Below, in pieces: positions 1 to 64,000 of a DNA stretch of 64,000 bases (within the stretch, counting starts at the first letter, position 1; the number at the start of each line of letters is the position of its first letter). The stretch lies in contig NZ_QGGV01000011.1 in the NCBI RefSeq assembly GCF_003148765.1, positions 62,001-126,000 of the forward strand, written 5' to 3'. A model generated the notes under the pieces. It was given only the letters and a program-made list of their open reading frames with translations. It ran no database searches and was not told the DNA's origin. The stretch comes from Silicimonas algicola. GTDB lineage: Bacteria; Pseudomonadota; Alphaproteobacteria; Rhodobacterales; Rhodobacteraceae. A program made the translations under genes and the position numbers.

Positions 1-1
1 G

Positions 2-766
2 GTTCACGAGGTCACGCCCCAGACCGCCGGTTGGCGCTATGTGGGCTTCGGGCTCTATCGCCTGCGAGCAGGCGATACGGCGTCCGAGGTCACGGGCTCG
101 AACGAGGTGATCCTCGTCGTGGTCGAGGGCAAGGTCCGGATCGAGGGTGGGGGACAGGACTGGGGTGTCCTCGGCGAGAGGATGGACGTCTTCGAGAAGA
201 CGCCGCCGCATTCGCTTTATCTCCCGAACGGCGCGGAGTGGACGGCCACGGCCGAGACCGACTGCGTTCTTGCCGTCTGCGCCGCCCCCGGCAAGGGCGG
301 CCACGAGGCGCGGAAGATCGGGCCCGATGGCATCGACCTCGTCACGCGGGGCAAGGGCACCAACACGCGCCACATCAACAACGTGGCGATGGAGAACGAG
401 GATTACGCCGACGCGCTCCTGGTCACCGAGGTGTTCACGCCTGCCGGCCACTGGTCGTCCTACCCGTCCCACCGGCATGACGAGGACGACTTCCCGCGCG
501 TGACCTACCTGGAAGAGGTCTATTATCACCGCCTGAATCCTTCGTCGGGCTTCGGGGTTCAGCGCGTCTACACCGACGACGGCAAGCTCGACGAGACGAT
601 GGCGGTGTCGGACGGCGACGTGGTGCTGGTGCCGCGCGGGCATCATCCATGCGGTGCGCCCTACGGGTTCGAGATGTACTACCTCAACGTCATGGCGGGG
701 CCGCTGCGCAAGTGGCGCTTCGTGCCCGCGCCCGAGGTCGAATGGATCATGGAGCGCGACAAGTAG
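2..766 (+). CDS. iolB: 5-deoxy-glucuronate isomerase (5' end off the window)
   Basis: IolB isomerises 5-deoxy-D-glucuronate to 2-deoxy-5-keto-D-gluconate in cytoplasmic myo-inositol breakdown. The frame is open from base 2, with an HEVTPQTAGW stretch before the GTG at 41 that is typical of the IolB N-terminus, so the gene continues off the left edge and 41 is not the true start. The visible 254 residues form a two-cupin protein. Likely metal ligands lie in the HWSSYPSHRHDEDD stretch, in EEVYYHRL and in VPRGHHP near the C-terminus. Family length is about 270 residues, so only a short piece is missing. The rest of an iol operon is presumably to the left. Identification is confident. Confidence 0.93.
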   Translation, partial: VHEVTPQTAGWRYVGFGLYRLRAGDTASEVTGSNEVILVVVEGKVRIEGGGQDWGVLGERMDVFEKTPPHSLYLPNGAEWTATAETDCVLAVCAAPGKGGHEARKIGPDGIDLVTRGKGTNTRHINNVAMENEDYADALLVTEVFTPAGHWSSYPSHRHDEDDFPRVTYLEEVYYHRLNPSSGFGVQRVYTDDGKLDETMAVSDGDVVLVPRGHHPCGAPYGFEMYYLNVMAGPLRKWRFVPAPEVEWIMERDK

Positions 767-773
767 GCCGGCG

Positions 774-968
774 TCAGGCGAGCGTCGAGTCGTAGCCTGC
801 GGACTTGATCGCCGCCGCGATTTCAGTGGCCGAACGCTCGGACGCGACCGTGACGGTGTTGGTCGCGAGGTCTGTCTGCACCGTCGCATTCGGATCGACG
901 TCGGCAATGCCCTTGGTGATGGCAGCGGTGCAATGCCCGCAATCCATGCCCGGAACGTTGAATTTCAT
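774..968 (-). CDS. copZ: CopZ-like copper chaperone (HMA domain)
   Basis: This 64-residue protein is a single heavy-metal-associated domain. The copper-binding motif GMDCGHC is near residue 7 and the usual final stretch AIKSAGYDS is present. It would carry Cu(I) in the cytoplasm and hand it to the CopA ATPase encoded divergently next door. There is no signal peptide, and length is normal for the family. It ends 8 bases from the end of iolB, which converges on it. A CueR-type promoter reading toward it lies at about 993-1024. Confidence 0.9.
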   Translation of the reverse strand: MKFNVPGMDCGHCTAAITKGIADVDPNATVQTDLATNTVTVASERSATEIAAAIKSAGYDSTLA

Positions 969-992
969 CTTGGACTCCCTGCTTATTCAAGT

Positions 993-1024
993 GTTTTGAG
1001 GCTTCCAGCGGGTGGAACGTCAAG
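993..1024 (-). promoter_or_regulatory. CueR-type promoter/operator of copZ
   Basis: Read on the minus strand, CTTGACGTTCC is followed by ACCCG, CTGGAAG and CCTCAAAAC. A -35 TTGACG (1023-1018) is separated by 19 bp from a weak -10 CAAAAC (998-993). The long spacer with TTCC/GGAAG half-sites is the hallmark of MerR-family Cu(I) sensors, which untwist an over-long spacer to activate transcription. It points toward copZ. Confidence 0.7.
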
Positions 1025-1041
1025 ATCTTTCGGAAGACCCC

Positions 1042-1072
1042 TTGAGCTTCCAGTGACTGGAAGCTCTATATC
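1042..1072 (+). promoter_or_regulatory. CueR-type promoter/operator of copA
   Basis: A -35 TTGAGC (1042-1047) and a -10 TATATC (1067-1072) are 19 bp apart. Between and overlapping them is a perfect inverted repeat, GAGCTTCCAG (1044-1053), TGA, CTGGAAGCTC (1057-1066). This matches the CueR operator pattern CTTCC-N-GGAAG and lies about 30 bases before copA. Dyad and spacer length are both directly visible. Confidence 0.85.
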
Positions 1073-1102
1073 CTGTTCCGACTCGGAAATCGGGAGATTG
1101 CC

Positions 1103-3610
1103 ATGACTGGCGCAGACAAGGTGACGTTGCACGTTGAGGGGATGAGTTGCGCGTCCTGCGTCGGGCGCGTCGACCGGACGCTCGCGGCGCTCGACGGCGT
1201 GACGGACGTCTCGGTGAACCTCGCCGCAGAGACGGCGAGCTTCCGCGTTTCAGACGTTTCGCGCGTGAGTGATGCGGCGCAGGCACTCGAAGTCGCGGGA
1301 TATCCCGCGCGACGGACGCGCGTGACCTTCGACATCGAGGGCATGTCCTGCGCCTCCTGTGTCGGACGCGTTGACCGGACGCTGGCGGCAATGCCGGGCG
1401 TCCTGTCGGTGTCCGTGAACCTCGCCGCCGAGACGGCGACGGTGGAGTATCTGGAAGGGGCCACGACACCTTCCGATCTGGCTGCGGCCTCGTCCGCCAT
1501 CGGCTACCCCGCGAGAGCGGCGCTGGCCGACGCGACGCAAGGCCGGGCCGAACGCAAGGCCGACGAGGCCCGCGCCTTCGCCCGCCGCGCCGCCGTGGCT
1601 GGGGCGCTGACCTTGCCGGTCTTCGTCTTGGAGATGGGTGCGCACATGGTGCCGGCCTTCCATCACCTCATCGCGCGGACCATCGGAACCGAGGCCTCCT
1701 GGATCATCCAGTTCCTGCTGGCGACGGCCGTTCTCTTCGGTCCCGGACGACAGTTTTTCGAAAAGGGCGTGCCTGCGCTTCTGAAGGGCGCGCCCGACAT
1801 GAATAGCCTGGTGGCGGTCGGCACGGGTGCGGCGTGGGGCTATTCGGTGGTCGCGACGTTCCTGCCCGGCGTGCTGCCCGAGGGGCTGCGCGCCGTCTAT
1901 TTCGAGGCGGCGGCGGTGATCGTCGTGCTGATCCTGATCGGCCGCTGGCTCGAAGCGCGCGCGAAGGGGCGCACGGGGGCGGCGATCCAGGCGCTTCTGG
2001 GGCTCCAGGCGCGGACGGCGCGCGTCCTGCGGGACGGTGAGATGGTCGATGTGGACGTCGAGCGGTTGTCCGTGGGGGACATGGTCCTTGTCCGGCCAGG
2101 CGAGCGCATCCCGACCGATGGCGAGGTCACGGAGGGATCGAGCAACGTCGACGAAAGCATGATTACCGGGGAGCCGCTGCCCGTCAGCAAAGGAGAGGGG
2201 GCCGCGGTCACGGGCGGCACCGTGAACGGCTCGGGCAGCCTGACCATCCGCGCGACCCGCGTCGGCGCCGATACCACGCTCGCACGCATCGTGCGCATGG
2301 TGGAGGAGGCGCAGGGCGCGAAGCTGCCGATCCAGGGCCTCGTCGACCGCGTGACGCTGTGGTTCGTGCCGGGTGTCATGGCGCTGGCCACGCTGACCGT
2401 CGTGGCCTGGCTGATCTTCGGGCCGGACCCCGCGCTGACCTTCGCACTGGTCGCGGGCGTATCGGTCCTGATCGTGGCCTGCCCCTGCGCCATGGGCCTC
2501 GCCACGCCGACCTCGATCATGGTCGGCACGGGGCGCGCGGCCGAGATGGGCGTCCTCTTTCGCAAGGGCGACGCCCTGCAAGGATTGTCCGGCGTGCAGG
2601 TCGTGGCGCTCGACAAGACCGGGACGGTGACCGAGGGCAAGCCGACATTGACCGACGTGGTCGTCGCCGAAGGCTTCGCGCGCGACGAGGTGCTGGCTTT
2701 CGTCGCCGCCGTCGAGGCGATGTCGGAACACCCGATCGCCGAAGCGATTCTGCGCGGCGCGCGGGCCGAAGGCGTCACGGTGCCCGTTGCGACTCAGTTC
2801 AGCTCGGTCACCGGATATGGCGTCGCCGCCCGTGTAGAGGGCCGCGAGGTCATGGTCGGCGCCGACCGCTACATGATCCGCGAGGGCGTCGAGATCGCGC
2901 CTCTGGCGCAGGTCGAGACCGATCTGGCCGCGCGGGGCCGAACGGCGGTCTACGCCGCCATCGACGGCAGGCTGGCGGCGGTCGTCGCCGTCGCAGACCC
3001 CGTCAAGCCGTCCAGCCGCGCCGCAATTGCAGCTCTGCGGGCGCGGGGCCTCGAGGTCGCGATGATCACGGGCGACAAGCGCGAGACGGCTGAGGCCATC
3101 GCACGCGAGACGGGCATCGACCGCGTCATCGCGGGCGTGCTGCCCGACGGAAAGGTGGCCGCGCTCGACGAGTTGCGCGCGGGCGGGCGGCGCGTGGCCT
3201 TCGTGGGCGACGGCATCAACGATGCGCCGGCGCTTGCCCACGCCGACGTGGGCATCGCCATCGGCACCGGCACCGACGTCGCCATCGAATCGGCCGACGT
3301 GGTGCTGATGTCGGGCGACCTGAAGGGTGTGGTGGACGCCGTCGAGGTCTCGCGCCGGACGATGGCGAACATCCGCGAGAACCTGGCCTGGGCCTTCGGT
3401 TACAACGTGGCTCTCATTCCCGTTGCCGCCGGTGTGCTTTACCCGGCCTATGGCATCCTCCTGTCGCCCGTCTTCGCGGCCGGCGCAATGGCGCTGTCGT
3501 CCGTGTCGGTCCTCGCCAACGCCTTGCGCCTGCGCCGCATTCGTCCGGCCATGAGCGCGACCCAGACCCCCGCGCCGACCCCGGTCCTGCGCAGCCAGCC
3601 AGCCGAATAG
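1103..3610 (+). CDS. copA: Copper-exporting P1B-type ATPase
   Basis: CopA uses ATP to pump Cu(I) from the cytoplasm. Two N-terminal metal-binding domains each carry GMSCASC (about residues 12-18 and 80-86). They are followed by membrane helices, the actuator motif ITGEPLP, the membrane copper motif CPC (460-462), the phosphorylated Asp in DKTGT (D504), SEHPIAEA with the family His-Pro, and the hinge [10 protein letters not shown]. At 835 residues it is full length. The next gene, cueR, starts 10 bases downstream, so copA and its likely regulator form one operon behind the CueR-type promoter. Cu(I) rather than Ag or Zn specificity follows from CPC plus the CueR context. Confidence 0.97.
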
Positions 3611-3620
3611 GAGAACGCTC

Positions 3621-4013
3621 ATGAACATCGGAGAAGTCGCCGAACGCTCGGGCCTGCCGGCCAAGACGATCCGCTACTACGAGGACATCGGACTTGTTCG
3701 CCCTCAGCGCAGCAGGAACGGCTATCGCGCCTTCCGCGAGAGCGACCTGCACAAGCTCGCCTTCCTGGGCCGCGCACGGGCGCTTGGCTTCACCATCGAG
3801 GATTGCCGGACGCTTCTGAGCCTCTACGAGGACGAGAGCCGCGAGAGCGCGCAGGTCAAGACGCTCGCCGAGGAGCACCTGGCTGAAATCGACGCCAAGA
3901 TCTCGCAGCTTCAGTCGATGCGCGCGCTCCTGTCGCGGCTGGTCGCCTCCTGCTGCGGCGACGACAGGCCCGATTGCCCCATCCTCGACGACCTCGCGGG
4001 AGAAATTCACTAG
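3621..4013 (+). CDS. cueR: MerR-family Cu(I)-responsive regulator CueR
   Basis: This is a 130-residue MerR-type activator. A winged helix-turn-helix (MNIGEVAERSGLPAKTIRYYE) is followed by a dimerisation helix and a C-terminal metal loop SCCGDDRPDCPI. C111 and C119 have the C-x7-C spacing of the Cu(I) ligands of E. coli CueR, and C112 is an extra cysteine. It should bind the two long-spacer promoters between copZ and copA and activate both when Cu(I) is present. It is cotranscribed with copA, which gives feedback. Some MerR relatives sense gold or silver, but the context favours copper. Confidence 0.93.
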   Translation: MNIGEVAERSGLPAKTIRYYEDIGLVRPQRSRNGYRAFRESDLHKLAFLGRARALGFTIEDCRTLLSLYEDESRESAQVKTLAEEHLAEIDAKISQLQSMRALLSRLVASCCGDDRPDCPILDDLAGEIH

Positions 4014-4137
4014 CCGGGGCGTGTTTATGCAACGGTGCCGTAAGGTGATTCCGGCATTTTGCGGGCACTGCTTGAATTTCGCCCCATTTTGACTCTAGCT
4101 GGGTGGCTGACCTGGGGACCTTACGGAGACGCTCGGA

Positions 4138-4932
4138 ATGACTCTGACAAGACGGCACTTCATAGCGACATCGGCCACGCTGTTCTCGGCGGCGCTGCCC
4201 GTTCCGGTGTTCGCGCAGTCGGACGAGATGCAGGGCCCGCTGCTGCCGCCGTCGGGTCCTGCTGCGGCCGATCCGAACGCGACGCCGGTCGAAACCACCG
4301 TCGAGACTGCCGTGGACGCCCCGGCCGAGCCGCCGGCGCGCCAGCCCGTTTCGGACAGCAGCCGCTGGAACCAGTGGGACGCGCAGGTGACGCCGGCCAA
4401 CTACAATCCCGCGACGACGAACCCCTGGGGCTTCCACGACCGCTTCCTGCCGAAGCGGGTCGAGGCCAACTCCGGGTTGCGTCCGGGCGACATCCACGTC
4501 GATGCCGTGGCGCGCTATCTCTACCACATCCAGCCGGACGGGACCGCGCTGCGCTTCGGGGTCGCCATCGCGAAGGGCAACCTCTACGAGCCCGGCGTTT
4601 ATACCATCAAGGTCAAGAAGAAGTGGCCGACCTGGCGCCCGACCGAGGACATGATCGAGCGCGATCCCGGCGCCTACGAAAAATTCGCGGACGGCATGGA
4701 CGGCGGCCCGAGCAACCCGCTCGGCTCGCGCGCGCTGTACCTCTTCTCAGGAGGCCGCGACACTTACCTGCGGATCCACGGTACGCCCTATCCGCGGTCC
4801 ATCGGCGGCCGCGCCAGCTCTGGCTGCGTGCGCATGGTGATGGCGCACATCATCGGGCTCTACGATCAGGTGGCGCTCGGGTCGAGCGCGCATCTCTATC
4901 CGGCGGAAGGGATGTTGGCGGCGCGGTCCTGA
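4138..4932 (+). CDS. L,D-transpeptidase (YkuD domain), exported
   Basis: This 264-residue protein probably makes 3-3 cross-links in peptidoglycan or attaches proteins to it. An N-terminal TRRHFIATSATL stretch with a hydrophobic core and VFAQ looks like a Tat signal. A proline/alanine-rich linker runs to about residue 75. The YkuD domain ends in HGTPYPRSIGGRASSGCVRM, which is the H-x(n)-S-x-G-C-x-R catalytic signature with C230 as nucleophile. It stands alone between cueR and a convergent lipoprotein gene. Family assignment is firm; the exact wall substrate is unknown. Confidence 0.9.
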   Translation: MTLTRRHFIATSATLFSAALPVPVFAQSDEMQGPLLPPSGPAAADPNATPVETTVETAVDAPAEPPARQPVSDSSRWNQWDAQVTPANYNPATTNPWGFHDRFLPKRVEANSGLRPGDIHVDAVARYLYHIQPDGTALRFGVAIAKGNLYEPGVYTIKVKKKWPTWRPTEDMIERDPGAYEKFADGMDGGPSNPLGSRALYLFSGGRDTYLRIHGTPYPRSIGGRASSGCVRMVMAHIIGLYDQVALGSSAHLYPAEGMLAARS

Positions 4933-4948
4933 CGGACCGGGCCCCGGC

Positions 4949-5248
4949 TCAGGCTGCCGGGGCGGGTGCTGCGGCCGCCGACGATGCCGTGCAGAGGTGA
5001 CGCTTGTTGACCGACAGAAGCGGCAGCATCGTCGTCTCGACCGGTCCGACGTGCCGGTACCAGTAGCAGCCGTCCTCGGGCATCAGCTTGACCGACCGAA
5101 GATCCTGGCCCGGCGCGGCGAGGGCCACCAGCTGATCGGGCAGGTTCGACGTTCCGCCTTCGATCGGCGCGCCGCTGGTGGTGACGCCAGTCGACGCGCA
5201 GGCGCCAAGCCAGAGCGTCGCGCTGACGATGAAGACAAGTCTGGTCAT
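4949..5248 (-). CDS. Small predicted lipoprotein of unknown function
   Basis: The 99-residue protein begins MTRLVFIVSATLWLGACAS, a lipoprotein signal with lipobox LGAC, so Cys16 or its neighbour would be lipidated. The body contains GCYWYRHVGPVETTMLPLL and ends in an alanine/proline-rich tail. I chose the start at 5248 because it begins exactly at the signal peptide; an open frame continues 21 codons upstream. It converges on the L,D-transpeptidase gene with 16 bases between them, which suggests a cell-envelope role but proves nothing. I do not recognise the family. Confidence 0.6.
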   Translation of the reverse strand: MTRLVFIVSATLWLGACASTGVTTSGAPIEGGTSNLPDQLVALAAPGQDLRSVKLMPEDGCYWYRHVGPVETTMLPLLSVNKRHLCTASSAAAAPAPAA

Positions 5249-5433
5249 GGGTGTCCCGCTCAAGCCGATTTCAACGCGATTACGGTATCTTGGAAAGCAC
5301 TTCATACGCAAGGGTCCGGGCGCCGTTTCGCGCGTTGGATACGCGCAATTGGGGCTTTTGACCCAGCCTGAAGCGGGCCTGCGGCTTTTGCCGTCCGGCC
5401 TTGCGTGAAAGGCTGCCGCGCGAGGGAGACAGC

Positions 5434-6435
5434 ATGACCCGCGCCAAGACCGTCGCCTTTCTCGGAACGTCCAGATCCGGCCTTGGCCACCTGCGCCGGC
5501 TGTCCACGATCGCGCGGGCGATCCACACGGCGGACCCGTCGGTTCGGGCGCATCTTTTCACCAACGCGCCGCCGGAGGGCCTTTTGCCCGAAGATCGCGC
5601 GGTCTTTCAAGACATCAAGGTCGTCGCGCGCCAGCATATGGGGCGGGCGGTCGGGCAGGGTAGCTTCGACCTGGCGGTGGTGGATACGCTCAAGCTGCCG
5701 GGATCGGCGCACCTGGGCTGTCCTGCGGTCCTGGTCCTGCGCGAGACGCCCGACAGTCTGCTGACCGGGTTCCGGCGCGACGACGGGCGCCCCTGGGATC
5801 GGGTCATCGTCCCGAACCCTCCAGGACATTGGTGTCCTTCCCTCGGCGCAGGCTTCGCGCATTCGGTCGATTGCTGCGGGTGGATCCTGCGGCCGACAGG
5901 CGCGCGTCGTCCCGAGGACGGCACTGCGGGCATCGTCGTCGCCACGGGCGGTGGCGGCACCGCCGAGACCCGCGCCGGTCTCTATCCGCTGCTCGACGCG
6001 GTGATCGCAGAGACGCGGAGGCTTGCGGCAGGCCCCTTTCGGGTCCGCCACGCGCTCGGCCCTCGCGCTTCGGGAGAGGCGCTGCCAGAGGCCGGCGAGG
6101 TGTTCGATCCCAGTGGAGATCTGAACGCCGTCTTCCGTGCGGCGGACGTGGTGATCTCGACGGCAGGCTACAATTCGGTGCTCGAACTGGCCAGCACCGA
6201 CACGCCGACGCTTCTTGCCGCCATTCCCCGCAGCCTCGACGATCAGGCGGCGCGGGTCCGCCTGTGGGGGCCGAGGCTGGGCTGCGCACTTCGTCCTGAC
6301 CGCCTCGGCACGGCATCCGCCTGGCTTGCCGACCGCATCGACCATCCGCGCCGGCGACGCCCCGTCGACCTCGGTCCGGACGGCGCGACGGTCGCGGCCA
6401 GACTGATCCTCGAGATGACGTGTCCCGTTTCCTGA
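5434..6435 (+). CDS. MurG-like GT-B glycosyltransferase (COG4671-like)
   Basis: This 333-residue cytoplasmic protein has the two ends of a GT-B fold. The N-terminal glycine loop is GTSRSGLGHLRRLSTIARAI. The C-terminal nucleotide-sugar half contains VVATGGGGTAETR and ISTAGYNSVLELA. It resembles predicted glycosyltransferases distantly related to MurG. The start at 5434 is preceded by GGGAG. The next gene overlaps it by 16 bases, so the two are probably translated together. Its closest relative in the window is the glycosyltransferase half of the protein at 9930-11492, which shares the GLGHxRR and TGYNS motifs. Donor and acceptor are unknown. Confidence 0.75.
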   Translation: MTRAKTVAFLGTSRSGLGHLRRLSTIARAIHTADPSVRAHLFTNAPPEGLLPEDRAVFQDIKVVARQHMGRAVGQGSFDLAVVDTLKLPGSAHLGCPAVLVLRETPDSLLTGFRRDDGRPWDRVIVPNPPGHWCPSLGAGFAHSVDCCGWILRPTGARRPEDGTAGIVVATGGGGTAETRAGLYPLLDAVIAETRRLAAGPFRVRHALGPRASGEALPEAGEVFDPSGDLNAVFRAADVVISTAGYNSVLELASTDTPTLLAAIPRSLDDQAARVRLWGPRLGCALRPDRLGTASAWLADRIDHPRRRRPVDLGPDGATVAARLILEMTCPVS

Positions 6436-7103
6436 AGACGCACCGGGACGAGGCGACGGCGGCCGAGGCGCTTCGGCGCGCCTCGATCCTTCGCCGTGCA
6501 GGGCTGCCTACGCCCCATGCGATGGCCGGCGCGGACGCACGGCAGGTCTCGTTCGCGCGGATCGAGGGTGAAACGGGCTTGCCCTTGCTTGCCAGCGGCT
6601 TGGCCGGCCTTCTTGAGCTGGTCGCCCTGCTTCACGAATGTCCGGTAGCTGGCCTTCCTCCCCTCGATCCATTCCGTCGTATCCGTCCGCGAGAGGCGCT
6701 GCTGCGGAATGAGGAGATCCGGTCCGTTCTGGACGAGACCGTCCCGAGCGGCACCGCCACGTTGCACGGCGATCTTCACGCGGGACAGTTCATCCGCGAT
6801 GGCGGCGGAACGGTATGGATCGTCGACCTCGACGATCTGACGCTTGGACCTCCCGAAGCGGACCTCGCCAACTTCGCAGCCCATTCTGCGACCTCGCTTC
6901 AAGGCGGCGTGGAGCTTTGGGCCGACCGGGTGCGCGCCGCGTGGCGCGACATCGGGCGACCCTGCGACGACGACGTCTTCCGCCGCCTCCTGCGCATCGC
7001 GCTGGTCCGCCGGCACCTGAAACTGCGCGAGACGGGACGGCCGGACCACGAAGCGATGGTGGCGACCTACCTGCGCGAGAGCTCGAATTTCTCCATCCTG
7101 TAG
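6420..7103 (+). CDS. APH-fold small-molecule kinase-like protein
   Basis: This 227-residue protein carries the core of the aminoglycoside-phosphotransferase fold: the catalytic loop HGDLHAGQF and a metal-binding VDLDDLTLGPPEADLANF. In canonical APH enzymes the residue four after LH is Asn; here it is Gln, as I recall from maltokinase-type enzymes (HGDxHxGQ). The N-lobe is short compared with full APH proteins (about 260-300 residues). The start is a GTG inside the end of the preceding glycosyltransferase gene. Its 3' end overlaps the convergent response-regulator gene by 37 bases. It probably phosphorylates a sugar or glycan intermediate; antibiotic resistance is unlikely given the context. 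Confidence 0.7.
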   Translation: MSRFLKTHRDEATAAEALRRASILRRAGLPTPHAMAGADARQVSFARIEGETGLPLLASGLAGLLELVALLHECPVAGLPPLDPFRRIRPREALLRNEEIRSVLDETVPSGTATLHGDLHAGQFIRDGGGTVWIVDLDDLTLGPPEADLANFAAHSATSLQGGVELWADRVRAAWRDIGRPCDDDVFRRLLRIALVRRHLKLRETGRPDHEAMVATYLRESSNFSIL

Positions 7104-8275
7104 CGCAGGGTGTCGCGGCTGATGCCCAGAAGCTCGGCTGCGCGCGAGACGTTGCCGCCCGTGCGGGTCAGCGCCGTCGTGATGGCGCCGAGTTCGATGT
7201 CGCGAAGCGTCGGCAGCTCGCCCGACTGCCTGGCGCCGATGGCACGGATATGCGGGCCGTCGATCTGGCCGTCGGTCTGCTCTAGCATCGCGCGGGCGAT
7301 GCAATTCTCAAGCTCGGCCACGTTGCCCGGCCAGTCATGCTCCAGCAGCCTGGCGCGGGCGGCGGAGGTGAAGCGCGGGCGCGCCTCGCCCCGGTCGCGG
7401 GCAATCCGGCGGGCGAAGATGTCGGCGATGGGCAGGACGTCGGCGGCCCGCTCGGCCAAGGGCGGCATGTCGATCCAGCCGACCTGGATGCGGTACAGAA
7501 GGTCGGGCAGGAAGCCGGGTCCCGGCGAAAGGTGGCGAACGGACGTGGCGATGAGGCAGGGCGGCCGGTCGTCCTGCTGGAGCCGCTGGAGGATCCGTGC
7601 CTGCCCGCCGAGGGACAACTCCGACACATGGCGCAGGATCAGCGTTCCGCCCGACGCGCGGCGCATCCGGTCGTCCATGTCGTCCTCGCGGTCGACGGCG
7701 CAGTCGAAGGTCTCGAGCGGCGTTTCGGGGGCTGCGGTCTCGTGCAGGGCCACGGCCGCCAGCGACTTGCCGCTGCCCTCGGGGCCCATGATGAGGATGC
7801 CCGGCCGGGTGTCGCCCGGCTTGCCGAGCTTGCGGATGGTGGCGCGAAGGGCGTTCGCCGCCGAAGAGCGACCGACGATCCTGTCCGCCCCGGTGCGTTC
7901 GAGGCCGCCCTGCATCTCGTCCAGCATCAGTTCGCCCGCGATGGAGGCGATGGCCGACAGGGGCGTCGGCTTGACGAGAAAGTCGCGGGCGCCGCCCTTC
8001 ATCGCGCGGACGGCCACGTCGATGTCGCCGTGGCCCGTCATCATCACCACCTGCGTGCGCGGCGAGGCTGCGCGGATGCGCTCCAGAAGCTCGAGGCCGT
8101 CGTCCTCGTTCAGCTTGTAGTCGAGGATCACGAGGCGGGGGGCGTCGCGTTCGATCATCGCGCGCGCCGATGCGGCGTCGACGGCATAGCTGGCCGAGAA
8201 GCCGCGCCGTTCGAGGAAGCTGACGATGGACCGCGCGAGCACCACCTCGTCCTCGACGATCAGGATATCGCTCAT
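7067..8275 (-). CDS. NtrC-like response regulator with degenerate AAA+ domain
   Basis: This 402-residue protein has three parts. The receiver domain carries acid pair E8/D9, phosphoacceptor D52, T80 and K102. The AAA+ domain has Walker A GPEGSGKS (163-170). The C-terminal Fis-type helix-turn-helix is GGNVSRAAELLGISRDTLRYR. The AAA+ domain is damaged. The stretch that should hold the GAFTGA sigma-54 loop is missing, and the Walker B acidic pair (normally FLDE) is replaced by ILRH at 212-215. It is therefore unlikely to activate sigma-54 promoters, and more likely binds DNA as a sigma-70 regulator, as described for Rhodobacter NtrC. Its start is one base from the end of the histidine kinase gene. 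Confidence 0.85.
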   Translation of the reverse strand: MSDILIVEDEVVLARSIVSFLERRGFSASYAVDAASARAMIERDAPRLVILDYKLNEDDGLELLERIRAASPRTQVVMMTGHGDIDVAVRAMKGGARDFLVKPTPLSAIASIAGELMLDEMQGGLERTGADRIVGRSSAANALRATIRKLGKPGDTRPGILIMGPEGSGKSLAAVALHETAAPETPLETFDCAVDREDDMDDRMRRASGGTLILRHVSELSLGGQARILQRLQQDDRPPCLIATSVRHLSPGPGFLPDLLYRIQVGWIDMPPLAERAADVLPIADIFARRIARDRGEARPRFTSAARARLLEHDWPGNVAELENCIARAMLEQTDGQIDGPHIRAIGARQSGELPTLRDIELGAITTALTRTGGNVSRAAELLGISRDTLRYRMEKFELSRR

Positions 8276-8276
8276 C

Positions 8277-9671
8277 TCAGGCCCTCGCCGGTACGGTCAG
8301 TGTGACTTCTACGCCCGTCTCGGGGCGGTTCTTCAGATCGAGCGAGCCGCCGAGACGCTCGGCGATGCGACGCCCGAGCGCCAGACCGACGCCGAGGCCC
8401 GACGACTTGGAGGTCTGGAACGGCACGAAGAGCCGCGCCATCTGCTCGTCGCTGAGGCCCGGGCCGGTGTCGGCGACCTCGATTGCGATGCGGCCGCCGG
8501 GGGCCGCGTGCCAGCCGATCCGCAGGACGCCGCCCGCCTTCATCGCCTCGATGGCGTTCGACAGGATGGTGTTCAGCACCTGTTCGAGTTCCGCCGAGCC
8601 AGCCGAGGCGACCGGACTGCCCTGGCTTTGTGCCAGCTCGACCGCGATGCCACGCTTGCGCAACTGGGGTTCGAAGCCCGCAAGACAGCGCTGGATGATG
8701 ACGTCGACATGCGCAATGTCGCCGGCGCTGTCCGGCGCCGCGCGGGTCCGGGTGAGGAACGAGCGGATCCAGGTTTCCAGCCGGTCGACCTGATCCATGA
8801 TGTCGTGGATCGCGGTGCGGCTGTCGCCCGGAATGTCGTCCTCCGCCACCAGTTCGGCGCAGGAGCGTATGGCCGCCAGTGGATTTCGCAGTCCGTGGGC
8901 CACGGCGGAGGCCATTTCGCCCACGACGGCCAGGCGCTCGGTCTCGACCAGCCGCTGCTCCTGGCGCCGCAGGATGCGGGTTGCGTAGACCACGACGGCG
9001 AGAAGCGCCGTAAAAAGGACGGTCCCCGCCATCAGAGCGCCAACCCAGGCCAGCGTGACGACGCCGTGGATGGTGTCGAGAAGGGCTTCGGGGGCCTTGT
9101 AGACCTCGACCGCGCCGATGACGGTGCTGTCGTCGTCGGACCAGATCGGAATGTAGAACTCGATGAACTCCTGGACGTCGGTCGGGAAGCCGACATGTTC
9201 TTCCTTGCCCTCGCGGTCGACGACCACGATCTCGGGGTCGAGCTTGCCCACGAGCGCGGCTTCAAGCTCGTCGTTGTCCTCGAACGTGCGTCCGATCAAT
9301 TCGGGGTCGCTCGACCACAGGACCTCGCCCGAGGCGGAATAGATGTTTGCGCGGAAGACGTCGGGAAGGCGCGAGACGTGCGTGAAGAATTCGCGTGTCT
9401 CGGCGTCGCCTGCAGGGTCCGAGATGCGCGACATGCCGAAGGAGTTTGGATCGGCCTCCTCGACGCGCACGATGGAGTTGAGGAACTCCATCGAGACGAC
9501 GGCGTCCCGCATCATCATGTTCGTGGTCATGTAGTTTGCGAGGTACTGGCTGAGCACGCTCGTGGTCGTGAAGATCGCAACGAAGCTCGTCACCACGAAG
9601 ATCGCGAGAACCTGCATGTAGTGCGGAGAGTCGCGCAGCGACAAGAGTTTCGGCACCGGTTGGGCTCCCAT
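8277..9671 (-). CDS. Membrane sensor histidine kinase
   Basis: This 464-residue protein has a membrane helix at about 21-40, a periplasmic sensor region at about 41-203, a second helix at about 205-230, and a transmitter. The transmitter has H-box VAHGLRNPLAAIRS (H259), N-box NTILSNAIEAM and G-box DTGPGLS with a GLGVGLAL lid. I chose the start at 9671 because the first membrane helix follows directly; the open frame extends far upstream without features. It is cotranscribed with the regulator at 7067-8275 and divergent from the receiver-glycosyltransferase fusion at 9930, so it has two candidate receiver partners. The signal it senses is unknown. Confidence 0.9.
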   Translation of the reverse strand: MGAQPVPKLLSLRDSPHYMQVLAIFVVTSFVAIFTTTSVLSQYLANYMTTNMMMRDAVVSMEFLNSIVRVEEADPNSFGMSRISDPAGDAETREFFTHVSRLPDVFRANIYSASGEVLWSSDPELIGRTFEDNDELEAALVGKLDPEIVVVDREGKEEHVGFPTDVQEFIEFYIPIWSDDDSTVIGAVEVYKAPEALLDTIHGVVTLAWVGALMAGTVLFTALLAVVVYATRILRRQEQRLVETERLAVVGEMASAVAHGLRNPLAAIRSCAELVAEDDIPGDSRTAIHDIMDQVDRLETWIRSFLTRTRAAPDSAGDIAHVDVIIQRCLAGFEPQLRKRGIAVELAQSQGSPVASAGSAELEQVLNTILSNAIEAMKAGGVLRIGWHAAPGGRIAIEVADTGPGLSDEQMARLFVPFQTSKSSGLGVGLALGRRIAERLGGSLDLKNRPETGVEVTLTVPARA

Positions 9672-9929
9672 GGAATCACGTCCGCATTGGTTACAATCTC
9701 TCCGATCTTGCCCGATCGCCTGGCAATCAACCGAGGTTATAGGCGTCGGATTCGGGGCATATCCCCCTAAAGATGACGGCGGAGGTCTGCCGGGCGCCGT
9801 CCTGGCCTGACGACCTCCTGGGGGATTTCGCCCAAACCCGGCGGGCGCTTTGCCCCAGTCGCGGGGCTTGCCGCTCTCCTGCCGCGGGTCGCCCGCTGCC
9901 ATCCTGTCCGCGAAACACACGAGGTCGGG
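9672..9929. other. Divergent intergenic region between histidine kinase and REC-glycosyltransferase genes
   Basis: The 258 bases hold the promoters of both divergent units. I see no convincing sigma-54 -24/-12 element. Short inverted repeats are present: GGAGGTC (9781-9787) with GACCTCC (9812-9818), and GCCCC with GGGGC near 9852-9867. They could be operator or leader structures. No gene is apparent in it. Confidence 0.45.
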
Positions 9930-11492
9930 ATGACACGCATACTTCTTGCCGAGGACGAACCGGTGCTGGCGCGGAACATCGCGCTCTCGCTCAGAAAGAC
10001 CGGGGCCGAGGTCATTCATGCGCCCTCCGCCGCCACGGCGCGCGAGGCGCTTCGCCGGGGCGGGTTCGACCTCGTGATCGCCGACATCTCTCTCGGCGAC
10101 GGCGATGGCCTCGACGTGCTGGGCGAGGCGTCCGAGATCCTGCACGGGACGCCCGTGATCGTCATGACGGGACAAGACAGCGTCGCGAACCGCGCCCGTG
10201 CCGAAGGCCTGACGGTCGCGGCGTTCCTGTCGAAGCCCTTCGCGCTGTCGCGTCTGCGCGAGCTCGTGGGCGCCTTGACGCGGCCTGCGGCGCCCGGCGG
10301 GTCGGCGTCCGCCGGGCCATCGGTGGTGATGTATTCGCACGACACCATCGGGCTCGGCCATATGCGCCGCAACTCGGCCATCGCGCGCGAACTGGTGGCG
10401 CAGGTACCCGGCGTATCGGTCCTGATGTTGGTCGGTTGCCCGGCGGGCATGGTCTTCGAGCCGCATCCCGGCATCGACTACGTCAAGCTTCCCTCGCTCG
10501 CCAAGCTGGGGCGGGGAGCCTACCAGGCCGGATCGCTGCGAATCGACCCCGAGACGACGCGCGCCATGCGGTCGCGGATCATCGAGGGCGTGCTGACCAC
10601 CATCGAGCTCGACCTCTTTCTCGTCGACCACGAGCCCGCCGGTGCGATGGAGGAGCTGGTGCCGATCCTGGGCGCGCTTCGGGAGCGCGGCCGGGTCCGG
10701 ACGGTGCTCGGGTTGCGCGACATCCTCGACGATCCCGCCCGCACCAGGTCGGGCTGGGCGCAATCCGGCACGGATCGCCTGATTTCAGAGAGTTACGATC
10801 ACGTCCTCGTCTATGGCGACCGGCGCTTTTTCCCAAGTGCCGAAGCCTATGGCCTGGACCTGCTCAAACCGGGGGCCGTCACCGAATGCGGTGTCGTCAC
10901 CACGGTCCGCACGCGTGTCCGCCCCGCCTTCCCCGCGGCACCGTCGAGGATCGTCGTCTCCGGTGGCGGCGGACGGGATGCGTATCCCCTCATAGAGGCC
11001 GCGATCAAGGCGGTCCGCACGCTACCTGTCCGCCGCCGACCCCATCTCATCGTCGTGACCGGCCCCCTGATGGACGAGGAGTTGAAGTCCGAGGCGAGGC
11101 GGCTCGGCACCGTCACCGGCGTGACGGTGCTCGAGCATGTCCCGGACCTGCCCGGCATGATGGAGGGCGCCGACCTTCTGGTCACGATGACCGGCTACAA
11201 TTCGATCAACGAGGCGCTGGCGCTCGATTGCCCGATCGTCACCGTGCCTCGGCTGGGACCTTCGTCCGAGCAGCGTCTGCGCGCCGAGGCGCTGGAGCGG
11301 CAGGGCCTCGCCCGTTACCTGAGGCGCGAGGACCTGACACCCGAAGCTCTCGCGCGGCTCATGTCCGAGCCGCCCCCCCGCGTGCCTCCTCATCGTCTCA
11401 AGTCGGACGGGGTGACGACCGCCGCGCGCGTCCTCGCCGCCATGATCGCAGACGTCCGCACCCCCCTCACCGAGGAACGCGCCCATGCCTGA
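9930..11492 (+). CDS. Receiver domain fused to MurG-like glycosyltransferase
   Basis: This 520-residue protein joins two modules rarely seen together. Residues 1 to about 118 are a complete CheY-like receiver with acid pair E8/D9, phosphoacceptor D52 (DLVIADISL), T80 and K102 (FLSKPF). After a short Pro/Gly/Ser linker comes a GT-B glycosyltransferase starting SHDTIGLGHMRRNSAIAREL, with VVSGGGGRDAYPLIEAA and MTGYNSINEAL in its C-terminal half. All receiver catalytic residues are intact, so phosphorylation could switch glycosyltransferase activity directly. The likely donor is the histidine kinase encoded divergently at 8277-9671. It is the first gene of a tightly overlapping operon running to 17948. 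Donor sugar and acceptor are unknown. Confidence 0.85.
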   Translation: MTRILLAEDEPVLARNIALSLRKTGAEVIHAPSAATAREALRRGGFDLVIADISLGDGDGLDVLGEASEILHGTPVIVMTGQDSVANRARAEGLTVAAFLSKPFALSRLRELVGALTRPAAPGGSASAGPSVVMYSHDTIGLGHMRRNSAIARELVAQVPGVSVLMLVGCPAGMVFEPHPGIDYVKLPSLAKLGRGAYQAGSLRIDPETTRAMRSRIIEGVLTTIELDLFLVDHEPAGAMEELVPILGALRERGRVRTVLGLRDILDDPARTRSGWAQSGTDRLISESYDHVLVYGDRRFFPSAEAYGLDLLKPGAVTECGVVTTVRTRVRPAFPAAPSRIVVSGGGGRDAYPLIEAAIKAVRTLPVRRRPHLIVVTGPLMDEELKSEARRLGTVTGVTVLEHVPDLPGMMEGADLLVTMTGYNSINEALALDCPIVTVPRLGPSSEQRLRAEALERQGLARYLRREDLTPEALARLMSEPPPRVPPHRLKSDGVTTAARVLAAMIADVRTPLTEERAHA

Positions 11493-12687
11493 GCCACGCA
11501 TCGCCTATGTGCTGAAGCGCTTCCCGCGTTTCAGCGAGACCTTCATCCTGAACGAGCTCCTCGCCCATGAGGCGGCAGGGGCCGAGGTCCATGTCTTCAG
11601 CCTGCTGTCCCCGCCGGACGAGCCGCGGCACGCGCGACTGTTGGACCTCAAGGCGCGGGTCCATGTGCTGAAATCGGTGGGCAAGGGCTGCGACGCCTCA
11701 CCCGCTCCGGGCGACGCGGCTCTTTTTTCGGGCCGGTCGGCAGCGGAGGTCGGCGCGCTCATGGCCAAGGCGGAGGTCGTGGCGGGAGAGGCTGCGCGGC
11801 TAGGCATCTCGCATCTGCACGCGCATTTCGGGTCTGACGCGACCACCGTGGCCTGTCTCGCGGCGCGCCGGATGGGTGGCACCTTCTCGTTCACCGCACA
11901 TGCACGCGACATCTTCCACACCTATGTCACGCCGGAGGCAGACGCGGCCATGCGGCGCGCGAAACTGCGCGCAGCCGCTTTCGTCGCCACCGTGTCGGAC
12001 TACAACGCGCGCTACCTGACGTCGCTTTGTCCCGAGGCGCGGGTCGTGCGGCTCTACAACGGTATCGACCTGTCGGCCTTCCGGCCCGTATCTGCCGCGA
12101 CGCAGGTGCCCGGACGAATGATCGCCGTAGGGCGTTTGGTGCCGAAGAAGGGCTTCGACGTTCTGGTCGAGGCCTGCCGCAGGCTTCGCGACCGTGGCCG
12201 GGCCTTCGATCTGTCTATCGTGGGATCGGGCCCCCTGGAGTCCTCCCTTCGCTCGACGATAGAACGCCTTGAGTTGTCAAAAGAAATCCGGCTTGAGGGT
12301 GCCCTGCCACAGGAGGAGTTGATCCGCCTGATGGCCGAGGCAGAGGTTGCGGTTCTGCCCTGCGTGGTGACGGACTCGGGCGACCGCGACGGGCTGCCGA
12401 CGGTGCTTCTCGAAGCGATGGCACGCGGGCTTCCCGTGGTGACGACGACCGTTTCGGGCGGGCCCGAGATCGTCGAAGACGGCGTGACCGGAAGGCTCTG
12501 CGCGCCGAACGATCCCGGCGCGTTGGCCGAGGCACTCGATGATGTCCTGTCCGACCGCGAGACCGCGCGCCGCATGGGACGGGCCGGGCGTCTGCGGGCC
12601 GAGCGTCTGTTCGATCTGACCGCCAACGCGGCGCGGCTGCGGGAGTTGCTTCTCGACCCGGCGCGGCCCTCGCGGGAGGCGGCGTGA
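11485..12687 (+). CDS. Glycosyltransferase family 4 protein
   Basis: This 400-residue GT-B enzyme begins RIAYVLKRFPRFSETFILNE, the N-terminus typical of WcaL/AmsK-like exopolysaccharide glycosyltransferases. The C-terminal donor domain has VGRLVPKKGFDVLVEA, IVGSGPL and the EX7E-type stretch DGLPTVLLEAMARGLPVV. It acts in the cytoplasm or at the inner membrane face on a nucleotide-sugar donor. It overlaps the upstream REC-glycosyltransferase gene by 8 bases and the next gene by 4, so the three should be made together. Confidence 0.88.
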   Translation: MPEPRIAYVLKRFPRFSETFILNELLAHEAAGAEVHVFSLLSPPDEPRHARLLDLKARVHVLKSVGKGCDASPAPGDAALFSGRSAAEVGALMAKAEVVAGEAARLGISHLHAHFGSDATTVACLAARRMGGTFSFTAHARDIFHTYVTPEADAAMRRAKLRAAAFVATVSDYNARYLTSLCPEARVVRLYNGIDLSAFRPVSAATQVPGRMIAVGRLVPKKGFDVLVEACRRLRDRGRAFDLSIVGSGPLESSLRSTIERLELSKEIRLEGALPQEELIRLMAEAEVAVLPCVVTDSGDRDGLPTVLLEAMARGLPVVTTTVSGGPEIVEDGVTGRLCAPNDPGALAEALDDVLSDRETARRMGRAGRLRAERLFDLTANAARLRELLLDPARPSREAA

Positions 12688-13859
12688 TGCGGATCGCCTA
12701 TGTCTCGGCCGATCGCGGCATCCCCGTCTTCGGCGAAAAGGGCGCGTCGATCCACATCCAGGAGATGATGCGCGCCTTCGTCACCGTCGGCCACGATGTC
12801 CGCGCGCTGACGGCGCGGCGCGGCGACGGCGATGGGCAGGGTCTTTGGGTCGAGGAGGTGCCGCAGACCGGGTCGGGCGCTGACCGGGCCGACAAGGAGC
12901 GCGCGGCGATGCGTCAGGCCGAGGCGATCGAGGCGCGCCTGATGTCGCTTTACCGCGAATGGCCCTTCGACATGATCTATGAGCGCTATTCGCTCTGGTC
13001 CGCCGCAGGCGTCCGCGCCGCCCGGCGTCTGGGTCTGCCGGTGGTGACAGAGGTCAACGCGCCTCTCGTGATGGAACAGGCCGCGTTCCGCAGCCTCGTG
13101 TGCGACGCCGAGGCCCGCGCCCTCGAGGCCGAGGTGCTGGCGGGATCGACGGCCCTTGCGGCGGTGTCGTCCCAGGTCGCGGAATATCTTGTCTGTGCAG
13201 GAGCGGCGTCGGGGCGCGTCCACGTCATCGGCAACGCGGTCGACACCCGGCACTTCCGACCCGACGTGCCGCCGGCCGAGGTGGCGGGGATACCGGACAA
13301 CGCCTTCGTCGTGGGGTTCACCGGCTCGCTCAAGATGTGGCACGGGGTCGATACCCTGCTCGAGGCCTTCCGCCTGTTCCGGGCGGTCGAGCCGAGGGCG
13401 CATCTGCTGATCTGCGGCGACGGGCCGAAAGCGGGTTGGATCGAGGGGTTCGTCGCGGGCGCGACCCTCGGCGAGGCGGTGACGCTGGCGGGGTGGGTCG
13501 ACCATGCAAGGTTGCCGTCGCTCATCGCCCGGATGGACGTCGCGACCGCGCCCTACCCGGTGTCCGACACGCACTACTTCTCGCCCCTCAAGCTCTATGA
13601 ATACCTCGCCGTCGGAAGCCCGGTGCTGGCCAGCGACATCGGCCAGACGGCAGAGCTTCTGGCCGGGTCCGAGGCGGCGATCCTTCTTCCGCCCGGCGAC
13701 GCCGGGGCTTTGGCGCGCGGCATGGCGGACCTCTGCGCCGACCCCGTGCGGCGACGCGTCATGTCGATGGCGGCGGCGGACCTTGGGAGACGGCACGACT
13801 GGACCGACAACGCACGGCGTGTGGTCGCCCTCGCCGGACTGCGGACGGTGGCCGCATGA
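12684..13859 (+). CDS. Glycosyltransferase family 4 protein
   Basis: This 391-residue GT4 enzyme shows an N-terminal acceptor domain with FGEKGASIHIQEMMRAF and a donor domain with VVGFTGSLKMWHGVDTLLEAF, LLICGDGP and FSPLKLYEYLAVGSPVLASD. The last carries the conserved Glu of the family. The start may be the GTG at 12684 or the ATG at 12687; either overlaps the previous stop. Its own stop overlaps the ABC exporter start (ATGA), linking glycan assembly to export. Confidence 0.88.
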   Translation: MMRIAYVSADRGIPVFGEKGASIHIQEMMRAFVTVGHDVRALTARRGDGDGQGLWVEEVPQTGSGADRADKERAAMRQAEAIEARLMSLYREWPFDMIYERYSLWSAAGVRAARRLGLPVVTEVNAPLVMEQAAFRSLVCDAEARALEAEVLAGSTALAAVSSQVAEYLVCAGAASGRVHVIGNAVDTRHFRPDVPPAEVAGIPDNAFVVGFTGSLKMWHGVDTLLEAFRLFRAVEPRAHLLICGDGPKAGWIEGFVAGATLGEAVTLAGWVDHARLPSLIARMDVATAPYPVSDTHYFSPLKLYEYLAVGSPVLASDIGQTAELLAGSEAAILLPPGDAGALARGMADLCADPVRRRVMSMAAADLGRRHDWTDNARRVVALAGLRTVAA

Positions 13860-15616
13860 GCCGGGATCCGCTGCGATCAGACGCGCTCTGGCGTCTTGTC
13901 CGACGCATGGCGCCGCAGTTGCGGCCGCACCGCCGGAGGCTGGTCCTGGGAGGTCTGGCGCTCATCGGCGTCGCGGCGTCCGAGGTGGCGCGGCCCTGGC
14001 CCCTGAAGGTCGTCTTCGACGGAATCCTGATGCCGCGACCCGACACCGATCCGGTGACCGGCTGGATGACCGCGACATTCGGTACCGGCGATGGCCTGCT
14101 GGCCGCCACCGCGTTCGCCATTCTCGCCATAGCGCTGGTCGGCGGTGCGGCGGGCTTTGCGCAGGCCTACCTGATCGCGTCGGTCGGGCAGAAGGTCGTG
14201 GCCCAGATCCGGCTCGACCTCTATCGCCACGTCCAGCGGCTATCGCATTCGTTCCACGACACCGCCTCGTCTGGCGACATCATCGCCCGGCTGACGGGTG
14301 ACGTGCGGATGATGCGCGATCTTCTGATCGACGCGGTGGTGTTCTTCGCGGCGCGCGTCCTCGTCATCGGGGCGACGGTGGGCGTCATGGCGTGGATGGA
14401 CTGGCGACTGACCCTGTCGGCGCTGGCGATCCTGCCGGCGCTCTGGCTGGTCACGCGCCACTTCGGCGGCCGGATCAGGGGGGCGGCTCGCAGGCAGCGC
14501 CGGAAGGAAGGCAAGATCGCCGTGGTGATGACCGAGGGCATCTCGTCCATCGACGTGGTGAAGGGGTTCGCCCGCGAGGCCTATGAGGAAAGCCGCTTCG
14601 CCAAGCAGAACAACTCGTCCGCCGAGGCGGGCGTCGTGACCACGCGTCTGGCGGCGAACATGGACCGGGTGACGCAGGTGATCCTGGCGCTCGGGACGGC
14701 GCTCGTTCTCTGGTACGGCGTCGTCCGGGTGCGTAGCGGGGCCATCAGCCCGGGTGACCTTCTCGTCTTCACCGCCTATCTTTCGACGCTCTACAAGCCC
14801 GTACGGAAGATGGCGGCGATGACGGCGCGCGTGGCCAAGGCCACCGCGTCGGGCGAGCGGCTTCTCGAGATCTTCGACCTGTCGCCCGAGGTCGCCGAAC
14901 GGCCCGGCGCGGTCGATGCCGGTCTTCTGGCCGGGCGGGTCGGCTTTGCGAACGTCACCTTCGCCTATCCGGGATCGCCGCCGGTTCTCCGGAACGCCTA
15001 TCTGAACCTCAATCCGGGCGAGATCGTCGCCATCGTCGGCACGTCGGGGATCGGCAAGTCGTCGGCGACGCGCCTCATCATGCGGTTCTACGATCCGCAG
15101 GAGGGTTCGGTCCGGATCGACGGACACGACATCCGCGAGTTCACGCTGGACACACTGCGCGGAAACATCTCGGTCGTGCTTCAGGACAGCGTTCTTTTCG
15201 GGACGACAGTACGCGACAGCATCGCCTACGGCCGCCTGGATGCCACCGAGGACGAGATCGTCGCGGCGGCGCGCGAGGCCGAGGCGGACGGGTTCATCAG
15301 GCTCCTGCCCGAGGGCTATGACACCGTTCTGGGCGAGAGGGGCGAGACCCTGTCGGGCGGGCAGCGCCAGCGCATCACCATCGCGCGGGCGGTGCTGCGC
15401 GACGCGCCGATCCTGATCCTCGACGAACCGTTGACGGGTCTTGACCCTGCGACCGCGCGAAGCCTTCTGGGCGGCCTGCGACGGGCGGCGGCGGGGCGGA
15501 CGACATTCCTCATCGCGCACGACGCGCTGACGCTGTCGCTGGCCAGCCGCGTGGTGCGGATCGAGGACGGGCAGTTCGTCGAGTATCCCCGCAACAGCCG
15601 GATCCTGTCGGCATGA
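13856..15616 (+). CDS. ABC exporter (fused membrane and ATPase domains)
   Basis: This 586-residue half-transporter has an N-terminal six-helix type-I exporter domain (to about residue 320). The nucleotide-binding domain has Walker [11 protein letters not shown]-loop VVLQDS, signature LSGGQRQRI, Walker B ILILDEP and switch IAHD. It would act as a homodimer exporting a lipid-linked or amphipathic molecule. Flanked by glycosyltransferase and kinase-like genes with four-base overlaps on both sides, it probably exports the product of this cluster. MsbA-like lipid or glycolipid export and peptide export are both possible from sequence alone. Confidence 0.92.
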
Positions 15617-16800
15617 GCGCGGTGCTGGAGCGTCCGGTCGAACGGATCGAGGCATGGCGAAGCGTGCCGCCCCAAGACGTCGCGCCGCTTCTGGGCGAGG
15701 TTCCGGCCGGGCTGCGGCTGGACCGCGTTCATTTCCCCTCGCGTCGCCCGGTGCAGTTGACCTATGCGGCGACGCTCAGGTCGGGCGAAACGCGCACGCT
15801 CTTCGCCGAGGACTGCGGCACGGGAACGATGCTTCATGCCTCCGAGGTCGCGGCGAGCCTTCGGAAGTCGCGGCACGGTCAGCGGGCCGGACTGACGCGC
15901 GCGGCCATTCTCGCCGATGAGGTGCTGGGGCTGGTCTGGAGGCAGCCGGGCCTCGACGAGCGGCTGTCTGGTCTGCGGCTTCTCTACGACGCCGAGGGTG
16001 CGCGCCGGGTGGTTGCAGAGCTGACCGGATGCGATCCGGGACAGGTCACGGTCGACCTCGTGGCGCACCGTCTGGGCAAGCGCGCCGTCCTGCGGATCGG
16101 GACCGGGCAGGGCGACCTCTACGCTCGTCTGTCCGTCGTCAAGGGCGGCGAAGGCGGCGGTCGGCTGGCCCGCCATGCCGCCCTCTGGCGCGCGCTCGGA
16201 CCCGATGCGGCGCTGCGTATACCCCAGCCGCTCGGGGCGTCGCCCGACCTGGGCGTCGCGCTTTTCAGCGCGCTTCCCGGACAGCCTGCCGCCTTCGGGC
16301 GCAACGGTGCAGAGGCCATCGCCCGTGCCCTCGAGACGCTGCGCGGTCTCGGCGTCGAGGATTTGCCCAAGCACGGCGGCAGCGACGAGGCGAAGCTTCT
16401 GGAAGAGTGGTTGGGCCGGTGCCGGGTCTATTTGCCCGATCTGGCGGAGAGGCTGGAGACGCCGGTGGCGAAGGCATGCGACGCACTTGCGCGCAGCGAC
16501 ACAGAGTTTGTCCTGTGTCACAGGGACCTGCACGAGAAACAGATTCTGCTGGCCGGCGGGGTCGCGGGCATCCTCGATTTCGACACGCTCTCGCGCGCCC
16601 ACCCGGCCCTCGACCCCGGCAACCTGCTCGCGCACCTCTGCCTGGCCGGGGTGGACGAGCGTCCGCTCCGCGCGGCGCTCGACCTGCGAGGGATCGGCCT
16701 CTGGCGCTCCGCGGCCCTTTTGCGGCTTGCGATGATCCGCGCCTTTACCTCCGCACCGGCTGCGGCCGTGCGTCGCCTGATCGACGAGGCGGCGGCGTGA
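15613..16800 (+). CDS. APH-fold kinase-like protein
   Basis: This 395-residue protein has an N-terminal region of unknown fold (about 1-150) and a C-terminal APH-type domain. The catalytic loop is HRDLHEKQILL and the metal-binding stretch LDFDTLSRAHPALDPGNLL. As in the protein at 6420, Gln stands where canonical APH enzymes have Asn. The start overlaps the ABC exporter stop, and the stop overlaps the next gene. A kinase acting on a sugar or on a lipid-linked intermediate before export is the simplest reading; no substrate can be named. Confidence 0.75.
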   Translation: MSAVLERPVERIEAWRSVPPQDVAPLLGEVPAGLRLDRVHFPSRRPVQLTYAATLRSGETRTLFAEDCGTGTMLHASEVAASLRKSRHGQRAGLTRAAILADEVLGLVWRQPGLDERLSGLRLLYDAEGARRVVAELTGCDPGQVTVDLVAHRLGKRAVLRIGTGQGDLYARLSVVKGGEGGGRLARHAALWRALGPDAALRIPQPLGASPDLGVALFSALPGQPAAFGRNGAEAIARALETLRGLGVEDLPKHGGSDEAKLLEEWLGRCRVYLPDLAERLETPVAKACDALARSDTEFVLCHRDLHEKQILLAGGVAGILDFDTLSRAHPALDPGNLLAHLCLAGVDERPLRAALDLRGIGLWRSAALLRLAMIRAFTSAPAAAVRRLIDEAAA

Positions 16801-17948
16801 TCGCAATCGCGGATGCCGGGCTTCCGGGGCTTTCCGCCCTTGGAGCCGATGCGCTCAAGCGCATCGCCGGGACGGACGAGGCGTCGCTTGTGCGGCTTCG
16901 CTATCGCGCGGGAAAGCGCGCGGTCCTCCACCTCGCCACCGGGCCGTCCGGCACGGGGCAGGGGTCGGCCTGGTTCTTCGAAGGCGACAAGGCGCGGCGT
17001 CTGGCGGCGCGCACGGAAGCCGCGACCTATGACGAGGTGTCGGGCGCATTGTACGAGGCCTTTCCGAACGATCACCGACTGCCGCAGGTGCGTCTCTTTC
17101 TGAAGGACTACGGGGCCCGCGCACCCGCACTGATCGGCGGGACACCCGCCGGCGCGCCCCGCGTCGTCCGCTATCGCCCCGGCCTCTCCTGCACCTTCCG
17201 CTGCGAACGGGCGGGAGGCGGCGCTGTCTACGTCAAGATCCTCGCGGACGCCGACCCCCAACTTCTCGCCCCGGCGAACCGCCGGATTGCCGAGGCCCTT
17301 GCCGGCGGACCGCTATCGGTCGCGCCCGTGGTCGCGACGGACGCGTCGCTGTCGGCCATCGCCTATGGCGAGGCACGAGGCGCGCCGCTCGATATCCTTC
17401 TGGCGCGGGGCGGCGTCGAACCTGTGCTTCAGAGCCTCGATGCGCTGCGGCGCTTTCAGACCCTCGCGCCGACGCCCGAGCGGCACATGACACGGAAGGT
17501 CATCCTGGAAAGGTCGGCCGATTGCGTGGACCTTGTTGCGGCGACCGTGCCCGCCTGCCTTGCCGCCGCCGCGCGGATCCTCGCGCGTCTGGCGGAGGGG
17601 CGGCCCCGCCTTGGCTCACGCCCGATCCACGCAGACGTCAAGCTCGAGCACATCTTCCTCGACGGCGGCCGAACGACCCTGATCGACACCGAGAGCGTGT
17701 CCCTGGGGCCGCCCGACTACGACCTCGCGCAGCTCTACGGCCGCCTGTGGCAGGCCGAGGCCGAGGGTCTGGTTGCGACCGCCACGGTCGAGGCGGCCAC
17801 GCGTGAGATCGTCCTGTCTGCGGGTCCCGCGTTCGGCTGGTGCCTCGACGCTGTCGCCCTGCGCCTCGCCCGGTTCCACGCGCAGCGGCCCTGCGCCGAG
17901 GCCGCCTCGCGCATCGAGGCGATATTCGAGCGCCTCGCCGGGGCCTGA
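16797..17948 (+). CDS. APH-fold kinase-like protein
   Basis: This 383-residue protein has the APH layout. The N-lobe contains VRYRPGLSCTFRCE and VYVKILAD, where the Lys probably contacts ATP. The catalytic loop is HADVKLEHIFL and the metal stretch IDTESVSLGPPDYDLAQL. The usual catalytic-loop Asn is His here, and the second acidic motif reads DTE. The likely start is the GTG at 16797, overlapping the previous stop; the frame is open further upstream inside the previous gene, but that part has no homology. It is the last gene of the operon that begins at 9930. Confidence 0.72.
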   Translation: MIAIADAGLPGLSALGADALKRIAGTDEASLVRLRYRAGKRAVLHLATGPSGTGQGSAWFFEGDKARRLAARTEAATYDEVSGALYEAFPNDHRLPQVRLFLKDYGARAPALIGGTPAGAPRVVRYRPGLSCTFRCERAGGGAVYVKILADADPQLLAPANRRIAEALAGGPLSVAPVVATDASLSAIAYGEARGAPLDILLARGGVEPVLQSLDALRRFQTLAPTPERHMTRKVILERSADCVDLVAATVPACLAAAARILARLAEGRPRLGSRPIHADVKLEHIFLDGGRTTLIDTESVSLGPPDYDLAQLYGRLWQAEAEGLVATATVEAATREIVLSAGPAFGWCLDAVALRLARFHAQRPCAEAASRIEAIFERLAGA

Positions 17949-18176
17949 GGTCGAAGCGCGGCGAGACACGGGCGCCTCGCCAGGTCCCGTTGACAGGACA
18001 AGCCCGACGTTGATGCGGTCGGGGCCTTCTGAAATCATGGGGGGGTGCGTCGGTTCTCATATCCGGCAGACAGTCAACTAATCTGACCAAAGGATGACAA
18101 ACCGCGTGGAACCTCTCCAATTGTTTCGTTTTTCGATCCGCCATCGCACCGAAGCCCCAACCTCACCTGTGCAGCC
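17949..18176. other. Intergenic region after the glycan cluster
   Basis: These 228 bases separate the kinase-like operon from the phosphatase gene. GC content falls toward the right end, where a promoter for the phosphatase could lie. I found no strong terminator hairpin and no open frame with coding character. Confidence 0.4.
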
Positions 18177-18830
18177 GTGAGCGCGCGCATCGTCTTCGAC
18201 CTCGACGGCACGCTGATCGACAGCGCGCGGGACATCCAGGGGATCGCCAATGCCGCGCTGAAGAGCGTAGGTGCAGCGCCCGTCACGCTTGAAGAAACGC
18301 ATGGGTTCATCGGCGAGGGCATCCATGTCTTTGTCGCAAAGATGCGCGCCGCGCGTGGCATCCCTGACAGCGAACAGGAGCGCCTGCTGGCGGACGTCGT
18401 CTCGCGCTACGACGACGCCGTGACGCTGACGGAAGTCTATCCGGGCGTGAGGGACATGCTTGCCACACTCTCGTCGCACCACCAGCTCGGGATATGCACC
18501 AACAAGCTGCGCAGCCCCTGCATGGCCGTGCTGGCACACCTCGGGATGGGGGAGCTGTTCGGCACCGTCTGGGGTGGCGACAACCCCCTCGGGCGCAAGC
18601 CCGATCCCGCGCCGCTTCTCGCCGCCTTCGCCGACCTGGGCGAGGGCCCGTGCCTTTACGTCGGCGACAGCGAGGTGGATGCCGAGACGGCGCAAAGGGC
18701 CGGCGTTCCCTTCCTTCTGTTCACGGGCGGATATCGTCGCACGCCCGTCGAGAGCATTCCGCATGCGGCGGCCTTCGACCACCACGCCGAGCTTCCCGCC
18801 ATCGTCGAGGGTCTCCTCGCCTCTGCCTGA
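18177..18830 (+). CDS. gph: HAD-family phosphatase, phosphoglycolate phosphatase-like
   Basis: This 217-residue haloacid-dehalogenase-type hydrolase has motif I FDLDGTLIDS, motif II ICTNK, motif III GRKPDP with its Lys, and motif IV VGDSEVD. Length and the helical cap insertion fit Gph, which removes phosphate from 2-phosphoglycolate made by Rubisco oxygenation or DNA repair. The start is GTG. It stands alone between two large operons. Other HAD sugar-phosphate phosphatases look similar, so the substrate is moderately certain. Confidence 0.8.
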   Translation: MSARIVFDLDGTLIDSARDIQGIANAALKSVGAAPVTLEETHGFIGEGIHVFVAKMRAARGIPDSEQERLLADVVSRYDDAVTLTEVYPGVRDMLATLSSHHQLGICTNKLRSPCMAVLAHLGMGELFGTVWGGDNPLGRKPDPAPLLAAFADLGEGPCLYVGDSEVDAETAQRAGVPFLLFTGGYRRTPVESIPHAAAFDHHAELPAIVEGLLASA

Positions 18831-18977
18831 GCCGTGACATGCACGGCCTTCGCCGCGCGCTCCCATTCACGGATGTTTAACGAAACCTGAGGACGCGACG
18901 GAAATATACCGCCAGCGCCTGATCGCTTCGTGCTAGTGTTTCCTTGCCTCAGATAGTCCGGCGAAGGAGTGGTGGTC

Positions 18978-21900
18978 ATGATCCGCTTCGCGAACGTATT
19001 GTTATGTTTCATTTTTTTAATTATCGCGAGTCCTGCCCAGGCGGCGGACGCAGAGTTGGACTTTTGCGACACTCTGCCTGCAAGTGCCAAAGTCGAAGGC
19101 TTCGAGCGACGGCTTGTCTGCGCCGATGTTGCGGCCTTCGAGCAGGTGATCGTCTACAACCGCTTCGGCTCCTACAATCCCTTCGGAATGTTGTTCGCCC
19201 TGCGCCGCGATCTGATCCCCGCCGACACGGTGCCTGTGCGGATCACTGCGGCGGATTGCGCAGAAGACACCGGAACCGACAGGGCGCTCTCGCCCCTCGA
19301 CGCGGGAGCTGTCCGCTTGCGTGACTGCAAGCGGCCGCGCCCGCTGGTCCTGCGGGCGAACGAAGGCGACCTCCTCGCCCTTCAGGTCACGAACCTTCTG
19401 CGACCGGGGCAGCCGGGACATTCCGAAACCTTCTGCCGCGGGGCGCACCTTCAAGAGGGAAGTCTTGCAAAGAACGTCCGCGACGCCGTCAGCGCCGGGC
19501 CGGACGACCGGCTGGCGCATCACGAAGCGGCCTGCCTCGACGGAACGGCGGGTGCCGATCCGGAGGATGCGGCGCCGGGGTCCGCCGACTGGCCGGTCAC
19601 GCGCGGCATGAGTTTCGCCATAGAGGGGCTGATCGCTGTCGCGCCGGACGGGCTCGATCCGACGAACCTCGCCGTCTGCCGGGGTCTCGCGGCGGTCGCG
19701 CCGGGCGAAGCTGTGACCTGCTACTACGAGATCGATCGGGTTGGGCCCTACTTCTTTTCGAGCAACGCCGCACCCGCGGGCGGGGAAGGCGATGGCGGGT
19801 CGATCACGCACGGTCTGTTCGGCGCGGTCGTCGTGGAAGAGCGCGGCAGCCGGTGGTTCCGCAGCCAGGTCTCGCAGGCGGCGTTCGACGCGGCCTGGAC
19901 GCTGACGGAAAGCGATGCGTCCCTGCGCCGGGCGACGGGCGATCACCGCCGGACGGGCGAGGTGGATTACGACGCCGAGGTGGACGGCATCCCGGTCCTG
20001 TCGATGACCCGGCTCGCTGGCGGCGGAGCGCAGGAGATCGTTCACACCGATCTGAACGCCGTCGTCCACGAGCCGGATGCGAACCGCAGTTTCCGGGAAT
20101 TCTCGGTCTTCTTCCATGACGAGCTGAAGACCTTCTACACGCAGGCTTTCGAGGAACTTGAGCGCTACGGGCAGCTTGCCGGGGTCCGCGACGGCTTTGC
20201 CATCAACTATGGGTCAAGCGGCATGGGGTCGATCCTGCTGGCCAACCGCAAGGGGATCGGACCGGCGACCGAGTGCGTCGAGTGCCTCTACGAGGAGTTC
20301 TTCCTGACGAGTTGGGCGAACGGCGATCCCGCCCTTCTGGAGCGCTATGCGGACGACCCGTCGAACGTGCATCATTCCTATCTGAACGACGAGATCCTCT
20401 TCCGCAACTTCCATGCCGGGCCGAAGGAGACGCACGTCTTTCACCTCCACGCGCACCAGTGGTTCGGCGGGAACGACGGGAACCGGGGCGCCTATCTCGA
20501 CAGCCAGACGGTCGCGCCCCAGCAGGGGTTCACCTACAACATCTATTCCGGCGGCCTTGGGTACTATGACGAGGGGCCGGAGGACGACTGGTTGCAGAAC
20601 GACGGCAGCGGCAACCGCAATCGCACCGTGGGCGATTCCATCTTCCACTGTCACCTCTACCCGCACTTCGCCCAAGGCATGTGGGAGCTCTGGCGGGTGC
20701 ACGACGTCCTCGAGGACGGGACGCGTCTTCTTCCGGACGGCCAGCCCGAGGCAGGCCTTTCGGTCGAGGCGATGGTGGGCGACCCCCGCGTCGGTTCGGT
20801 CGATCCCGAGACGGGGCGCTGGATCGCCGACGCCGAGGGCACGCCGGTGCCTGCACTTGTGCCGCTTCCGACCCGTCCCCTTCCCGTGCTGCCGACCTAT
20901 GCCGCGCCGGACGAGGAGCCCTACCTGACCGCCGAGTCGTCTGCGGCTTTCCCGGGGTATCCGTTCTTCGTTGGCGGCAAGCCGGGTCACCGTCCGCCGC
21001 AGGCACCGCTCGATCTCGCGGTCGCGACCCGCGACGTAGGCGATGTCACGAGCGGCGACATTTTGGACGGCGGCCTGTCGCGCCACGTCGTCGCCGGTGG
21101 CACGCGGCGCTTCGGGGTCGAGGATGCGGGCGATCCGCCACCAGCGAACGGCGCGCAGGCCTCGCAGCTCGTGGCGAAGATGCTGGCTCTGGGCGACATG
21201 TCGGCCGAGTTCGAGACGATCACGCTCGAGCCGCGCGCGCAGGACGGCACGCCGCTGGAGCGGGCCGCGATGGGCTTTCACTACGACGGCACCGTCTGGT
21301 CGACCGGCGAGACGATCGACGTGCGCGCCCCCGACGGGACGCCCGCGGCCTTCGATCCCGCAGGCGGCTACCGGACCGGCGCCGGGCTGTTCACGGTCAA
21401 TGGATCCGCGCCGAAACCCGGCGCGCCCTTCGCCGATCCTTGCGGCGCACCTCCGGGGCTCGCGCGCGGCAGCGAGACCGACGATCCGTTCCTGCAGTGG
21501 CCGGGCGAGCCGTTCCGGACCGATCCAGCCGTGGGCGGCTTCCGCCGGTACGAGGCCTCGGCGGTCCAGCTCGACCTCGTCACGAACCGAGCCGGCTGGC
21601 ACGATCCGCAGGCCCGCATCAACGTGCTGACGTCGACGTCGGACGACTACAAGACGAACAACTCCGGCCTCGCCGATCCCATCTCGCCTTTCGTATCGGC
21701 CCGGGAGGAACCGTTCTTCTTCCGCGCGTTCAGCTCGGAATGCATCGAGTTCCGGCATACGAACGAGCTGCCGAAGGAGCTGGAGCTTGACGATTTCCAG
21801 GTGAAGACGCCGACCGACACAATCGGGCAGCACATCCACCTCGTGAAGTTCGACGTCACCTCGTCCGACGGGTCGGGCAACGGGTTCAACTATGAAGACG

Positions 21901-24900
21901 GCACCTTCGCGCCCGATGAGGTCGCGGCGCGGATCTGCACCTCGGGACAGGACGACCCGAGGTGCGCCTTGCCGGAGTTCGCGGACCACAAGCTGTGGAC
22001 GCTGAAGCGAAGCGATCATCCCGACTGGTTCCAGACGACGGTCCAGCGGTGGTTCGCCGATCCGATCCTGTCCAACCTCGGACCCGAGGATGCCGACGGC
22101 ATGGGCGACAGGACGCTGCGCACGGTGTTCTCGCACGATCACTTCGGCCCGTCCTCGATCCAGCAGCACGGGTTCTACACCGCGCTCGTCATCGAGCCGC
22201 GCGACAACGACGTCTGCCGGCCGGGCTTCGTGTCTGCCGGAGCGCCGTCGGAGTGCCGCTCGTTCGCGGGCGATCTCGGCACGCTCGAGACGGACAACGA
22301 CGTAATGGTGGGCGTGCATCGCGTCCTTCTGGCCGACGACGTGCCCGGCATGGGCGACGACTGGCCGGGGCCCGATCCGATTCATCCGGACGTTCGGGAA
22401 TACGCGATTTCCATCGCCGACTTCGCGCTGCTCTATGATCCGCGCGACTACGACACCGACGCCGAGGCCGTGATCGACGACGCGAGTGCCGCCGGGATCG
22501 CCAAGCTCGCCTGCGAGGCGCGTCACTGGACCGAAGCGGAGGCCGTGGATGGCACTTGCGGCAGCGCTCTTGCGTCCGATGCCGAAGGACGGTTCGACGG
22601 CGCGGACCCGATCCCGGCGTGGAATGCGGCAGGACGTCCGGGCGATTCCGCCACGCACATCGCCGATCTTGCCGACATGATGGACGGGGCCGACGCCGAC
22701 AAGCTTGCGTTCCATCTCGAGGACTACCGCTCCAGGGCCTCGCTTCGGGACGACGGGCGGCTGGCCAGCCCCGTCGCAGCGCCTGCGCGCCCCGAGTCGA
22801 TCTCGGTCGACCACCACGACCCGTACCTCGTCAACTACCGGGGCGAGCCGATCCCGCTTCGGATCGGAACGAAGGAAAGCGGCAGCCACGACGACTGCGC
22901 GCTCGCGACGCTTCCCGTGCAGGGGCATGAGGCGGTCAACGACGACGCCACCTTCGTCCGCGACGTGGACGAGTGCAGCTATGCCGTCCAGCGCGGCGGC
23001 GAGGAAGGCGACATGGCAAACGTCTTCCTGTCCTCGCTTCATGGCGATCCGGCGACGCTGCCGATCGAGACCTATTCGGGTGAGACGACCTACATCCGCA
23101 TGATCCAGGGCGCGCAGGAGGTGCAGCACACCTTCGGCATCGCAGGACACGCCTGGAAGCGGAACCTCGACCAGCCGTTTCCGCAGGCATCCCCCGTCAT
23201 CGGCGCGCCGCCCGCGAGCGAGACGGCGAAACAGGCGTGCAACCGGCTTGAGGCGCTGCACAGGGGATACCCGGAGTTCTACCGCGCCTGGTTCGAGGGG
23301 CGGCTGCCCGACGACGGCATGGCGCCAGAAGCGCCGTCCGACGTGACGCTCTTCTTCGCTTCTCTGGACGAGGCCCTTGCGACGTGCATGAACGCCGAAG
23401 GCTATGTCGCGGCGCAGGAGATCGGGATCTCGGAGCATTTCGAGGTGTCGGGCACGTTCCGCCAGCTTCTCTCGACCAGCGGATTGAGCGGTGAAGGATT
23501 GGAGCTCTTGGGAAGTTGCTCAGTCGCGGAAGAGCGGACGGGCCGTTGCGTGAGACCGCGGGATGGCACCATTGAGCGCCAAAGCACCGACTACCTCTAC
23601 GACTTCGGGACGCAGGACGCTTTGTGGAATGGTGCCTGGGGTCTTCTGCGTGTCTTCAGGAATGGAAACAGCCCCGACCTCACCACCTGCATGCGGAAGG
23701 ACGAGGCTGAGTTCGACGAATGCGCCAAAGAAGTATTTTGGCGCCTTCGCGAGATCCGCGAGATGCGGCACTCCCGAGGCGCGCCGATGCTGTCCTTCGA
23801 GGAGGACGAAGCGCTGTTCCTCGAGTGTCCCGAGGATGCGCCGCGCTTGAACGCCGCAGTGGCCGCCATCGAGGCGCGGAAGGTCTACGGCGCGGACGGC
23901 ATGACCTACGGACGCGACACCTTCGATCCGGACGGCCTGATGATGGTCGCTCTCGATCCCAATCTCGTAACGGAGGGCGCGTCACGCGCGGACATCGAAG
24001 CCGCAATCGCAGCGATGTACGCAGACCGGCCGGCGGAACCCTACGTGCTTCCCGTCCGGGCAGGCGACTGCGTGACGCTGGAGGTCGTGAACCTTCTCGA
24101 GCCAGCGGGTGACGAGGACGACGTTGTCGCCGTGTCAGGCGGTGGATACGAGACGGCGGCCGACGCTGTGACGGGTCTGCGCGACGGGCCGGGCGATGCC
24201 CTCATGCCGCCCATAACGCCGCTCAACACCGATCCGGCGGTCCATGTCGGCGAGGAGACCGCCTCGCCGATCTACGAACTCGACGCCGAAAGCACCGACC
24301 CGCGGAAGCACGACGTGACGCCCTCGGCGCGGCTGGCGATCCGCTTCCCGCTGCCGACGCTGTCGCACACGCAACGCATAGCCCTTCCCTTCGGCTGGAA
24401 CGCGACGGGCGCGCTGCAGCCGGCGGGGGACACGGTGTCCTTCTCGGACGAGACCGACGAGACGGAAAGCGTCACCGGCTTTCTCCCCCGTGTCGCGAAC
24501 GCCGAGCGGATCACCTTCTACGCAGGCAAGCTTTCGGCCGATCCGCGCGCGGTCCTCGGCGACGAGACCGCGAGCGAGATCGTCCACTGGATGCCCTACG
24601 CCTTCGGCCCCGTGCCGATCGAGCCGTTCGGGGACGTGATCGGCCACGGCGGCCACGGGCTGATCGGGTCGGTCCTTGTCCTGCCTCAGGATCACACCTT
24701 CGGCGATGGCTCGGAGTCCTGGCAACTGCCCGGCGCCTCCTACGACGTGATGCCCGCGCCCATTGCAGCCGGGCATGGGCTTGCGACGACGCAGGCGAAG
24801 GGTGCCGAGGGAGGATCTCGTCGCCATCGCTCGTTCGTCCTGTTCTTCCAGGATGGCCTCAACCTTCACGACAAGCGGAGCGGGATCGAATGGCGGTTCA

Positions 24901-25490
24901 GCGACGGGGTGGCCGTGGCGAGCAAGGCCACGCCGGACTGCATGATCTGCGACGACAGCTACGACAGGGGCGACCAGGGGGTCAGCTATCACAGCGCCCC
25001 GTTCCAAGCCCGTCTGCGCGACATCGGCACGCCCGCCGTGCCCGGGATGGCGCTGGAGGCCGACAGCGATCTGAACGCCGTGGCCTTCCCGTCGGACTTC
25101 TGGATGCTTCAGCCGGACGAGGAGGCGGCTGGCGCGGGCGGCTGGGGTCCCTCCAAGGTGGCGACCTCGATGCCCGTCCTGCGGGCCGAGGCGGGGGAGG
25201 AAGTCACGATGAACGTCCTCGAGCCGTCGGGGCGCGCGCGGCAGCACGCCTTCGTCACGATCTCGCAGGACTACGACGACCTGTTCCCCGGCTTCGGTTT
25301 CCCGCATTCGGCGCTGATCGCGCCCGGCAAGGCCATCGCCGCGCCGCTGACGCGGCCGGTGCAGGAGGGGTGCTATCTCTGGCACGACGGCCCGACGCAC
25401 CTGCGGGCGGGCGGCATCTGGGGGCTGCTCGACGTGGTTCCGCAAGGCAGTCTGGCCGATGCGGGCGTGACGTCGTGCAGGCTCGAATGA
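18978..25490 (+). CDS. Giant exported multicopper-oxidase-like protein
   Basis: This 2170-residue protein begins with a clear Sec signal peptide (MIRFANVLLCFIFLIIASPAQA); AAGGAG precedes the ATG at 18978. Copper-type His clusters recur along it: HVFHLHAHQW (about 485), IFHCHLYPHF (about 555), GQHIHLVKFD (about 950), FSHDHFGPSSIQQHGF (about 1052), HTFGIAGHAW (about 1381), VIGHGGHGLIG (about 1890) and CYLWHDGPTHL (about 2132). These are cupredoxin-type ligand patterns, with HCH and HxH motifs as in multicopper oxidases. It is several times longer than laccase/CueO proteins. The described proteins of similar size are the MnxG/McoA Mn(II) oxidases, so metal oxidation is a hypothesis. A SCO chaperone and a cytochrome c follow in the same operon. 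Confidence 0.8.
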   Translation: MIRFANVLLCFIFLIIASPAQAADAELDFCDTLPASAKVEGFERRLVCADVAAFEQVIVYNRFGSYNPFGMLFALRRDLIPADTVPVRITAADCAEDTGTDRALSPLDAGAVRLRDCKRPRPLVLRANEGDLLALQVTNLLRPGQPGHSETFCRGAHLQEGSLAKNVRDAVSAGPDDRLAHHEAACLDGTAGADPEDAAPGSADWPVTRGMSFAIEGLIAVAPDGLDPTNLAVCRGLAAVAPGEAVTCYYEIDRVGPYFFSSNAAPAGGEGDGGSITHGLFGAVVVEERGSRWFRSQVSQAAFDAAWTLTESDASLRRATGDHRRTGEVDYDAEVDGIPVLSMTRLAGGGAQEIVHTDLNAVVHEPDANRSFREFSVFFHDELKTFYTQAFEELERYGQLAGVRDGFAINYGSSGMGSILLANRKGIGPATECVECLYEEFFLTSWANGDPALLERYADDPSNVHHSYLNDEILFRNFHAGPKETHVFHLHAHQWFGGNDGNRGAYLDSQTVAPQQGFTYNIYSGGLGYYDEGPEDDWLQNDGSGNRNRTVGDSIFHCHLYPHFAQGMWELWRVHDVLEDGTRLLPDGQPEAGLSVEAMVGDPRVGSVDPETGRWIADAEGTPVPALVPLPTRPLPVLPTYAAPDEEPYLTAESSAAFPGYPFFVGGKPGHRPPQAPLDLAVATRDVGDVTSGDILDGGLSRHVVAGGTRRFGVEDAGDPPPANGAQASQLVAKMLALGDMSAEFETITLEPRAQDGTPLERAAMGFHYDGTVWSTGETIDVRAPDGTPAAFDPAGGYRTGAGLFTVNGSAPKPGAPFADPCGAPPGLARGSETDDPFLQWPGEPFRTDPAVGGFRRYEASAVQLDLVTNRAGWHDPQARINVLTSTSDDYKTNNSGLADPISPFVSAREEPFFFRAFSSECIEFRHTNELPKELELDDFQVKTPTDTIGQHIHLVKFDVTSSDGSGNGFNYEDGTFAPDEVAARICTSGQDDPRCALPEFADHKLWTLKRSDHPDWFQTTVQRWFADPILSNLGPEDADGMGDRTLRTVFSHDHFGPSSIQQHGFYTALVIEPRDNDVCRPGFVSAGAPSECRSFAGDLGTLETDNDVMVGVHRVLLADDVPGMGDDWPGPDPIHPDVREYAISIADFALLYDPRDYDTDAEAVIDDASAAGIAKLACEARHWTEAEAVDGTCGSALASDAEGRFDGADPIPAWNAAGRPGDSATHIADLADMMDGADADKLAFHLEDYRSRASLRDDGRLASPVAAPARPESISVDHHDPYLVNYRGEPIPLRIGTKESGSHDDCALATLPVQGHEAVNDDATFVRDVDECSYAVQRGGEEGDMANVFLSSLHGDPATLPIETYSGETTYIRMIQGAQEVQHTFGIAGHAWKRNLDQPFPQASPVIGAPPASETAKQACNRLEALHRGYPEFYRAWFEGRLPDDGMAPEAPSDVTLFFASLDEALATCMNAEGYVAAQEIGISEHFEVSGTFRQLLSTSGLSGEGLELLGSCSVAEERTGRCVRPRDGTIERQSTDYLYDFGTQDALWNGAWGLLRVFRNGNSPDLTTCMRKDEAEFDECAKEVFWRLREIREMRHSRGAPMLSFEEDEALFLECPEDAPRLNAAVAAIEARKVYGADGMTYGRDTFDPDGLMMVALDPNLVTEGASRADIEAAIAAMYADRPAEPYVLPVRAGDCVTLEVVNLLEPAGDEDDVVAVSGGGYETAADAVTGLRDGPGDALMPPITPLNTDPAVHVGEETASPIYELDAESTDPRKHDVTPSARLAIRFPLPTLSHTQRIALPFGWNATGALQPAGDTVSFSDETDETESVTGFLPRVANAERITFYAGKLSADPRAVLGDETASEIVHWMPYAFGPVPIEPFGDVIGHGGHGLIGSVLVLPQDHTFGDGSESWQLPGASYDVMPAPIAAGHGLATTQAKGAEGGSRRHRSFVLFFQDGLNLHDKRSGIEWRFSDGVAVASKATPDCMICDDSYDRGDQGVSYHSAPFQARLRDIGTPAVPGMALEADSDLNAVAFPSDFWMLQPDEEAAGAGGWGPSKVATSMPVLRAEAGEEVTMNVLEPSGRARQHAFVTISQDYDDLFPGFGFPHSALIAPGKAIAAPLTRPVQEGCYLWHDGPTHLRAGGIWGLLDVVPQGSLADAGVTSCRLE

Positions 25491-25491
25491 C

Positions 25492-27327
25492 ATGCGCCTT
25501 GCCGGGACGATCTTCCCTGTCATCGCCGTCATCGCGGGACCTGCGTTCGCGGCCGACCTTGCCGCGCCCCTGACCGCGGAGGTCGTGCTCACGGATGTCG
25601 CCGGCGGGACGACCGACACGGTCTTGCCCGGCCAGCCCTTTGGGATCGACGTGACGCTGACGGATGCGGCCACGGGTGGCGCCTTGAAGGGCTTCGTGCT
25701 GGAAGGCTGGATCCGTCCGGTGTCCGAGACCGATGCGCCCTGCGTCGAGGCGGCTCGCGCCTTCCGTGCCACGCGCCGCATCCCGACGGGCGGGATCGAT
25801 CTGAACGGGATCGTGCTGGCCGGGTTCAACGAAGACGGGAGTTTCGGTCTTGCCGACCCCCGTCTCGACCTCGCCACTGCCAACATGCTGGCGGCGGGGA
25901 CGCTCAGCGCGACGCCGGACCTTGTCGTCGCCGACCGCGCCACCCAGAGGCTGATCGCCCATCTCCCCGGACAAGACGGGCTCGTCTCGGTCGGCCTGAC
26001 CGGAGATGTCTCCGAAATCGCCTTGCCGGCGGTCGGCGGCACTCTCGCGGCGCTGCACGTCTCGGACGACGGGGTGATCTGGCTGGGAGGCACAGGCCCG
26101 GAAGGGCGAGGGGTGATGTTCCACGCTCCCGGCGGAGACGAAGGAACTCCGGTCCGCTTTGGGACAAGGGTCGGTGGAATGGCAGACGCGGGCGAAGGCG
26201 AAGTCTTCGCCTGGGCCGAGAATGGGTTCGCATTTCTCGATGCGTCCTCCGGGCGAGTGACCGCTTCAGGGATCCATGCGTCCGCATCGAATGCCGCCGG
26301 GATTGCCTTGCCGGACGGTCGTGGCGGTGTCGTGCGCCTTGTCGCCTCGCTGGCGCCGGGCGGAGCATCGGCGCACATCGTCTTCGCGGACACTCCGACG
26401 GACGGTGTCTCGGTAGAGCTTGCCGCGCCCGCTGACCGGATCGGCATTTCGCCCGAAACGGGAATGATCCTGGTCTGGAACGCGGACGGCGCGGTGTCCT
26501 TCATCGATCCCGCCACAACGGCGCTTGCGGGTGCCGTCGCCCTGAACCAGGGCATCGGCGACGCCGTTTTCGCAGGCGAGGCCGCGTTCCTTGCAACGGC
26601 GGACCAGTCGGGCGTGACCGTCATCGACCTCGGGACCGTGGCCGTGGGGCAGGCGCCGACGCTGCGTGAAGTCCGGCTTGCCCCGCGCGACGCCGAGGTG
26701 ACGACCCGACCCGGAGCGCTTCTCGTGCCGCTTGCCCCGTCGCCGCAGGTGCTGGCGGTTCACGCGGCAAGCTACACCGGCTTCGTCATCGACGAGACGA
26801 GCAGCATGGGAGACGCGCCGCCGATGACCGCCGTCCGCCTGCGGGGCGGTCGCCCCTCCGCCGTCGCCGTCCTCGACCGGAGCTTTCGCGAAACCGCACC
26901 GGGCCGGTTCAATACCCGCGCCGTCGTGAACGAGGGTGGACCGCACGAACTGGTCCTGACGACAGGCATCGGCGGGATGTCACGATGCTTTCGCTTCGAC
27001 GCGCAAGGCTCTGCAAAATCAGCATTTTCCATTCCTGTCCTGACCGTCGATCTTGGTGTGCCGTCGCTGTCCGCACGGGCCGGGCAGGTCCTGAACGTCC
27101 GCCTTCTGGACGAGAACGGAGCCTCCGTGGCGCTCACGGACCCTGTCCTCGAGATGACGCACATTCAATTCGGATGGCGGGCGACGCTTTCGGCGGACGG
27201 CCTCGACGCAGGCGGCGCAAGGTTCATCGTCGCCCCGCCGGTTCCGGGTCACTACGCGGTGACGCTCGCGGACGCGACGCTCAAGGGCGTCGAGATCAGG
27301 GCGACAACGATAGAGGCGAAGCAATGA
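25492..27327 (+). CDS. Exported protein, probable beta-propeller, unknown function
   Basis: This 611-residue protein has a signal peptide (MRLAGTIFPVIAVIAGPAFAA). The N-terminal region (about 25-110) looks like an immunoglobulin-like or FixG-type beta domain. The middle holds repeating short segments such as DLVVADRATQRLIAHLPG and GMILVWNADGAVSFIDPATTAL that resemble propeller blades of the YncE/NHL type. The C-terminus is again beta-rich with two Ig-like stretches. It starts one base after the giant oxidase and overlaps the SCO gene (ATGA), so it is clearly part of the same operon. It may be a partner or scaffold of the oxidase. I do not recognise a named family. Confidence 0.7.
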   Translation: MRLAGTIFPVIAVIAGPAFAADLAAPLTAEVVLTDVAGGTTDTVLPGQPFGIDVTLTDAATGGALKGFVLEGWIRPVSETDAPCVEAARAFRATRRIPTGGIDLNGIVLAGFNEDGSFGLADPRLDLATANMLAAGTLSATPDLVVADRATQRLIAHLPGQDGLVSVGLTGDVSEIALPAVGGTLAALHVSDDGVIWLGGTGPEGRGVMFHAPGGDEGTPVRFGTRVGGMADAGEGEVFAWAENGFAFLDASSGRVTASGIHASASNAAGIALPDGRGGVVRLVASLAPGGASAHIVFADTPTDGVSVELAAPADRIGISPETGMILVWNADGAVSFIDPATTALAGAVALNQGIGDAVFAGEAAFLATADQSGVTVIDLGTVAVGQAPTLREVRLAPRDAEVTTRPGALLVPLAPSPQVLAVHAASYTGFVIDETSSMGDAPPMTAVRLRGGRPSAVAVLDRSFRETAPGRFNTRAVVNEGGPHELVLTTGIGGMSRCFRFDAQGSAKSAFSIPVLTVDLGVPSLSARAGQVLNVRLLDENGASVALTDPVLEMTHIQFGWRATLSADGLDAGGARFIVAPPVPGHYAVTLADATLKGVEIRATTIEAKQ

Positions 27328-27917
27328 GACAGCATCTTCTGATCGCCCTGGCGCTTTTCGCAGCCAGCGTCCCGGCGCAGGCACACGATCCGAACGCCGG
27401 TCACAAGATGCCGGTTGCCGGAAAATCCGAGACGGCGCCCGGCCTCGAGACCATCCACATCGCCGATGCGCGCGTCATCGACCAGAACGGCGCCGAGCGG
27501 CGCTTCGGCGAGGTCGTCGGGGACGGCCCGGTGGTGGTCACCTTCATCTACACGAGCTGCACGACAATCTGCCCGGTGGCGAACGGCATATTCCAGATCG
27601 TGCAGGAAGACCTCGACGCGGCGGGAGACGACCGCACCCGGCTCGTCTCGGTCAGCATCGACCCGGTCCGGGACTCGCCTGCGGCCCTGCACCGGACGGC
27701 CGATGCCTTCGAGGCGAAGGATCGCTGGACCTTCGTCACGGGAAGCGTGCCCGAGATCGCCGACGTTCTGCGGTCGTTCGGTCTATCCCTCGGCTCGGTC
27801 GAGGACCACGATCCCATGTTTCTTGTGGGATCCGGAAACGGCCGCTTCGTCCGCATCGCAGGCCTGCCGGCGCCTGAGACCCTTCTCGGCACGCTTGCGC
27901 GCGTTGAGGGCCGCTGA
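27324..27917 (+). CDS. SCO1/SenC-family copper chaperone
   Basis: This 197-residue exported thioredoxin-fold protein has a signal peptide (to about residue 20) and the SCO copper site CTTICP (C79 and C83) plus the distal His in DHDPMF (H162). SCO proteins deliver copper to, or reduce, the copper site of cuproenzymes, classically Cu-A of cytochrome oxidase. Here no oxidase gene is nearby, so the natural client is the giant copper protein encoded three genes upstream in the same operon. A His/Asp/Met patch (HDPNAGHKM) follows the signal peptide and may also bind copper. Confidence 0.9.
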   Translation: MRQHLLIALALFAASVPAQAHDPNAGHKMPVAGKSETAPGLETIHIADARVIDQNGAERRFGEVVGDGPVVVTFIYTSCTTICPVANGIFQIVQEDLDAAGDDRTRLVSVSIDPVRDSPAALHRTADAFEAKDRWTFVTGSVPEIADVLRSFGLSLGSVEDHDPMFLVGSGNGRFVRIAGLPAPETLLGTLARVEGR

Positions 27918-27918
27918 G

Positions 27919-28647
27919 ATGCGGCTCGTGCTTCTGACAGCCCTGCTGTGCGCATCCCCGGCGGTCGCCGCTGACGATCATGCCGCAGCGCTGTTCTACG
28001 GCACGGGCGATGTGGGGGCGACGGTCCGGCTGGCGGGCGGAGAGGCTGAACTGTCGGCACGCCTGTTTCCCTGCGCCAACTGTCACGGTGCGGACGGCCA
28101 AGGCAGCGTCGAAGGCGCGCTGGTCGTGCCCCCGATCGCCGGACGCGGGCTTTCGGTCGACGACCTTGTGCGCGCGGCCGAGCATGGGATGGGGCCGGAC
28201 GGAGAGGCATTGGACCCGGCGATGCCGCGCTATGCCTTCGCCGACGGCGGGATCGCCGAACTTGTTCGTTTTCTCGACGCCTTGCCGCACCGTGAGCGGG
28301 CAGGGGTCTCGGGCTCGACGGTGCGGATTGCCGTCGTGGGTGACCACGCGGAGACCTTCCTTCGCGGACTGAGTGCCTCGGTCGACGGGGAACGCGCCTG
28401 GGGGCGCAGCATCGTGGTCGACACGGGTGCGGGGGACGACGCATTCCTTGGCGCAGGCCTAGATGGCGGCGAGCAGCCCGGGCTTCCGATCCTGTCGCTT
28501 TCAGACGAGGCGCGGCTGTCGCCCGAAGCAGCGGGCCATGCGACCGGGCAGGCGCTCATCGCCGCCCTGCGCGCGACGGGCCGCAACCTGACGCGGAGCC
28601 GTGCGATCGCGGCGTTCCGGGAGATGGGCGGGAGGACGGTCAATTGA
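27919..28647 (+). CDS. Exported cytochrome c with C-terminal extension
   Basis: This 242-residue protein has a signal peptide and one class-I-like heme site, PCANCHGADG (C52-H56), with a short cytochrome domain to about residue 120 and a Met in DPAMPRYAF as possible distal ligand. The remaining about 120 residues (VRIAVVGDHAETF to GRNLTRSRAIAAFREMGG) resemble the last part of a Leu/Ile-type periplasmic binding protein, which suggests a fusion with a truncated ligand-binding domain. It starts two bases after SCO and overlaps the protease gene. It may take electrons from the giant oxidase. Confidence 0.8.
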   Translation: MRLVLLTALLCASPAVAADDHAAALFYGTGDVGATVRLAGGEAELSARLFPCANCHGADGQGSVEGALVVPPIAGRGLSVDDLVRAAEHGMGPDGEALDPAMPRYAFADGGIAELVRFLDALPHRERAGVSGSTVRIAVVGDHAETFLRGLSASVDGERAWGRSIVVDTGAGDDAFLGAGLDGGEQPGLPILSLSDEARLSPEAAGHATGQALIAALRATGRNLTRSRAIAAFREMGGRTVN

Positions 28648-30998
28648 GCCTCCGCATCGCCCTCGCGTGGTTGGCTACCGCCGTCACCTGCTACGCTCAG
28701 GACTTGCCGACGCGCGACCTGCCGCAGTTCAACCGCGACCGCCTGTTCGAGGGGATCGAACCCGTCACGCCGGCGATCCGCGACGTCCTGCGTCCCGGAG
28801 TTCCCAGCATCGGTCTCGACAGGATCCGCCGCCTCGATGCCGAGAACCTTCTCCTGCGCGACCGCGCCGCGCTTCTTGCGGCACCGGATGCGCTTCGCCA
28901 GATCGAGGCGTTCCGACGCGCACCTACACGACAGTCGGACGAAGGCGTCGTCTCGGTGATCGAGTTCGGGCGGCGGTTCGATGCGGACGAAAAGGCGCGC
29001 CTCGCCGAGGCGGGGGTGACGCTCGAGGGCTTCGTCGGCGGCAGCACCTACGTCGTGCGGTTCGCTGGTGACGCGACGCTGCCGGTCCTGGCGTCGGGGC
29101 AGATCCGCGCTGGGGCGACGCTTCGGATCGAAGACAAGATCGGGCGCTCGCTCGTTCTCGCCCCCGCGCTCGCGCCTGACGCCGTGGGGAGACGGCGTGT
29201 CCTCCTCAGTGCCGCGACCGGAGGCCGCGACGCGGTGCAGCGAAGCCTCGAGGCTCTTGGCGCTACGGCCATCGAAGAGCCGACGCGGGGGACGTTCATC
29301 TTCGAGGTGCCGGACAACCGCCTCATTGACGTGGCGGGTCTGGCGGACGTTCTCAGCATCGACGCGGGGCCGCCGCCCTTCCTGCCGCTGACGAGCGTCG
29401 CGCGGCAGGTGGCGAACGTCGACGGGGCGCAGGGCTTCACCCTTGAAAGCGACCTGGCGGTTCTGGAGGGTGTCGCGGGCCGCTCTGTCCGCGTCGGGAT
29501 CTTCGATACGCCTATCAATGCGGAGAACGGGGACTTCATGGCGCTTGAAGGCGATCAGGAGCGGTTCTTCCGCCGGGTAGGCCTTGCAACCAGTTGCGGC
29601 GGCGAGCCGGATGGCGTCCTTGCGCAGCGCCACGGGACGCTCGTGTCGGGCATCCTCCTCGGCAGCGGCCGGAATTCGGTCGTGAACTCGACGCTCGAGG
29701 GGGTCGACGGCACGCCCTTCGGGATGCGGGGCATCGCACCCGAGGCGGACATCGGCGTCTTCGAATACACGGACGAGGGCGAAGGCAGCCGGCGCCTCGC
29801 GCTGCTGACGAGCGCGCTGGTCGACTGCGGGGTCGCCGTCAGCAACCACTCCTATATCGAGACCCTGTACGGCTACGAAGGAGCGTCGAGGCTGATCGAC
29901 GAGATGATCGCCGGGCGGGCGCGCGTGTCGGACGGCGAGACGGAAGGTGAGGTCATCCCGCCGCGTCCGCAGGTCTGGGCTGCCGGAAACAACGGGCTTC
30001 GCCCGAAGGACGGGCGCCGCGCCGCCTATGTCTCGGTCTTCACGCAGGCGAAGAACTCGATCAGCGTCGGCGCCTACGATACCGCGCACCAGACCGTCTG
30101 GCCGCATTCAAGCCTCGGCCCGACCTTCGACGGCCGGATCAAGCCCGACATCGTGGCTCCAGGCTGCCACGACTTCGAAGTCTCGACGTCCCAGGGCGGC
30201 ATCCTCGGGCCGTCGCCGAATGCCGAGGGCTATGTGCGCGACTGCGGCTCGTCGATGGCCGCACCCGTCGTCACCGGGGCAATCGCGCTGATGCGGGAGG
30301 CCGCGGGCGACGTCGAGCCGCTTCCTTCGACCTACAAGGCGGCTCTCGTGGCGACGGCTCAGGACCTGGTGGCAGAGAGAGGGCGGCCCGATCTCGCAGC
30401 CATGCTCGACCCGGAGGATCTCGATGATCTGAAGAACATCGACATCCGCGAACCGACCTTCTACGGGCCCGGTCCCGATTTCGCCTCGGGCTTCGGACTG
30501 ATCGACGTCTCCACCGCGGTCCGGGTGATGACGGACCTTGCGGGCATCGAGGAGGGGGCCTTCGATGTCGAAGGCGCCACGTCGGACATGTGCTTCGACG
30601 TATCCGAGGGCGCGGAGCGCTTGAAGGTCGCGCTGGCGTGGGACGATGCGCCCGCCAACGCGCCGGCGGACCTGGTGCTGGCGCTTCTGGTGAACGACCT
30701 CGACCTAACTCTCATCGCACCGGACGGCGCAACGCACCTGCCGTGGAAGCTGACGCCTCCTCCGCTGACGGGGTCAGACCAGCTTGCGGAACTGGCGCGG
30801 AACGAATTCGACGTCGAGGACATTCACATGGCCGAGCGTGGCCGGGACGTCCTCAACAATGTCGAGCTTGCCGAGGTGGAGGCACCAACGCCCGGGCTGT
30901 GGCGCGCCCGAGTGACGGCCTCGACCCTCGGCGACGGGCCGCAGACCTTCAGCGTCGCTGGCGACATCGTGAAGCGACCATGCCCGGATCCCGAGTAG
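28644..30998 (+). CDS. Exported subtilisin-like serine protease (S8)
   Basis: This 784-residue protein starts at a TTG overlapping the previous stop and carries a short signal peptide (SLRIALAWLATAVTCYAQ). A propeptide-like region spans about 90-255. The catalytic triad is D288 (VGIFDTP), H330 (RHGTLVSG) and S537 (GSSMAAP), with oxyanion N449 in AAGNNG. A C-terminal beta domain (about 640-780) follows. It is periplasmic or secreted and may process other products of the operon, for example the giant oxidase. The gene immediately downstream encodes a small protein resembling its propeptide region. Confidence 0.88.
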   Translation: MSLRIALAWLATAVTCYAQDLPTRDLPQFNRDRLFEGIEPVTPAIRDVLRPGVPSIGLDRIRRLDAENLLLRDRAALLAAPDALRQIEAFRRAPTRQSDEGVVSVIEFGRRFDADEKARLAEAGVTLEGFVGGSTYVVRFAGDATLPVLASGQIRAGATLRIEDKIGRSLVLAPALAPDAVGRRRVLLSAATGGRDAVQRSLEALGATAIEEPTRGTFIFEVPDNRLIDVAGLADVLSIDAGPPPFLPLTSVARQVANVDGAQGFTLESDLAVLEGVAGRSVRVGIFDTPINAENGDFMALEGDQERFFRRVGLATSCGGEPDGVLAQRHGTLVSGILLGSGRNSVVNSTLEGVDGTPFGMRGIAPEADIGVFEYTDEGEGSRRLALLTSALVDCGVAVSNHSYIETLYGYEGASRLIDEMIAGRARVSDGETEGEVIPPRPQVWAAGNNGLRPKDGRRAAYVSVFTQAKNSISVGAYDTAHQTVWPHSSLGPTFDGRIKPDIVAPGCHDFEVSTSQGGILGPSPNAEGYVRDCGSSMAAPVVTGAIALMREAAGDVEPLPSTYKAALVATAQDLVAERGRPDLAAMLDPEDLDDLKNIDIREPTFYGPGPDFASGFGLIDVSTAVRVMTDLAGIEEGAFDVEGATSDMCFDVSEGAERLKVALAWDDAPANAPADLVLALLVNDLDLTLIAPDGATHLPWKLTPPPLTGSDQLAELARNEFDVEDIHMAERGRDVLNNVELAEVEAPTPGLWRARVTASTLGDGPQTFSVAGDIVKRPCPDPE

Positions 30999-31008
30999 GA
31001 TGGCGATC

Positions 31009-31512
31009 ATGTCGAGACTTGCAGCACTCCTGATCGTGGTCGCCTTCCCCGCCGTTGGGCAGGACCGGGCGTCCGTTCTCGTCACCGTCGATGCACCGCT
31101 CGACAAAGGCGCCGTCGCGCGCCTGTCGGAATCGGAGATCCTCATCGGCCAGTACGCCGGCGACGGAACCTACCTTGGGTCGATCCCGCTCGACGCCGAT
31201 GCCTCTGCCCTGATGGAAGCGTCGGGCGTGCAGGCGATCGAACCGGTGTCGGTCGACTTCAAGACCCAGCTTCTGCCCGAGGGGGCCAAGTCGGGTCCGG
31301 CGACGATCACCGTCATGATAACGCCTGCCGTCGGCCAGGACGAGGCAAGCTTCGAGGCCGCACTTCGCGAGATGTCGCTCGACATCGTCGATGCGAACGA
31401 GGAGGACGGCTGGGTCGTTTCGGCCCCGGCGGAGGATATCGCGCGCCTCGCCGAGCGGCCCTTCGTGGAAAGTCTTCAACTGGTTGACGAAGCCCCGCTT
31501 CTCAAACGCTGA
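31009..31512 (+). CDS. Small exported protein resembling the protease propeptide
   Basis: The 167-residue protein has a signal peptide (MSRLAALLIVVAFPAVGQ). I prefer the ATG at 31009, which has AGGA 8 bases before it; an in-frame ATG at 31000 is also possible. The mature part reads like two tandem inhibitor-I9-type modules. TYLGSIPLDADASALMEASG and the final FEAALREMSLDIVDANEEDG line up by eye with the region at about 110-255 of the adjacent subtilase, for example VQRSLEALGATAIEEPTRG. It could be a separate inhibitor or folding helper of that protease. This is inference; no search was run. Confidence 0.6.
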   Translation: MSRLAALLIVVAFPAVGQDRASVLVTVDAPLDKGAVARLSESEILIGQYAGDGTYLGSIPLDADASALMEASGVQAIEPVSVDFKTQLLPEGAKSGPATITVMITPAVGQDEASFEAALREMSLDIVDANEEDGWVVSAPAEDIARLAERPFVESLQLVDEAPLLKR

Positions 31513-31724
31513 GGCGGATCGGCTGACGGCTCGCGTGGACCCCGCATGGCGTGCCCTCGGTTCCGCCAAGTCTTGCGGAACCGACGGTCACTTAGCACAT
31601 AGGCTTTTCTATGCACCCTTGGCCGTTCATTCGGGCATGGTCTAAACTGGCGATCGACCCTAACCAAGGCTCGGATCAACAGCGAGCCTCAGCTTTGCCC
31701 CCGTCGGTACGAAACAAGAAAGAA
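31513..31724. other. Intergenic region before dusA
   Basis: These 212 bases lie between the protease operon and dusA. They contain one strong hairpin (annotated separately) and an AT-richer right half where the dusA promoter probably lies. A frame continues upstream of dusA through this region but has no homology. Confidence 0.45.
31557..31584 (+). terminator. Hairpin after the copper/protease operon
   Basis: TCGGTTCCGC (31557-31566) pairs perfectly with GCGGAACCGA (31575-31584) around an 8-base loop. It lies 45 bases after the last gene of the operon. There is no T-run after it, so it may be a weak or factor-assisted terminator or an mRNA 3'-end stabiliser. Confidence 0.5.
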
Positions 31725-32720
31725 ATGACGTTGAACCAAAGCGCCAGACTGTCCGTCGCCCCCATGATGGACTGGACCGACCGCCACTGCCGGTATCTCC
31801 ACCGGCTGATGTCGCGGCGCACGCTTCTTTATACCGAGATGGTCACCTCGCCCGCCCTCGTCCGGGGCGGAGCGCGGCACCTCCTGCGTTTCGATCGCTC
31901 GGAACACCCCGTAGCGCTTCAACTCGGCGGCTCCGACCCCGCCGAACTGGCCGAGGCGGCTCGCATGGGGGCTGACGAGGGATACGACGAGATCAACCTG
32001 AACGTCGGGTGCCCCTCGGACCGCGTGCAGTCCGGCACCTTCGGGGCGGTCCTGATGAAGACGCCGGGCCTCGTCGCGGACTGTGCGCGCGCGATGGCGG
32101 CGGCGGTCGAGGTTCCCGTGACCGTCAAATGCCGGATCGGCGTCGACGATCAGGACCCGGCCACGGTCCTGCCCGACTTCCTGTCCCGGATGCGCGACGC
32201 CGGTGTCCGCCGGATCGCGATCCATGCGCGGAAGGCCTGGCTCCAGGGTCTGTCGCCGAAGGAGAACCGGGACATCCCGCCGCTCGACCACGATCTCGTC
32301 TTCAGGATGAAAGAGCGCTTTCCCGACCTCCACCTGTCGATCAACGGGGGGATCGAAAGCCTCGAGCAGGCGAAGGGTTTCCTCGACCGGGGGATCGACG
32401 GCGTGATGATCGGCCGTGCCGCCTATCATGCGCCCTGGGACATCCTCGGCACCGCCGATGGCGAGATCTGGGGCGAGGCGCCGCCCTTCTCCGATGCGTC
32501 CCAGGTCGTCGTCGCGATGCTGCCGCACATCGAGGAACATCTGGCCAGCGGCGGACGGCTGAACGCGGTCACCCGCCACATGATGGGTCTCTTCGCGGGC
32601 CGTCCCGGCGCGCGGGCGTGGCGGCGCCTTTTGTCCGAAGAAGCGCACCGCGACGGGGCCGGCACCGAGGTCGTCGAAAGGGCGCTCGATACCGTCGGCG
32701 CAAGGATGGCCGCCGAATGA
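31725..32720 (+). CDS. dusA: tRNA-dihydrouridine(20/20a) synthase
   Basis: This 331-residue flavoenzyme reduces uridine 20/20a in the tRNA D-loop. It has the N-terminal SVAPMMDWTDRHCRYLHR of the DusA branch, the catalytic Cys in INLNVGCPSDRVQ, and FMN-phosphate binding residues around SINGGIES and GVMIGRAAYHAPW. The start at 31725 (MTLNQSARLSVAPMM) is preceded by an AAGAAAG purine stretch. Length is normal. The gene is single and converges on the aldo/keto reductase gene with a one-base gap. Confidence 0.95.
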   Translation: MTLNQSARLSVAPMMDWTDRHCRYLHRLMSRRTLLYTEMVTSPALVRGGARHLLRFDRSEHPVALQLGGSDPAELAEAARMGADEGYDEINLNVGCPSDRVQSGTFGAVLMKTPGLVADCARAMAAAVEVPVTVKCRIGVDDQDPATVLPDFLSRMRDAGVRRIAIHARKAWLQGLSPKENRDIPPLDHDLVFRMKERFPDLHLSINGGIESLEQAKGFLDRGIDGVMIGRAAYHAPWDILGTADGEIWGEAPPFSDASQVVVAMLPHIEEHLASGGRLNAVTRHMMGLFAGRPGARAWRRLLSEEAHRDGAGTEVVERALDTVGARMAAE

Positions 32721-32721
32721 T

Positions 32722-33684
32722 CTAGCCCGGACGGTAGTCGCGCTTGGCTTCCGGATCCGTCGTCTCGAAGGGCAGCGCGGCAATGTCGTCCCAAAGGGCG
32801 TCCGGCAATTGCGCCTGCGCCCAGTCCAGCGTCTCGGCAACGCGCTCGGGCTTCGAGACGCCGATGACGGTCGAGGTCACGCGCGGGTCGCGCATCGAGA
32901 ACTGCAGCGCAACAGCTCCCATGGGTACGCCGTGACGGGCGCAGATCGCCTCGATCCGCCGCACAGGCGCCAGGTCCGCCTCGTCCGCGGGGGTATAGGA
33001 GATCATGGGCGAGGCGTCTGCCCCCTTGGCCAGTACGCCCGAGGCATAGGGCGCCGCGTTCAGGATGGCGATGCCGCGCGCGTGCGCCTCGTCGAACATC
33101 GCATCGGCGCTGCGGTTCAGAAGCGTCCAGCGGTTGTGATTGATGAGCGTGTCGAAGGGGAAGTCGCGCAGGATCGGCTCCATGACGTCGAGCCGGCCCA
33201 TGGCGAGGCCCACGGCATCGCACAGGCCCTCCTCCTTCATCCGGAACAGCTCGTCCAGCGCCCCGCCGGTCGCCGTGATCTCGGACAGGTCGCGGCAATG
33301 CTCGGGGTCGTGCAGGTGCAGGATCTGCACGCGGTCTAGGCCGAGCCGCTCGAGGCTCTCCTCCAGCGACCGCCGCGCGCGGTCGGCGTCTAGGCGTCCC
33401 GTCTCCATGTCGCGGTCGAGCTTGGTCGAGATGACGAAACCGGGCGGCAGGCCTCCCGCGGCGCGGAGGGCGTCGCCGACGCGGGCCTCGCTGCGGCCGA
33501 AGCCATAGTTGTTCGACGCATCGAGGCAGTTCACCGGGCTCTCGAAGATCGCCTCCAGCGTCGCGCGCGCCCGCGCCTCGTCCACGTCATAGCCATAGGT
33601 GTCGGGCATCCCGCCCAGGGCAGAGGTGCCGAAGATGATCGGCGTGACGCCGACCCCTGTGCCGCCTATCGGTCTCGTATCCAT
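32722..33684 (-). CDS. Aldo/keto reductase
   Basis: This 320-residue NAD(P)H-dependent TIM-barrel oxidoreductase shows the tetrad pattern: Asp/Tyr in DASNNYGFGRSE, Lys in ISTKLDRD and His in LHLHDPEH. The C-terminal cofactor motif includes TSTVIGVSKPERV. The sequence type resembles D-threo-aldose/L-fucose dehydrogenases. It sits just downstream of a sugar ABC importer on the same strand, separated by a hairpin region, so a role in oxidising an imported sugar is likely. The exact sugar is unknown. Confidence 0.85.
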   Translation of the reverse strand: MDTRPIGGTGVGVTPIIFGTSALGGMPDTYGYDVDEARARATLEAIFESPVNCLDASNNYGFGRSEARVGDALRAAGGLPPGFVISTKLDRDMETGRLDADRARRSLEESLERLGLDRVQILHLHDPEHCRDLSEITATGGALDELFRMKEEGLCDAVGLAMGRLDVMEPILRDFPFDTLINHNRWTLLNRSADAMFDEAHARGIAILNAAPYASGVLAKGADASPMISYTPADEADLAPVRRIEAICARHGVPMGAVALQFSMRDPRVTSTVIGVSKPERVAETLDWAQAQLPDALWDDIAALPFETTDPEAKRDYRPG

Positions 33685-33715
33685 CGCTCAGCCCTTCTTC
33701 TGTCGGAAAATACTC

Positions 33716-33739
33716 CGGGGGTGCGGGGCTGCGCCCCCG
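33716..33739 (-). repeat. GC hairpin with AT tail, Rhodobacteraceae-type intergenic element
   Basis: CGGGGGTGC (33716-33724) pairs with GCGCCCCCG (33731-33739) with one G-U pair. On the minus strand it is followed by GAGTATTTTCCGAC. From memory, very similar GGGGG-hairpin plus AGTATTTT elements are scattered between genes in many roseobacter genomes. It may act as a terminator or as a dispersed repeat. Only one copy is seen in this window. Confidence 0.5.
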
Positions 33740-33749
33740 CCCGGCCCGC

Positions 33750-33781
33750 AAAGAATCGGCGGCGCCCGAAGACGCCGCCGA
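33750..33781 (-). terminator. Terminator-like hairpin after the sugar-binding protein gene
   Basis: TCGGCGGCG (33756-33764) pairs perfectly with CGCCGCCGA (33773-33781) around an 8-base loop. On the minus strand the stem is followed by TTCTTT. It lies 17 bases after the end of the substrate-binding protein gene and would end the ABC transcript before the aldo/keto reductase. Confidence 0.65.
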
Positions 33782-33797
33782 CCGTTCTGTCAGCCGA

Positions 33798-34796
33798 TCA
33801 CTGCGCGATGCAGGTGTCGGCGGTCTCGGGCGTGCAGACGTCGAGACCCGTGTAAGTCGGGTCCGCCGGGGGCTCGCCGCCGGCCGCCATCTTGGCGAAG
33901 GCGTTCATCACCTCGTAGCCCATCTGGAACGGACGCTGGCCGACCTGTCCGGCCGAGAAGCCTTCCTTCATCTGGTCGATCTGGACCGGCAGGGTGTCTG
34001 CCACGACGAGGGCAAGCTCGCCTGAAGCGATCTGGTCCTTGTAGGGTTCGACCGCCGCGCGGTTCGCGTCGGGCACGAACTGCGGGAAGCCGCCCGTCGG
34101 CAGGAAGGCGTCGACGTCAGGGTTCGCGGCCATGAAGTCCTCGAACTGCTGCACCGACTTCGGGAAGTCGTCGTCGGTGTAAAGCGGGCAGCCGTCGGCC
34201 TCGGTCCAGCCGTTCTGGCCCGTCAGTCGCTCGCCCGGCGAGGTGGTGCCGGACATGGCGCCAAGCGTGTCTCGGATGCCCTGCATCCGCTCGTTGTGGT
34301 TGGCCGCCGCGGCGCCGCCCGACTGGATGCAGACCGTGCCGCCGTCCGGCTTGATCTCCATCGCCAGCTTGGCGAGGTTCACGCCGATCTCGTAGTTGTG
34401 GGTGCCGATGTAGGCGGTCCGCAGGGTCGGGTCGAGAAGGTCGGAGTCCCAGGTGATGAAGGGAATTCCGGCATCCTTGGCCGCCTGAGCCGCAACCGCC
34501 ATGGCGGCCGCGTTCGAGGGCGACACGCCCAGGCCCTTCACGTCGCCGCGCGCGATCAGGTCCATGACGATCTGGACCTGCTCGTCGCCGCCGCCGTGCT
34601 CGCCCGGTCCGATGTATTCGCAGACGAAGGCGCCGTTCGATTCCGCTTCGGCCTTCTTGCAGCCGTCACGGGCCTGGTCGAAGAACGGGTTGTTCATGTT
34701 CTTCGGCACCAGCGCGAAGATGTCCTGGGCGAAGGCGCCCGTGCCGACCGTCATGGCCGACATGGCGAGCGCCGAAGTGATCAAGAGTTTTTTCAT
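33798..34796 (-). CDS. Sugar ABC transporter substrate-binding protein
   Basis: This 332-residue periplasmic protein has a signal peptide (MKKLLITSALAMSAMTVGTGAFAQ) and the fold of RbsB/type-I sugar-binding proteins, with KNMNNPFFDQARDGCKKAE, GVSPSNAAAMAVAAQAAKDAGIPFITWDSDL and TGGFPQF. Four or more cysteines in the mature protein are unusual and may form disulfides. It is the third gene after the matching ATPase and permease. With uronate dehydrogenase and lactonase genes upstream, the ligand may be a uronic acid or related sugar, but this cannot be read from sequence. Confidence 0.9.
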   Translation of the reverse strand: MKKLLITSALAMSAMTVGTGAFAQDIFALVPKNMNNPFFDQARDGCKKAEAESNGAFVCEYIGPGEHGGGDEQVQIVMDLIARGDVKGLGVSPSNAAAMAVAAQAAKDAGIPFITWDSDLLDPTLRTAYIGTHNYEIGVNLAKLAMEIKPDGGTVCIQSGGAAAANHNERMQGIRDTLGAMSGTTSPGERLTGQNGWTEADGCPLYTDDDFPKSVQQFEDFMAANPDVDAFLPTGGFPQFVPDANRAAVEPYKDQIASGELALVVADTLPVQIDQMKEGFSAGQVGQRPFQMGYEVMNAFAKMAAGGEPPADPTYTGLDVCTPETADTCIAQ

Positions 34797-34841
34797 GCTT
34801 TCCTCCCTGAATGTGCCGTCCCGCCACGCGGGCCGGCGATA

Positions 34842-35951
34842 CTAACGATCCTTCCGCCGGGGCGGCAGGATCGTATCCCTGAGTTGCGCGATATAGCTTC
34901 GGCCGCCTTCCGTCTGGAGGCCGATGAACACCGCGAGAATGATGAAGATGCCGACGAAGGCGCCTTGCCAGTTCGAGTCGATCCCCGCCATGAGAAGCGC
35001 GTTGCGGATCACCTCGAGAAGGGCCGCGCCGATGATCGCGCCATAGGCCGTGCCATAGCCTCCCAGCAGGTTCGCGCCGCCGATCACCGTGGCCGCGATG
35101 ACCCGCAGCTCATAGCTCTGGCCCAGCGCGTTGATCGCCGATCCGGTGTAGCCAAGGATCAGAAGCGACGAGACCGCCGCGCAGAAGGCCGAGAAGACAT
35201 AGGCCTGGAACTTGATGAGCTTGACGTTCACGCCGGTCAGCCGCGCCGCCTGCTCGTTGCCGCCGATGGCGAACAGGTGCTTGCCCCAGGCCTTGTACTT
35301 GAAGACATAGCCCACGATCAGCGCCATGAAGACCATGACCCAGAAGTGCGACGAGAAGGCGGGGATCCAGTCGGGCCACATGTCGCCCTCGACGTTGGGC
35401 GGGAACTTGGCCTGACCGATGGCCTTCACGATCGGCGCGTCGGGGCCGAACTGGTACAGCATCTGGTTGCCCGAGATCACCACGGCCAGCGACCGCGCGA
35501 TGGACATCATTCCAAGCGTGACGACGAACGGCGACAACCCCACGTAAGCGATGAGAAATCCGTTGACGGCGCCGCAGGCCAGGCCCGCGAGCATTCCCAG
35601 GGCGAACGAGACGTACCACGAGTACTCCGCCGTCAGGTAGATGCCCGCCACGATGGCGACGAGGCCCATGATGGAGCCTACCGAGAGGTCGATGCCGGCC
35701 GTGATGATGACGCAGGTCATGCCCAGCGCCATGATCCCGAAGATCGCGAAGTTGCGCGTGATGTTGGCGATGTTCTGCGCCGTGAAGAAGGCCGGCTGAT
35801 AGAAGCCGATGCCGAGGCAGACCACGATCAGCGCGACGGTGACCCAGAACGGCTGGCTCGTGAGCATCTTCTGGAGAAGCGTCCGCTCCTCGATCCCGGC
35901 CACGTCGCCGATGGCGGCATGATCCGTGGTGCGGGGGACGTCAGGCTGCAT
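34842..35951 (-). CDS. Sugar ABC transporter permease (RbsC-like)
   Basis: This 369-residue inner-membrane protein has about ten hydrophobic helices, the conserved ITAGIDLSVGSIMGL stretch typical of ribose/simple-sugar permeases, and NGFLIAYVGLSPFVVTLGMMSIARS plus GGANLLGGYGTAYGAIIGA. It forms the channel as a homodimer or with itself only, since no second permease gene is present. It overlaps the ATPase gene by 11 bases, and the binding-protein gene follows after 45 bases. Confidence 0.92.
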   Translation of the reverse strand: MQPDVPRTTDHAAIGDVAGIEERTLLQKMLTSQPFWVTVALIVVCLGIGFYQPAFFTAQNIANITRNFAIFGIMALGMTCVIITAGIDLSVGSIMGLVAIVAGIYLTAEYSWYVSFALGMLAGLACGAVNGFLIAYVGLSPFVVTLGMMSIARSLAVVISGNQMLYQFGPDAPIVKAIGQAKFPPNVEGDMWPDWIPAFSSHFWVMVFMALIVGYVFKYKAWGKHLFAIGGNEQAARLTGVNVKLIKFQAYVFSAFCAAVSSLLILGYTGSAINALGQSYELRVIAATVIGGANLLGGYGTAYGAIIGAALLEVIRNALLMAGIDSNWQGAFVGIFIILAVFIGLQTEGGRSYIAQLRDTILPPRRKDR

Positions 35952-36681
35952 GGATCGCTCCCGTGATCAGCCCGGTGATTTCCTCGGGCGAGGTGTCGCG
36001 GGTCGCCTTGTCGGCGACCTTCGTGCCCCGGCGCAGGACCGCGATGCGGTCGCAGACCTCGAAGACGTCGGGCATCCGGTGCGAGATCAGGATGACGGCG
36101 TGGCCTGTGGCTTTGAGCCGCTTGATGAGGTTCAGGACCTCGGCCACCTGGCGGACCGAAATGGCGGCGGTCGGCTCGTCCATCAGCACGAGCTTCGGAT
36201 CCGAAAGCCGCGTCCGTGCGATGGCGACGGCCTGGCGCTGGCCGCCCGACATCTTCTGGACCAGGTCGCGGGGACGGGTCTCGGACTTCAACTCCGCGAA
36301 CAGCTCGGAGGATCGTTCGATCATCGCTTCCTTGTCGAGCGTGCGGAACGGCCCCCAGCCCTTTTTCAGCTCCCGTCCCAGAAAGACGTTCTCGGCCGCC
36401 GTCAGGTTGTTGGCCAGCGCGAGGTCCTGATAGACCACCTCGATCCCGGCAGCGCGAGCATCGATGGGTCGGTCGAAGACCACCTCGCGCCCCTCGACGG
36501 CGATATGCCCCGAGGTCGGCGGGAAGTTCCCGGCGATGATCTTGACGAGCGTGGACTTGCCCGCGCCGTTGTCGCCCATGAGGCCCACGGCTTCGCCCGG
36601 CTGAATCTCCAGATCCACGCCTTGAAGGGCATGAATGGCGCCGAAGCTCTTCGTGATCCTGTCGAGTGCCAGCAGACTCAT
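35941..36681 (-). CDS. Sugar ABC transporter ATP-binding protein (single domain)
   Basis: This 246-residue ATPase has Walker A GDNGAGKST, signature MSGGQRQ, Walker B LVLMDEPTAAI and switch His in LISHRMP. Unlike RbsA/XylG it has only one nucleotide-binding domain, as in FrcA-type systems. I chose the start at 36681 (MSLLALDRITKSFG), where the conserved sequence begins; the frame extends 25 codons upstream. It is the first gene of the importer operon. Confidence 0.92.
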   Translation of the reverse strand: MSLLALDRITKSFGAIHALQGVDLEIQPGEAVGLMGDNGAGKSTLVKIIAGNFPPTSGHIAVEGREVVFDRPIDARAAGIEVVYQDLALANNLTAAENVFLGRELKKGWGPFRTLDKEAMIERSSELFAELKSETRPRDLVQKMSGGQRQAVAIARTRLSDPKLVLMDEPTAAISVRQVAEVLNLIKRLKATGHAVILISHRMPDVFEVCDRIAVLRRGTKVADKATRDTSPEEITGLITGAIHAA

Positions 36682-36749
36682 GCGGCCGTCTCCGGTCGCA
36701 CGGACAAACCTGTCCTCCCCATCAGGGTCCTCCCTTCCCTTTCCCTGTC

Positions 36750-36767
36750 GCGTCAACGGCTTGACGC
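36750..36767. promoter_or_regulatory. Inverted repeat upstream of the sugar importer
   Basis: GCGTCAA (36750-36756), CGGC, TTGACGC (36761-36767) is a perfect dyad 69 bases before the ATPase start. It lies in a short AT-richer region that also contains TTTTATCAT and GATTGATAGTATTTTT. It is a candidate operator for a sugar-responsive regulator; the regulator is not identified. Confidence 0.4.
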
Positions 36768-36882
36768 CGTTTTATCATGCCGGCGATTGATAGTATTTTT
36801 GCCGTGCCGTCCGATAGTGGGGGAAAAAGGGAAGCCGCGTCAACACGCGGCTCCGTGAAGGGTCAAAACGTATCAAATCCGC

Positions 36883-37677
36883 TCATTCATGGATCTTGTC
36901 GGCGGTGTAGGCGCCCCCGATCCACAGGACCTCGGGCGCGTCCTTGGCCGGCTTGGACTTGGCCGCGTCGACCTCGGCGCGATAGTCTTCGGCGTTGTCC
37001 TTCGGCTGCCAGCCCATCCACTTGACCTGCCGGTTGTCCCAGAAGGACGCGGTGTTGTTGGACACGCCGTAGATGATCGGACAGCCCAGGCGGGGCACGT
37101 CGAAGATACGCCCGATCAGTCCGGCAAGGTCGTCGTAGGACAGCCAGGTCGACAGCATCCTGTGGTCCGTCGGCTTCGGGAAGCACGAGCCGATGCGCAC
37201 GATGGCCGTCTCGATGCCGAACTTGGAGTGATAGGCGTTGGCCAGCGCCTCGCCAAAGACCTTGGACACGCCGTAAAGCCCGTCCGGCTGCGGATAGACG
37301 GTGTTGTCGATCACCTTGTTCTGCGGATGGAAGCCCACGGCATGGTTCGACGAGGCGAACATGATCCGGGGGTGGCCGTGTTTGCGAGCCGCTTCATAGA
37401 GATAGACGAGCCCGCTGATGTTGGCGTTGCAGATCGGATCCCAGGGATGCTCGGTCGCGACGCCGCCGAAGTGGACGATGCCGTCGCAGCCTTTCACAAG
37501 CTCCTCGACGGCGTCCTTGTCGCCCAGGTCGCAGGTCACGACCTCTTCGTGCGCCTGGGGGTCCGTCACCTCGACGATGTCGGAGAGACGGATAGTGGGG
37601 GCGAGGTGCTTGAGGCGGGTGCGCATCTGGGTGCCCAGTCCGCCGGCGGCGCCGGTCATCAGCAGTCGGTTCATCAT
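36883..37677 (-). CDS. udh: Uronate dehydrogenase (SDR)
   Basis: This 264-residue NAD-dependent dehydrogenase has the N-terminal dinucleotide motif TGAAGGLGTQM, catalytic Ser region MFASSNHAVG, and Tyr/Lys in YGVSKVFGE. The overall pattern (HFGGVATEHPW, IGSCFPKPTDHRMLSTWLS) is characteristic of Udh, which oxidises D-galacturonate or D-glucuronate to the aldarolactone. A lactonase of the SMP-30 type is encoded two genes upstream in the same operon, and KdgD-like and semialdehyde dehydrogenase genes lie at 54-57 kb. Together these outline the oxidative uronate pathway. Confidence 0.92.
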   Translation of the reverse strand: MMNRLLMTGAAGGLGTQMRTRLKHLAPTIRLSDIVEVTDPQAHEEVVTCDLGDKDAVEELVKGCDGIVHFGGVATEHPWDPICNANISGLVYLYEAARKHGHPRIMFASSNHAVGFHPQNKVIDNTVYPQPDGLYGVSKVFGEALANAYHSKFGIETAIVRIGSCFPKPTDHRMLSTWLSYDDLAGLIGRIFDVPRLGCPIIYGVSNNTASFWDNRQVKWMGWQPKDNAEDYRAEVDAAKSKPAKDAPEVLWIGGAYTADKIHE

Positions 37678-37697
37678 GTGTCAGGTCCTCGTTCTTG

Positions 37698-38627
37698 TCA
37701 GGCGGCGAAAAAGGCGCCCCGCGACGCGGCGCGGGACAGGAAATCCAGGACGGCGACGCGCATGGCGGCCGACTCGACGTGACCGGCGGCGGGGTCCGTC
37801 ATCGTGTGCAGCGTGTTGCGTCCGGTCGCGTCGCGGCGCCGGTCATAGGCGGCGCGAAGGGCGGCGAGGGCCGCGTCCCGGGCGTGGGGCGGTGTCAGCG
37901 GGTCGGCCTCTCCGTGGCAAACGATCTGCGGGCGAGGGGCGATGAGCCCCGCGACCTCTCCCATGTCGGCCACGTCCAGAAGGCCCGGCACGGTCAGGCA
38001 GACTCCGTGGCGGTCGTGGTCGCCGGTCTCGATCAGCCGCGCCACGTCCGCCAGGATGCAGGCATGGGCGCACCCGGCGATGCGGTCGTCGAGCGCGGCG
38101 AGCCAAAGCGCTTGGGCGGCGCCCATCGACAGCCCGTAGCTGTAGATGCGGTCAGGCCGCACATCCTCGCGCCCGGTCAGATAACCGAGCGCCAGCCCGA
38201 GGTCGGCCAGCATCAGTCCGAACAGGCTTTTCCCTTTCCAGGACAAGGCTTTCGACAACGCGGCTTCACTGCCCTCGCGCCGCCGGTCGCCAAAGCCCGG
38301 CATGTCGATGCAGAGCGCTGCAAACCCCATCGCGGCCAGCGCCGCGCCATAGCCCGGACCTTCGAAGTAGACGCTGCCGTCCAGCAGCTCGCGCCGCCCC
38401 AGCACGTAGTCCCCGCCGTGGGCGTGACAGTAGAGTACAGCGGGATGACGCCCGCCCATCTCGGGCCGGGTCAGGGTTGCGGGGAACGGCGTGGGGCCCT
38501 CCAGCACAAGCTCCTCGACCACCATGCCCTCCTCGACGCGGGGCGGGGCGGCGGCCCGCGCGCGGGTGGTCCGGCCGGGCACATAGCCCGTCAGCCGGCA
38601 CAGCTCCGCCCGCAGGCCCTCGCTCAT
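37698..38627 (-). CDS. Alpha/beta hydrolase (dienelactone-hydrolase-like)
   Basis: This 309-residue predicted cytoplasmic hydrolase has an oxyanion region YCHAHGGDYVLG, nucleophile elbow GLSMGAA and a late His in DPAAGHVES; the acid is probably in HGEADPLTPP. It resembles acetyl-xylan-esterase/dienelactone-hydrolase-type enzymes. It overlaps the upstream lactonase gene by four bases and precedes udh, so it may deacylate an imported sugar or open a lactone. Confidence 0.8.
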   Translation of the reverse strand: MSEGLRAELCRLTGYVPGRTTRARAAAPPRVEEGMVVEELVLEGPTPFPATLTRPEMGGRHPAVLYCHAHGGDYVLGRRELLDGSVYFEGPGYGAALAAMGFAALCIDMPGFGDRRREGSEAALSKALSWKGKSLFGLMLADLGLALGYLTGREDVRPDRIYSYGLSMGAAQALWLAALDDRIAGCAHACILADVARLIETGDHDRHGVCLTVPGLLDVADMGEVAGLIAPRPQIVCHGEADPLTPPHARDAALAALRAAYDRRRDATGRNTLHTMTDPAAGHVESAAMRVAVLDFLSRAASRGAFFAA

Positions 38628-39499
38628 CCCGCGAACCGCGGCTGGGGCAGGCCGGTGATGCCGAGGCCGGTGATCGCGTGGAGCGATCCCGCTTCGGGCT
38701 GGGGCCGGTCGCCCGTCAGCCCGATGCCGAGCGAGGTGAAGAACAGCACGTCCAGACCCACACCGCCGAACATCGGCTTGGACGGCCGCTCGACGGGCAC
38801 ATCGATCGTCATGTCGATGCGGCCCTCTGGCGTGATGCGGTAAAGCTGCCAGCCGTCGATGCCCGCCTGCCAGTAGCAGCCGTCGGCGTCGACCGTCCCG
38901 CCGTCGGGACGTCCCGCGACCTCGCGCGTGTCGAAGAAGACCTCCGGCTCGCCCGGCGTGCCGGTCTCGGTGTCGTAGGCGGCCTTCCAGATGGTGCGGA
39001 CAAGCTTGTTGCTGTCCGAAAAGTACATCGTGCGGCCATCGGGCGAGAAGGCCATGCCGTTCGTGGTGTAGATACCGCCCTTCCAGGGGGTTACCGACAG
39101 ATCCGGATCCAGGCGATAGAACCGCCCCAGAGCCTCCGGCTCGCCTCCATCCTTCATGGTGCCGGCCCAGAACCGGCCCTGAGCATCGGTCGCCCCGTCG
39201 TTGAACCGATTGTCGGGCATCCCGGCCTCGGGGTTTTGGATTGCCTCGCGGACGCCGGTGTCGGGGTCGAAGAGGTGAAAGCCCGACTTGGTCGCCAGGA
39301 CCAGACCGCCCTTTTCGCGCACGGTAAGGCAGCCCACGGGCTCGCCCCAGTCGAAGCTGTCGTTCACGCCGGACGAGGGGTCATAGCGGTGGATCAGCCC
39401 GGCGGGAATGTCGACCCACCACAGGACGCCCGCCCGGTCGTCCCAGACCGCACCCTCGCCGATGCGGCTCCGGCTCGGCACGACGCATTCGATCTCCAT
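38624..39499 (-). CDS. SMP-30/gluconolactonase-family lactonase
   Basis: This 291-residue six-bladed propeller enzyme hydrolyses sugar lactones using a divalent metal. Conserved features are RIGEGAVWDDRAGVLWWVDI (metal Glu), DNRFNDGATDAQGRFWAGTM (Asn) and NGMAFSPDGRTMYFSDS (Asn/Asp). The start at 39499 is preceded by GAGGGAGGAAAA. It is the first gene of an operon with the alpha/beta hydrolase and udh. In that setting it probably opens the galactaro- or glucarolactone formed by Udh. Confidence 0.88.
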   Translation of the reverse strand: MEIECVVPSRSRIGEGAVWDDRAGVLWWVDIPAGLIHRYDPSSGVNDSFDWGEPVGCLTVREKGGLVLATKSGFHLFDPDTGVREAIQNPEAGMPDNRFNDGATDAQGRFWAGTMKDGGEPEALGRFYRLDPDLSVTPWKGGIYTTNGMAFSPDGRTMYFSDSNKLVRTIWKAAYDTETGTPGEPEVFFDTREVAGRPDGGTVDADGCYWQAGIDGWQLYRITPEGRIDMTIDVPVERPSKPMFGGVGLDVLFFTSLGIGLTGDRPQPEAGSLHAITGLGITGLPQPRFAG

Positions 39500-39599
39500 G
39501 TTTTCCTCCCTCGTGGTTTTGCCCCTGTTTGACAAGGTCCGGGGCCCGAGTCACGCTCCGCCGCCGGAAAACTCGTCTGGCGCAGGGGAGAAAGCAGAG

Positions 39600-40490
39600 A
39601 TGGCGATGACGCGCGGGCCCTGGGGCTGGGCGGAGGGAATGGAGCGGGTCCACGAGATCTCCGAGACCTTCGCGGACGACGCCGAGGCGGCGGCGTACTG
39701 GGTCGAGGGCGCAGACGGGGTCCATTCCGTCGAGGACATGACCTACACCGGCGCCGCCGGGCAGCGGCAGCGTCTGAGGCTCTACCGCGCGGGTGCGGAC
39801 GACGCGCCGGTGCTCGTCTACATCCACGGCGGCGGCTGGGTCGGCGGGACCATCGACCTGAACGACCGCGCCTGCCGCAGGCTCGCCGGTGCGGGCTGGC
39901 ACGTCGCCTCGGTCTCCTATCGCCTCGCGCCCGCGAACCCTTTCCCAGCCGGGCTGGACGACGTGATCGCCTCGGTCGGCTGGCTGCAGAGCGCAGGCCT
40001 GACCGGCCTCGACACGACGCGCCTCGCCATCGGCGGCGCCTCCGCCGGGGCGAACCTCGCGCTCGCCGCGGCCCTCAGCCTTCCGCGCGAAACCTTCCGC
40101 GCGCTCGTCCTGTTCTACGGTGTCTTCGGAAATGCGACCGACACCGAAAGCCACCGCGCCTACGCCGACGCCCCGGTCCTGACCGGCGCGCGAGTGGACG
40201 AGATCTACGACCTCTACGACCCAGGCGCGCGCTTCCGCGACGATCCGCGTTTCGCGCCACTGCTCGGCGATCTCAAGGGTTTGCCGCCAGTTCTGAACCT
40301 CATGGCCGAACACGATGTCCTGCGGTCCGAGGGCGAGGCGCTGACCCTTCGCCTGCACGACGCAGGTGTCGAGGTCGAGGCTTGGACAGAGCCGGGCGTC
40401 AGCCACGGCTTCATCAATCGCGGACGACTTGCGCCTTCTGCCGACGCGGCGCTCGCCCGGTCCCGCGACTGGCTCGCGCGGCAGGCCTGA
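39600..40490 (+). CDS. Alpha/beta hydrolase, hormone-sensitive-lipase-type esterase
   Basis: This 296-residue hydrolase has the family motif HGGGWVGG, nucleophile elbow GGASAGANLAL, Asp in NLMAEHDVLRSEGEAL and His in PGVSHGFINRG. Such enzymes cleave short acyl esters. It is divergent from the lactonase operon. A second in-frame ATG at 39606 could be the start. It ends directly against the convergent soxT gene. The substrate is unknown. Confidence 0.87.
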   Translation: MAMTRGPWGWAEGMERVHEISETFADDAEAAAYWVEGADGVHSVEDMTYTGAAGQRQRLRLYRAGADDAPVLVYIHGGGWVGGTIDLNDRACRRLAGAGWHVASVSYRLAPANPFPAGLDDVIASVGWLQSAGLTGLDTTRLAIGGASAGANLALAAALSLPRETFRALVLFYGVFGNATDTESHRAYADAPVLTGARVDEIYDLYDPGARFRDDPRFAPLLGDLKGLPPVLNLMAEHDVLRSEGEALTLRLHDAGVEVEAWTEPGVSHGFINRGRLAPSADAALARSRDWLARQA

Positions 40491-41543
40491 TCACTCGGCG
40501 GGCAGGAAGCCGGTTATGAGCTGCCTCAGCCCGACCGCCGCGCCCGCGAAGATCGCCGCCGCCGTCACGGGCGCCGAATAGGCGAGGAGCGAGAACGCGG
40601 ACAGCCCCTGTCCCACGGTGCAGCCGACGGCCACCACCGCGCCCGCGCCCATCAGCACCGCGCCTCCGATCTGGCGGCGCAGCTCGCGCGGGTCCTCGCA
40701 GGCCTCCCACCGGAAGTGCCCGCGCGCGAGGCTGCCCGCGAAGGCGCCCAGCAAGACACCCGCGACCGATCCCACCCCGAAGGACACGGACCGTCCCGAG
40801 GCGGTCATCAGGTAAAGCATCGTCTCGCCCAAGGGTGCCGCATAGGTGTGGGACACGATGGGCGTCGCCGCGAAACCGTGGCGCGCGACCCAGGCCGACC
40901 CCAGCCAGCCCGAGACGATGGCGACCGCCACGGCGGCGGACCAGAAGACGGTGCGGGGCGATCCGCGAAAGCCGCGGTCTGCAAGCGCCAGCGCCATCAG
41001 TGCGACACCGGCGGCAAAGGCGGGCAGGGCAGGCGACAGGCCTGTCACAGACGCGACGGCATGGGCAAGGCCCTGGGGCGACGTCGCTCGGCTGTCGGGG
41101 AAAAGCGCCACGCGCCACTCTGCAAACGGTCCCGAGAGCGTCGCATAGGCCGCGAGCCCCACGGTGATGACGATGACGAAGGACCGGAAGTCGCCGCCGC
41201 CCACGCGGGCCAGCGCGCCGAAGCCGCAGTTGCCCGCCAGGGCCATGCCATAGCCGAAGGCGAGCCCGCCCAGGATCGACGCCCAGGGGTTCCAGTCCTG
41301 CGCGAGATAGACGGTGCGCCCGATCTCAGCGAGTCCAAGGGACTGCGCGCCGAAGGTGCCAAGGATGGACAGCCCGATGGCGAAGCTCCACATCCGCATC
41401 CGCGTCCAGTCGCCGCCGTAGAGCCCGTCCTCGATGGCGCCGAGCGAGCAGAACCGGCCCATCCGCGCCGCGAGGCCCAGAAGCACGCCTCCGACGAGGC
41501 CGATCAGGGCAAGTGCGATCGGTTCTCCGATGGTGTCCAGCAT
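40491..41543 (-). CDS. soxT: YeeE/YedE-family sulfur transporter SoxT
   Basis: This 350-residue membrane protein has about nine to ten helices and the conserved cysteine motifs of the thiosulfate-transporter family (YeeE/TsuA): RFCSLGAIEDGLYGGD, AGNCGFGALARVGGGD and GCTVGQGLS. Members next to soxR are called SoxT and are thought to move a sulfur compound across the membrane for signalling or assimilation. It follows soxS and soxR in a soxSRT arrangement divergent from the main sox operon. Confidence 0.88.
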   Translation of the reverse strand: MLDTIGEPIALALIGLVGGVLLGLAARMGRFCSLGAIEDGLYGGDWTRMRMWSFAIGLSILGTFGAQSLGLAEIGRTVYLAQDWNPWASILGGLAFGYGMALAGNCGFGALARVGGGDFRSFVIVITVGLAAYATLSGPFAEWRVALFPDSRATSPQGLAHAVASVTGLSPALPAFAAGVALMALALADRGFRGSPRTVFWSAAVAVAIVSGWLGSAWVARHGFAATPIVSHTYAAPLGETMLYLMTASGRSVSFGVGSVAGVLLGAFAGSLARGHFRWEACEDPRELRRQIGGAVLMGAGAVVAVGCTVGQGLSAFSLLAYSAPVTAAAIFAGAAVGLRQLITGFLPAE

Positions 41544-41580
41544 CGACAGCGCCTCCCCACGCCGCCTGCGCCGACCGCGC

Positions 41581-41961
41581 TCAGGTCTGGCGGTTCTTGC
41601 CGCAGAACAGGTTGTAGACCACCTCGATGATCTTGGTCGAACGGTCGTCGGTCAGGCTGTAATAGATCGCCTTGCCGTCCCGGCGGGGCTGCACGAGCCC
41701 TTCGAGACGCAGGCGGGACAACTGCTGCGAGACGGCGGCCTGCCGGGCGGAGAGAAGCTCCTCCAGCTCGGTCACCGATTTCTCGCCCGAGGCGAGGTGG
41801 CACAGGATCATCAGCCGTCCCTCGTGGCTGATCGCCTTGAGGAAGTTCGACGCCTCCTGCGCGTTCTTCATCATCTCGTCGAGTTCGGCCGCACAGGTGT
41901 CGCTGCCAAAGACGGGAAGCCCGCCGTTCGATCGTGTCTGGGTGTCGTGCGCTGCGTCCAT
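41581..41961 (-). CDS. soxR: ArsR-family persulfide-responsive repressor (SoxR/SqrR/BigR type)
   Basis: This 126-residue winged-helix repressor has the helix-turn-helix SVTELEELLSARQAAVSQQLSRLR. Two cysteines sit as in SqrR/BigR, one in LMILCHLASGEKS (alpha-2) and one in VVYNLFCGKN near the C-terminus. In those proteins sulfane sulfur cross-links the two cysteines and releases DNA. A third cysteine near residue 23 (SDTCAAEL) is extra. Target sites are proposed at 42365-42380, 43157-43172, 45430-45455 and 53706-53721. This is not the iron-sulfur SoxR of enterics. Confidence 0.9.
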   Translation of the reverse strand: MDAAHDTQTRSNGGLPVFGSDTCAAELDEMMKNAQEASNFLKAISHEGRLMILCHLASGEKSVTELEELLSARQAAVSQQLSRLRLEGLVQPRRDGKAIYYSLTDDRSTKIIEVVYNLFCGKNRQT

Positions 41962-41962
41962 C

Positions 41963-42364
41963 TCAGCCCTCGGCTCCGTAATCCAGTCCTGCCTTCGTCA
42001 GCATCATCTGCAAGAGACCCCAGAAGAAATCCTCGCCCGGATAGCCCTCGATCCGGGACAGCTCCTGCCCGTTCTGCACGAGGACGAAGGTAGGCGTAAA
42101 GCGCACCGGCCGCTCGAAGGTCAGATCCTCGGGGACCGGTGCATGAAGGTCGATCCGCCGCAGCGGCGCGGCGCGGCCCTCGCCGGTCAGGGCATATTCG
42201 GGCGAGACGTCGCGGTTCCACTGGGCGCACCACATGCAACCGTCTTCCTCGACCATGACAAGTTCGACCGCCTCGGTGGCGGAGGCGGGAAGGGCGGCAA
42301 GCGCCATCGCCACGGCTGCGAGGCCGGCGCGGATCAGGGGAAGTGTCTTGCGCAAGAGGTCCAT
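41963..42364 (-). CDS. soxS: Periplasmic thioredoxin-like protein SoxS
   Basis: This 133-residue exported protein has a signal sequence and a thioredoxin-type active site DGCMWCAQW. SoxS in Paracoccus reduces and reactivates the SoxY cysteine. The ATG at 42364 is preferred to a TTG three codons earlier. It is the first gene of soxSRT and divergent from soxV, with a candidate repressor site between them. Confidence 0.88.
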   Translation of the reverse strand: MDLLRKTLPLIRAGLAAVAMALAALPASATEAVELVMVEEDGCMWCAQWNRDVSPEYALTGEGRAAPLRRIDLHAPVPEDLTFERPVRFTPTFVLVQNGQELSRIEGYPGEDFFWGLLQMMLTKAGLDYGAEG

Positions 42365-42390
42365 ATTCGACAAACGTAATATGTTTGATT
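42365..42390. promoter_or_regulatory. Candidate SoxR/SqrR operator between soxS and soxV
   Basis: ATTC-N8-TAAT (42365-42380) is one base off the ATTC-N8-GAAT consensus I recall for Rhodobacter SqrR. It overlaps a second dyad, CAAAC (42371-42375) and GTTTG (42383-42387). Its position in the divergent soxS-soxV promoter matches the SoxR-binding region known from Paracoccus. Confidence 0.5.
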
Positions 42391-42415
42391 GAACCGATCA
42401 AGGAAAGGCCGCTTC

Positions 42416-43147
42416 GTGTTCGACGTGTCATACCTGGGCGCTCTCGTCGCCGGCCTCCTGTCGTTCCTGTCGCCCTGCATCCTTCCCATCGTGCCGTTCT
42501 ACCTGTCCTACCTCGCAGGTGCCGGCATGGCCGCGATCCAGGGCGACGAGCCGTTGCCGCCCGACGTGCAGCGCCGCGCGATCATCGCCTCGATCCTCTT
42601 CGCGCTCGGCGTGGCGACGATCTTCGTGGCCCTCGGCGCTGCGGCGACGACGCTCGGCGGTCTCGTCAGCGAATACTTCGACATCCTGCGATGGGTCGCG
42701 GCGGCCATCATCATCACGATGGGCCTGCATTTCCTCGGCGTGATCCGCATCGGCCTTCTCTATCGCCAGTTCGGGACCGGCGTGGGCGACACCTCGCGGA
42801 CGAGCCTTTTGGGCGCCTACGTCATCGGTCTCGCCTTCGCCTTCGGCTGGACGCCCTGCGTCGGACCCGTGCTGGCCGCCATCCTCTTCATGGCGGGCGG
42901 GCAGAGCGATATCTCGCACGGGATGGGCCTTCTGCTGGTCTACGCCGTCGGCATGACCGCGCCGTTCATCCTTGCGGCGGTCTTCATAAAGCCGTTCCTG
43001 CGCTGGATGCGCGGCTTCCGAAAGCACCTCGGGCGGATCGAAAAGGCGATGGGCGTCCTGCTGATCGTCTTCGGCATCCTGATCGCGACGGAACGGATCA
43101 ACGAGTTGGCGAACTGGCTGGTGATGTTCTGGCCCCGGATCGGGTGA
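42416..43147 (+). CDS. soxV: CcdA-like thiol-disulfide transporter SoxV
   Basis: This 243-residue membrane protein has six helices and the two electron-carrying cysteines of the CcdA/DsbD family, in SFLSPCILPIVPFY and FGWTPCVGPVL. It passes reductant from cytoplasmic thioredoxin to a periplasmic partner; in sox clusters it keeps SoxYZ active through SoxS or SoxW. I chose the GTG at 42416 because AAGGAAAGG lies just before it. No soxW follows, so SoxS is its likely partner here. Confidence 0.9.
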   Translation: MFDVSYLGALVAGLLSFLSPCILPIVPFYLSYLAGAGMAAIQGDEPLPPDVQRRAIIASILFALGVATIFVALGAAATTLGGLVSEYFDILRWVAAAIIITMGLHFLGVIRIGLLYRQFGTGVGDTSRTSLLGAYVIGLAFAFGWTPCVGPVLAAILFMAGGQSDISHGMGLLLVYAVGMTAPFILAAVFIKPFLRWMRGFRKHLGRIEKAMGVLLIVFGILIATERINELANWLVMFWPRIG

Positions 43148-43156
43148 GCCAGATTA

Positions 43157-43172
43157 ATTCAGTTACTTGAAT
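43157..43172. promoter_or_regulatory. Exact ATTC-N8-GAAT site upstream of soxX
   Basis: ATTC (43157-43160), AGTTACTT, GAAT (43169-43172) matches the SqrR-type consensus exactly. It lies 59 bases before the soxX start, in an AT-rich gap between soxV and soxX. This is where the second SoxR site is found in Paracoccus. Confidence 0.6.
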
Positions 43173-43230
43173 TTGTTGTTGCGAGCCTTGCCGGCCGTGC
43201 GCTACGGTACACGAAAGTTTGGGAGGACTC

Positions 43231-43698
43231 ATGAAAAGAACTTGCGTGATTCTCGCGGTCACCGCCCTTGGCGCTGGCTCTGCATTCGCACAGGCGATCG
43301 CTCCGGGCGAGGTCGCCTACGAGGACGGGGCGGTCTCGGCGTCGCTGACCGGCGCGCCGGGCGATCCGGCCGAGGGCCGGAAAGTGATGAACCGCGGCGC
43401 GGGCAACTGCGTCGCCTGTCACCAGGTCACCGACCTGACCGAGTATCCTTTCCAGGGCGAGGTCGGGCCGACGCTCGACGGCGTCGCGGACCGCTGGGAC
43501 GAGGCGCAGTTGCGCGGCATCGTCGCCAACGCGAAGATGATGTTTCCCGACACGATGATGCCGTCCTTCTACAAGGTCGACGGCTTCATCCGGCCGGGTG
43601 ACGGCTACACCGGCAAGGCGGCGACCGAGATCCACCCGCTTCTGACGCCCGAGCAGATCGAAAATGTCGTGGCCTATCTCCTTACGCTCAAGGAATGA
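43231..43698 (+). CDS. soxX: Sulfur-oxidising cytochrome c subunit SoxX
   Basis: This 155-residue periplasmic cytochrome has a signal peptide (MKRTCVILAVTALGAGSAFA), heme site CVACH (C60-H64) and a Met-rich distal-ligand stretch PDTMMPSF. SoxX pairs with SoxA to attach thiosulfate to the SoxY cysteine and accepts the electrons. GGGAGGA precedes the ATG at 43231. It is the first gene of the soxXYZA segment. Confidence 0.95.
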   Translation: MKRTCVILAVTALGAGSAFAQAIAPGEVAYEDGAVSASLTGAPGDPAEGRKVMNRGAGNCVACHQVTDLTEYPFQGEVGPTLDGVADRWDEAQLRGIVANAKMMFPDTMMPSFYKVDGFIRPGDGYTGKAATEIHPLLTPEQIENVVAYLLTLKE

Positions 43699-43723
43699 CG
43701 GCCCGAGAACTGGAGGACATCCA

Positions 43724-44149
43724 ATGGAACTGACAAGACGCCAGACGCTGATCGCCGGCATCGGGGCCGCGGCCGCGATGGTTCTGCCGATCCGCGCCTT
43801 CGCGCAGGACGCGCCGATGGTCGGCGAGCTGGCCGAGTTCACCGGCGGCGCCGAGCCCGGCACCGGCGACATCACCCTCACGGCGCCCGAGATCGCCGAG
43901 AACGGCAACACCGTTCCGATCGAGGTCTCGGCCCCCGGCGCGGCCGAGATCCGCGTCTATGCGCTCGGCAACCCCGTGCCCGGCGTCGCAGCCTTCACCT
44001 TCGGCCCGCTCGCGGCGTCGCAGGCGGCTTCGACCCGCATCCGTCTCGCGACCACGCAGGAAGTGCTGGCGGTCGCAAAGCTTCAGGACGGCAGCTTCAT
44101 CGCCGACCGCAAGGAAGTGAAGGTCACCATCGGCGGCTGCGGCGGCTGA
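43724..44149 (+). CDS. soxY: Sulfur-carrier protein SoxY
   Basis: This 141-residue protein has a Tat signal (ELTRRQTLIAGIGAAAAM) and ends in the invariant GGCGG tail. The Cys of this tail (C139) carries the sulfur substrate through all Sox enzymes. It forms the SoxYZ heterodimer in the periplasm and is exported folded. TGGAGGA precedes the start. Confidence 0.97.
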   Translation: MELTRRQTLIAGIGAAAAMVLPIRAFAQDAPMVGELAEFTGGAEPGTGDITLTAPEIAENGNTVPIEVSAPGAAEIRVYALGNPVPGVAAFTFGPLAASQAASTRIRLATTQEVLAVAKLQDGSFIADRKEVKVTIGGCGG

Positions 44150-44173
44150 GGCATTCAGGAAAGGACCACGACT

Positions 44174-44503
44174 ATGGCAGAAGGTGTTAAACCCCGCGTC
44201 AAGGTACCGAAATCCGCATCGGCAGGCGAAGCGGTCACCATCAAGACGCTCATCAGCCACCAGATGGAATCCGGTCAGCGCAAGGACTCGGACGGCAACG
44301 TCATCCCGCGCTCGATCATCAATCGCTTCACCTGCGACTTCAACGGACAGAACGTCATCGACGTCGTTCTCGCTCCCGCGATCTCGACAAACCCGTACTT
44401 CGAGTTCGATGCGACGGTGCCCGAGTCGGGCGAATTCACCTTCACCTGGTACGACGACGACGGTTCGACCTACACCGACACCCAGTCGATCGAAGTCAGC
44501 TGA
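44174..44503 (+). CDS. soxZ: Sulfur-carrier partner SoxZ
   Basis: This 109-residue protein has no signal peptide of its own, which fits co-export with SoxY through the Tat signal of its partner. It has the Ig-like fold sequence KTLISHQMESGQRKDSDGN and ends FTFTWYDDDGSTYTDTQSIEV, both characteristic of SoxZ. It lies 24 bases after soxY. Confidence 0.97.
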   Translation: MAEGVKPRVKVPKSASAGEAVTIKTLISHQMESGQRKDSDGNVIPRSIINRFTCDFNGQNVIDVVLAPAISTNPYFEFDATVPESGEFTFTWYDDDGSTYTDTQSIEVS

Positions 44504-44528
44504 TCGCGTGCCAAAGGGGAGGATAACG

Positions 44529-45386
44529 ATGAACAAGACCAAAGCTCTCGCGACGGGAGGGGCGATCCTTGCCCTTCTCGCCGTGCCGGCCTTCGCCGGA
44601 CCCGACGAGGACAGCCTCGTCATCAACGGCGAGACCGAGATCGTGACCGAGGCTCCGGCTCCGGCGCATCTTGAGGGGGTGCTGGACACCATCTACTCCG
44701 GCTGGCGCTTCCGGTCGGACGACACCCAGGCGCTCGAGATGGACGACTTCGACAACCCGGCGATGCTGGCGGTCGACGCGGCGGCCGCGACGTTCGAGAC
44801 CGTCGACGGGGCTGCGGGCAAGAGCTGCGCCTCCTGTCACGAGGGCGGGCCGGAAAGCTTCGCGGGCCTTGGCGCGGTGATGCCGAAGGTGCGCGAATCC
44901 GACGGCAAGCTCGTGGTGATGGAAGACATCATCAACGAGTGCCGGACCGAACGGATGCAGGCCGAAGAGTGGAAGTGGAGCAGCCAGACCATGCAGGGCA
45001 TGGTCGCGCTCATCCGTCTCCAGTCGCGCGGCATGCCGGTAGACGTGGCCATCGACGGCCCCGCCCAGAGCTTCTGGGATCAGGGGAAAGAGATGTACTA
45101 CACCCGCTTCGGCCAGCTCGAGCTGTCCTGCGCCAATTGTCACGAGGACAACTGGGGCAACATGATCCGGGCCGACCACCTGAGCCAGGGCCAGATCAAC
45201 GGCTTCCCGACGTATCGCTTCAACACGACGGGACTCGTCTCGGTGCACAACCGCTTCCGCGGCTGCATTCGCGACACCATGGCCGAGACCTTCGCCGAAG
45301 GCTCGGACGAGTTCCGGGCGCTCGAGCTCTACGTCGCCTCGCGCGGCAACGGTCTCTCGGTCGAATCCCCGGCGGTTCGTCAGTAA
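44529..45386 (+). CDS. soxA: Diheme cytochrome c subunit SoxA
   Basis: This 285-residue periplasmic subunit of SoxAX has a signal peptide, two heme sites CASCH (C100-H104) and CANCH (C201-H205), and a later Cys in RFRGCIRD (C246) that is the known persulfide-modified heme ligand at the active site. It conjugates thiosulfate to SoxY. The gene is followed by a strong terminator, so soxXYZA may be made in excess over soxBCDEF. Confidence 0.96.
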   Translation: MNKTKALATGGAILALLAVPAFAGPDEDSLVINGETEIVTEAPAPAHLEGVLDTIYSGWRFRSDDTQALEMDDFDNPAMLAVDAAAATFETVDGAAGKSCASCHEGGPESFAGLGAVMPKVRESDGKLVVMEDIINECRTERMQAEEWKWSSQTMQGMVALIRLQSRGMPVDVAIDGPAQSFWDQGKEMYYTRFGQLELSCANCHEDNWGNMIRADHLSQGQINGFPTYRFNTTGLVSVHNRFRGCIRDTMAETFAEGSDEFRALELYVASRGNGLSVESPAVRQ

Positions 45387-45392
45387 TCCATC

Positions 45393-45427
45393 GGCCCGCG
45401 CGGGGGTGACCTCGCGCGGGCCTTTTT
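45393..45427 (+). terminator. Rho-independent terminator after soxA
   Basis: GGCCCGCGCG (45393-45402) pairs perfectly with CGCGCGGGCC (45413-45422) around a 10-base loop, followed by TTTTT (45423-45427). It is the clearest intrinsic terminator in the window and divides the sox operon between soxA and soxB. Confidence 0.9.
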
Positions 45428-45429
45428 CT

Positions 45430-45455
45430 ACCTGAATTCATTCAGGTATCTGCAT
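45430..45455. promoter_or_regulatory. Candidate SoxR/SqrR operator upstream of soxB
   Basis: ACCTGAAT (45430-45437), TC, ATTCAGGT (45440-45447) is a perfect 8-bp dyad. It overlaps ATTC-N8-GCAT (45440-45455), one base off the ATTC-N8-GAAT consensus. It lies between the soxA terminator and soxB (start 45482), so it probably controls a second sox promoter. Confidence 0.5.
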
Positions 45456-45481
45456 ATGTATCGGAAAGGACGACCGCTCCC

Positions 45482-47176
45482 ATGATCTCGCGCCGCGATT
45501 TCCTCCAGGCCGCCATGGCGACCTCGGCCATCTACGGAGCCTCGGGCTTCGGCAACTGGGGCCGGCTCGCCGCGCAGCAGGTGCTGACCCAGGATCAGCT
45601 TCTGGAGTTCGAGACCTTCGGGAACGTCTCCCTGATCCACCTGACCGACATCCACGCGCAGCTTGTGCCCATCTATTTCCGCGAGCCCGAAATCAACATC
45701 GGCGTCGGCGCGAACAAGGGCGAGGTGCCGCACATCACCGGCGCCGACTTCCGCCGCCTCTACGGCATCGAGGACGGCTCGCCCTCGCACTATGCGCTCA
45801 CCTACGACGACTTCGCGGCGCTCGGCAAAACCTACGGCCGCATGGGCGGGCTCGACCGCATCGCCACCGTGGTCAAGGCGATCCGCGCCGCACGCCCCGA
45901 CGCCCTTCTCCTCGACGGCGGCGACACCTGGCACGGCTCCTACGGCTGCTACCACACGGCGGGGCAGGACGTGGTCAACGCCATGAGCCTCCTGAAGCCC
46001 GACGCCATGACCTTCCACTGGGAATTCACTCTCGGCACCGAGCGCCTGCTCGAGCTTGTGGGGCAGGTGCCCTTCGCCTCGCTCGGGCAGAACATCTTCG
46101 ACGCCGAGTGGGACGAGCCCGCCGAGGCCTTCAAACCCTACGAGTGGTTCGAGGCCGGCGGCCAGAAGATCGCCGTCATCGGCCAGGCCTTTCCCTACAT
46201 GCCGATCGCAAACCCCGGCTGGATGTTCCCCGAATACTCCTTCGGCATCCGCGAGGAGACGATGCAGGAGACCGTCGACACCGTCCGGGGCGAGGGTGCC
46301 GACCTCGTCGTCCTCCTCAGCCACAACGGCTTCGACGTCGACAAGCAGATGGCGGGCCGCGTCACCGGCATCGACGTCATCCTTTCGGGCCACACCCATG
46401 ACGCGCTGCCCGAGCCTTACGTGGTGGGCGACACGATCATCATCGCCACCGGGTCCAACGGCAAGTTCGTCTCCCGCGTCGACCTCGACGTCCGCGACGG
46501 CAAGATGATGGGCTTCCGCCACAAGCTGATCCCGATCTTCTCGGACGTGATCGAGCCCGACGCCGAGATGGCGGCGCAGGTCGCCGCCGACCGCGAGCCC
46601 TACAAGGCCGAGCTGGAAGAGGTGCTGGGGACCGCTGACGGCCTTCTCTACCGGCGCGGCAACTTCAACGGCACCTGGGACGACCTGATCTGCGACGCGC
46701 TTCTGGAAGAGCGCGACGCGGAGATCGCGCTGTCGCCCGGCGTCCGCTGGGGTCCCTCGATCCTTCCGGGCCAGCCGATCACGCGCGAGGACGTCTGGAA
46801 CGTCACCTCGATGACCTACCCGAACGCCTACCGCACCGAGATGTCGGGCGAGTTCCTGAAGATCGTCATGGAGGACGTGGCCGACAACATCTTCAATCCG
46901 AACCCCTATTACCAGCAGGGCGGCGACATGGTCCGCGTCGGCGGCATGGGCTACCGGATCGAGCTGTCGAAGCCGCAGGGCCAGCGCATTTCCGACATGA
47001 CGCTTCTCAAGACGGGCGAGGCCATCGACCCGGCAAGGAACTACGTCGTCGCGGGCTGGGCCAGCGTCAACGAGGGCACCGAAGGCCCGCCGATCTGGGA
47101 CGTGGTCGAGGCCTGGCTGAAGCGCAACGGCACCGTGACGGTCGGCCAGAACACCTCGGTCGAGGTGATCGAATGA
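45482..47176 (+). CDS. soxB: Thiosulfohydrolase SoxB
   Basis: This 564-residue di-manganese enzyme cleaves sulfate from SoxY-bound thiosulfonate. It has a Tat signal (MISRRDFLQAAMATSAIYG) and the metallophosphoesterase/5'-nucleotidase motifs LTDIHAQ, LDGGDTWHGS, FHWEFTLG, LLSHNGFDVD and SGHTHD. Full length for the family. GGAAAGGA lies before the start, and soxC follows after 25 bases. Confidence 0.97.
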   Translation: MISRRDFLQAAMATSAIYGASGFGNWGRLAAQQVLTQDQLLEFETFGNVSLIHLTDIHAQLVPIYFREPEINIGVGANKGEVPHITGADFRRLYGIEDGSPSHYALTYDDFAALGKTYGRMGGLDRIATVVKAIRAARPDALLLDGGDTWHGSYGCYHTAGQDVVNAMSLLKPDAMTFHWEFTLGTERLLELVGQVPFASLGQNIFDAEWDEPAEAFKPYEWFEAGGQKIAVIGQAFPYMPIANPGWMFPEYSFGIREETMQETVDTVRGEGADLVVLLSHNGFDVDKQMAGRVTGIDVILSGHTHDALPEPYVVGDTIIIATGSNGKFVSRVDLDVRDGKMMGFRHKLIPIFSDVIEPDAEMAAQVAADREPYKAELEEVLGTADGLLYRRGNFNGTWDDLICDALLEERDAEIALSPGVRWGPSILPGQPITREDVWNVTSMTYPNAYRTEMSGEFLKIVMEDVADNIFNPNPYYQQGGDMVRVGGMGYRIELSKPQGQRISDMTLLKTGEAIDPARNYVVAGWASVNEGTEGPPIWDVVEAWLKRNGTVTVGQNTSVEVIE

Positions 47177-47201
47177 CGTTCCCCAATCCAGGAGACCTGG
47201 C

Positions 47202-48446
47202 ATGACAACGCGCCGCGATATCCTCAGGGGCGGACTGGCCGCGACCGCCGGTCTAGCCGCCGGCACCGCCGCCCGCGCCGAGGGCGATCCTCTCATCACA
47301 GAGCTTCAGGATTGGAATCACGTCCTGGGCGACGGCGTCGACGCCAATCCCTACGGGATGCCGTCGCGCCACGAGGCCCACGTCAAGCGCCGGTCGGTAG
47401 AATGGCTGACCGCCGACCCCGTATCCTCGGTCAACTTCACGCCGCTGCACGAACTTGACGGGATCATCACGCCGAACGGTCTCTGCTTCGAGCGTCACCA
47501 CGGCGGCGTGGCCGACATCGAGCCCGCCAAGCACCGGCTGATGATAAACGGCCTCGTCGACACGCCGCTCGTGTTCACGATGCAGGACCTGATGCGCTTC
47601 CCGCGCGAGAACCGGGTCTACTTCCTGGAATGCGCCGCGAACTCCGGCATGGAGTGGCGCGGCGCGCAGCTCAACGGCTGCCAATTCACCCACGGCATGA
47701 TCCACAACGTCATGTACACCGGCGTGCCGCTGCGGCTGATCCTCGAGGAAGCCGGTGTCAAGACCAACGGCAAATGGATCATGCCGGAAGGCGCCGACGC
47801 CGCCGCCATGACGCGGTCGATCCCGATCGAAAAGGCGATGGACGACTGCCTCGTCGCTTTCAAGATGAACGGCGAGGCGCTTCGCCCCGAGCAGGGCTAT
47901 CCTCTCCGCCTCGTCGTGCCGGGCTGGGAAGGCAACATGTGGATCAAGTGGCTGCGCCGCATCGAGGTCGGCGACCAGCCCTGGCATCATCGCGAAGAGA
48001 CGTCGAAGTACACCGACCTTCTCGAGAACGGCACCGCGCGCCGCTTCACCTGGGAGATGGACGCGAAGTCCGTCATCACCAACCCCAGCCCGCAGGCGCC
48101 CATCCTCCACTCGAAGGGGCCGACCGTCCTGACCGGCGTCGCCTGGTCCGGCCGCGGCACCATCCCGCGCGTCGACGTCACCATCGACGGCGGCAAGAAC
48201 TGGCACGAAGCGCGGATGTCCGGCCCGTCCTTCGACAAGTCGATGCACCGCTTCTATTACGACTTCGACTGGGACGGCACGCCCTTGCTGCTGCAAAGCC
48301 GGGCGCACGACTCCACGGGCTACGTCCAGCCCACCAAGGAAGAGCTGCGCCAATTCCGGGGCGTCAACTCGATCTATCACAACAACGGAATCCAGACCTG
48401 GTATGTCAACGAGAAGGGGATCGCGGAAAATGTCGAGATTTCTTGA
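47202..48446 (+). CDS. soxC: Sulfane dehydrogenase molybdenum subunit SoxC
   Basis: This 414-residue sulfite-oxidase-family protein has a Tat signal (MTTRRDILRGGLAATAG), the molybdenum-ligand Cys in YFLECAANSGMEW, cofactor-binding residues around VPGWEGNMWIKWL, and a C-terminal dimerisation domain. With SoxD it oxidises the sulfane sulfur on SoxY and yields six electrons. Its presence means thiosulfate is oxidised fully to sulfate, without sulfur globules. It overlaps soxD by 17 bases. Confidence 0.96.
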   Translation: MTTRRDILRGGLAATAGLAAGTAARAEGDPLITELQDWNHVLGDGVDANPYGMPSRHEAHVKRRSVEWLTADPVSSVNFTPLHELDGIITPNGLCFERHHGGVADIEPAKHRLMINGLVDTPLVFTMQDLMRFPRENRVYFLECAANSGMEWRGAQLNGCQFTHGMIHNVMYTGVPLRLILEEAGVKTNGKWIMPEGADAAAMTRSIPIEKAMDDCLVAFKMNGEALRPEQGYPLRLVVPGWEGNMWIKWLRRIEVGDQPWHHREETSKYTDLLENGTARRFTWEMDAKSVITNPSPQAPILHSKGPTVLTGVAWSGRGTIPRVDVTIDGGKNWHEARMSGPSFDKSMHRFYYDFDWDGTPLLLQSRAHDSTGYVQPTKEELRQFRGVNSIYHNNGIQTWYVNEKGIAENVEIS

Positions 48447-49596
48447 AGCAGGTGCCGCCGCCCTCGCCCTCGCCCTGATCGCCGGTCCGGCCTCCGCCGC
48501 GACCTTCGGACTGGGCCGCCCCGCCACGGCGGACGAGATCGCGGCCTGGGACATCGACGTGCGCCCCGACGGGGTCGGCCTGCCCGAAGGCTCGGGCGAC
48601 GTGACCACGGGCGAGGAGATCTTCACCGACCGCTGCGCCGTCTGCCACGGCGACTTCGGCGAGGCCGTGGGCCGCTGGCCCGTCCTCGCGGGCGGGCAGG
48701 GCACGCTGTCCGACGACCGCCCGAACAAGACCATCGGCAGCTTCTGGCCCTACCTCTCGACCGTCTACGACTATGTCCACCGCGCCATGCCCTTCGGCGA
48801 CGCGCAGTCGCTGACGGCCGACGAGACCTACGCGATCACGGCCTATCTCCTCTACCTGAACGACATCGTCGACGACGAGGAGTTCGTGCTGTCGCGCGAC
48901 AACTTCCTCGAGGTCGAGATGCCGAACGCCGAGGGCTTCATGCCCGACGACCGGATGGAGACCGAGTTTCCCGTCTTCGTGAAGGCCGACGTCTGCATGG
49001 AAAACTGTAAGGACGCGGTCGAGATCACCGGCCGCGCCGCCATCCTCGACGTCACGCCCGAGGAAACCCGCGCGCGTCAGTTGAAAGAGGCCGTCGACAA
49101 GGCCAAGTCCGGCACCGCCGCCGACGCGGTCACGGTCGACAGCGCGCCGCCCGTCTCGCTCGAGGGCGGGCCAGCGGGCACCGCGGCTCCAACCGAGCAG
49201 GTCGCCGCGACCGAGACCGCTCCCGCCGCGCCCACCGCAGACGCCGCCCCCGCCGAGACGGCCGCACCCGACCCGCAGCTCGTCGCCGCCGGCGAGAAAG
49301 TCTTCAAGAAGTGCCAGGCCTGCCACCAGGTCGGCGAGGACGCGAAGAACCGCGCCGGACCGCAGCTCAACGGCATCGTCGGACGCACCGCAGGCACGGT
49401 CGAGGGCTTCAAGTATTCGAAACCGATGGCCGAGGCCGGCGCGAATGGCCTCGTCTGGGACCATGCCGAACTGTCGGGCTTCCTGACCAAGCCCCGCGAC
49501 TACCTGAAGGGCACCAAGATGTCCTTCGCGGGTCTCAAGGACCAGGCCGACATCGACGCGGTCGTGGCCTACCTGTCGACCTTCGCCGCCGACTGA
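48430..49596 (+). CDS. soxD: Diheme cytochrome subunit SoxD of sulfane dehydrogenase
   Basis: This 388-residue protein has a signal peptide, heme sites CAVCH (C69-H73) and CQACH (about C295-H299), and a long Ala/Pro/Thr/Glu linker (about 235-282) before a mitochondrial-type cytochrome c domain (VGEDAKNRAGPQLNGIVGR). It takes electrons from SoxC. The ATG at 48430 lies within the end of soxC. The two-domain layout is that of the Paracoccus SoxD. Confidence 0.95.
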   Translation: MSRFLEAGAAALALALIAGPASAATFGLGRPATADEIAAWDIDVRPDGVGLPEGSGDVTTGEEIFTDRCAVCHGDFGEAVGRWPVLAGGQGTLSDDRPNKTIGSFWPYLSTVYDYVHRAMPFGDAQSLTADETYAITAYLLYLNDIVDDEEFVLSRDNFLEVEMPNAEGFMPDDRMETEFPVFVKADVCMENCKDAVEITGRAAILDVTPEETRARQLKEAVDKAKSGTAADAVTVDSAPPVSLEGGPAGTAAPTEQVAATETAPAAPTADAAPAETAAPDPQLVAAGEKVFKKCQACHQVGEDAKNRAGPQLNGIVGRTAGTVEGFKYSKPMAEAGANGLVWDHAELSGFLTKPRDYLKGTKMSFAGLKDQADIDAVVAYLSTFAAD

Positions 49597-49598
49597 CC

Positions 49599-49901
49599 AT
49601 GCGCGCGCCGCTCCTCGCCCTCGCCGTCTCCGCCCTTGCGGCGGCGGCCGGGGCTGCGGAGACCGGCGACTCCGAATATGGCGCCTACCTGTCCGGCGAA
49701 TGCACGACCTGCCACCGGGCCGACGGTGCGGACGAAGGCATTCCGCCCATCGTGGGCTGGCACGAGGAGGCCTTCGTCGCCGCCCTGCAGGCCTACAGGT
49801 CGAAGACGCGGCTGCACCCGGTGATGAACATGGTGGCCGGACGGCTGAACGACGACGAGATCGAGGCTCTTGCCGCATACTTCGCGACGCTGGCAGACTA
49901 G
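49599..49901 (+). CDS. soxE: Monoheme cytochrome c SoxE
   Basis: This 100-residue periplasmic cytochrome has a signal peptide and a heme site CTTCH (C35-H39); the Met in HPVMNMVA is the likely distal ligand. In sox clusters this gene precedes the flavoprotein gene soxF, with which it forms a flavocytochrome-c sulfide dehydrogenase. It starts two bases after soxD. P. pantotrophus SoxE is longer, so this is a short form more like FccA. Confidence 0.85.
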   Translation: MRAPLLALAVSALAAAAGAAETGDSEYGAYLSGECTTCHRADGADEGIPPIVGWHEEAFVAALQAYRSKTRLHPVMNMVAGRLNDDEIEALAAYFATLAD

Positions 49902-49933
49902 CGGCGCGGACACCAAAAGGGGGGAGGACCGGC

Positions 49934-51196
49934 ATGACACTCGACAGACGCACCTTCATCGGCTCGGCGGCAGCTACCGTGCTATCTGCACCCATGGTTC
50001 GGGGGGCAGCCCACGGGAGGCCGAAGGTCGTGGTGATCGGCGGCGGCGCGGGCGGCGCCACGGCGGCCCGCTATATCGCGAAGGACAGCGAGGGACAGAT
50101 CGACGTCACGCTCGTCGAGCCCACGCGCACCTACTACACCTGCTTCTTCTCGAACCTCTACCTGGGCGGCTTCAAGGAGTTCGACGATCTGGGCCACACC
50201 TACGGGTCGCTTGCCGCCTCCGGCGTCAACGTCGTCCACGACTGGGCCGTCGGCGTCGACCGCGACGCGAAGACCGTCACGCTCGGCAGCGGCGCGGTGC
50301 TGTCCTACGACAAGCTGATCCTGTCGCCCGGCATCGACTTCATCGAAGGCTCGGTCCCCGGTTGGGACATCTCGGCGCAGAACAGGATGCCCCATGCCTA
50401 CAAGGGCGGGTCGCAGACCCAGCTTCTGAAGGCGCAGATCGAGGCCATGCCGCAGGGCGGGCTGTTCGTCATGGTCGCCCCGCCCAACCCCTATCGCTGC
50501 CCGCCCGGACCCTACGAGCGCGTGTCGATGGTGGCCTGGCATCTCAAGCAGACCAATCCGACCGCCAAGATCCTGATCGTCGATCCCAAGGAAAGCTATT
50601 CCAAGCAGGCCCTCTTCGAGGAAGGCTGGCAGGCCCACTACGGAGGCATGATCGACCGTCTCGGCCCCGACTTCGGCGCCGCGAACGTCAGCGTGAACCC
50701 GGCCGAGATGACCGTCGACATCGACGGGCAGGTCGAGACGGCGGACGTCGTCAACGTCATTCCCGCTCAGAAGGCGGGCCACATCGCCGAGGTCGCAGGC
50801 GTGACAGACGGCAACTGGGCGCCGGTCAACGCGGCCGACATGTCGTCAAAGGCCGACCCCGACATCCACGTCCTCGGCGATGCCGCGGCGCAGGGCGATA
50901 TGCCCAAGTCGGGCTTCTCGGCCAATAGCCAGGCCAAGGTCGCGGCGAATGCCATCCGGGGCGCGCTGACCGAAAGCCGTGTCTTCCCGGCGAAGTACTC
51001 CAACACCTGCTGGTCGCTCATCGCCGAGAACGACGGCGTCAAGGTCGGCGCCAGCTATGAACCGACGCCCGAAAAGATCGCCTCGACCGACAGCTTCATC
51101 AGCCAGACCGGCGAGGATGCGGCGCTGCGAAAGGCGACCTACGAGGAATCGGAAGGCTGGTACGCCGGAATCACCGCCGACATCTTCGGCGGCTGA
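49934..51196 (+). CDS. soxF: Sulfide dehydrogenase flavoprotein SoxF (FCSD type)
   Basis: This 420-residue FAD enzyme has a Tat signal (LDRRTFIGSAAATVLSAP), the FAD motif VVVIGGGAGGATAARYI, and redox cysteines in YYTCFFSNLYLGG (C70) and SNTCWSLIAENDG (about C358), which match the disulfide of flavocytochrome c. A PYRCPPGPYERVSM stretch is also typical. It oxidises sulfide and passes electrons to SoxE; in Paracoccus it also enhances Sox activity. GGGGAGGA precedes the start. Confidence 0.95.
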   Translation: MTLDRRTFIGSAAATVLSAPMVRGAAHGRPKVVVIGGGAGGATAARYIAKDSEGQIDVTLVEPTRTYYTCFFSNLYLGGFKEFDDLGHTYGSLAASGVNVVHDWAVGVDRDAKTVTLGSGAVLSYDKLILSPGIDFIEGSVPGWDISAQNRMPHAYKGGSQTQLLKAQIEAMPQGGLFVMVAPPNPYRCPPGPYERVSMVAWHLKQTNPTAKILIVDPKESYSKQALFEEGWQAHYGGMIDRLGPDFGAANVSVNPAEMTVDIDGQVETADVVNVIPAQKAGHIAEVAGVTDGNWAPVNAADMSSKADPDIHVLGDAAAQGDMPKSGFSANSQAKVAANAIRGALTESRVFPAKYSNTCWSLIAENDGVKVGASYEPTPEKIASTDSFISQTGEDAALRKATYEESEGWYAGITADIFGG

Positions 51197-51270
51197 ACCT
51201 CGCCCGGCCTTGATCCCGATCATGGCCGGGTCACGCCATCGCGCTAGGGTCGATGCGACAGGAGGACGAC

Positions 51271-51702
51271 ATGAGACACACAGCACTCGCCATCGCACTG
51301 GCTTTCGCCGCCGCGCCCGCTCTCGCGCAGGAGGCCATCGTCACCGACTTCGACGGACCTTTCGAGGACGCGACCTTCGCAGTCGAGTCCGCCATCGTGA
51401 ACCAGGGCCTCGTGATCGATTCCACGAGCCACGTCGGTGACATGCTCAACCGCACGGGGCAGGACGTGGGCAGCGACGTGACGCTGTTCGAGAACGCCGA
51501 CATCTACAACTTCTGCTCGGCCGTGGTGTCGCGCGAGGTGATGGAGGCCGACCCTATGAACATCCAGTATTGCCCCTACGGCATCTTCGTGACTGAGCGC
51601 GAGGGCAAGGTTCAGATCGGCTACCGCGACTATCCCGAGGGCCCGATGCAGAAGGTCGAGGACATGCTCGGCGCCATCGTGGCGGAAGCGGCAGGCGGCT
51701 AG
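51271..51702 (+). CDS. Exported DUF302-family protein
   Basis: This 143-residue protein has a signal peptide (MRHTALAIALAFAAAPALAQ) and the DUF302 pattern VDSTSHVGDMLNRT and CPYGIFV, with paired cysteines in NFCSA and QYCPYG. DUF302 proteins often sit in sulfur-oxidation loci, but their role is not known. It lies 74 bases after soxF with its own GGAGGA and is likely the last gene of the sox transcript. Confidence 0.8.
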   Translation: MRHTALAIALAFAAAPALAQEAIVTDFDGPFEDATFAVESAIVNQGLVIDSTSHVGDMLNRTGQDVGSDVTLFENADIYNFCSAVVSREVMEADPMNIQYCPYGIFVTEREGKVQIGYRDYPEGPMQKVEDMLGAIVAEAAGG

Positions 51703-51732
51703 GCGCGCGCCCGGTTTACCACCGGCTTTTGC

Positions 51733-51780
51733 GGTATCGCGCACCGACGCGATACCGACGTGATACCGACGCGATACCGA
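51733..51780. repeat. Hairpin plus tandem 11-bp repeats at the end of the sox operon
   Basis: GGTATCGCG (51733-51741) pairs with CGCGATACC (51748-51756), and the unit GATACCGACGY is repeated from 51751 and 51762 with a partial copy at 51773-51780. The structure lies between two convergent genes and may serve as a two-way terminator. Each repeat can also pair with the first arm, giving alternative stems. Confidence 0.6.
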
Positions 51781-51834
51781 ACCCTGAAAATCGCCTGGTT
51801 TCCAAGCCTTAACCTACGATTCGGCGTGCGCGCC

Positions 51835-52779
51835 TCACTCCCACTCCATCTGCTCGAAGACGCGCCCCGCGTTCTTCGTGGCCAGTTCCTCGAAGGTGTC
51901 GAGGTGCGCATAGGGCGATTGATCGACGTAATAGGCATCGACCAGCGTGCCGCCGTTGTCGATGTGCTCGCCGATCTTCTCGCGCAAATACACAAGGTAA
52001 TCATGGGTATAGCGCCTGACCTGTGCCATGTTGGTCGGATGCCCGTGCCCCGGAATGACATAGGTCGCGCCCAAGGGCTCGAACGCCGTCTCCCAGGTCT
52101 CGACCCAATCCGCCGTGATCGTGTCCTCGAAGATCGGCAGCATCCGCTCGTGGAAGGCCATGTCGCCCGAGATCACAAGGCTCTGCTCGGGCAGCCAGAC
52201 CACGATGTCGCCCGGTGAATGCGCCGGACCCAAGTGCTTGGCTTCAATACGAAAATCCCCCAACTCGACGATATACTCGTCGGCGAAGGTCTCGTCCGGC
52301 TCGACCACGGTCGTGCCCTCGGCCTTGTCCTTGTTGTAGGCGCGCATCCCCACCAGGATCTGGTCGCCATGCGCCGCGATCTCGGCCGCCGCATCCTCGT
52401 GCATGACGATCTTCACGCCCTGCTCGCGCCAGTAGGAATTGCCCAGGATCGCATGACCCTGGCCGTTCTCGTTCAGGACAAGCACGACGGGTTCGTCAGT
52501 CACCGCCTTGATCTCGTCATGCAGCGCCTTCGCCAGAACGTAGGCCGCGCCGCCGTTCACGACGACCACGCCCTCGCCGGTGACGATGAAGCTCAGGTTG
52601 TTGTTATGTCCGGTGTTTTCGTAGGTCGGAGGCGCGGTCGCCCCGATCGCCGACCAGACGTGCGGGATGACCTCGACGGGCTTCTCGTAAAGGTCCGACT
52701 GCGGATACTGGTCCGCGATATCCTCACTTGCTTGAGCCGGAAAGGCGGCAAGGGTCAGGGCGATTGCAATGCGTTTCAT
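51835..52779 (-). CDS. Exported metallo-beta-lactamase-fold protein with degenerate metal site (SoxG/SoxH-like)
   Basis: This 314-residue protein has a signal peptide (MKRIAIALTLAAFPAQA) and the MBL fold. The first metal motif HxHxDH is replaced by NENGQGHA, so the residues that bind zinc 1 are Asn, Gln, His and Ala. Later ligands remain: LGPAHSPGD, ISGDMAFH and IPGHGHPT. It is a relative of the hydrolase genes placed at the end of Paracoccus sox clusters. The ATG at 52779 has GGAG 8 bases upstream; a GTG at 52788 overlaps the stop of the preceding gene and is an alternative. Confidence 0.75.
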   Translation of the reverse strand: MKRIAIALTLAAFPAQASEDIADQYPQSDLYEKPVEVIPHVWSAIGATAPPTYENTGHNNNLSFIVTGEGVVVVNGGAAYVLAKALHDEIKAVTDEPVVLVLNENGQGHAILGNSYWREQGVKIVMHEDAAAEIAAHGDQILVGMRAYNKDKAEGTTVVEPDETFADEYIVELGDFRIEAKHLGPAHSPGDIVVWLPEQSLVISGDMAFHERMLPIFEDTITADWVETWETAFEPLGATYVIPGHGHPTNMAQVRRYTHDYLVYLREKIGEHIDNGGTLVDAYYVDQSPYAHLDTFEELATKNAGRVFEQMEWE

Positions 52780-52784
52780 CCCGG

Positions 52785-53690
52785 TCACTCCACAATGAAC
52801 CGATAGCCGGTCTCGGCGCGGGCCACCCGGCCCAGACCCCCGTCCGGCAGGTGATAGCCGACCATCCGCGTCTCGCTCCCGACCAGCCGCTCCATCAGCG
52901 CCGACCGCGTCGCGGCGGCGGTGGCCGGGTCCTGGTCGCTGCCAAGCTCCCAGGACGGGTCGCGGAACGAGACGTGCCCGTTGCTGATCGCGTCGCCGAT
53001 CACGAAGACAGGGTCATCCGTTCCCACCTGGAACGACATGTGCCCCGGCGTGTGGCCGTAGGTCGCCAGCGCCGCGATGCCCGCCAGAACCTCGTCGCCG
53101 TCGTTGAAAAAGGTCATCTTTTCCTCAGCGATCTCCAGCCTCCGCTGCGCACCGACCACGAAGGCCTGCCGCGCCTCGTCGATGGTTTCGATGGTCGCGG
53201 GGTCCATCCAGTAGTCCCATTCCGCTTGCCCGATCATCAGCGCCGCCTCGGGGAACGCCGGGTCACCGAAGTCGTCGAGATACCCCCACAGGTGGTCCGG
53301 GTGAGCATGGGTGAAGAGGATGTGCGTCACGTCCTCTGGCGCCACGCCCGCCGCCTCCAGTCCCTCGAGCAGGTCGCCTGCTGTCGGCATGAACTCCGAC
53401 CCCGAGCCGCAGTCGAACAGGACCGTCCGCGTCTTGTCGCGGAAAAGCGTCACGTTGCAGGGCGAGGCGACCATTTCCCCGGTGATCCCCGCCTCATCGA
53501 GGATCGGTCCGGCCTCGGCTTCGGTCAGCGATCCAAGGACATAGGAACGCGGCAGCGACAGGTAGCCATCGGACACGGTAATCAGTGAGCCTCCGGCGGC
53601 GCTCGTCTCCGCGACCGCGAATCGAGGAACCAGAAGCGAGGCCCCAAGGGCCGCCCCCCGGCGAAGAACACTGCGTCTGCTGAGGGTCAT
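52785..53690 (-). CDS. Exported metallo-beta-lactamase-fold hydrolase (SoxG/SoxH-like)
   Basis: This 301-residue protein has a Tat signal (MTLSRRSVLRRGAALGASL) and an intact metal site: THAHPDHLWG, the His in GHTPGHMSFQVG and Asp in VIGDAISNGH. It resembles periplasmic MBL hydrolases found with sox genes that may act on glutathione persulfide or another sulfur thioester. The start at 53690 is set by the signal sequence. It is the first gene of a two-gene operon with the degenerate homologue. An exact ATTC-N8-GAAT site lies 16 bases upstream. Confidence 0.85.
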   Translation of the reverse strand: MTLSRRSVLRRGAALGASLLVPRFAVAETSAAGGSLITVSDGYLSLPRSYVLGSLTEAEAGPILDEAGITGEMVASPCNVTLFRDKTRTVLFDCGSGSEFMPTAGDLLEGLEAAGVAPEDVTHILFTHAHPDHLWGYLDDFGDPAFPEAALMIGQAEWDYWMDPATIETIDEARQAFVVGAQRRLEIAEEKMTFFNDGDEVLAGIAALATYGHTPGHMSFQVGTDDPVFVIGDAISNGHVSFRDPSWELGSDQDPATAAATRSALMERLVGSETRMVGYHLPDGGLGRVARAETGYRFIVE

Positions 53691-53705
53691 GGCGCATCTC
53701 CAAGT

Positions 53706-53721
53706 ATTCGCACATTTGAAT
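53706..53721. promoter_or_regulatory. Exact ATTC-N8-GAAT site upstream of the metallohydrolase pair
   Basis: ATTC (53706-53709), GCACATTT, GAAT (53718-53721) matches the SqrR-type consensus exactly and lies 15 bases before the hydrolase start codon. A repressor bound here would block the promoter or early transcript, which ties both hydrolases to the sox regulon. Confidence 0.6.
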
Positions 53722-53877
53722 TTGAACGGTGACGCGCCTGTTTTCAAGACGAATCTTGCCCAAGTGCCAACCGCGTCGGCAAGATCCGGTCGAAGCGGCA
53801 GCGTGACGCGCCGCTGCGCCTTGCGTCCGTCTCTCTCAAGGGGTCTAGCTGGGCCCGGGACGTGGGGAGTCTGACCG

Positions 53878-54069
53878 ATGAAACAACAAGAAGCGACACG
53901 GATCGCCGAGCTCTTCCAGCAAGATCTCGAGGTCTATCTCAGCCAGCAACTGCGCCAGCGCACGCTGCACCAGGTCGTGTCCGACCTGAACGAGGCCGCG
54001 CTGTCGAAGACCAATCCGAATTCGAAGACCGCGAAGGCCGCGCTGCGCCGCCTGGGCTTTGCCGACTGA
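53878..54069 (+). CDS. Small hypothetical protein, 63 residues
   Basis: This short protein (MKQQEATRIAELFQQDLEVY to LRRLGFAD) is predicted to be mostly helical and charged, with no signal peptide or membrane helix. A good GGGGAG lies 8 bases before the ATG, which supports translation. It sits between the divergent metallohydrolase pair and the convergent KdgD-like gene, which begins one base after its stop. I do not recognise a family. Confidence 0.55.
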   Translation: MKQQEATRIAELFQQDLEVYLSQQLRQRTLHQVVSDLNEAALSKTNPNSKTAKAALRRLGFAD

Positions 54070-54975
54070 TCAGCGCCGGTCGCCGATGACCTCGGCCAGC
54101 ATCCCGCGCTCGTCCTCCGTCAGGTCGGTCAGGGGCGGGCGCACGGGCCCGGTCTCGAAGCCCCTGAGCGCGACGCCTGCCTTGATCGCCGAGACGGCAT
54201 AGCCCGTCTTTCGGTCGCGCACCGTCGCGAAGGGATAGTAAAACTCGCGCAGAAGTGCCTCGCAGCCCGCGTCGTCTCCGGCTGTGAAGGCATCGAAGAA
54301 GGCCAGCGCGGTTTCGGGCACGAAGTTGAATACGGCCGAGGAGTAGGTGTCGACGCCAGCGCCGCGATAGGCCTGCGCGAAAAGCTCGTGGGTGGGCATT
54401 CCGCCGATATAGGCCAGCCGGTCGCCTAGCCCGATGGTGATGCGCCGGACCGTGTCGATGTCGCCGGTGCCGTCCTTGAAACCGATCAGGTTCGGACAGT
54501 CGTCCGCCAGCCGTTGCAGGGTCTCGGCCGAGCAGACGGACTGGCCGCGGTTGTAGACGATGACGCTCATGGTCGTGGCCCGACACACCGCGCGAATATG
54601 CGCCTCGATCCCGTCCTGCGGCGCGCGGATCAGATAGTGAGGCAGAAGCAGGATGCCGTCCCCTCCCGCCGCCTCGATGCCCCGCGCGAGGTCGCAGGCC
54701 ATGCGCGTGCCATAGCCGCAGCCCGCAATCACGGGCTCCCCGGGCTGTGCTGCGCGCGCCGCTTTAACCACTTCGACGATCTCGTCGGGCATAAGCGAGA
54801 ACATCTCACCGGTGCCGCCCGCCACGATCAGCCCCGCGACCTTGTGCGGTGACAGCCATTCGAGGTGAGCGCGGAAGGCGGTGGGGTTGAAGCGGTCGTC
54901 CGCGTCGAAAGGTGTGACGGGAAACGACAGGAGGCCGGAGCGGATAATTCCGCGAAGGTCGGTCGGTGCGATCAT
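54070..54975 (-). CDS. kdgD: 5-dehydro-4-deoxyglucarate dehydratase (DapA superfamily)
   Basis: This 301-residue TIM-barrel class-I aldolase-fold enzyme has the N-terminal GLLSFPVTPFD typical of KdgD, the Schiff-base Lys in LIGFKDGTGD and the Tyr in VIVYNRGQ. It converts 5-keto-4-deoxyglucarate to 2,5-dioxopentanoate (ketoglutarate semialdehyde) with loss of water and CO2. The semialdehyde dehydrogenase gene lies next upstream in the same operon, and uronate dehydrogenase is at 36.9 kb, so the steps of the oxidative uronate pathway are represented. Confidence 0.9.
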   Translation of the reverse strand: MIAPTDLRGIIRSGLLSFPVTPFDADDRFNPTAFRAHLEWLSPHKVAGLIVAGGTGEMFSLMPDEIVEVVKAARAAQPGEPVIAGCGYGTRMACDLARGIEAAGGDGILLLPHYLIRAPQDGIEAHIRAVCRATTMSVIVYNRGQSVCSAETLQRLADDCPNLIGFKDGTGDIDTVRRITIGLGDRLAYIGGMPTHELFAQAYRGAGVDTYSSAVFNFVPETALAFFDAFTAGDDAGCEALLREFYYPFATVRDRKTGYAVSAIKAGVALRGFETGPVRPPLTDLTEDERGMLAEVIGDRR

Positions 54976-55023
54976 GGGGGCTTGTCCGGCAAGGGAGGGC
55001 GGCGCAAGGCCGCCCTCGGGGTT

Positions 55024-56559
55024 TCAGGAACGCAGGTCGTCGGGCAGGATCGCGTCCGGCATGTTCTGGAAGCACACCGGCCGCAGGAAGCGCCGGATCG
55101 ACAGGGTGCCCACGCTCGTCGCGCCGAAGTTGGTCGAGGCGGGGTAGGGTCCGCCGTGGACCATCGCATCGGCCACCTCGACCCCGGTCGGGAAGCCGTT
55201 CACAAGAATGCGGCCCGCCTTCCGCTCGAGAACGGGCACCAGCGTGCGGGCGCGGTCGGTGTCGCCCTCGTCCATGTGGAGGGTGGCCGTAAGCTGACCC
55301 TCGAAGCCCTTCGCAAGCTCTAGCATCTCGTCGGAGCCCAAGACGCGGACGACAAGGCCGAGCGGCCCGAAGACCTCCTCGCCAAGCGCGTGGTCCTGGA
55401 GGTAGTTCGCGGCATCGGTCTCATAGAGGTTGGGGCTGGCGTTGCGGCCTTCGCTGTCGGTCGTCAGCACCGGCTTCACCGCGTTGCGCCCGTCGAAGCG
55501 CGACTTGCCGTCCTTGTAGGCGTTCGCAATCCCGTCGGTCAGCATGCACTGGGTCTGAACGCCTTTCAGCGCCTCGGCCGCCGCCTTGACGAAGGCGTCG
55601 CCGTCCGGGCCGGTCTCGACCACCGCGATGCCGGGATTGGTGCAGAACTGGCCCGCGCCCATGGTCAGCGACCCGGCCCAGCCTTCGCCGATGGCCTTGC
55701 CGCGCGCCTTGGCTGCCTCGGGCAGCAGGAACATCGGGTTGACCGAGCCCAGCTCACCGAAGAACGGAATCGGCTCGTCCCGCTGCGCGCAAAGGTCGAA
55801 CAGCGCGCGACCCCCGCCGAGCGAGCCGGTGAAGCCCACGGCCTTGATGCGCGGGTGCTGGACGAGGGCAGTGCCCACATCACGCTTGCCGCCCTGGATC
55901 AGGGAGAAGACGCCGGCGGGCATCCCGCAGGACTGGATCGCCGCGTGGATCGCCTCGGCCACGATCTCGCCCGTGCCGGGGTGGGCCGAGTGGCCCTTGA
56001 CGACCACGGGACATCCCGCAGCCAGCGCCGCCGCCGTGTCGCCGCCCGCCGTCGAGAACGCCAGCGGGAAGTTCGACGCGCCGAAGACCGCCACAGGCCC
56101 AATGGGGCGCTGCACCATCTTCAGGTCGGGACGGGGCAGGGGCTTGCGGTCGGGCAGAGCCTTGTCATGCCGCCGGTCGAGGTAGTCGCCCTTCAGGATG
56201 TGCTCGGCGAAAAGGCGAAGCTGCCCCGTCGTCCGACCGCGTTCGCCCTGAAGTCGTGCCTCGGGCAAGCCGGTCTCTTGCGTGCCGATCTCGGTGATCG
56301 CTTCGGCCCGTGCCTCGATTTCGTCGGCGATGGCGTTCAGGAACTTCGCGCGGTCATCCCTCGAGGAATAGGCGTAGGTCCAGAAGGCGTCTTCCGCCGC
56401 CTCGCAGGCGCGATCGACAAGCGCAGGGGTGCCGACGGAAAAGTCATGCGCCGGACCATGCGCGGGCTCGGACGAGAAGGTCGTCTCGCCTGCGACCCAC
56501 TCGCCCGCGATCAGGTGCTTACCGTGAGGGGTGAATGTGCTTTTATCCAGCATTGTCAA
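55024..56559 (-). CDS. 2,5-dioxovalerate (ketoglutarate semialdehyde) dehydrogenase
   Basis: This 511-residue NAD(P)-dependent aldehyde dehydrogenase has the active-site Cys in GAGQFCTNPGI, Glu in FFGELGSVNPMF, and cofactor residues in VFGASNFPLAFSTAGGDT. The FxxSNFPLAFS pattern is typical of the ketoglutarate-semialdehyde branch. It forms 2-oxoglutarate from the KdgD product and from pentonate breakdown. It lies between kdgD and the FAH-fold gene on the same strand. Confidence 0.9.
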   Translation of the reverse strand: MTMLDKSTFTPHGKHLIAGEWVAGETTFSSEPAHGPAHDFSVGTPALVDRACEAAEDAFWTYAYSSRDDRAKFLNAIADEIEARAEAITEIGTQETGLPEARLQGERGRTTGQLRLFAEHILKGDYLDRRHDKALPDRKPLPRPDLKMVQRPIGPVAVFGASNFPLAFSTAGGDTAAALAAGCPVVVKGHSAHPGTGEIVAEAIHAAIQSCGMPAGVFSLIQGGKRDVGTALVQHPRIKAVGFTGSLGGGRALFDLCAQRDEPIPFFGELGSVNPMFLLPEAAKARGKAIGEGWAGSLTMGAGQFCTNPGIAVVETGPDGDAFVKAAAEALKGVQTQCMLTDGIANAYKDGKSRFDGRNAVKPVLTTDSEGRNASPNLYETDAANYLQDHALGEEVFGPLGLVVRVLGSDEMLELAKGFEGQLTATLHMDEGDTDRARTLVPVLERKAGRILVNGFPTGVEVADAMVHGGPYPASTNFGATSVGTLSIRRFLRPVCFQNMPDAILPDDLRS

Positions 56560-56566
56560 ATCCTTG

Positions 56567-57727
56567 TCATAGAAGGTTGCGGCCCGCGAGATTGCGCATC
56601 AGGTCGGCCAGGCCGAAGGTCCATTGCGGGCAGTCGGTCGACAGCCGCACGGTGTTCTCCAGCCGACCTAGCCCGTCCGACGCAATCGTCACGCGGTCGC
56701 CGATCTTGTGGGTGAAGCCCTGGCCTGGGTGGTCGCGGTCTTCGATCGGCGCAAAGAGCGTGCCAAGGAACAGCATGAAGCCGTCCGGGTACTGGTGATG
56801 CAGGCCCACGACGTGTTTTACCAGATCGAGCGGATCGCGGCTGATCTCGGACATCAGGGAGCGCCCGGCCAGCACATAGCCATCCTCGCCCTCGACCGTC
56901 AGGTCCAGCACCGCGGCGCGGGCGTCGTCGAGGCTGTAGGTTTCGTCGAACAGGCGGATCATCGGCCCGATGGCGCATGAGGCGTTGTTGTCCTTCGCCA
57001 TCGGCAGAAGCAGCGCCGAGCGTCCTTCGATGTCGCGCAAATTGACGTCGTTCCCGAGGGTTACGCCGGGAACCTCGCCCCGAGAGTTCACCGCCAGAAC
57101 GATCTCCGGCTCCGGGTTGTTCCAGGTCGAGACGGGGTGCAGGCCGATCTCCGCCCCGGTTCCGACCGACGACAGGGGTTGCGCCTTCGAGAAGACCTCG
57201 GCGTCCGGCCCGATGCCGACTTCCAGGTACTGCGACCAGATGCCGACACGGATCAGCTCGGCCTTGACCTCGGCCGCCTTCTCGGACCCGGCGACGAGGC
57301 TCTGGAGGCTGTCGCCGATGATCTCGGTCACGCGCTTGCGGATCGCGTCGGCCTTCGACGGATCGCCAGCCGCCTTTTCCTCGATCACCCGCTCGACCAT
57401 CGACTGTGCGAAGGTCACTCCGCAGGCCTTGACCGCCTGAAGGTCGCAGGGCGCCAGCCAGTGCAGGCTGTCCTTGGCGTCCGTCAGACCGGAGATGTCG
57501 GATGCGGTCCCCAGGCTTTCACCCGAGGCGTCGCGCACATGGGCAGCCGGATCCTCCAGCTCCAGCACGTCGCGGACGGTCGGTGCGGTCTTCGACGTGA
57601 TGTCGACCGCCACGCCGTCGCGCAGCGTCACCACGGAAGGTCCGATGCCCGGACGCCAGACCCGGCCCAGCCAGAGCCCCTTCAGTTCCTCGTCCGAAAG
57701 TCTCACCGGCCCTTCTCCTTGCGCCAT
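56567..57727 (-). CDS. Fumarylacetoacetate-hydrolase-fold protein
   Basis: This 386-residue protein has a C-terminal FAH-like domain with WNNPEPEIVLAVNSRGEV (metal-binding Glu pair), GNDVNLRDIEGRSALLLPMAKDNNASCAIGP and GFTHKIGDRVTI. The layout fits sugar-acid enzymes of the AraD1/2-keto-3-deoxy-acid dehydratase or diketo-acid hydrolase type. In this operon it probably processes a 2-keto-3-deoxy sugar acid. It overlaps the RraA-like gene upstream by 25 bases. The exact reaction is unknown. Confidence 0.8.
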   Translation of the reverse strand: MAQGEGPVRLSDEELKGLWLGRVWRPGIGPSVVTLRDGVAVDITSKTAPTVRDVLELEDPAAHVRDASGESLGTASDISGLTDAKDSLHWLAPCDLQAVKACGVTFAQSMVERVIEEKAAGDPSKADAIRKRVTEIIGDSLQSLVAGSEKAAEVKAELIRVGIWSQYLEVGIGPDAEVFSKAQPLSSVGTGAEIGLHPVSTWNNPEPEIVLAVNSRGEVPGVTLGNDVNLRDIEGRSALLLPMAKDNNASCAIGPMIRLFDETYSLDDARAAVLDLTVEGEDGYVLAGRSLMSEISRDPLDLVKHVVGLHHQYPDGFMLFLGTLFAPIEDRDHPGQGFTHKIGDRVTIASDGLGRLENTVRLSTDCPQWTFGLADLMRNLAGRNLL

Positions 57728-58422
57728 GCCGCGAATTTCTCCAGCGTCTCGTCCTTCGTCGCCGGGTAAAGGCCGATGATCGTCTCGCCCGCGCGCACCT
57801 GTTCGACCACGAAATCCTCGAAGGCCGTCATCTCGGTCGCCTCGTCCGCCACCTCGGCCGCGATATGCGCGGGGATCACGATGACGCTGTCGTCGTCGCC
57901 GACGATGATGTCGCCGGGAAATACGGGCGCGTCGCCACAGCCGATAGGTCCGTTGATCTCGATGGCCTCGTTGATCGTCAGGTTCGTCGGGCTGGCCGGG
58001 CGCGCGTGATAGGACCGCATGTCCAGGTCGGCGATCCGCATCGAGTCGCGGAAGCCTCCGTCGGTCACGATGCCCTCGCCGCCGCGCATCATCAGGCGCG
58101 TCACCAGGATATCGCCCGCACTCGCGGCGCGCGCATCCTTGCGGCTGTCGATGACCATGACATGTCCCTTGGGACAGGTCTCGATGGCGTGGCGCTGCGG
58201 GTGCTGCGGATTGCGGAACTCGCTCAACTGGTTGCGGTCCTCGCGCGCGGGGATGTAGCGCAGCGTGAAGGCCGGGCCGACCATGTTCCGGCCCTTGTGC
58301 GACAGGGGCCGCACGTCCTGGATGGTCTGGTTCCGAAGGCCGCGCTTGAAGAGCGCCGTCGCGAGGGTCGCCACCGAGACGTGGCGCAGTTTTTCGATGG
58401 TCTCGGGAGATACGTCGGTCAT
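57703..58422 (-). CDS. RraA-like / oxo-acid aldolase-type protein
   Basis: This 239-residue protein has the RraA fold pattern: GPAFTLRYIPAREDRNQ, GDILVTRLMMRGGEGIVTDGGFRDS and GDIIVGDDDSVIVIP. Relatives include the RNase-E regulator RraA and 4-hydroxy-4-methyl-2-oxoglutarate aldolases. The D-G-x-x-R/D stretch fits the metal-dependent enzyme branch. Placed among sugar-acid genes, it is more likely a keto-acid aldolase than an RNase regulator. It overlaps the next gene upstream by four bases. Confidence 0.8.
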   Translation of the reverse strand: MTDVSPETIEKLRHVSVATLATALFKRGLRNQTIQDVRPLSHKGRNMVGPAFTLRYIPAREDRNQLSEFRNPQHPQRHAIETCPKGHVMVIDSRKDARAASAGDILVTRLMMRGGEGIVTDGGFRDSMRIADLDMRSYHARPASPTNLTINEAIEINGPIGCGDAPVFPGDIIVGDDDSVIVIPAHIAAEVADEATEMTAFEDFVVEQVRAGETIIGLYPATKDETLEKFAAWRKEKGR

Positions 58423-59330
58423 GCCACCTTGTCCGTCAGAAGTCCGTTGTCCGCAAGAAAGCCCCTCAGCCGTCTCGACTGGTCGTCCGTCAGGGGCCAG
58501 GCCGAGGGCGGGCGCGTCGGGCCGCAGTCGTGGCCCATCATCGCCAGAGCGGATTTCACGCCGGTGACGTTGGTGCCGTTCATTTCCTCGGCGCGAATGT
58601 CCTCGAAGACGCGCATCCCCCGGATCAGTCGGTTCGCCTCGTCATAGTCGCCGCCGTCGAGGGCCGCGTGGATCGCGACCGACCGTTCGGGCCAGACGTT
58701 GATGAGGCCGCTCGTGAAGCCCCGCGCGCCAACGGCATATAGCGGCGGCGCCCAGACCTCGGCCAGACCGCCGACCCAGATGACATCCTCCGGCGAATTG
58801 TCGATGGCATCGGCCAGCTTCAGAGGGTTCGGCGTCGCCCACTTGACGCCCGCCACGCCCTCGACCTGGCAGAGCTTGACGATGTTGTCCGTGCCGATGG
58901 CGTCATTGCGGAGGTAGAGGACTAGCGGCAGCCCGTCGCCTGCCTCGGCCACGCGCGCGACATAGTCGCGGAAACCGCGCGGCGCCACGAAGGGATCGGG
59001 CGTCTGGTGGACCATCAGCCCCGCGACGCCCGCCGTCTTCGACGCCTTCGCCAGCGCGCAGGCCTCATGGACCGACCGCCCCACGCCGCCGATCACCGGC
59101 ACGCGGCCCGCGACCGTCTCGCAGGCGGCATGAACCATGCGCTCGGCCTCGTCGGCGGTCAGGCCATAGTATTCGCCCGTGTTGCCGTTCGCGGTCAGGA
59201 TATGAACGCCGGCCTTGATCGCGCGATCCACCACCGGCTTCAGGCCCTTGGGTGCAATGCGGTCATCGGCGTCGAACGGCGTCACGAGGATGCCCGAGAT
59301 GCCGGTCAGTTTCTGGGTCAGGTCGGTCAT
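58419..59330 (-). CDS. DapA-family aldolase/dehydratase for a sugar acid
   Basis: This 303-residue class-I TIM-barrel enzyme has GILVTPFDADD at the N-terminus, the Schiff-base Lys in AGVKWATPNP and Tyr in LVLYLRND. It is a distinct paralogue of KdgD at 54 kb. Given the IlvD-type dehydratase in the same operon, it may act on 2-keto-3-deoxy-pentonate or a related acid. The start at 59330 overlaps the stop of the PhyH-like gene (ATGA). Confidence 0.83.
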   Translation of the reverse strand: MTDLTQKLTGISGILVTPFDADDRIAPKGLKPVVDRAIKAGVHILTANGNTGEYYGLTADEAERMVHAACETVAGRVPVIGGVGRSVHEACALAKASKTAGVAGLMVHQTPDPFVAPRGFRDYVARVAEAGDGLPLVLYLRNDAIGTDNIVKLCQVEGVAGVKWATPNPLKLADAIDNSPEDVIWVGGLAEVWAPPLYAVGARGFTSGLINVWPERSVAIHAALDGGDYDEANRLIRGMRVFEDIRAEEMNGTNVTGVKSALAMMGHDCGPTRPPSAWPLTDDQSRRLRGFLADNGLLTDKVA

Positions 59331-60214
59331 TGCAACACCTCGAAGGATCGTTTGCCCAGTCCCTTCTGGACCTCGTAGATCGAGCCCTGGGACGGCGGGT
59401 CGGGATAGGCGATGCGCATCGGGCAGGGCACGACGCGCGGCTCGAGCGTGGACGTGCCGCAGAGCATCCGGGCGTCGAACTCCTCCAGCCCCTCCCACTT
59501 GCCGCGTCCGCCGTGGACCGGGAAGGCGTCGGCGGCCATCATCTCGTAGAAGATCACGCGCCGGTCCTGCGTCGAACGGTTCAAGGCCGAGCCGTGGACG
59601 ATGCGCGCGTGGTGGATCGAGATCGACCCCGCCGGCCCCATCAGCGGCACGGCGTCTTTCATGTCGAGTCCCGAGGCGGCAAGGTCCATGGCACCCACGA
59701 ACCGGCCATCATGGTGATGGTCATAGGCCCGTCCACGATGCGTGCCGGGGAAGACCATCAGGGGGCCGTTCGCAGGCGTGAAGTCGTCGATCATCACGCC
59801 CACCGCCAGCACATCGTCGTTGGTATAGGGATAGAAGCCCCAGTCCTGGTGCCACTCGACAGCTGCCCCGAAGCCCGCCGATTTCATGTTCAGCTTGGTG
59901 GTCTGAAGTCGCAGGTTCGACCCGATCAGGTCGCGGACCGGGGCGAGGATCAAATCCGACCGCATCAACTCGTCGATCGGCCGCGACTGGGTGTGCGGCA
60001 GCTTCACCCGGCGCACCCGCGGCGCATCGGGGGTGTGGCTGTCCTCGAGGTCCAGCCGGTCGTCCGAGGCCGTCATCCCCCGCGCCATCTCGGTGAAGCG
60101 CGCGATCTCGGCCCGGATGCTGTCCATCACCGGGGCGGGGATCCGCCGCTCCAGCACCAGATAGCCTTCCTCGCGATAGAAGGCGATCTGCTCCGGCGTC
60201 AGCACCTCGGGCAT
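59327..60214 (-). CDS. Phytanoyl-CoA-dioxygenase-family Fe(II)/2-oxoglutarate enzyme
   Basis: This 295-residue protein has the facial triad of the PhyH family: H and D in VEWHQDWGF and a later His in SISIHHARIVHGSALNRS, with the 2-oxoglutarate Arg in DRRVIFYEM. Bacterial members hydroxylate small molecules. Its overlaps with both neighbouring genes (ATGA and TGATG) show it belongs to the sugar-acid operon. It may hydroxylate or demethylate a modified sugar or acid before breakdown; no substrate is known. Confidence 0.85.
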   Translation of the reverse strand: MPEVLTPEQIAFYREEGYLVLERRIPAPVMDSIRAEIARFTEMARGMTASDDRLDLEDSHTPDAPRVRRVKLPHTQSRPIDELMRSDLILAPVRDLIGSNLRLQTTKLNMKSAGFGAAVEWHQDWGFYPYTNDDVLAVGVMIDDFTPANGPLMVFPGTHRGRAYDHHHDGRFVGAMDLAASGLDMKDAVPLMGPAGSISIHHARIVHGSALNRSTQDRRVIFYEMMAADAFPVHGGRGKWEGLEEFDARMLCGTSTLEPRVVPCPMRIAYPDPPSQGSIYEVQKGLGKRSFEVLQ

Positions 60215-61947
60215 CAGTTGATCTCCGGTTCCGGGACGGGGCCGCCGAATTCGGTCTTGAGGAAGTCGAAGTCGCAGCCCTTGTCGGCCTGCTCGACGTG
60301 CTTGGTGAACATGTAGCCATAGCCGCGTTCGTAACGGGCCTCGGGCGGCGTCCAGGCCGCGCGGCGCTCCTCGAGTTCCTCGGCAGACAGCTTCACGTTC
60401 AGCGTCCGGTTCGGGATGTTCATCTCGATGATGTCGCCGGTCTTTATCAGCGCCAGCGGCCCGCCGATGAAGGCCTCGGGCGCGACGTGCAGGATGCAGG
60501 CCCCGTAGGAGGTTCCCGACATGCGCGCGTCCGACAGCCGCATCATGTCGCGGTGGCCCTGCTTCAGCAGCGCCTTCGGCATCGGGATCATGCCCCATTC
60601 CGGCATCCCCGGCCCGCCCTGGGGACCGGCATTGCGCAGCACCAGGACATGGTCCGGCGTCATCGGATAGTTCTCGTCGTTGATGATCTTCTTCAGGTCG
60701 GCATAGTTGTCGGCGACGATGGCCGGGCCGGAGTGGACCTGGAAGCGCGAGTCCATCGCGGCGGGCTTGATGACCGCGCCATCGGGGGCGAGGTTGCCGC
60801 GCAGGACGGCAAGAGACCCCTCATGATAGAGCGGGTTCGACATCGGCCGGATCACGTCGTCGTTGTAGTTGACGGCGCCCTCGATGCACTCGCCCAGGGT
60901 GCGGCCCGTGACGGTGGTGACCGAAAGGTCCAGCTTGCCCGACATCTCCTTCATCAGCGCGGGCAGGCCGCCGGCGTAGAAGAAGTCCTCCATCAGGTAT
61001 TCCTTGCCCGACGGACGCAGGTTCGCCAGCACCGGCACTTCGCGCCCGATCCGGTCGAGGTCGTCGAGGCCCCACTCGACCCCGGCGCGGCGCGCCATGG
61101 CGATCAGGTGGATGATGGCGTTGGTCGAGCAGCCCGTGGCCATCGCGACCGCGGTGGCGTTGCGCGTCGAGGCGGCGGTGATGATGCGGTCGGGCGTCAG
61201 GTCCTCCCACACCATGTCGACGATGCGCCGCCCGCAGGCGGCCGCCATCCGCTTGTGGCCCGCATCGGGGGCGGGGATGGACGACGCGCCGGGCAGCGTC
61301 AGGCCCCAGCCTTCGGCGATCGACATCATGGTCGAAGCCGTCCCCATGGTCATGCAGGTGCCGTAGGATCGCGCGATCCCGCCCTGCACGCCCATCCACT
61401 CTTCCTTGCCGATGGTGCCCGCGCGGCGCTCGTCCCAGTACTTCCAGACATCTGTGCCGGAGCCCAGCTTCTGGCCCGCATAGTTGCCGCGAAGCATGGC
61501 GCCCGCCGGCATGAAGATGAACGGGATGCCCATGGAGATAGCGCCCATGATGAGCGCGGGCGTGGACTTGTCGCAGCCGCCCAGGAGGACCGCGCCGTCG
61601 ACGGGGTGCGAGCGCAGCGTCTCCTCGACCTCCATCGCGCCCATGTTGCGGTAGAGCATCGAGGTGGGCTTCAGGAACTGTTCGCTGAAGGAATGAACCG
61701 GAAGCTCGGCCGGCATCCCGCCTGCCTGGAGGATGCCGCGCTTCACCTGCTCGGCACGGTCGCGCAGGTGGTGGTGACAGGGCGATAGATCGGACCATGT
61801 ATTGATGACCGCGATGACCGGCTTGCCCTCCCAGTCCTCTTCCGAGAGCCCCATCTGCATCGCGCGGCTTCGATGGCCCATCGAGCGCAGGTCGTCGGGT
61901 GCGAACCAGCGGGCAGATCGAAGATCCTCGGGGCGTTTGTGGGTCAT
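60214..61947 (-). CDS. IlvD/Edd-family sugar-acid dehydratase (arabonate dehydratase type)
   Basis: This 577-residue iron-sulfur dehydratase has cluster cysteines in GGCDKSTPALIMG and YGTCMTMGTASTM and the conserved C-terminal SDARMSGTSYG. The sequence type matches L-arabonate/D-xylonate dehydratases rather than IlvD of valine synthesis. It removes water from an aldonate to give a 2-keto-3-deoxy acid. AGGAGG lies just before the ATG at 61947. It is the first gene of the operon and divergent from a GntR regulator. Confidence 0.9.
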   Translation of the reverse strand: MTHKRPEDLRSARWFAPDDLRSMGHRSRAMQMGLSEEDWEGKPVIAVINTWSDLSPCHHHLRDRAEQVKRGILQAGGMPAELPVHSFSEQFLKPTSMLYRNMGAMEVEETLRSHPVDGAVLLGGCDKSTPALIMGAISMGIPFIFMPAGAMLRGNYAGQKLGSGTDVWKYWDERRAGTIGKEEWMGVQGGIARSYGTCMTMGTASTMMSIAEGWGLTLPGASSIPAPDAGHKRMAAACGRRIVDMVWEDLTPDRIITAASTRNATAVAMATGCSTNAIIHLIAMARRAGVEWGLDDLDRIGREVPVLANLRPSGKEYLMEDFFYAGGLPALMKEMSGKLDLSVTTVTGRTLGECIEGAVNYNDDVIRPMSNPLYHEGSLAVLRGNLAPDGAVIKPAAMDSRFQVHSGPAIVADNYADLKKIINDENYPMTPDHVLVLRNAGPQGGPGMPEWGMIPMPKALLKQGHRDMMRLSDARMSGTSYGACILHVAPEAFIGGPLALIKTGDIIEMNIPNRTLNVKLSAEELEERRAAWTPPEARYERGYGYMFTKHVEQADKGCDFDFLKTEFGGPVPEPEIN

Positions 61948-62032
61948 GCGGTCCTCCTGATGAGCCCGGCTCTCTGGCCGGTGTGTCGCGCGGACGGCCT
62001 GTGCGGCAAGCACGCAGGATGGTCAAACGCGA

Positions 62033-62053
62033 CTGATCGAACTAATATATCAG
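62033..62053. promoter_or_regulatory. Candidate GntR-family operator between the dehydratase and regulator genes
   Basis: CTGAT (62033-62037) and ATCAG (62049-62053) form a dyad around an AT-rich centre (CGAACTAATAT). It is the only AT-rich palindrome-like element in the 156-base divergent gap. It is a plausible site for the FCD-type GntR repressor, inferred from position only. Confidence 0.4.
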
Positions 62054-62103
62054 CCACGGGACCGGCACAACCGATCGGTTTCACTCTGGCGGAGAGTTGC
62101 GGG

Positions 62104-62808
62104 ATGGGCGGAACGCTGGATTTCGGGGGTGCGGGGACCGCGCGCAGCAGCGCCGCGGGCGAACGCGTCTACGACGCCCTCCGCTCCGAGATCCTAGACC
62201 TTGCCCTGCCGCCCGACGCGACCCTGTCGCGCGCCGAGCTTGCCGCCCGCTTCGGCGTCAGCCAGACGCCGGTGCGCGAAGCGCTCCAGGCGCTCGAGAT
62301 GGACGGCCTCGTGATGATCTTCCCGCAATCCCGTACGGTCGTGACGCGCATCGATGAAGTCGCCCTCCACGAGACGCATTTCCTGCGCGTGTCGGTCGAA
62401 TGCGAAGTCGTCCGGCGGCTGGCGCGGATCGAGGGCGGCGAGGCGCCAGCGCGTGCGCGGCGCATCCTTGCAATGCAGAACACGCTGGTCGGCGATACGG
62501 GCCAGATGGACATGTTCCAGGATCTCGACCGATCGTTCCACCGCAGCCTTTTCGAGGGTGTCGGCATGGGTCTTGTCCACGCGATGGTCGAACGTCGCCA
62601 GGGCGCGCTTGCGCGGTGCCAGAGGCTCGACCTTCCGGCGAAGGGCAAGATGGAGACGATCGTGCGCTTCCACGGCGAAATCCTCGACCGGATCGAGGCG
62701 CGCGACCCGGACGGGGCGGCGGGTGCCATGCGCGCGCATCTGTCGGGCTCGGTGGGGCGGGTGGCCGAATTGAAGGCGCAGCACCCGGCCTTCTTCACCC
62801 AGACCTGA
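62104..62808 (+). CDS. GntR-family regulator (FCD subfamily)
   Basis: This 234-residue repressor has an N-terminal winged helix (LSRAELAARFGVSQTPVREALQALEMDGLV) and an all-helical FCD ligand domain with metal/ligand residues in FHRSLFEGVGM and the AMRAHL stretch. Such proteins commonly sense sugar acids. It is divergent from the dehydratase operon and probably controls it. The ATG at 62104 has GGAGAG about 7-12 bases before it. Confidence 0.9.
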   Translation: MGGTLDFGGAGTARSSAAGERVYDALRSEILDLALPPDATLSRAELAARFGVSQTPVREALQALEMDGLVMIFPQSRTVVTRIDEVALHETHFLRVSVECEVVRRLARIEGGEAPARARRILAMQNTLVGDTGQMDMFQDLDRSFHRSLFEGVGMGLVHAMVERRQGALARCQRLDLPAKGKMETIVRFHGEILDRIEARDPDGAAGAMRAHLSGSVGRVAELKAQHPAFFTQT

Positions 62809-62812
62809 GATT

Positions 62813-63634
62813 TCAGCAGGCACGGTGCCGTTCGATGACGGTCTTCAGCACCTCGTCGATGTCGCGCGTCCACCAGTCCTGCGCCGAGAAGATCTCGCAT
62901 TCGTGGAAACCGTCGTAGCCCTGTGCCTCGACCCAGCCGCGCACCTGCGCGATGTCGATGACGCCGTCCCCCATCATCCCCCGGTCGAGAAGGAGGTCCT
63001 TCGTCACGCGCAGCCAGTCGCAGATGTGGAAGGCGTGCAGCCGCGCCTTGCCCGCCCGCGCGATCTGGCGTTCCAGGTCCGGATCCCACCAGACGTGGTA
63101 GACGTCGCAGGCCACGCCGACCTCGCCACCGATCTCGTCGCAGATGTCGAGAGCCTGCGCCATGGTGTTCACCACCGCCCGATCGGCGCAGTACATCGGG
63201 TGCAGCGGCTCGATGGCGAGCTTCACCCCAAGGGGCGTGGCGTAGTCCTGCAAGGCAGCGATCCCGTCCCGGACCTGCGAGCGCGCCCCGGCGAGGTCCT
63301 TCGATCCCTCAGGCAGGCCACCCACCACCAGCACCAGACAATCGGCGTTCAGCTCCGCCGCCTCGTCGGCGGCGCGGCGGTTGTCGTCGAGGTTGCTCTC
63401 GAAACCGCCCCTGTCATTGGCGGGAAACATTCCACCCCGGCACAGGCCCGACACCTTCAGCCCAAGGTCGCGGATACGCCGCGCCGTCTCGGCCAGCCCC
63501 AGCTCAGCGATCTGGTCGCGCCAGGGCGAGACGGCGGGGATGCCGTGCCGCGCGACTGCGGCCAGGATCTCGTCCAGCCTGTAGCGGCCCCTGACGGTGG
63601 CCGTGTTGATCGACAACTGCGATATGTCCGGCAT
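62813..63634 (-). CDS. Sugar-phosphate isomerase/epimerase-like TIM barrel (xylose-isomerase-like)
   Basis: This 273-residue protein has likely metal ligands in KLAIEPLHPMY (Glu), GVACDVYHVWWD (Asp/His), HAFHICDW (His) and GFHECEIFS (Glu), the pattern of the AP-endonuclease-2/xylose-isomerase-like barrel. It would isomerise or epimerise a sugar or cyclitol. It meets the DUF993-type gene upstream at a single base, so both are probably co-translated. Its 3' end converges on the GntR gene four bases away. Confidence 0.82.
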   Translation of the reverse strand: MPDISQLSINTATVRGRYRLDEILAAVARHGIPAVSPWRDQIAELGLAETARRIRDLGLKVSGLCRGGMFPANDRGGFESNLDDNRRAADEAAELNADCLVLVVGGLPEGSKDLAGARSQVRDGIAALQDYATPLGVKLAIEPLHPMYCADRAVVNTMAQALDICDEIGGEVGVACDVYHVWWDPDLERQIARAGKARLHAFHICDWLRVTKDLLLDRGMMGDGVIDIAQVRGWVEAQGYDGFHECEIFSAQDWWTRDIDEVLKTVIERHRAC

Positions 63635-64000
63635 CAGTCGACGCCCCGCACCGCCATAAGAGTGGCCATCCGGGCGGCCGCCCGGTCAGGGTCGGAGAGA
63701 AGTCCGGCACGGTCAGCGAGCCGGAACAACTCGGCCAGGTGCAGGGTCGAGCGCGTGGATTCCTGCCCCCCGATCATCGTGAAATGCGACTGGTGGCCAT
63801 TGAGCCAGGCCAGGAACACGACGCCCGTCTTGTAGAACCGCGTGGGCGCCTTGAAGATGTGCCGCGACAGAGGGACGGTCGGCGCGAGGATAGCATCGAA
63901 CCGGGCCGTGTCCCCGGCCGCAAGGTGCTTCATCGCAGCCGACGCGGCAGGGGCGATGGCGTCGAAAATGCCCAGAAGCGCGTCCGAATGGCCGTGCTCG
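63634..64000 (-). CDS. DUF993-family protein (start off the window)
   Basis: Only the C-terminal about 121 residues are present; the frame stays open to base 64000. The readable sequence includes HGHSDALLGIFDAIAPAASAAMKHL, FKAPTRFYKTGVVFLAWLNGHQSHF and GGQESTRSTLHLAELFRLAD, which matches my memory of DUF993, a DapA-like family found next to xylose-isomerase-like genes. Residues before the ATG at 63933 are conserved-looking, so that ATG is not the true start. Function is unknown; an aldolase-type role is possible. Confidence 0.7.
   Translation of the reverse strand, partial: EHGHSDALLGIFDAIAPAASAAMKHLAAGDTARFDAILAPTVPLSRHIFKAPTRFYKTGVVFLAWLNGHQSHFTMIGGQESTRSTLHLAELFRLADRAGLLSDPDRAAARMATLMAVRGVD

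Follow-up and report, generated by a model that had tools for sequence, protein, structure and literature searches.

Background

Why and how bacteria make manganese oxides is a long-standing question. The mnxG operon of Pseudomonas putida GB-1, as set out in Table 4 of PMC11409713, contains mnxG, a propeller gene, two SCO genes, a gene for a binding protein with a cytochrome c domain, and SurA; according to the relevant passage of PMC5906577, a GB-1 mutant with MnxG alone oxidizes both Mn(II) and Mn(III). The MnxG of Bacillus is active only together with MnxE and MnxF, as the complex MnxE3F3G, in the account of PMC5622069. The MofA operon of Leptothrix discophora encodes a large protein regarded as a candidate Mn oxidase and, in mofC, a c-type cytochrome, as described in the section of PMC8218464 that treats it. 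Stand-alone inhibitors resembling subtilisin propeptides are also on record, such as that of malaria parasite SUB1 (PMC6993865).

In this study, we analyzed a window of 64,000 nucleotides from Silicimonas algicola (contig NZ_QGGV01000011.1), in which an operon led by a giant oxidase gene had been picked out from the sequence alone. Database searches, profile and fold comparisons and surveys of related loci were employed, focusing on the copper sites of the oxidase, the conservation of the gene order and two genes at the end of the operon.

Results and discussion

Organization of the operon

Reading of the open reading frames and their junctions confirmed six genes running head to tail on the forward strand from 18978 to 31512, separated by gaps of a single base or overlapping by four (Table 1). 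All six N-termini resemble signal peptides when judged by eye, and export of all six products, as the initial annotation had it, is thus predicted. An in-frame GTG at 18969 is a possible alternative start of the oxidase gene.

Table 1. Features of the operon (window coordinates). Junctions are to the preceding gene; motif labels A-D and ligand roles are those we assume from the multicopper oxidase family.
Feature	Coordinates	Strand	Length or residues	Remarks
mnxG-like oxidase gene	18978..25490	+	2170 aa	ATG start
Cupredoxin domains 1-2	19053..20777	+	residues 26-600	domain 2 bears motifs C and D; hhalign against domains 5-6, E 3.9e-24
Copper motif C, HVFHLHAH	20433..20456	+		H486 type 1, H489/H491 trinuclear; invariant 69/69
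Copper motif D, HCHLYPHFAQGM	20646..20681	+		C558/H563/M568 type 1, H557/H559 trinuclear; invariant 69/69
Cupredoxin domains 3-4	21495..23822	+	residues 840-1615	domain 3 bears motifs A and B; hhalign against domains 5-6, E 9.9e-28
Copper motif A, HIH	21831..21839	+		H952/H954 trinuclear; invariant 69/69
Copper motif B, HDH	22134..22142	+		H1053/H1055 trinuclear; invariant 69/69
Cupredoxin domains 5-6	23775..25487	+	residues 1600-2170	copper site incomplete; hhalign against domains 1-2, E 2.2e-19 and 3.9e-24
Propeller-like protein	25492..27327	+	611 aa	gap 1; signal-like start; basis: tblastn to loci
SCO1/SenC-family protein	27324..27917	+	197 aa	overlap 4; CTTIC motif
Short c-type cytochrome	27919..28647	+	242 aa	gap 1; CANCH motif
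Subtilase (S8)	28644..30998	+	784 aa	TTG start; overlap 4
Orphan small protein	31000..31512	+	170 aa	gap 1; signal-like start

The giant oxidase is a distant relative of MnxG

In a sequence search, the oxidase matched the Bacillus sp. PL-12 MnxG structure (PDB 9bxa) with an E-value of 6.8e-59, the only PDB sequence match at E up to 1, and MnxG was also its top profile match (E 9.2e-113). The AlphaFold2 model of its first half, of moderate confidence (mean pLDDT 69.3), had 9bxa as its best fold match (Foldseek 2.8e-32; Z 21.5 over 582 residues), and the relation to MnxG in sequence and fold covers the copper-bearing half of the protein. Against NF041487, the NCBIfam equivalog of Pseudomonas MnxG, it scored 481 bits (E 6.3e-144), far below the cut-off of 3100 bits. 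Unlike Bacillus MnxG with its 1227 residues, the protein has 2170, and neither MnxE nor MnxF is encoded among the six genes. Ceruloplasmin and two-domain laccases were also found among the profile and fold matches; they share the cupredoxin domains and the type-1 and trinuclear sites, and differ in size and partner genes. For the oxidase, the propeller-like protein and the small protein, Pfam gave no match at E up to 1. As judged from sequence and model, the oxidase is a further member of the known MnxG-type family.

The oxidase carries the complete set of 12 ligands for one type-1 and one trinuclear copper site, and each of them is invariant in all rows of its alignment with 68 homologues (69/69). 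The copper motifs align with those of 9bxa and follow one another in the order C-D-A-B along the chain. In 9bxa an Ala stands opposite H563 because that entry, titled 'Mnx H340A', is a mutant, and a lack of the type-1 His in Bacillus MnxG is only apparent.

The protein had been credited with at least seven cupredoxin-like His clusters. Profile comparison gave instead three related pairs of cupredoxin domains (1-2, 3-4 and 5-6), six domains in all, ruling out seven or more, with a single set of copper ligands confined to domains 2 and 3; domain 4 keeps one ligand His, and the ligand positions are replaced in the 5-6 copy. In single comparisons of shallow profiles, odd domains matched each other (D1-D5 E 9.6e-22, D3-D5 4.8e-16, D1-D3 2.3e-11), as did even ones (D4-D6 1.7e-16, D2-D6 3.4e-9, D2-D4 1.2e-8), and neighboring domains did not (D1-D2 0.48, D3-D4 0.31). 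Domain 1 has no His conserved in more than 60 % of the alignment rows, and the D1-D3 alignment is too short to map ligands.

Elsewhere in the genome, seven PF07731 match rows mark putative other multicopper oxidases. PF03098, the model for heme-peroxidase Mn oxidases, had no match in this genome and likewise none in the control genomes, so that its absence here carries no weight.

Conserved gene order and accessory genes

As in the GB-1 operon, the giant oxidase comes first and is followed by the propeller, SCO and cytochrome c genes (from the operon descriptions in PMC11409713 and PMC8218464). Of the relatives' 79 loci, 45 have mnxG, SCO and cytochrome c in this order and all in the same direction (46 when the direction of SCO is ignored), and 35 of the 45 have a propeller gene in between. 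Compared with GB-1 as tabulated, the present operon has one SCO gene in place of two, a much shorter cytochrome and, in the last position, no SurA-type gene; a subtilase and a propeptide-like protein stand there instead. Its likeness to the MofA operon is one of description, and mofB, which encodes a Mip-type protein in the PMC8218464 account, sets that operon apart.

The SCO gene was correctly recognized, its product matching PF02630 (SCO1-SenC; E 5.1e-17, 62.5 bits against a cut-off of 22.8) and carrying a CxxxC motif. For the propeller-like protein, the homologue in locus L023 scored above the cut-off for YtkA, and the propeller models remained below theirs. The cytochrome c matched CBB3 (PF13442) weakly and below cut-off (E 1.5e-5). 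An alignment with nine homologues, together with the homologue lengths, revealed that it lacks most of their C-terminal domain; the gene is longer in relatives, and in locus L040 cytochrome c is fused to a Peripla_BP_6 binding-protein domain. Multicopper oxidases reduce O2, passing electrons to it, and the proposed role of the cytochrome as electron acceptor is therefore doubtful. Calling the operon self-contained was likewise too strong, since nothing here shows which of its parts suffice.

The subtilase and the small protein

The subtilase identification was upheld by a PF00082 (Peptidase_S8) match over residues 279-577 (E 3.1e-35, 122.3 bits against a cut-off of 21.8) and by an Asp/His/Ser triad (D288, H330 and S537); these residues and N449, whose roles we take from knowledge of the family, lie in the expected motifs. 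The protein has a signal-like start and an N-terminal extension of about 260 residues.

The last gene had been described as propeptide-like. This holds, by a fold predicted without an alignment, for the second half of its product (about 31297-31497). The single-sequence AlphaFold2 model is of low confidence as a whole (mean pLDDT 62.8, pTM 0.41); its second half shows the beta-alpha-beta-beta-alpha-beta fold of subtilisin (I9-like) propeptides, with a weak Foldseek match (best E 6e-3). In VIA-align, the top 22 rows were all subtilase propeptide regions or the inhibitor POIA1 at Z 7.7-9.2, where models without clear relatives typically reach a best Z of 7 to 8. No match to Inhibitor_I9 was obtained in the Pfam search. 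The protein resembles POIA1 (1v5i, row 18, Z 7.9) in being free-standing with this fold; unlike stand-alone inhibitors, it is encoded directly behind a subtilase and has an extra N-terminal half, and its inhibitor role is predicted.

The small protein also resembles the subtilase extension. Their colinear alignment scored 57, a value that 6/500 shuffles attained and that compares with a mean of 36.4 for shuffled sequences; among the seven comparisons of this test two stood out (6/500 and 0/500), both between extension and small protein. Internal repeats in the small protein and in the extension found no support, the half-against-half scores being reached by 286/500 and 496/500 shuffles. Relatives of the small protein were found neither in the 294 other genomes of the family nor in the plasmid collection, and the pair occupies this position in 0 of the other 79 genome loci and 0/8 plasmid loci; it could therefore be a recent hitchhiker.

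Proteases beside mnxG in relatives

Within 1.5 kb of mnxG, a protease is encoded in 8/18 loci of the oxidase's clade and in 5/8 of the plasmid loci opened. These adjoining proteases belong to unrelated classes (trypsin, caspase and subtilase), and because they recur in this way the link between protease and mnxG looks real. They make up 9/120 of the genes nearest mnxG and 1/241 of those more than 4 kb away, a count whose models took such neighboring proteases as seeds and whose mechanical gene calling lost some genes (the trypsin of L021, the caspase of L009). In a Pfam scan independent of these models, trypsin was matched by 3/62 and caspase by 3/62 of the nearest upstream genes, and trypsin by 2/58 of the nearest downstream genes. 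None of trypsin, caspase and subtilase is among the 25 commonest families listed for 120 genes lying beyond 4 kb, where families of up to three members could be hidden. Most of the proteases beside mnxG elsewhere are divergently encoded, and no signal peptide was seen by eye in those of L004, L006, L028, L010, L016, L036, L123, L124, L126 and L127; for these, contact with an exported oxidase would therefore have to come about differently.

In open-licence literature, mnxG and 'subtilase' were not found together among the 15 matches listed of 50, and mnxG was absent from a further 8 listed of 1,761. Where mnxG and 'protease' did occur together, the latter word referred to an inhibitor used during purification, to the title of a cited work or to protease K that had been added, besides a single passing count in PMC3393687.

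Proposed mechanism and alternatives

With a probability of roughly 65 %, we regard the locus as an alphaproteobacterial mnxG operon whose oxidase would be loaded with copper and oxidize Mn(II) outside the cytoplasm, and which has gained the subtilase/small-protein pair. The giant oxidase would be exported and receive copper with the help of SCO. The type-1 copper (H486, C558, H563 and M568) would take up electrons from a metal ion, with Mn(II) as the most likely donor, and pass them over the H557-C558-H559 bridge to a trinuclear cluster built from the motifs of domains 2 and 3, where O2 would be reduced to water; the other four domains would be structural copies lacking a copper site. The operon of this strain appears to have acquired the subtilase together with a free-standing small protein resembling its N-terminal extension. 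Outside the cytoplasm, the subtilase would most likely cut or release the oxidase or one of its partners; it may mature, release or regulate the oxidase, and the small protein most likely folds or restrains the subtilase.

That the oxidase is degenerate or structural, with unused copper sites, is very improbable: four of the six domains lack a complete ligand set and the first-half model is only of moderate confidence, but every ligand of the one active centre is present and invariant. An MnxG-like oxidase that naturally acts on Fe(II), Cu(I) or an organic reductant rather than on Mn(II) deserves more weight and is still unlikely. Ceruloplasmin is a ferroxidase, and its place among the fold matches fits such a substrate, as does the score far short of the Pseudomonas equivalog cut-off, while the ligand-binding domain fused to the partner cytochrome in L040 hints at an organic ligand; against this, no other protein of solved structure comes nearly as close as MnxG, and the operon shares its partner genes with that described for Mn-oxidizing GB-1. 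Oxidation of Mn(II) by the giant oxidase, as predicted from these sequence relations, is likely.

The subtilase and small protein might also be a separate secreted protease-inhibitor pair, inserted by chance behind an ordinary mnxG operon and functionally unconnected with it. This is rather doubtful, though somewhat less so than a substrate other than Mn(II). None of the other loci examined has the pair in this place, the small protein stands without relatives in the genomes and plasmids searched, and long-range relatives of the subtilase (27-29 % identity, L101 and L102) lie elsewhere, that of L102 behind a tyrosinase gene. The junctions, however, are tight (a 4-base overlap and a 1-base gap), and unrelated protease classes recur beside mnxG, in the count made with seeded models.

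Conclusions

The oxidase at this locus extends a family whose alphaproteobacterial members are annotated 'hypothetical protein' in the plasmid records opened, and the locus offers a compact and testable gene set. Should the link to proteases hold, it would add a layer of control that is unmentioned in the passages of the Pseudomonas and Bacillus mnxG literature considered here. A broader suggestion, which we put forward tentatively and consider less probable than not, is that giant oxidases of the MnxG type as a rule go together with a dedicated protease of interchangeable class (trypsin, caspase, subtilase, perhaps papain-like), which in the present case has moved into the operon in the form of an exported subtilase and has a propeptide-like restraint. 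If so, proteolysis would be a general and undescribed control step of such metal oxidases, serving to activate or release them extracellularly or, where the protease is cytosolic, to respond to damage or conflict.

Gene organization and genomic setting

The operon lies on contig 11 of the source genome (4.34 Mb, completeness rated at 100 %), in which the oxidase has one match. It spans 18978-31512 and comprises six genes that run head to tail in one direction, with 1-base gaps or 4-base overlaps at their junctions; reading of the ORFs bore out the tight arrangement described in the initial annotation. Judged by eye, the operon proteins carry signal-peptide-like N-termini. The genes are listed in the table, together with caspase-domain genes from related loci.

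Genes of the operon, and caspase-domain genes beside mnxG relatives in four genome loci
Feature	Location	Residues	Arrangement
Oxidase	18978-25490 (+)	2170	gene 1 of operon
Propeller-like protein	25492-27327 (+)	611	gene 2
SCO protein	27324-27917 (+)		gene 3
Cytochrome c	27919-28647 (+)	242	gene 4
Subtilase	28644-30998 (+)	784	gene 5
Small protein	31000-31512 (+)	170	gene 6
Caspase-domain protein	L004, 7087-9714		divergent from mnxG
Caspase-domain protein	L006, 7073-9802		divergent from mnxG
Caspase-domain protein	L009, 7096-9846		divergent from mnxG
Caspase-domain protein	L028, 7184-9802		divergent from mnxG

Sequence and structure of the oxidase

The sole PDB sequence match of the oxidase was MnxG of Bacillus (9bxa, E 6.8e-59). 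The NCBIfam model of Pseudomonas MnxG matched it with 481 bits (E 6.3e-144) against a cut-off of 3100, which makes it a distant member and not an equivalog. From the genome-contig scan, 80 of 135 relatives were retained as loci. Locus L005, with matches identical to those of L002, and 11 loci lacking a hit-bearing called frame of more than 1400 aa were left out, and the window oxidase was aligned with 68 homologues. The 12 expected copper ligands (H486, H489, H491, H557, C558, H559, H563, M568, H952, H954, H1053 and H1055, numbered from M1 at 18978) were invariant in 69 of 69 rows; with the 9bxa match, this upholds the earlier assignment to multicopper oxidases of the MnxG kind.

Three related domain pairs were recognized by profile comparison, hence six cupredoxin domains in place of the at least seven originally proposed. 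The ligand sets are confined to domains 2 and 3; of the mapped ligands, domain 4 keeps one His, domain 6 two and domain 5 none, and no conserved His was found in domain 1 in the 69-row alignment. Modelled with AlphaFold2 from 40 sequences, residues 26-1110 (mean pLDDT 69.3, pTM 0.79) matched 9bxa best (Foldseek 2.8e-32; Z 21.5, 4.1 A, 582 residues), followed by factor V/VIII-type proteins and two-domain laccases.

The midpoint-rooted FastTree phylogeny placed the oxidase within a 20-member clade of Alphaproteobacteria, as named in the record titles (support 1.0), with Jiella as its neighbour (0.96). Two scaffolds of one Jiella avicenniae assembly (L002 and L005) showed equal match positions and identities over the whole operon, which may therefore be duplicated there.

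Distribution of the core operon

In 45 of 79 loci, matches to mnxG, SCO and cytochrome c followed one another within 14 kb in the operon's order and orientation; 35 of these 45 core loci had a propeller match in between, and several of the remaining 34 loci are short contigs. According to the sequence records, the core loci include members of Alphaproteobacteria, Nitrospira, Nitrosomonas and Acidobacteriota. The mnxG operon of Pseudomonas putida GB-1 has the same gene layout (PMC11409713); the oxidase operon is of a known kind. The oxidase family is patchy, being found at E 1e-30 in 7 of 295 genomes of the same family (own genome counted) and in 30 of 72,556 plasmids. On Methylobacterium sp. 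DM1 plasmid pLVM1 (L128), typed as conjugative, the mnxG relative has transposase genes on both sides.

The window cytochrome is short compared with 42 homologues with a called frame (392-915 aa) and, by coordinates, with three from Paracoccus plasmids (321-323 aa). Aligned with nine homologues, it lacks most of the C-terminal domain and keeps the last edge in frame.

The subtilase and the small protein

Neither the subtilase nor the small protein was found behind the cytochrome in any other locus (tblastn, E up to 1); this search returned a single distant S8 match among the genome loci (L079) and one, at chance level, among eight plasmid loci (L128). In 41 of the 45 core loci the sequence runs on for 4 kb or more past the cytochrome match, so lack of room does not account for the missing pair. 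The small protein had no match in 294 other family genomes or in plasmids, and the subtilase had one at E 1e-15 in 197 other family genomes and plasmid relatives at 27 %. The best of the latter (L102, 3312-6863, on a Bradyrhizobium septentrionale plasmid) is separated by 27 bases from a preceding tyrosinase-family gene, which also stands for a copper oxidase.

In a single-sequence model of the small protein, the first half folded poorly and the second half formed strand-helix-strand-strand-helix-strand (pLDDT 73-85). Foldseek ranked a subtilisin propeptide first, with an E of only 6e-3. In VIA-align, rows 1-22 were propeptide regions of subtilases or the inhibitor POIA1 (Z 7.7 to 9.2), a small margin over the first unrelated fold at Z 7.5, best values of 7 to 8 being common according to the tool's warning. 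Colinear alignment with the N-terminal extension of the subtilase scored 57 against 36.4 +- 6.3 for shuffled sequences (reached by 6 of 500 shuffles). From predicted fold and both structure searches, the label propeptide-like stands for the second half. Taken with the similarity to the extension, the two genes seem to encode a subtilase and, as a separate protein, a copy of a propeptide-like domain. Relative to the known operon kind, this built-in subtilase with its partner is new.

Proteases beside mnxG in other loci

In five of eight plasmid loci examined, a divergent protease gene directly precedes mnxG, a feature absent from the initial annotation. The eight loci examined (L123-L130) were picks among 15 listed of 30 plasmid records. 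Trypsin-type domains were present upstream of mnxG in L123 to L127, that of L127 being annotated as a C1 peptidase and L123 having a weak C1 match; L125 has an annotated subtilase besides. No protease was annotated, or found among the upstream genes scanned, in L128, L129 and L130 (in L130, all but one small gene). The trypsin-type genes lie on Roseivivax, Paracoccus and Shinella plasmids, and the adjoining mnxG relatives are annotated as hypothetical proteins.

Among genome loci, trypsins precede mnxG in L010, L016, L021 and L036 and follow the cytochrome in L064 and L066; in four loci (L004, L006, L009, L028), mnxG is preceded by a gene for a caspase-domain protein. Subtilases adjoin mnxG or one of its partners in L021, L032, L037 and, by our own model only, L035. 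Upstream sequence of 1.6 kb or more was available for 18 of the 19 clade relatives in the tree; eight of the 18 have a trypsin, caspase or subtilase gene within 1.5 kb of mnxG (in L016 with genes between). Proteases made up 9 of 120 nearest genes versus 1 of 241 genes more than 4 kb off (Fisher p 3e-4), a count biased by the use of models seeded with mnxG-adjacent proteases. Between L021 and L125, the trypsins share 90 % identity and the subtilases 88 %, which suggests common descent or movement of the genes as a cassette.

By eye, ten divergent proteases lacked a signal peptide, so exported and cytosolic types are kept apart; the window subtilase would belong to the exported type. The caspase-domain proteins have about 870-917 aa, and none of the three N-termini viewed (L004, L006, L028) showed a signal peptide. 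In L004 and L006, the caspase gene is followed within a few bases by another gene; its products, of about 600 aa, share 65 % identity between the two loci and have no Pfam match. In L012, a divergent AAA-type ATPase gene (8388-9692) takes the protease's place before mnxG.

Proposed function

In multicopper oxidases, single electrons enter at the type-1 copper and the trinuclear cluster reduces O2. Given this chemistry and the ligand set, a metal, probably Mn(II), would deliver single electrons to the type-1 copper, and the trinuclear cluster would be the site of O2 reduction. Because such an oxidase reduces O2, the cytochrome is not required as electron acceptor; the initial observation was sound and, with this role and the domain count corrected, its reading mostly right. 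Bacillus MnxG requires MnxE and MnxF (PMC5622069), but neither gene is among the six of the operon; the partners here must therefore be different ones. The subtilase would probably act on an exported partner, processing or releasing it, and the role of the small protein would be to restrain or fold the subtilase. What most deserves testing is the wider connection between proteases and giant MnxG-type oxidases.
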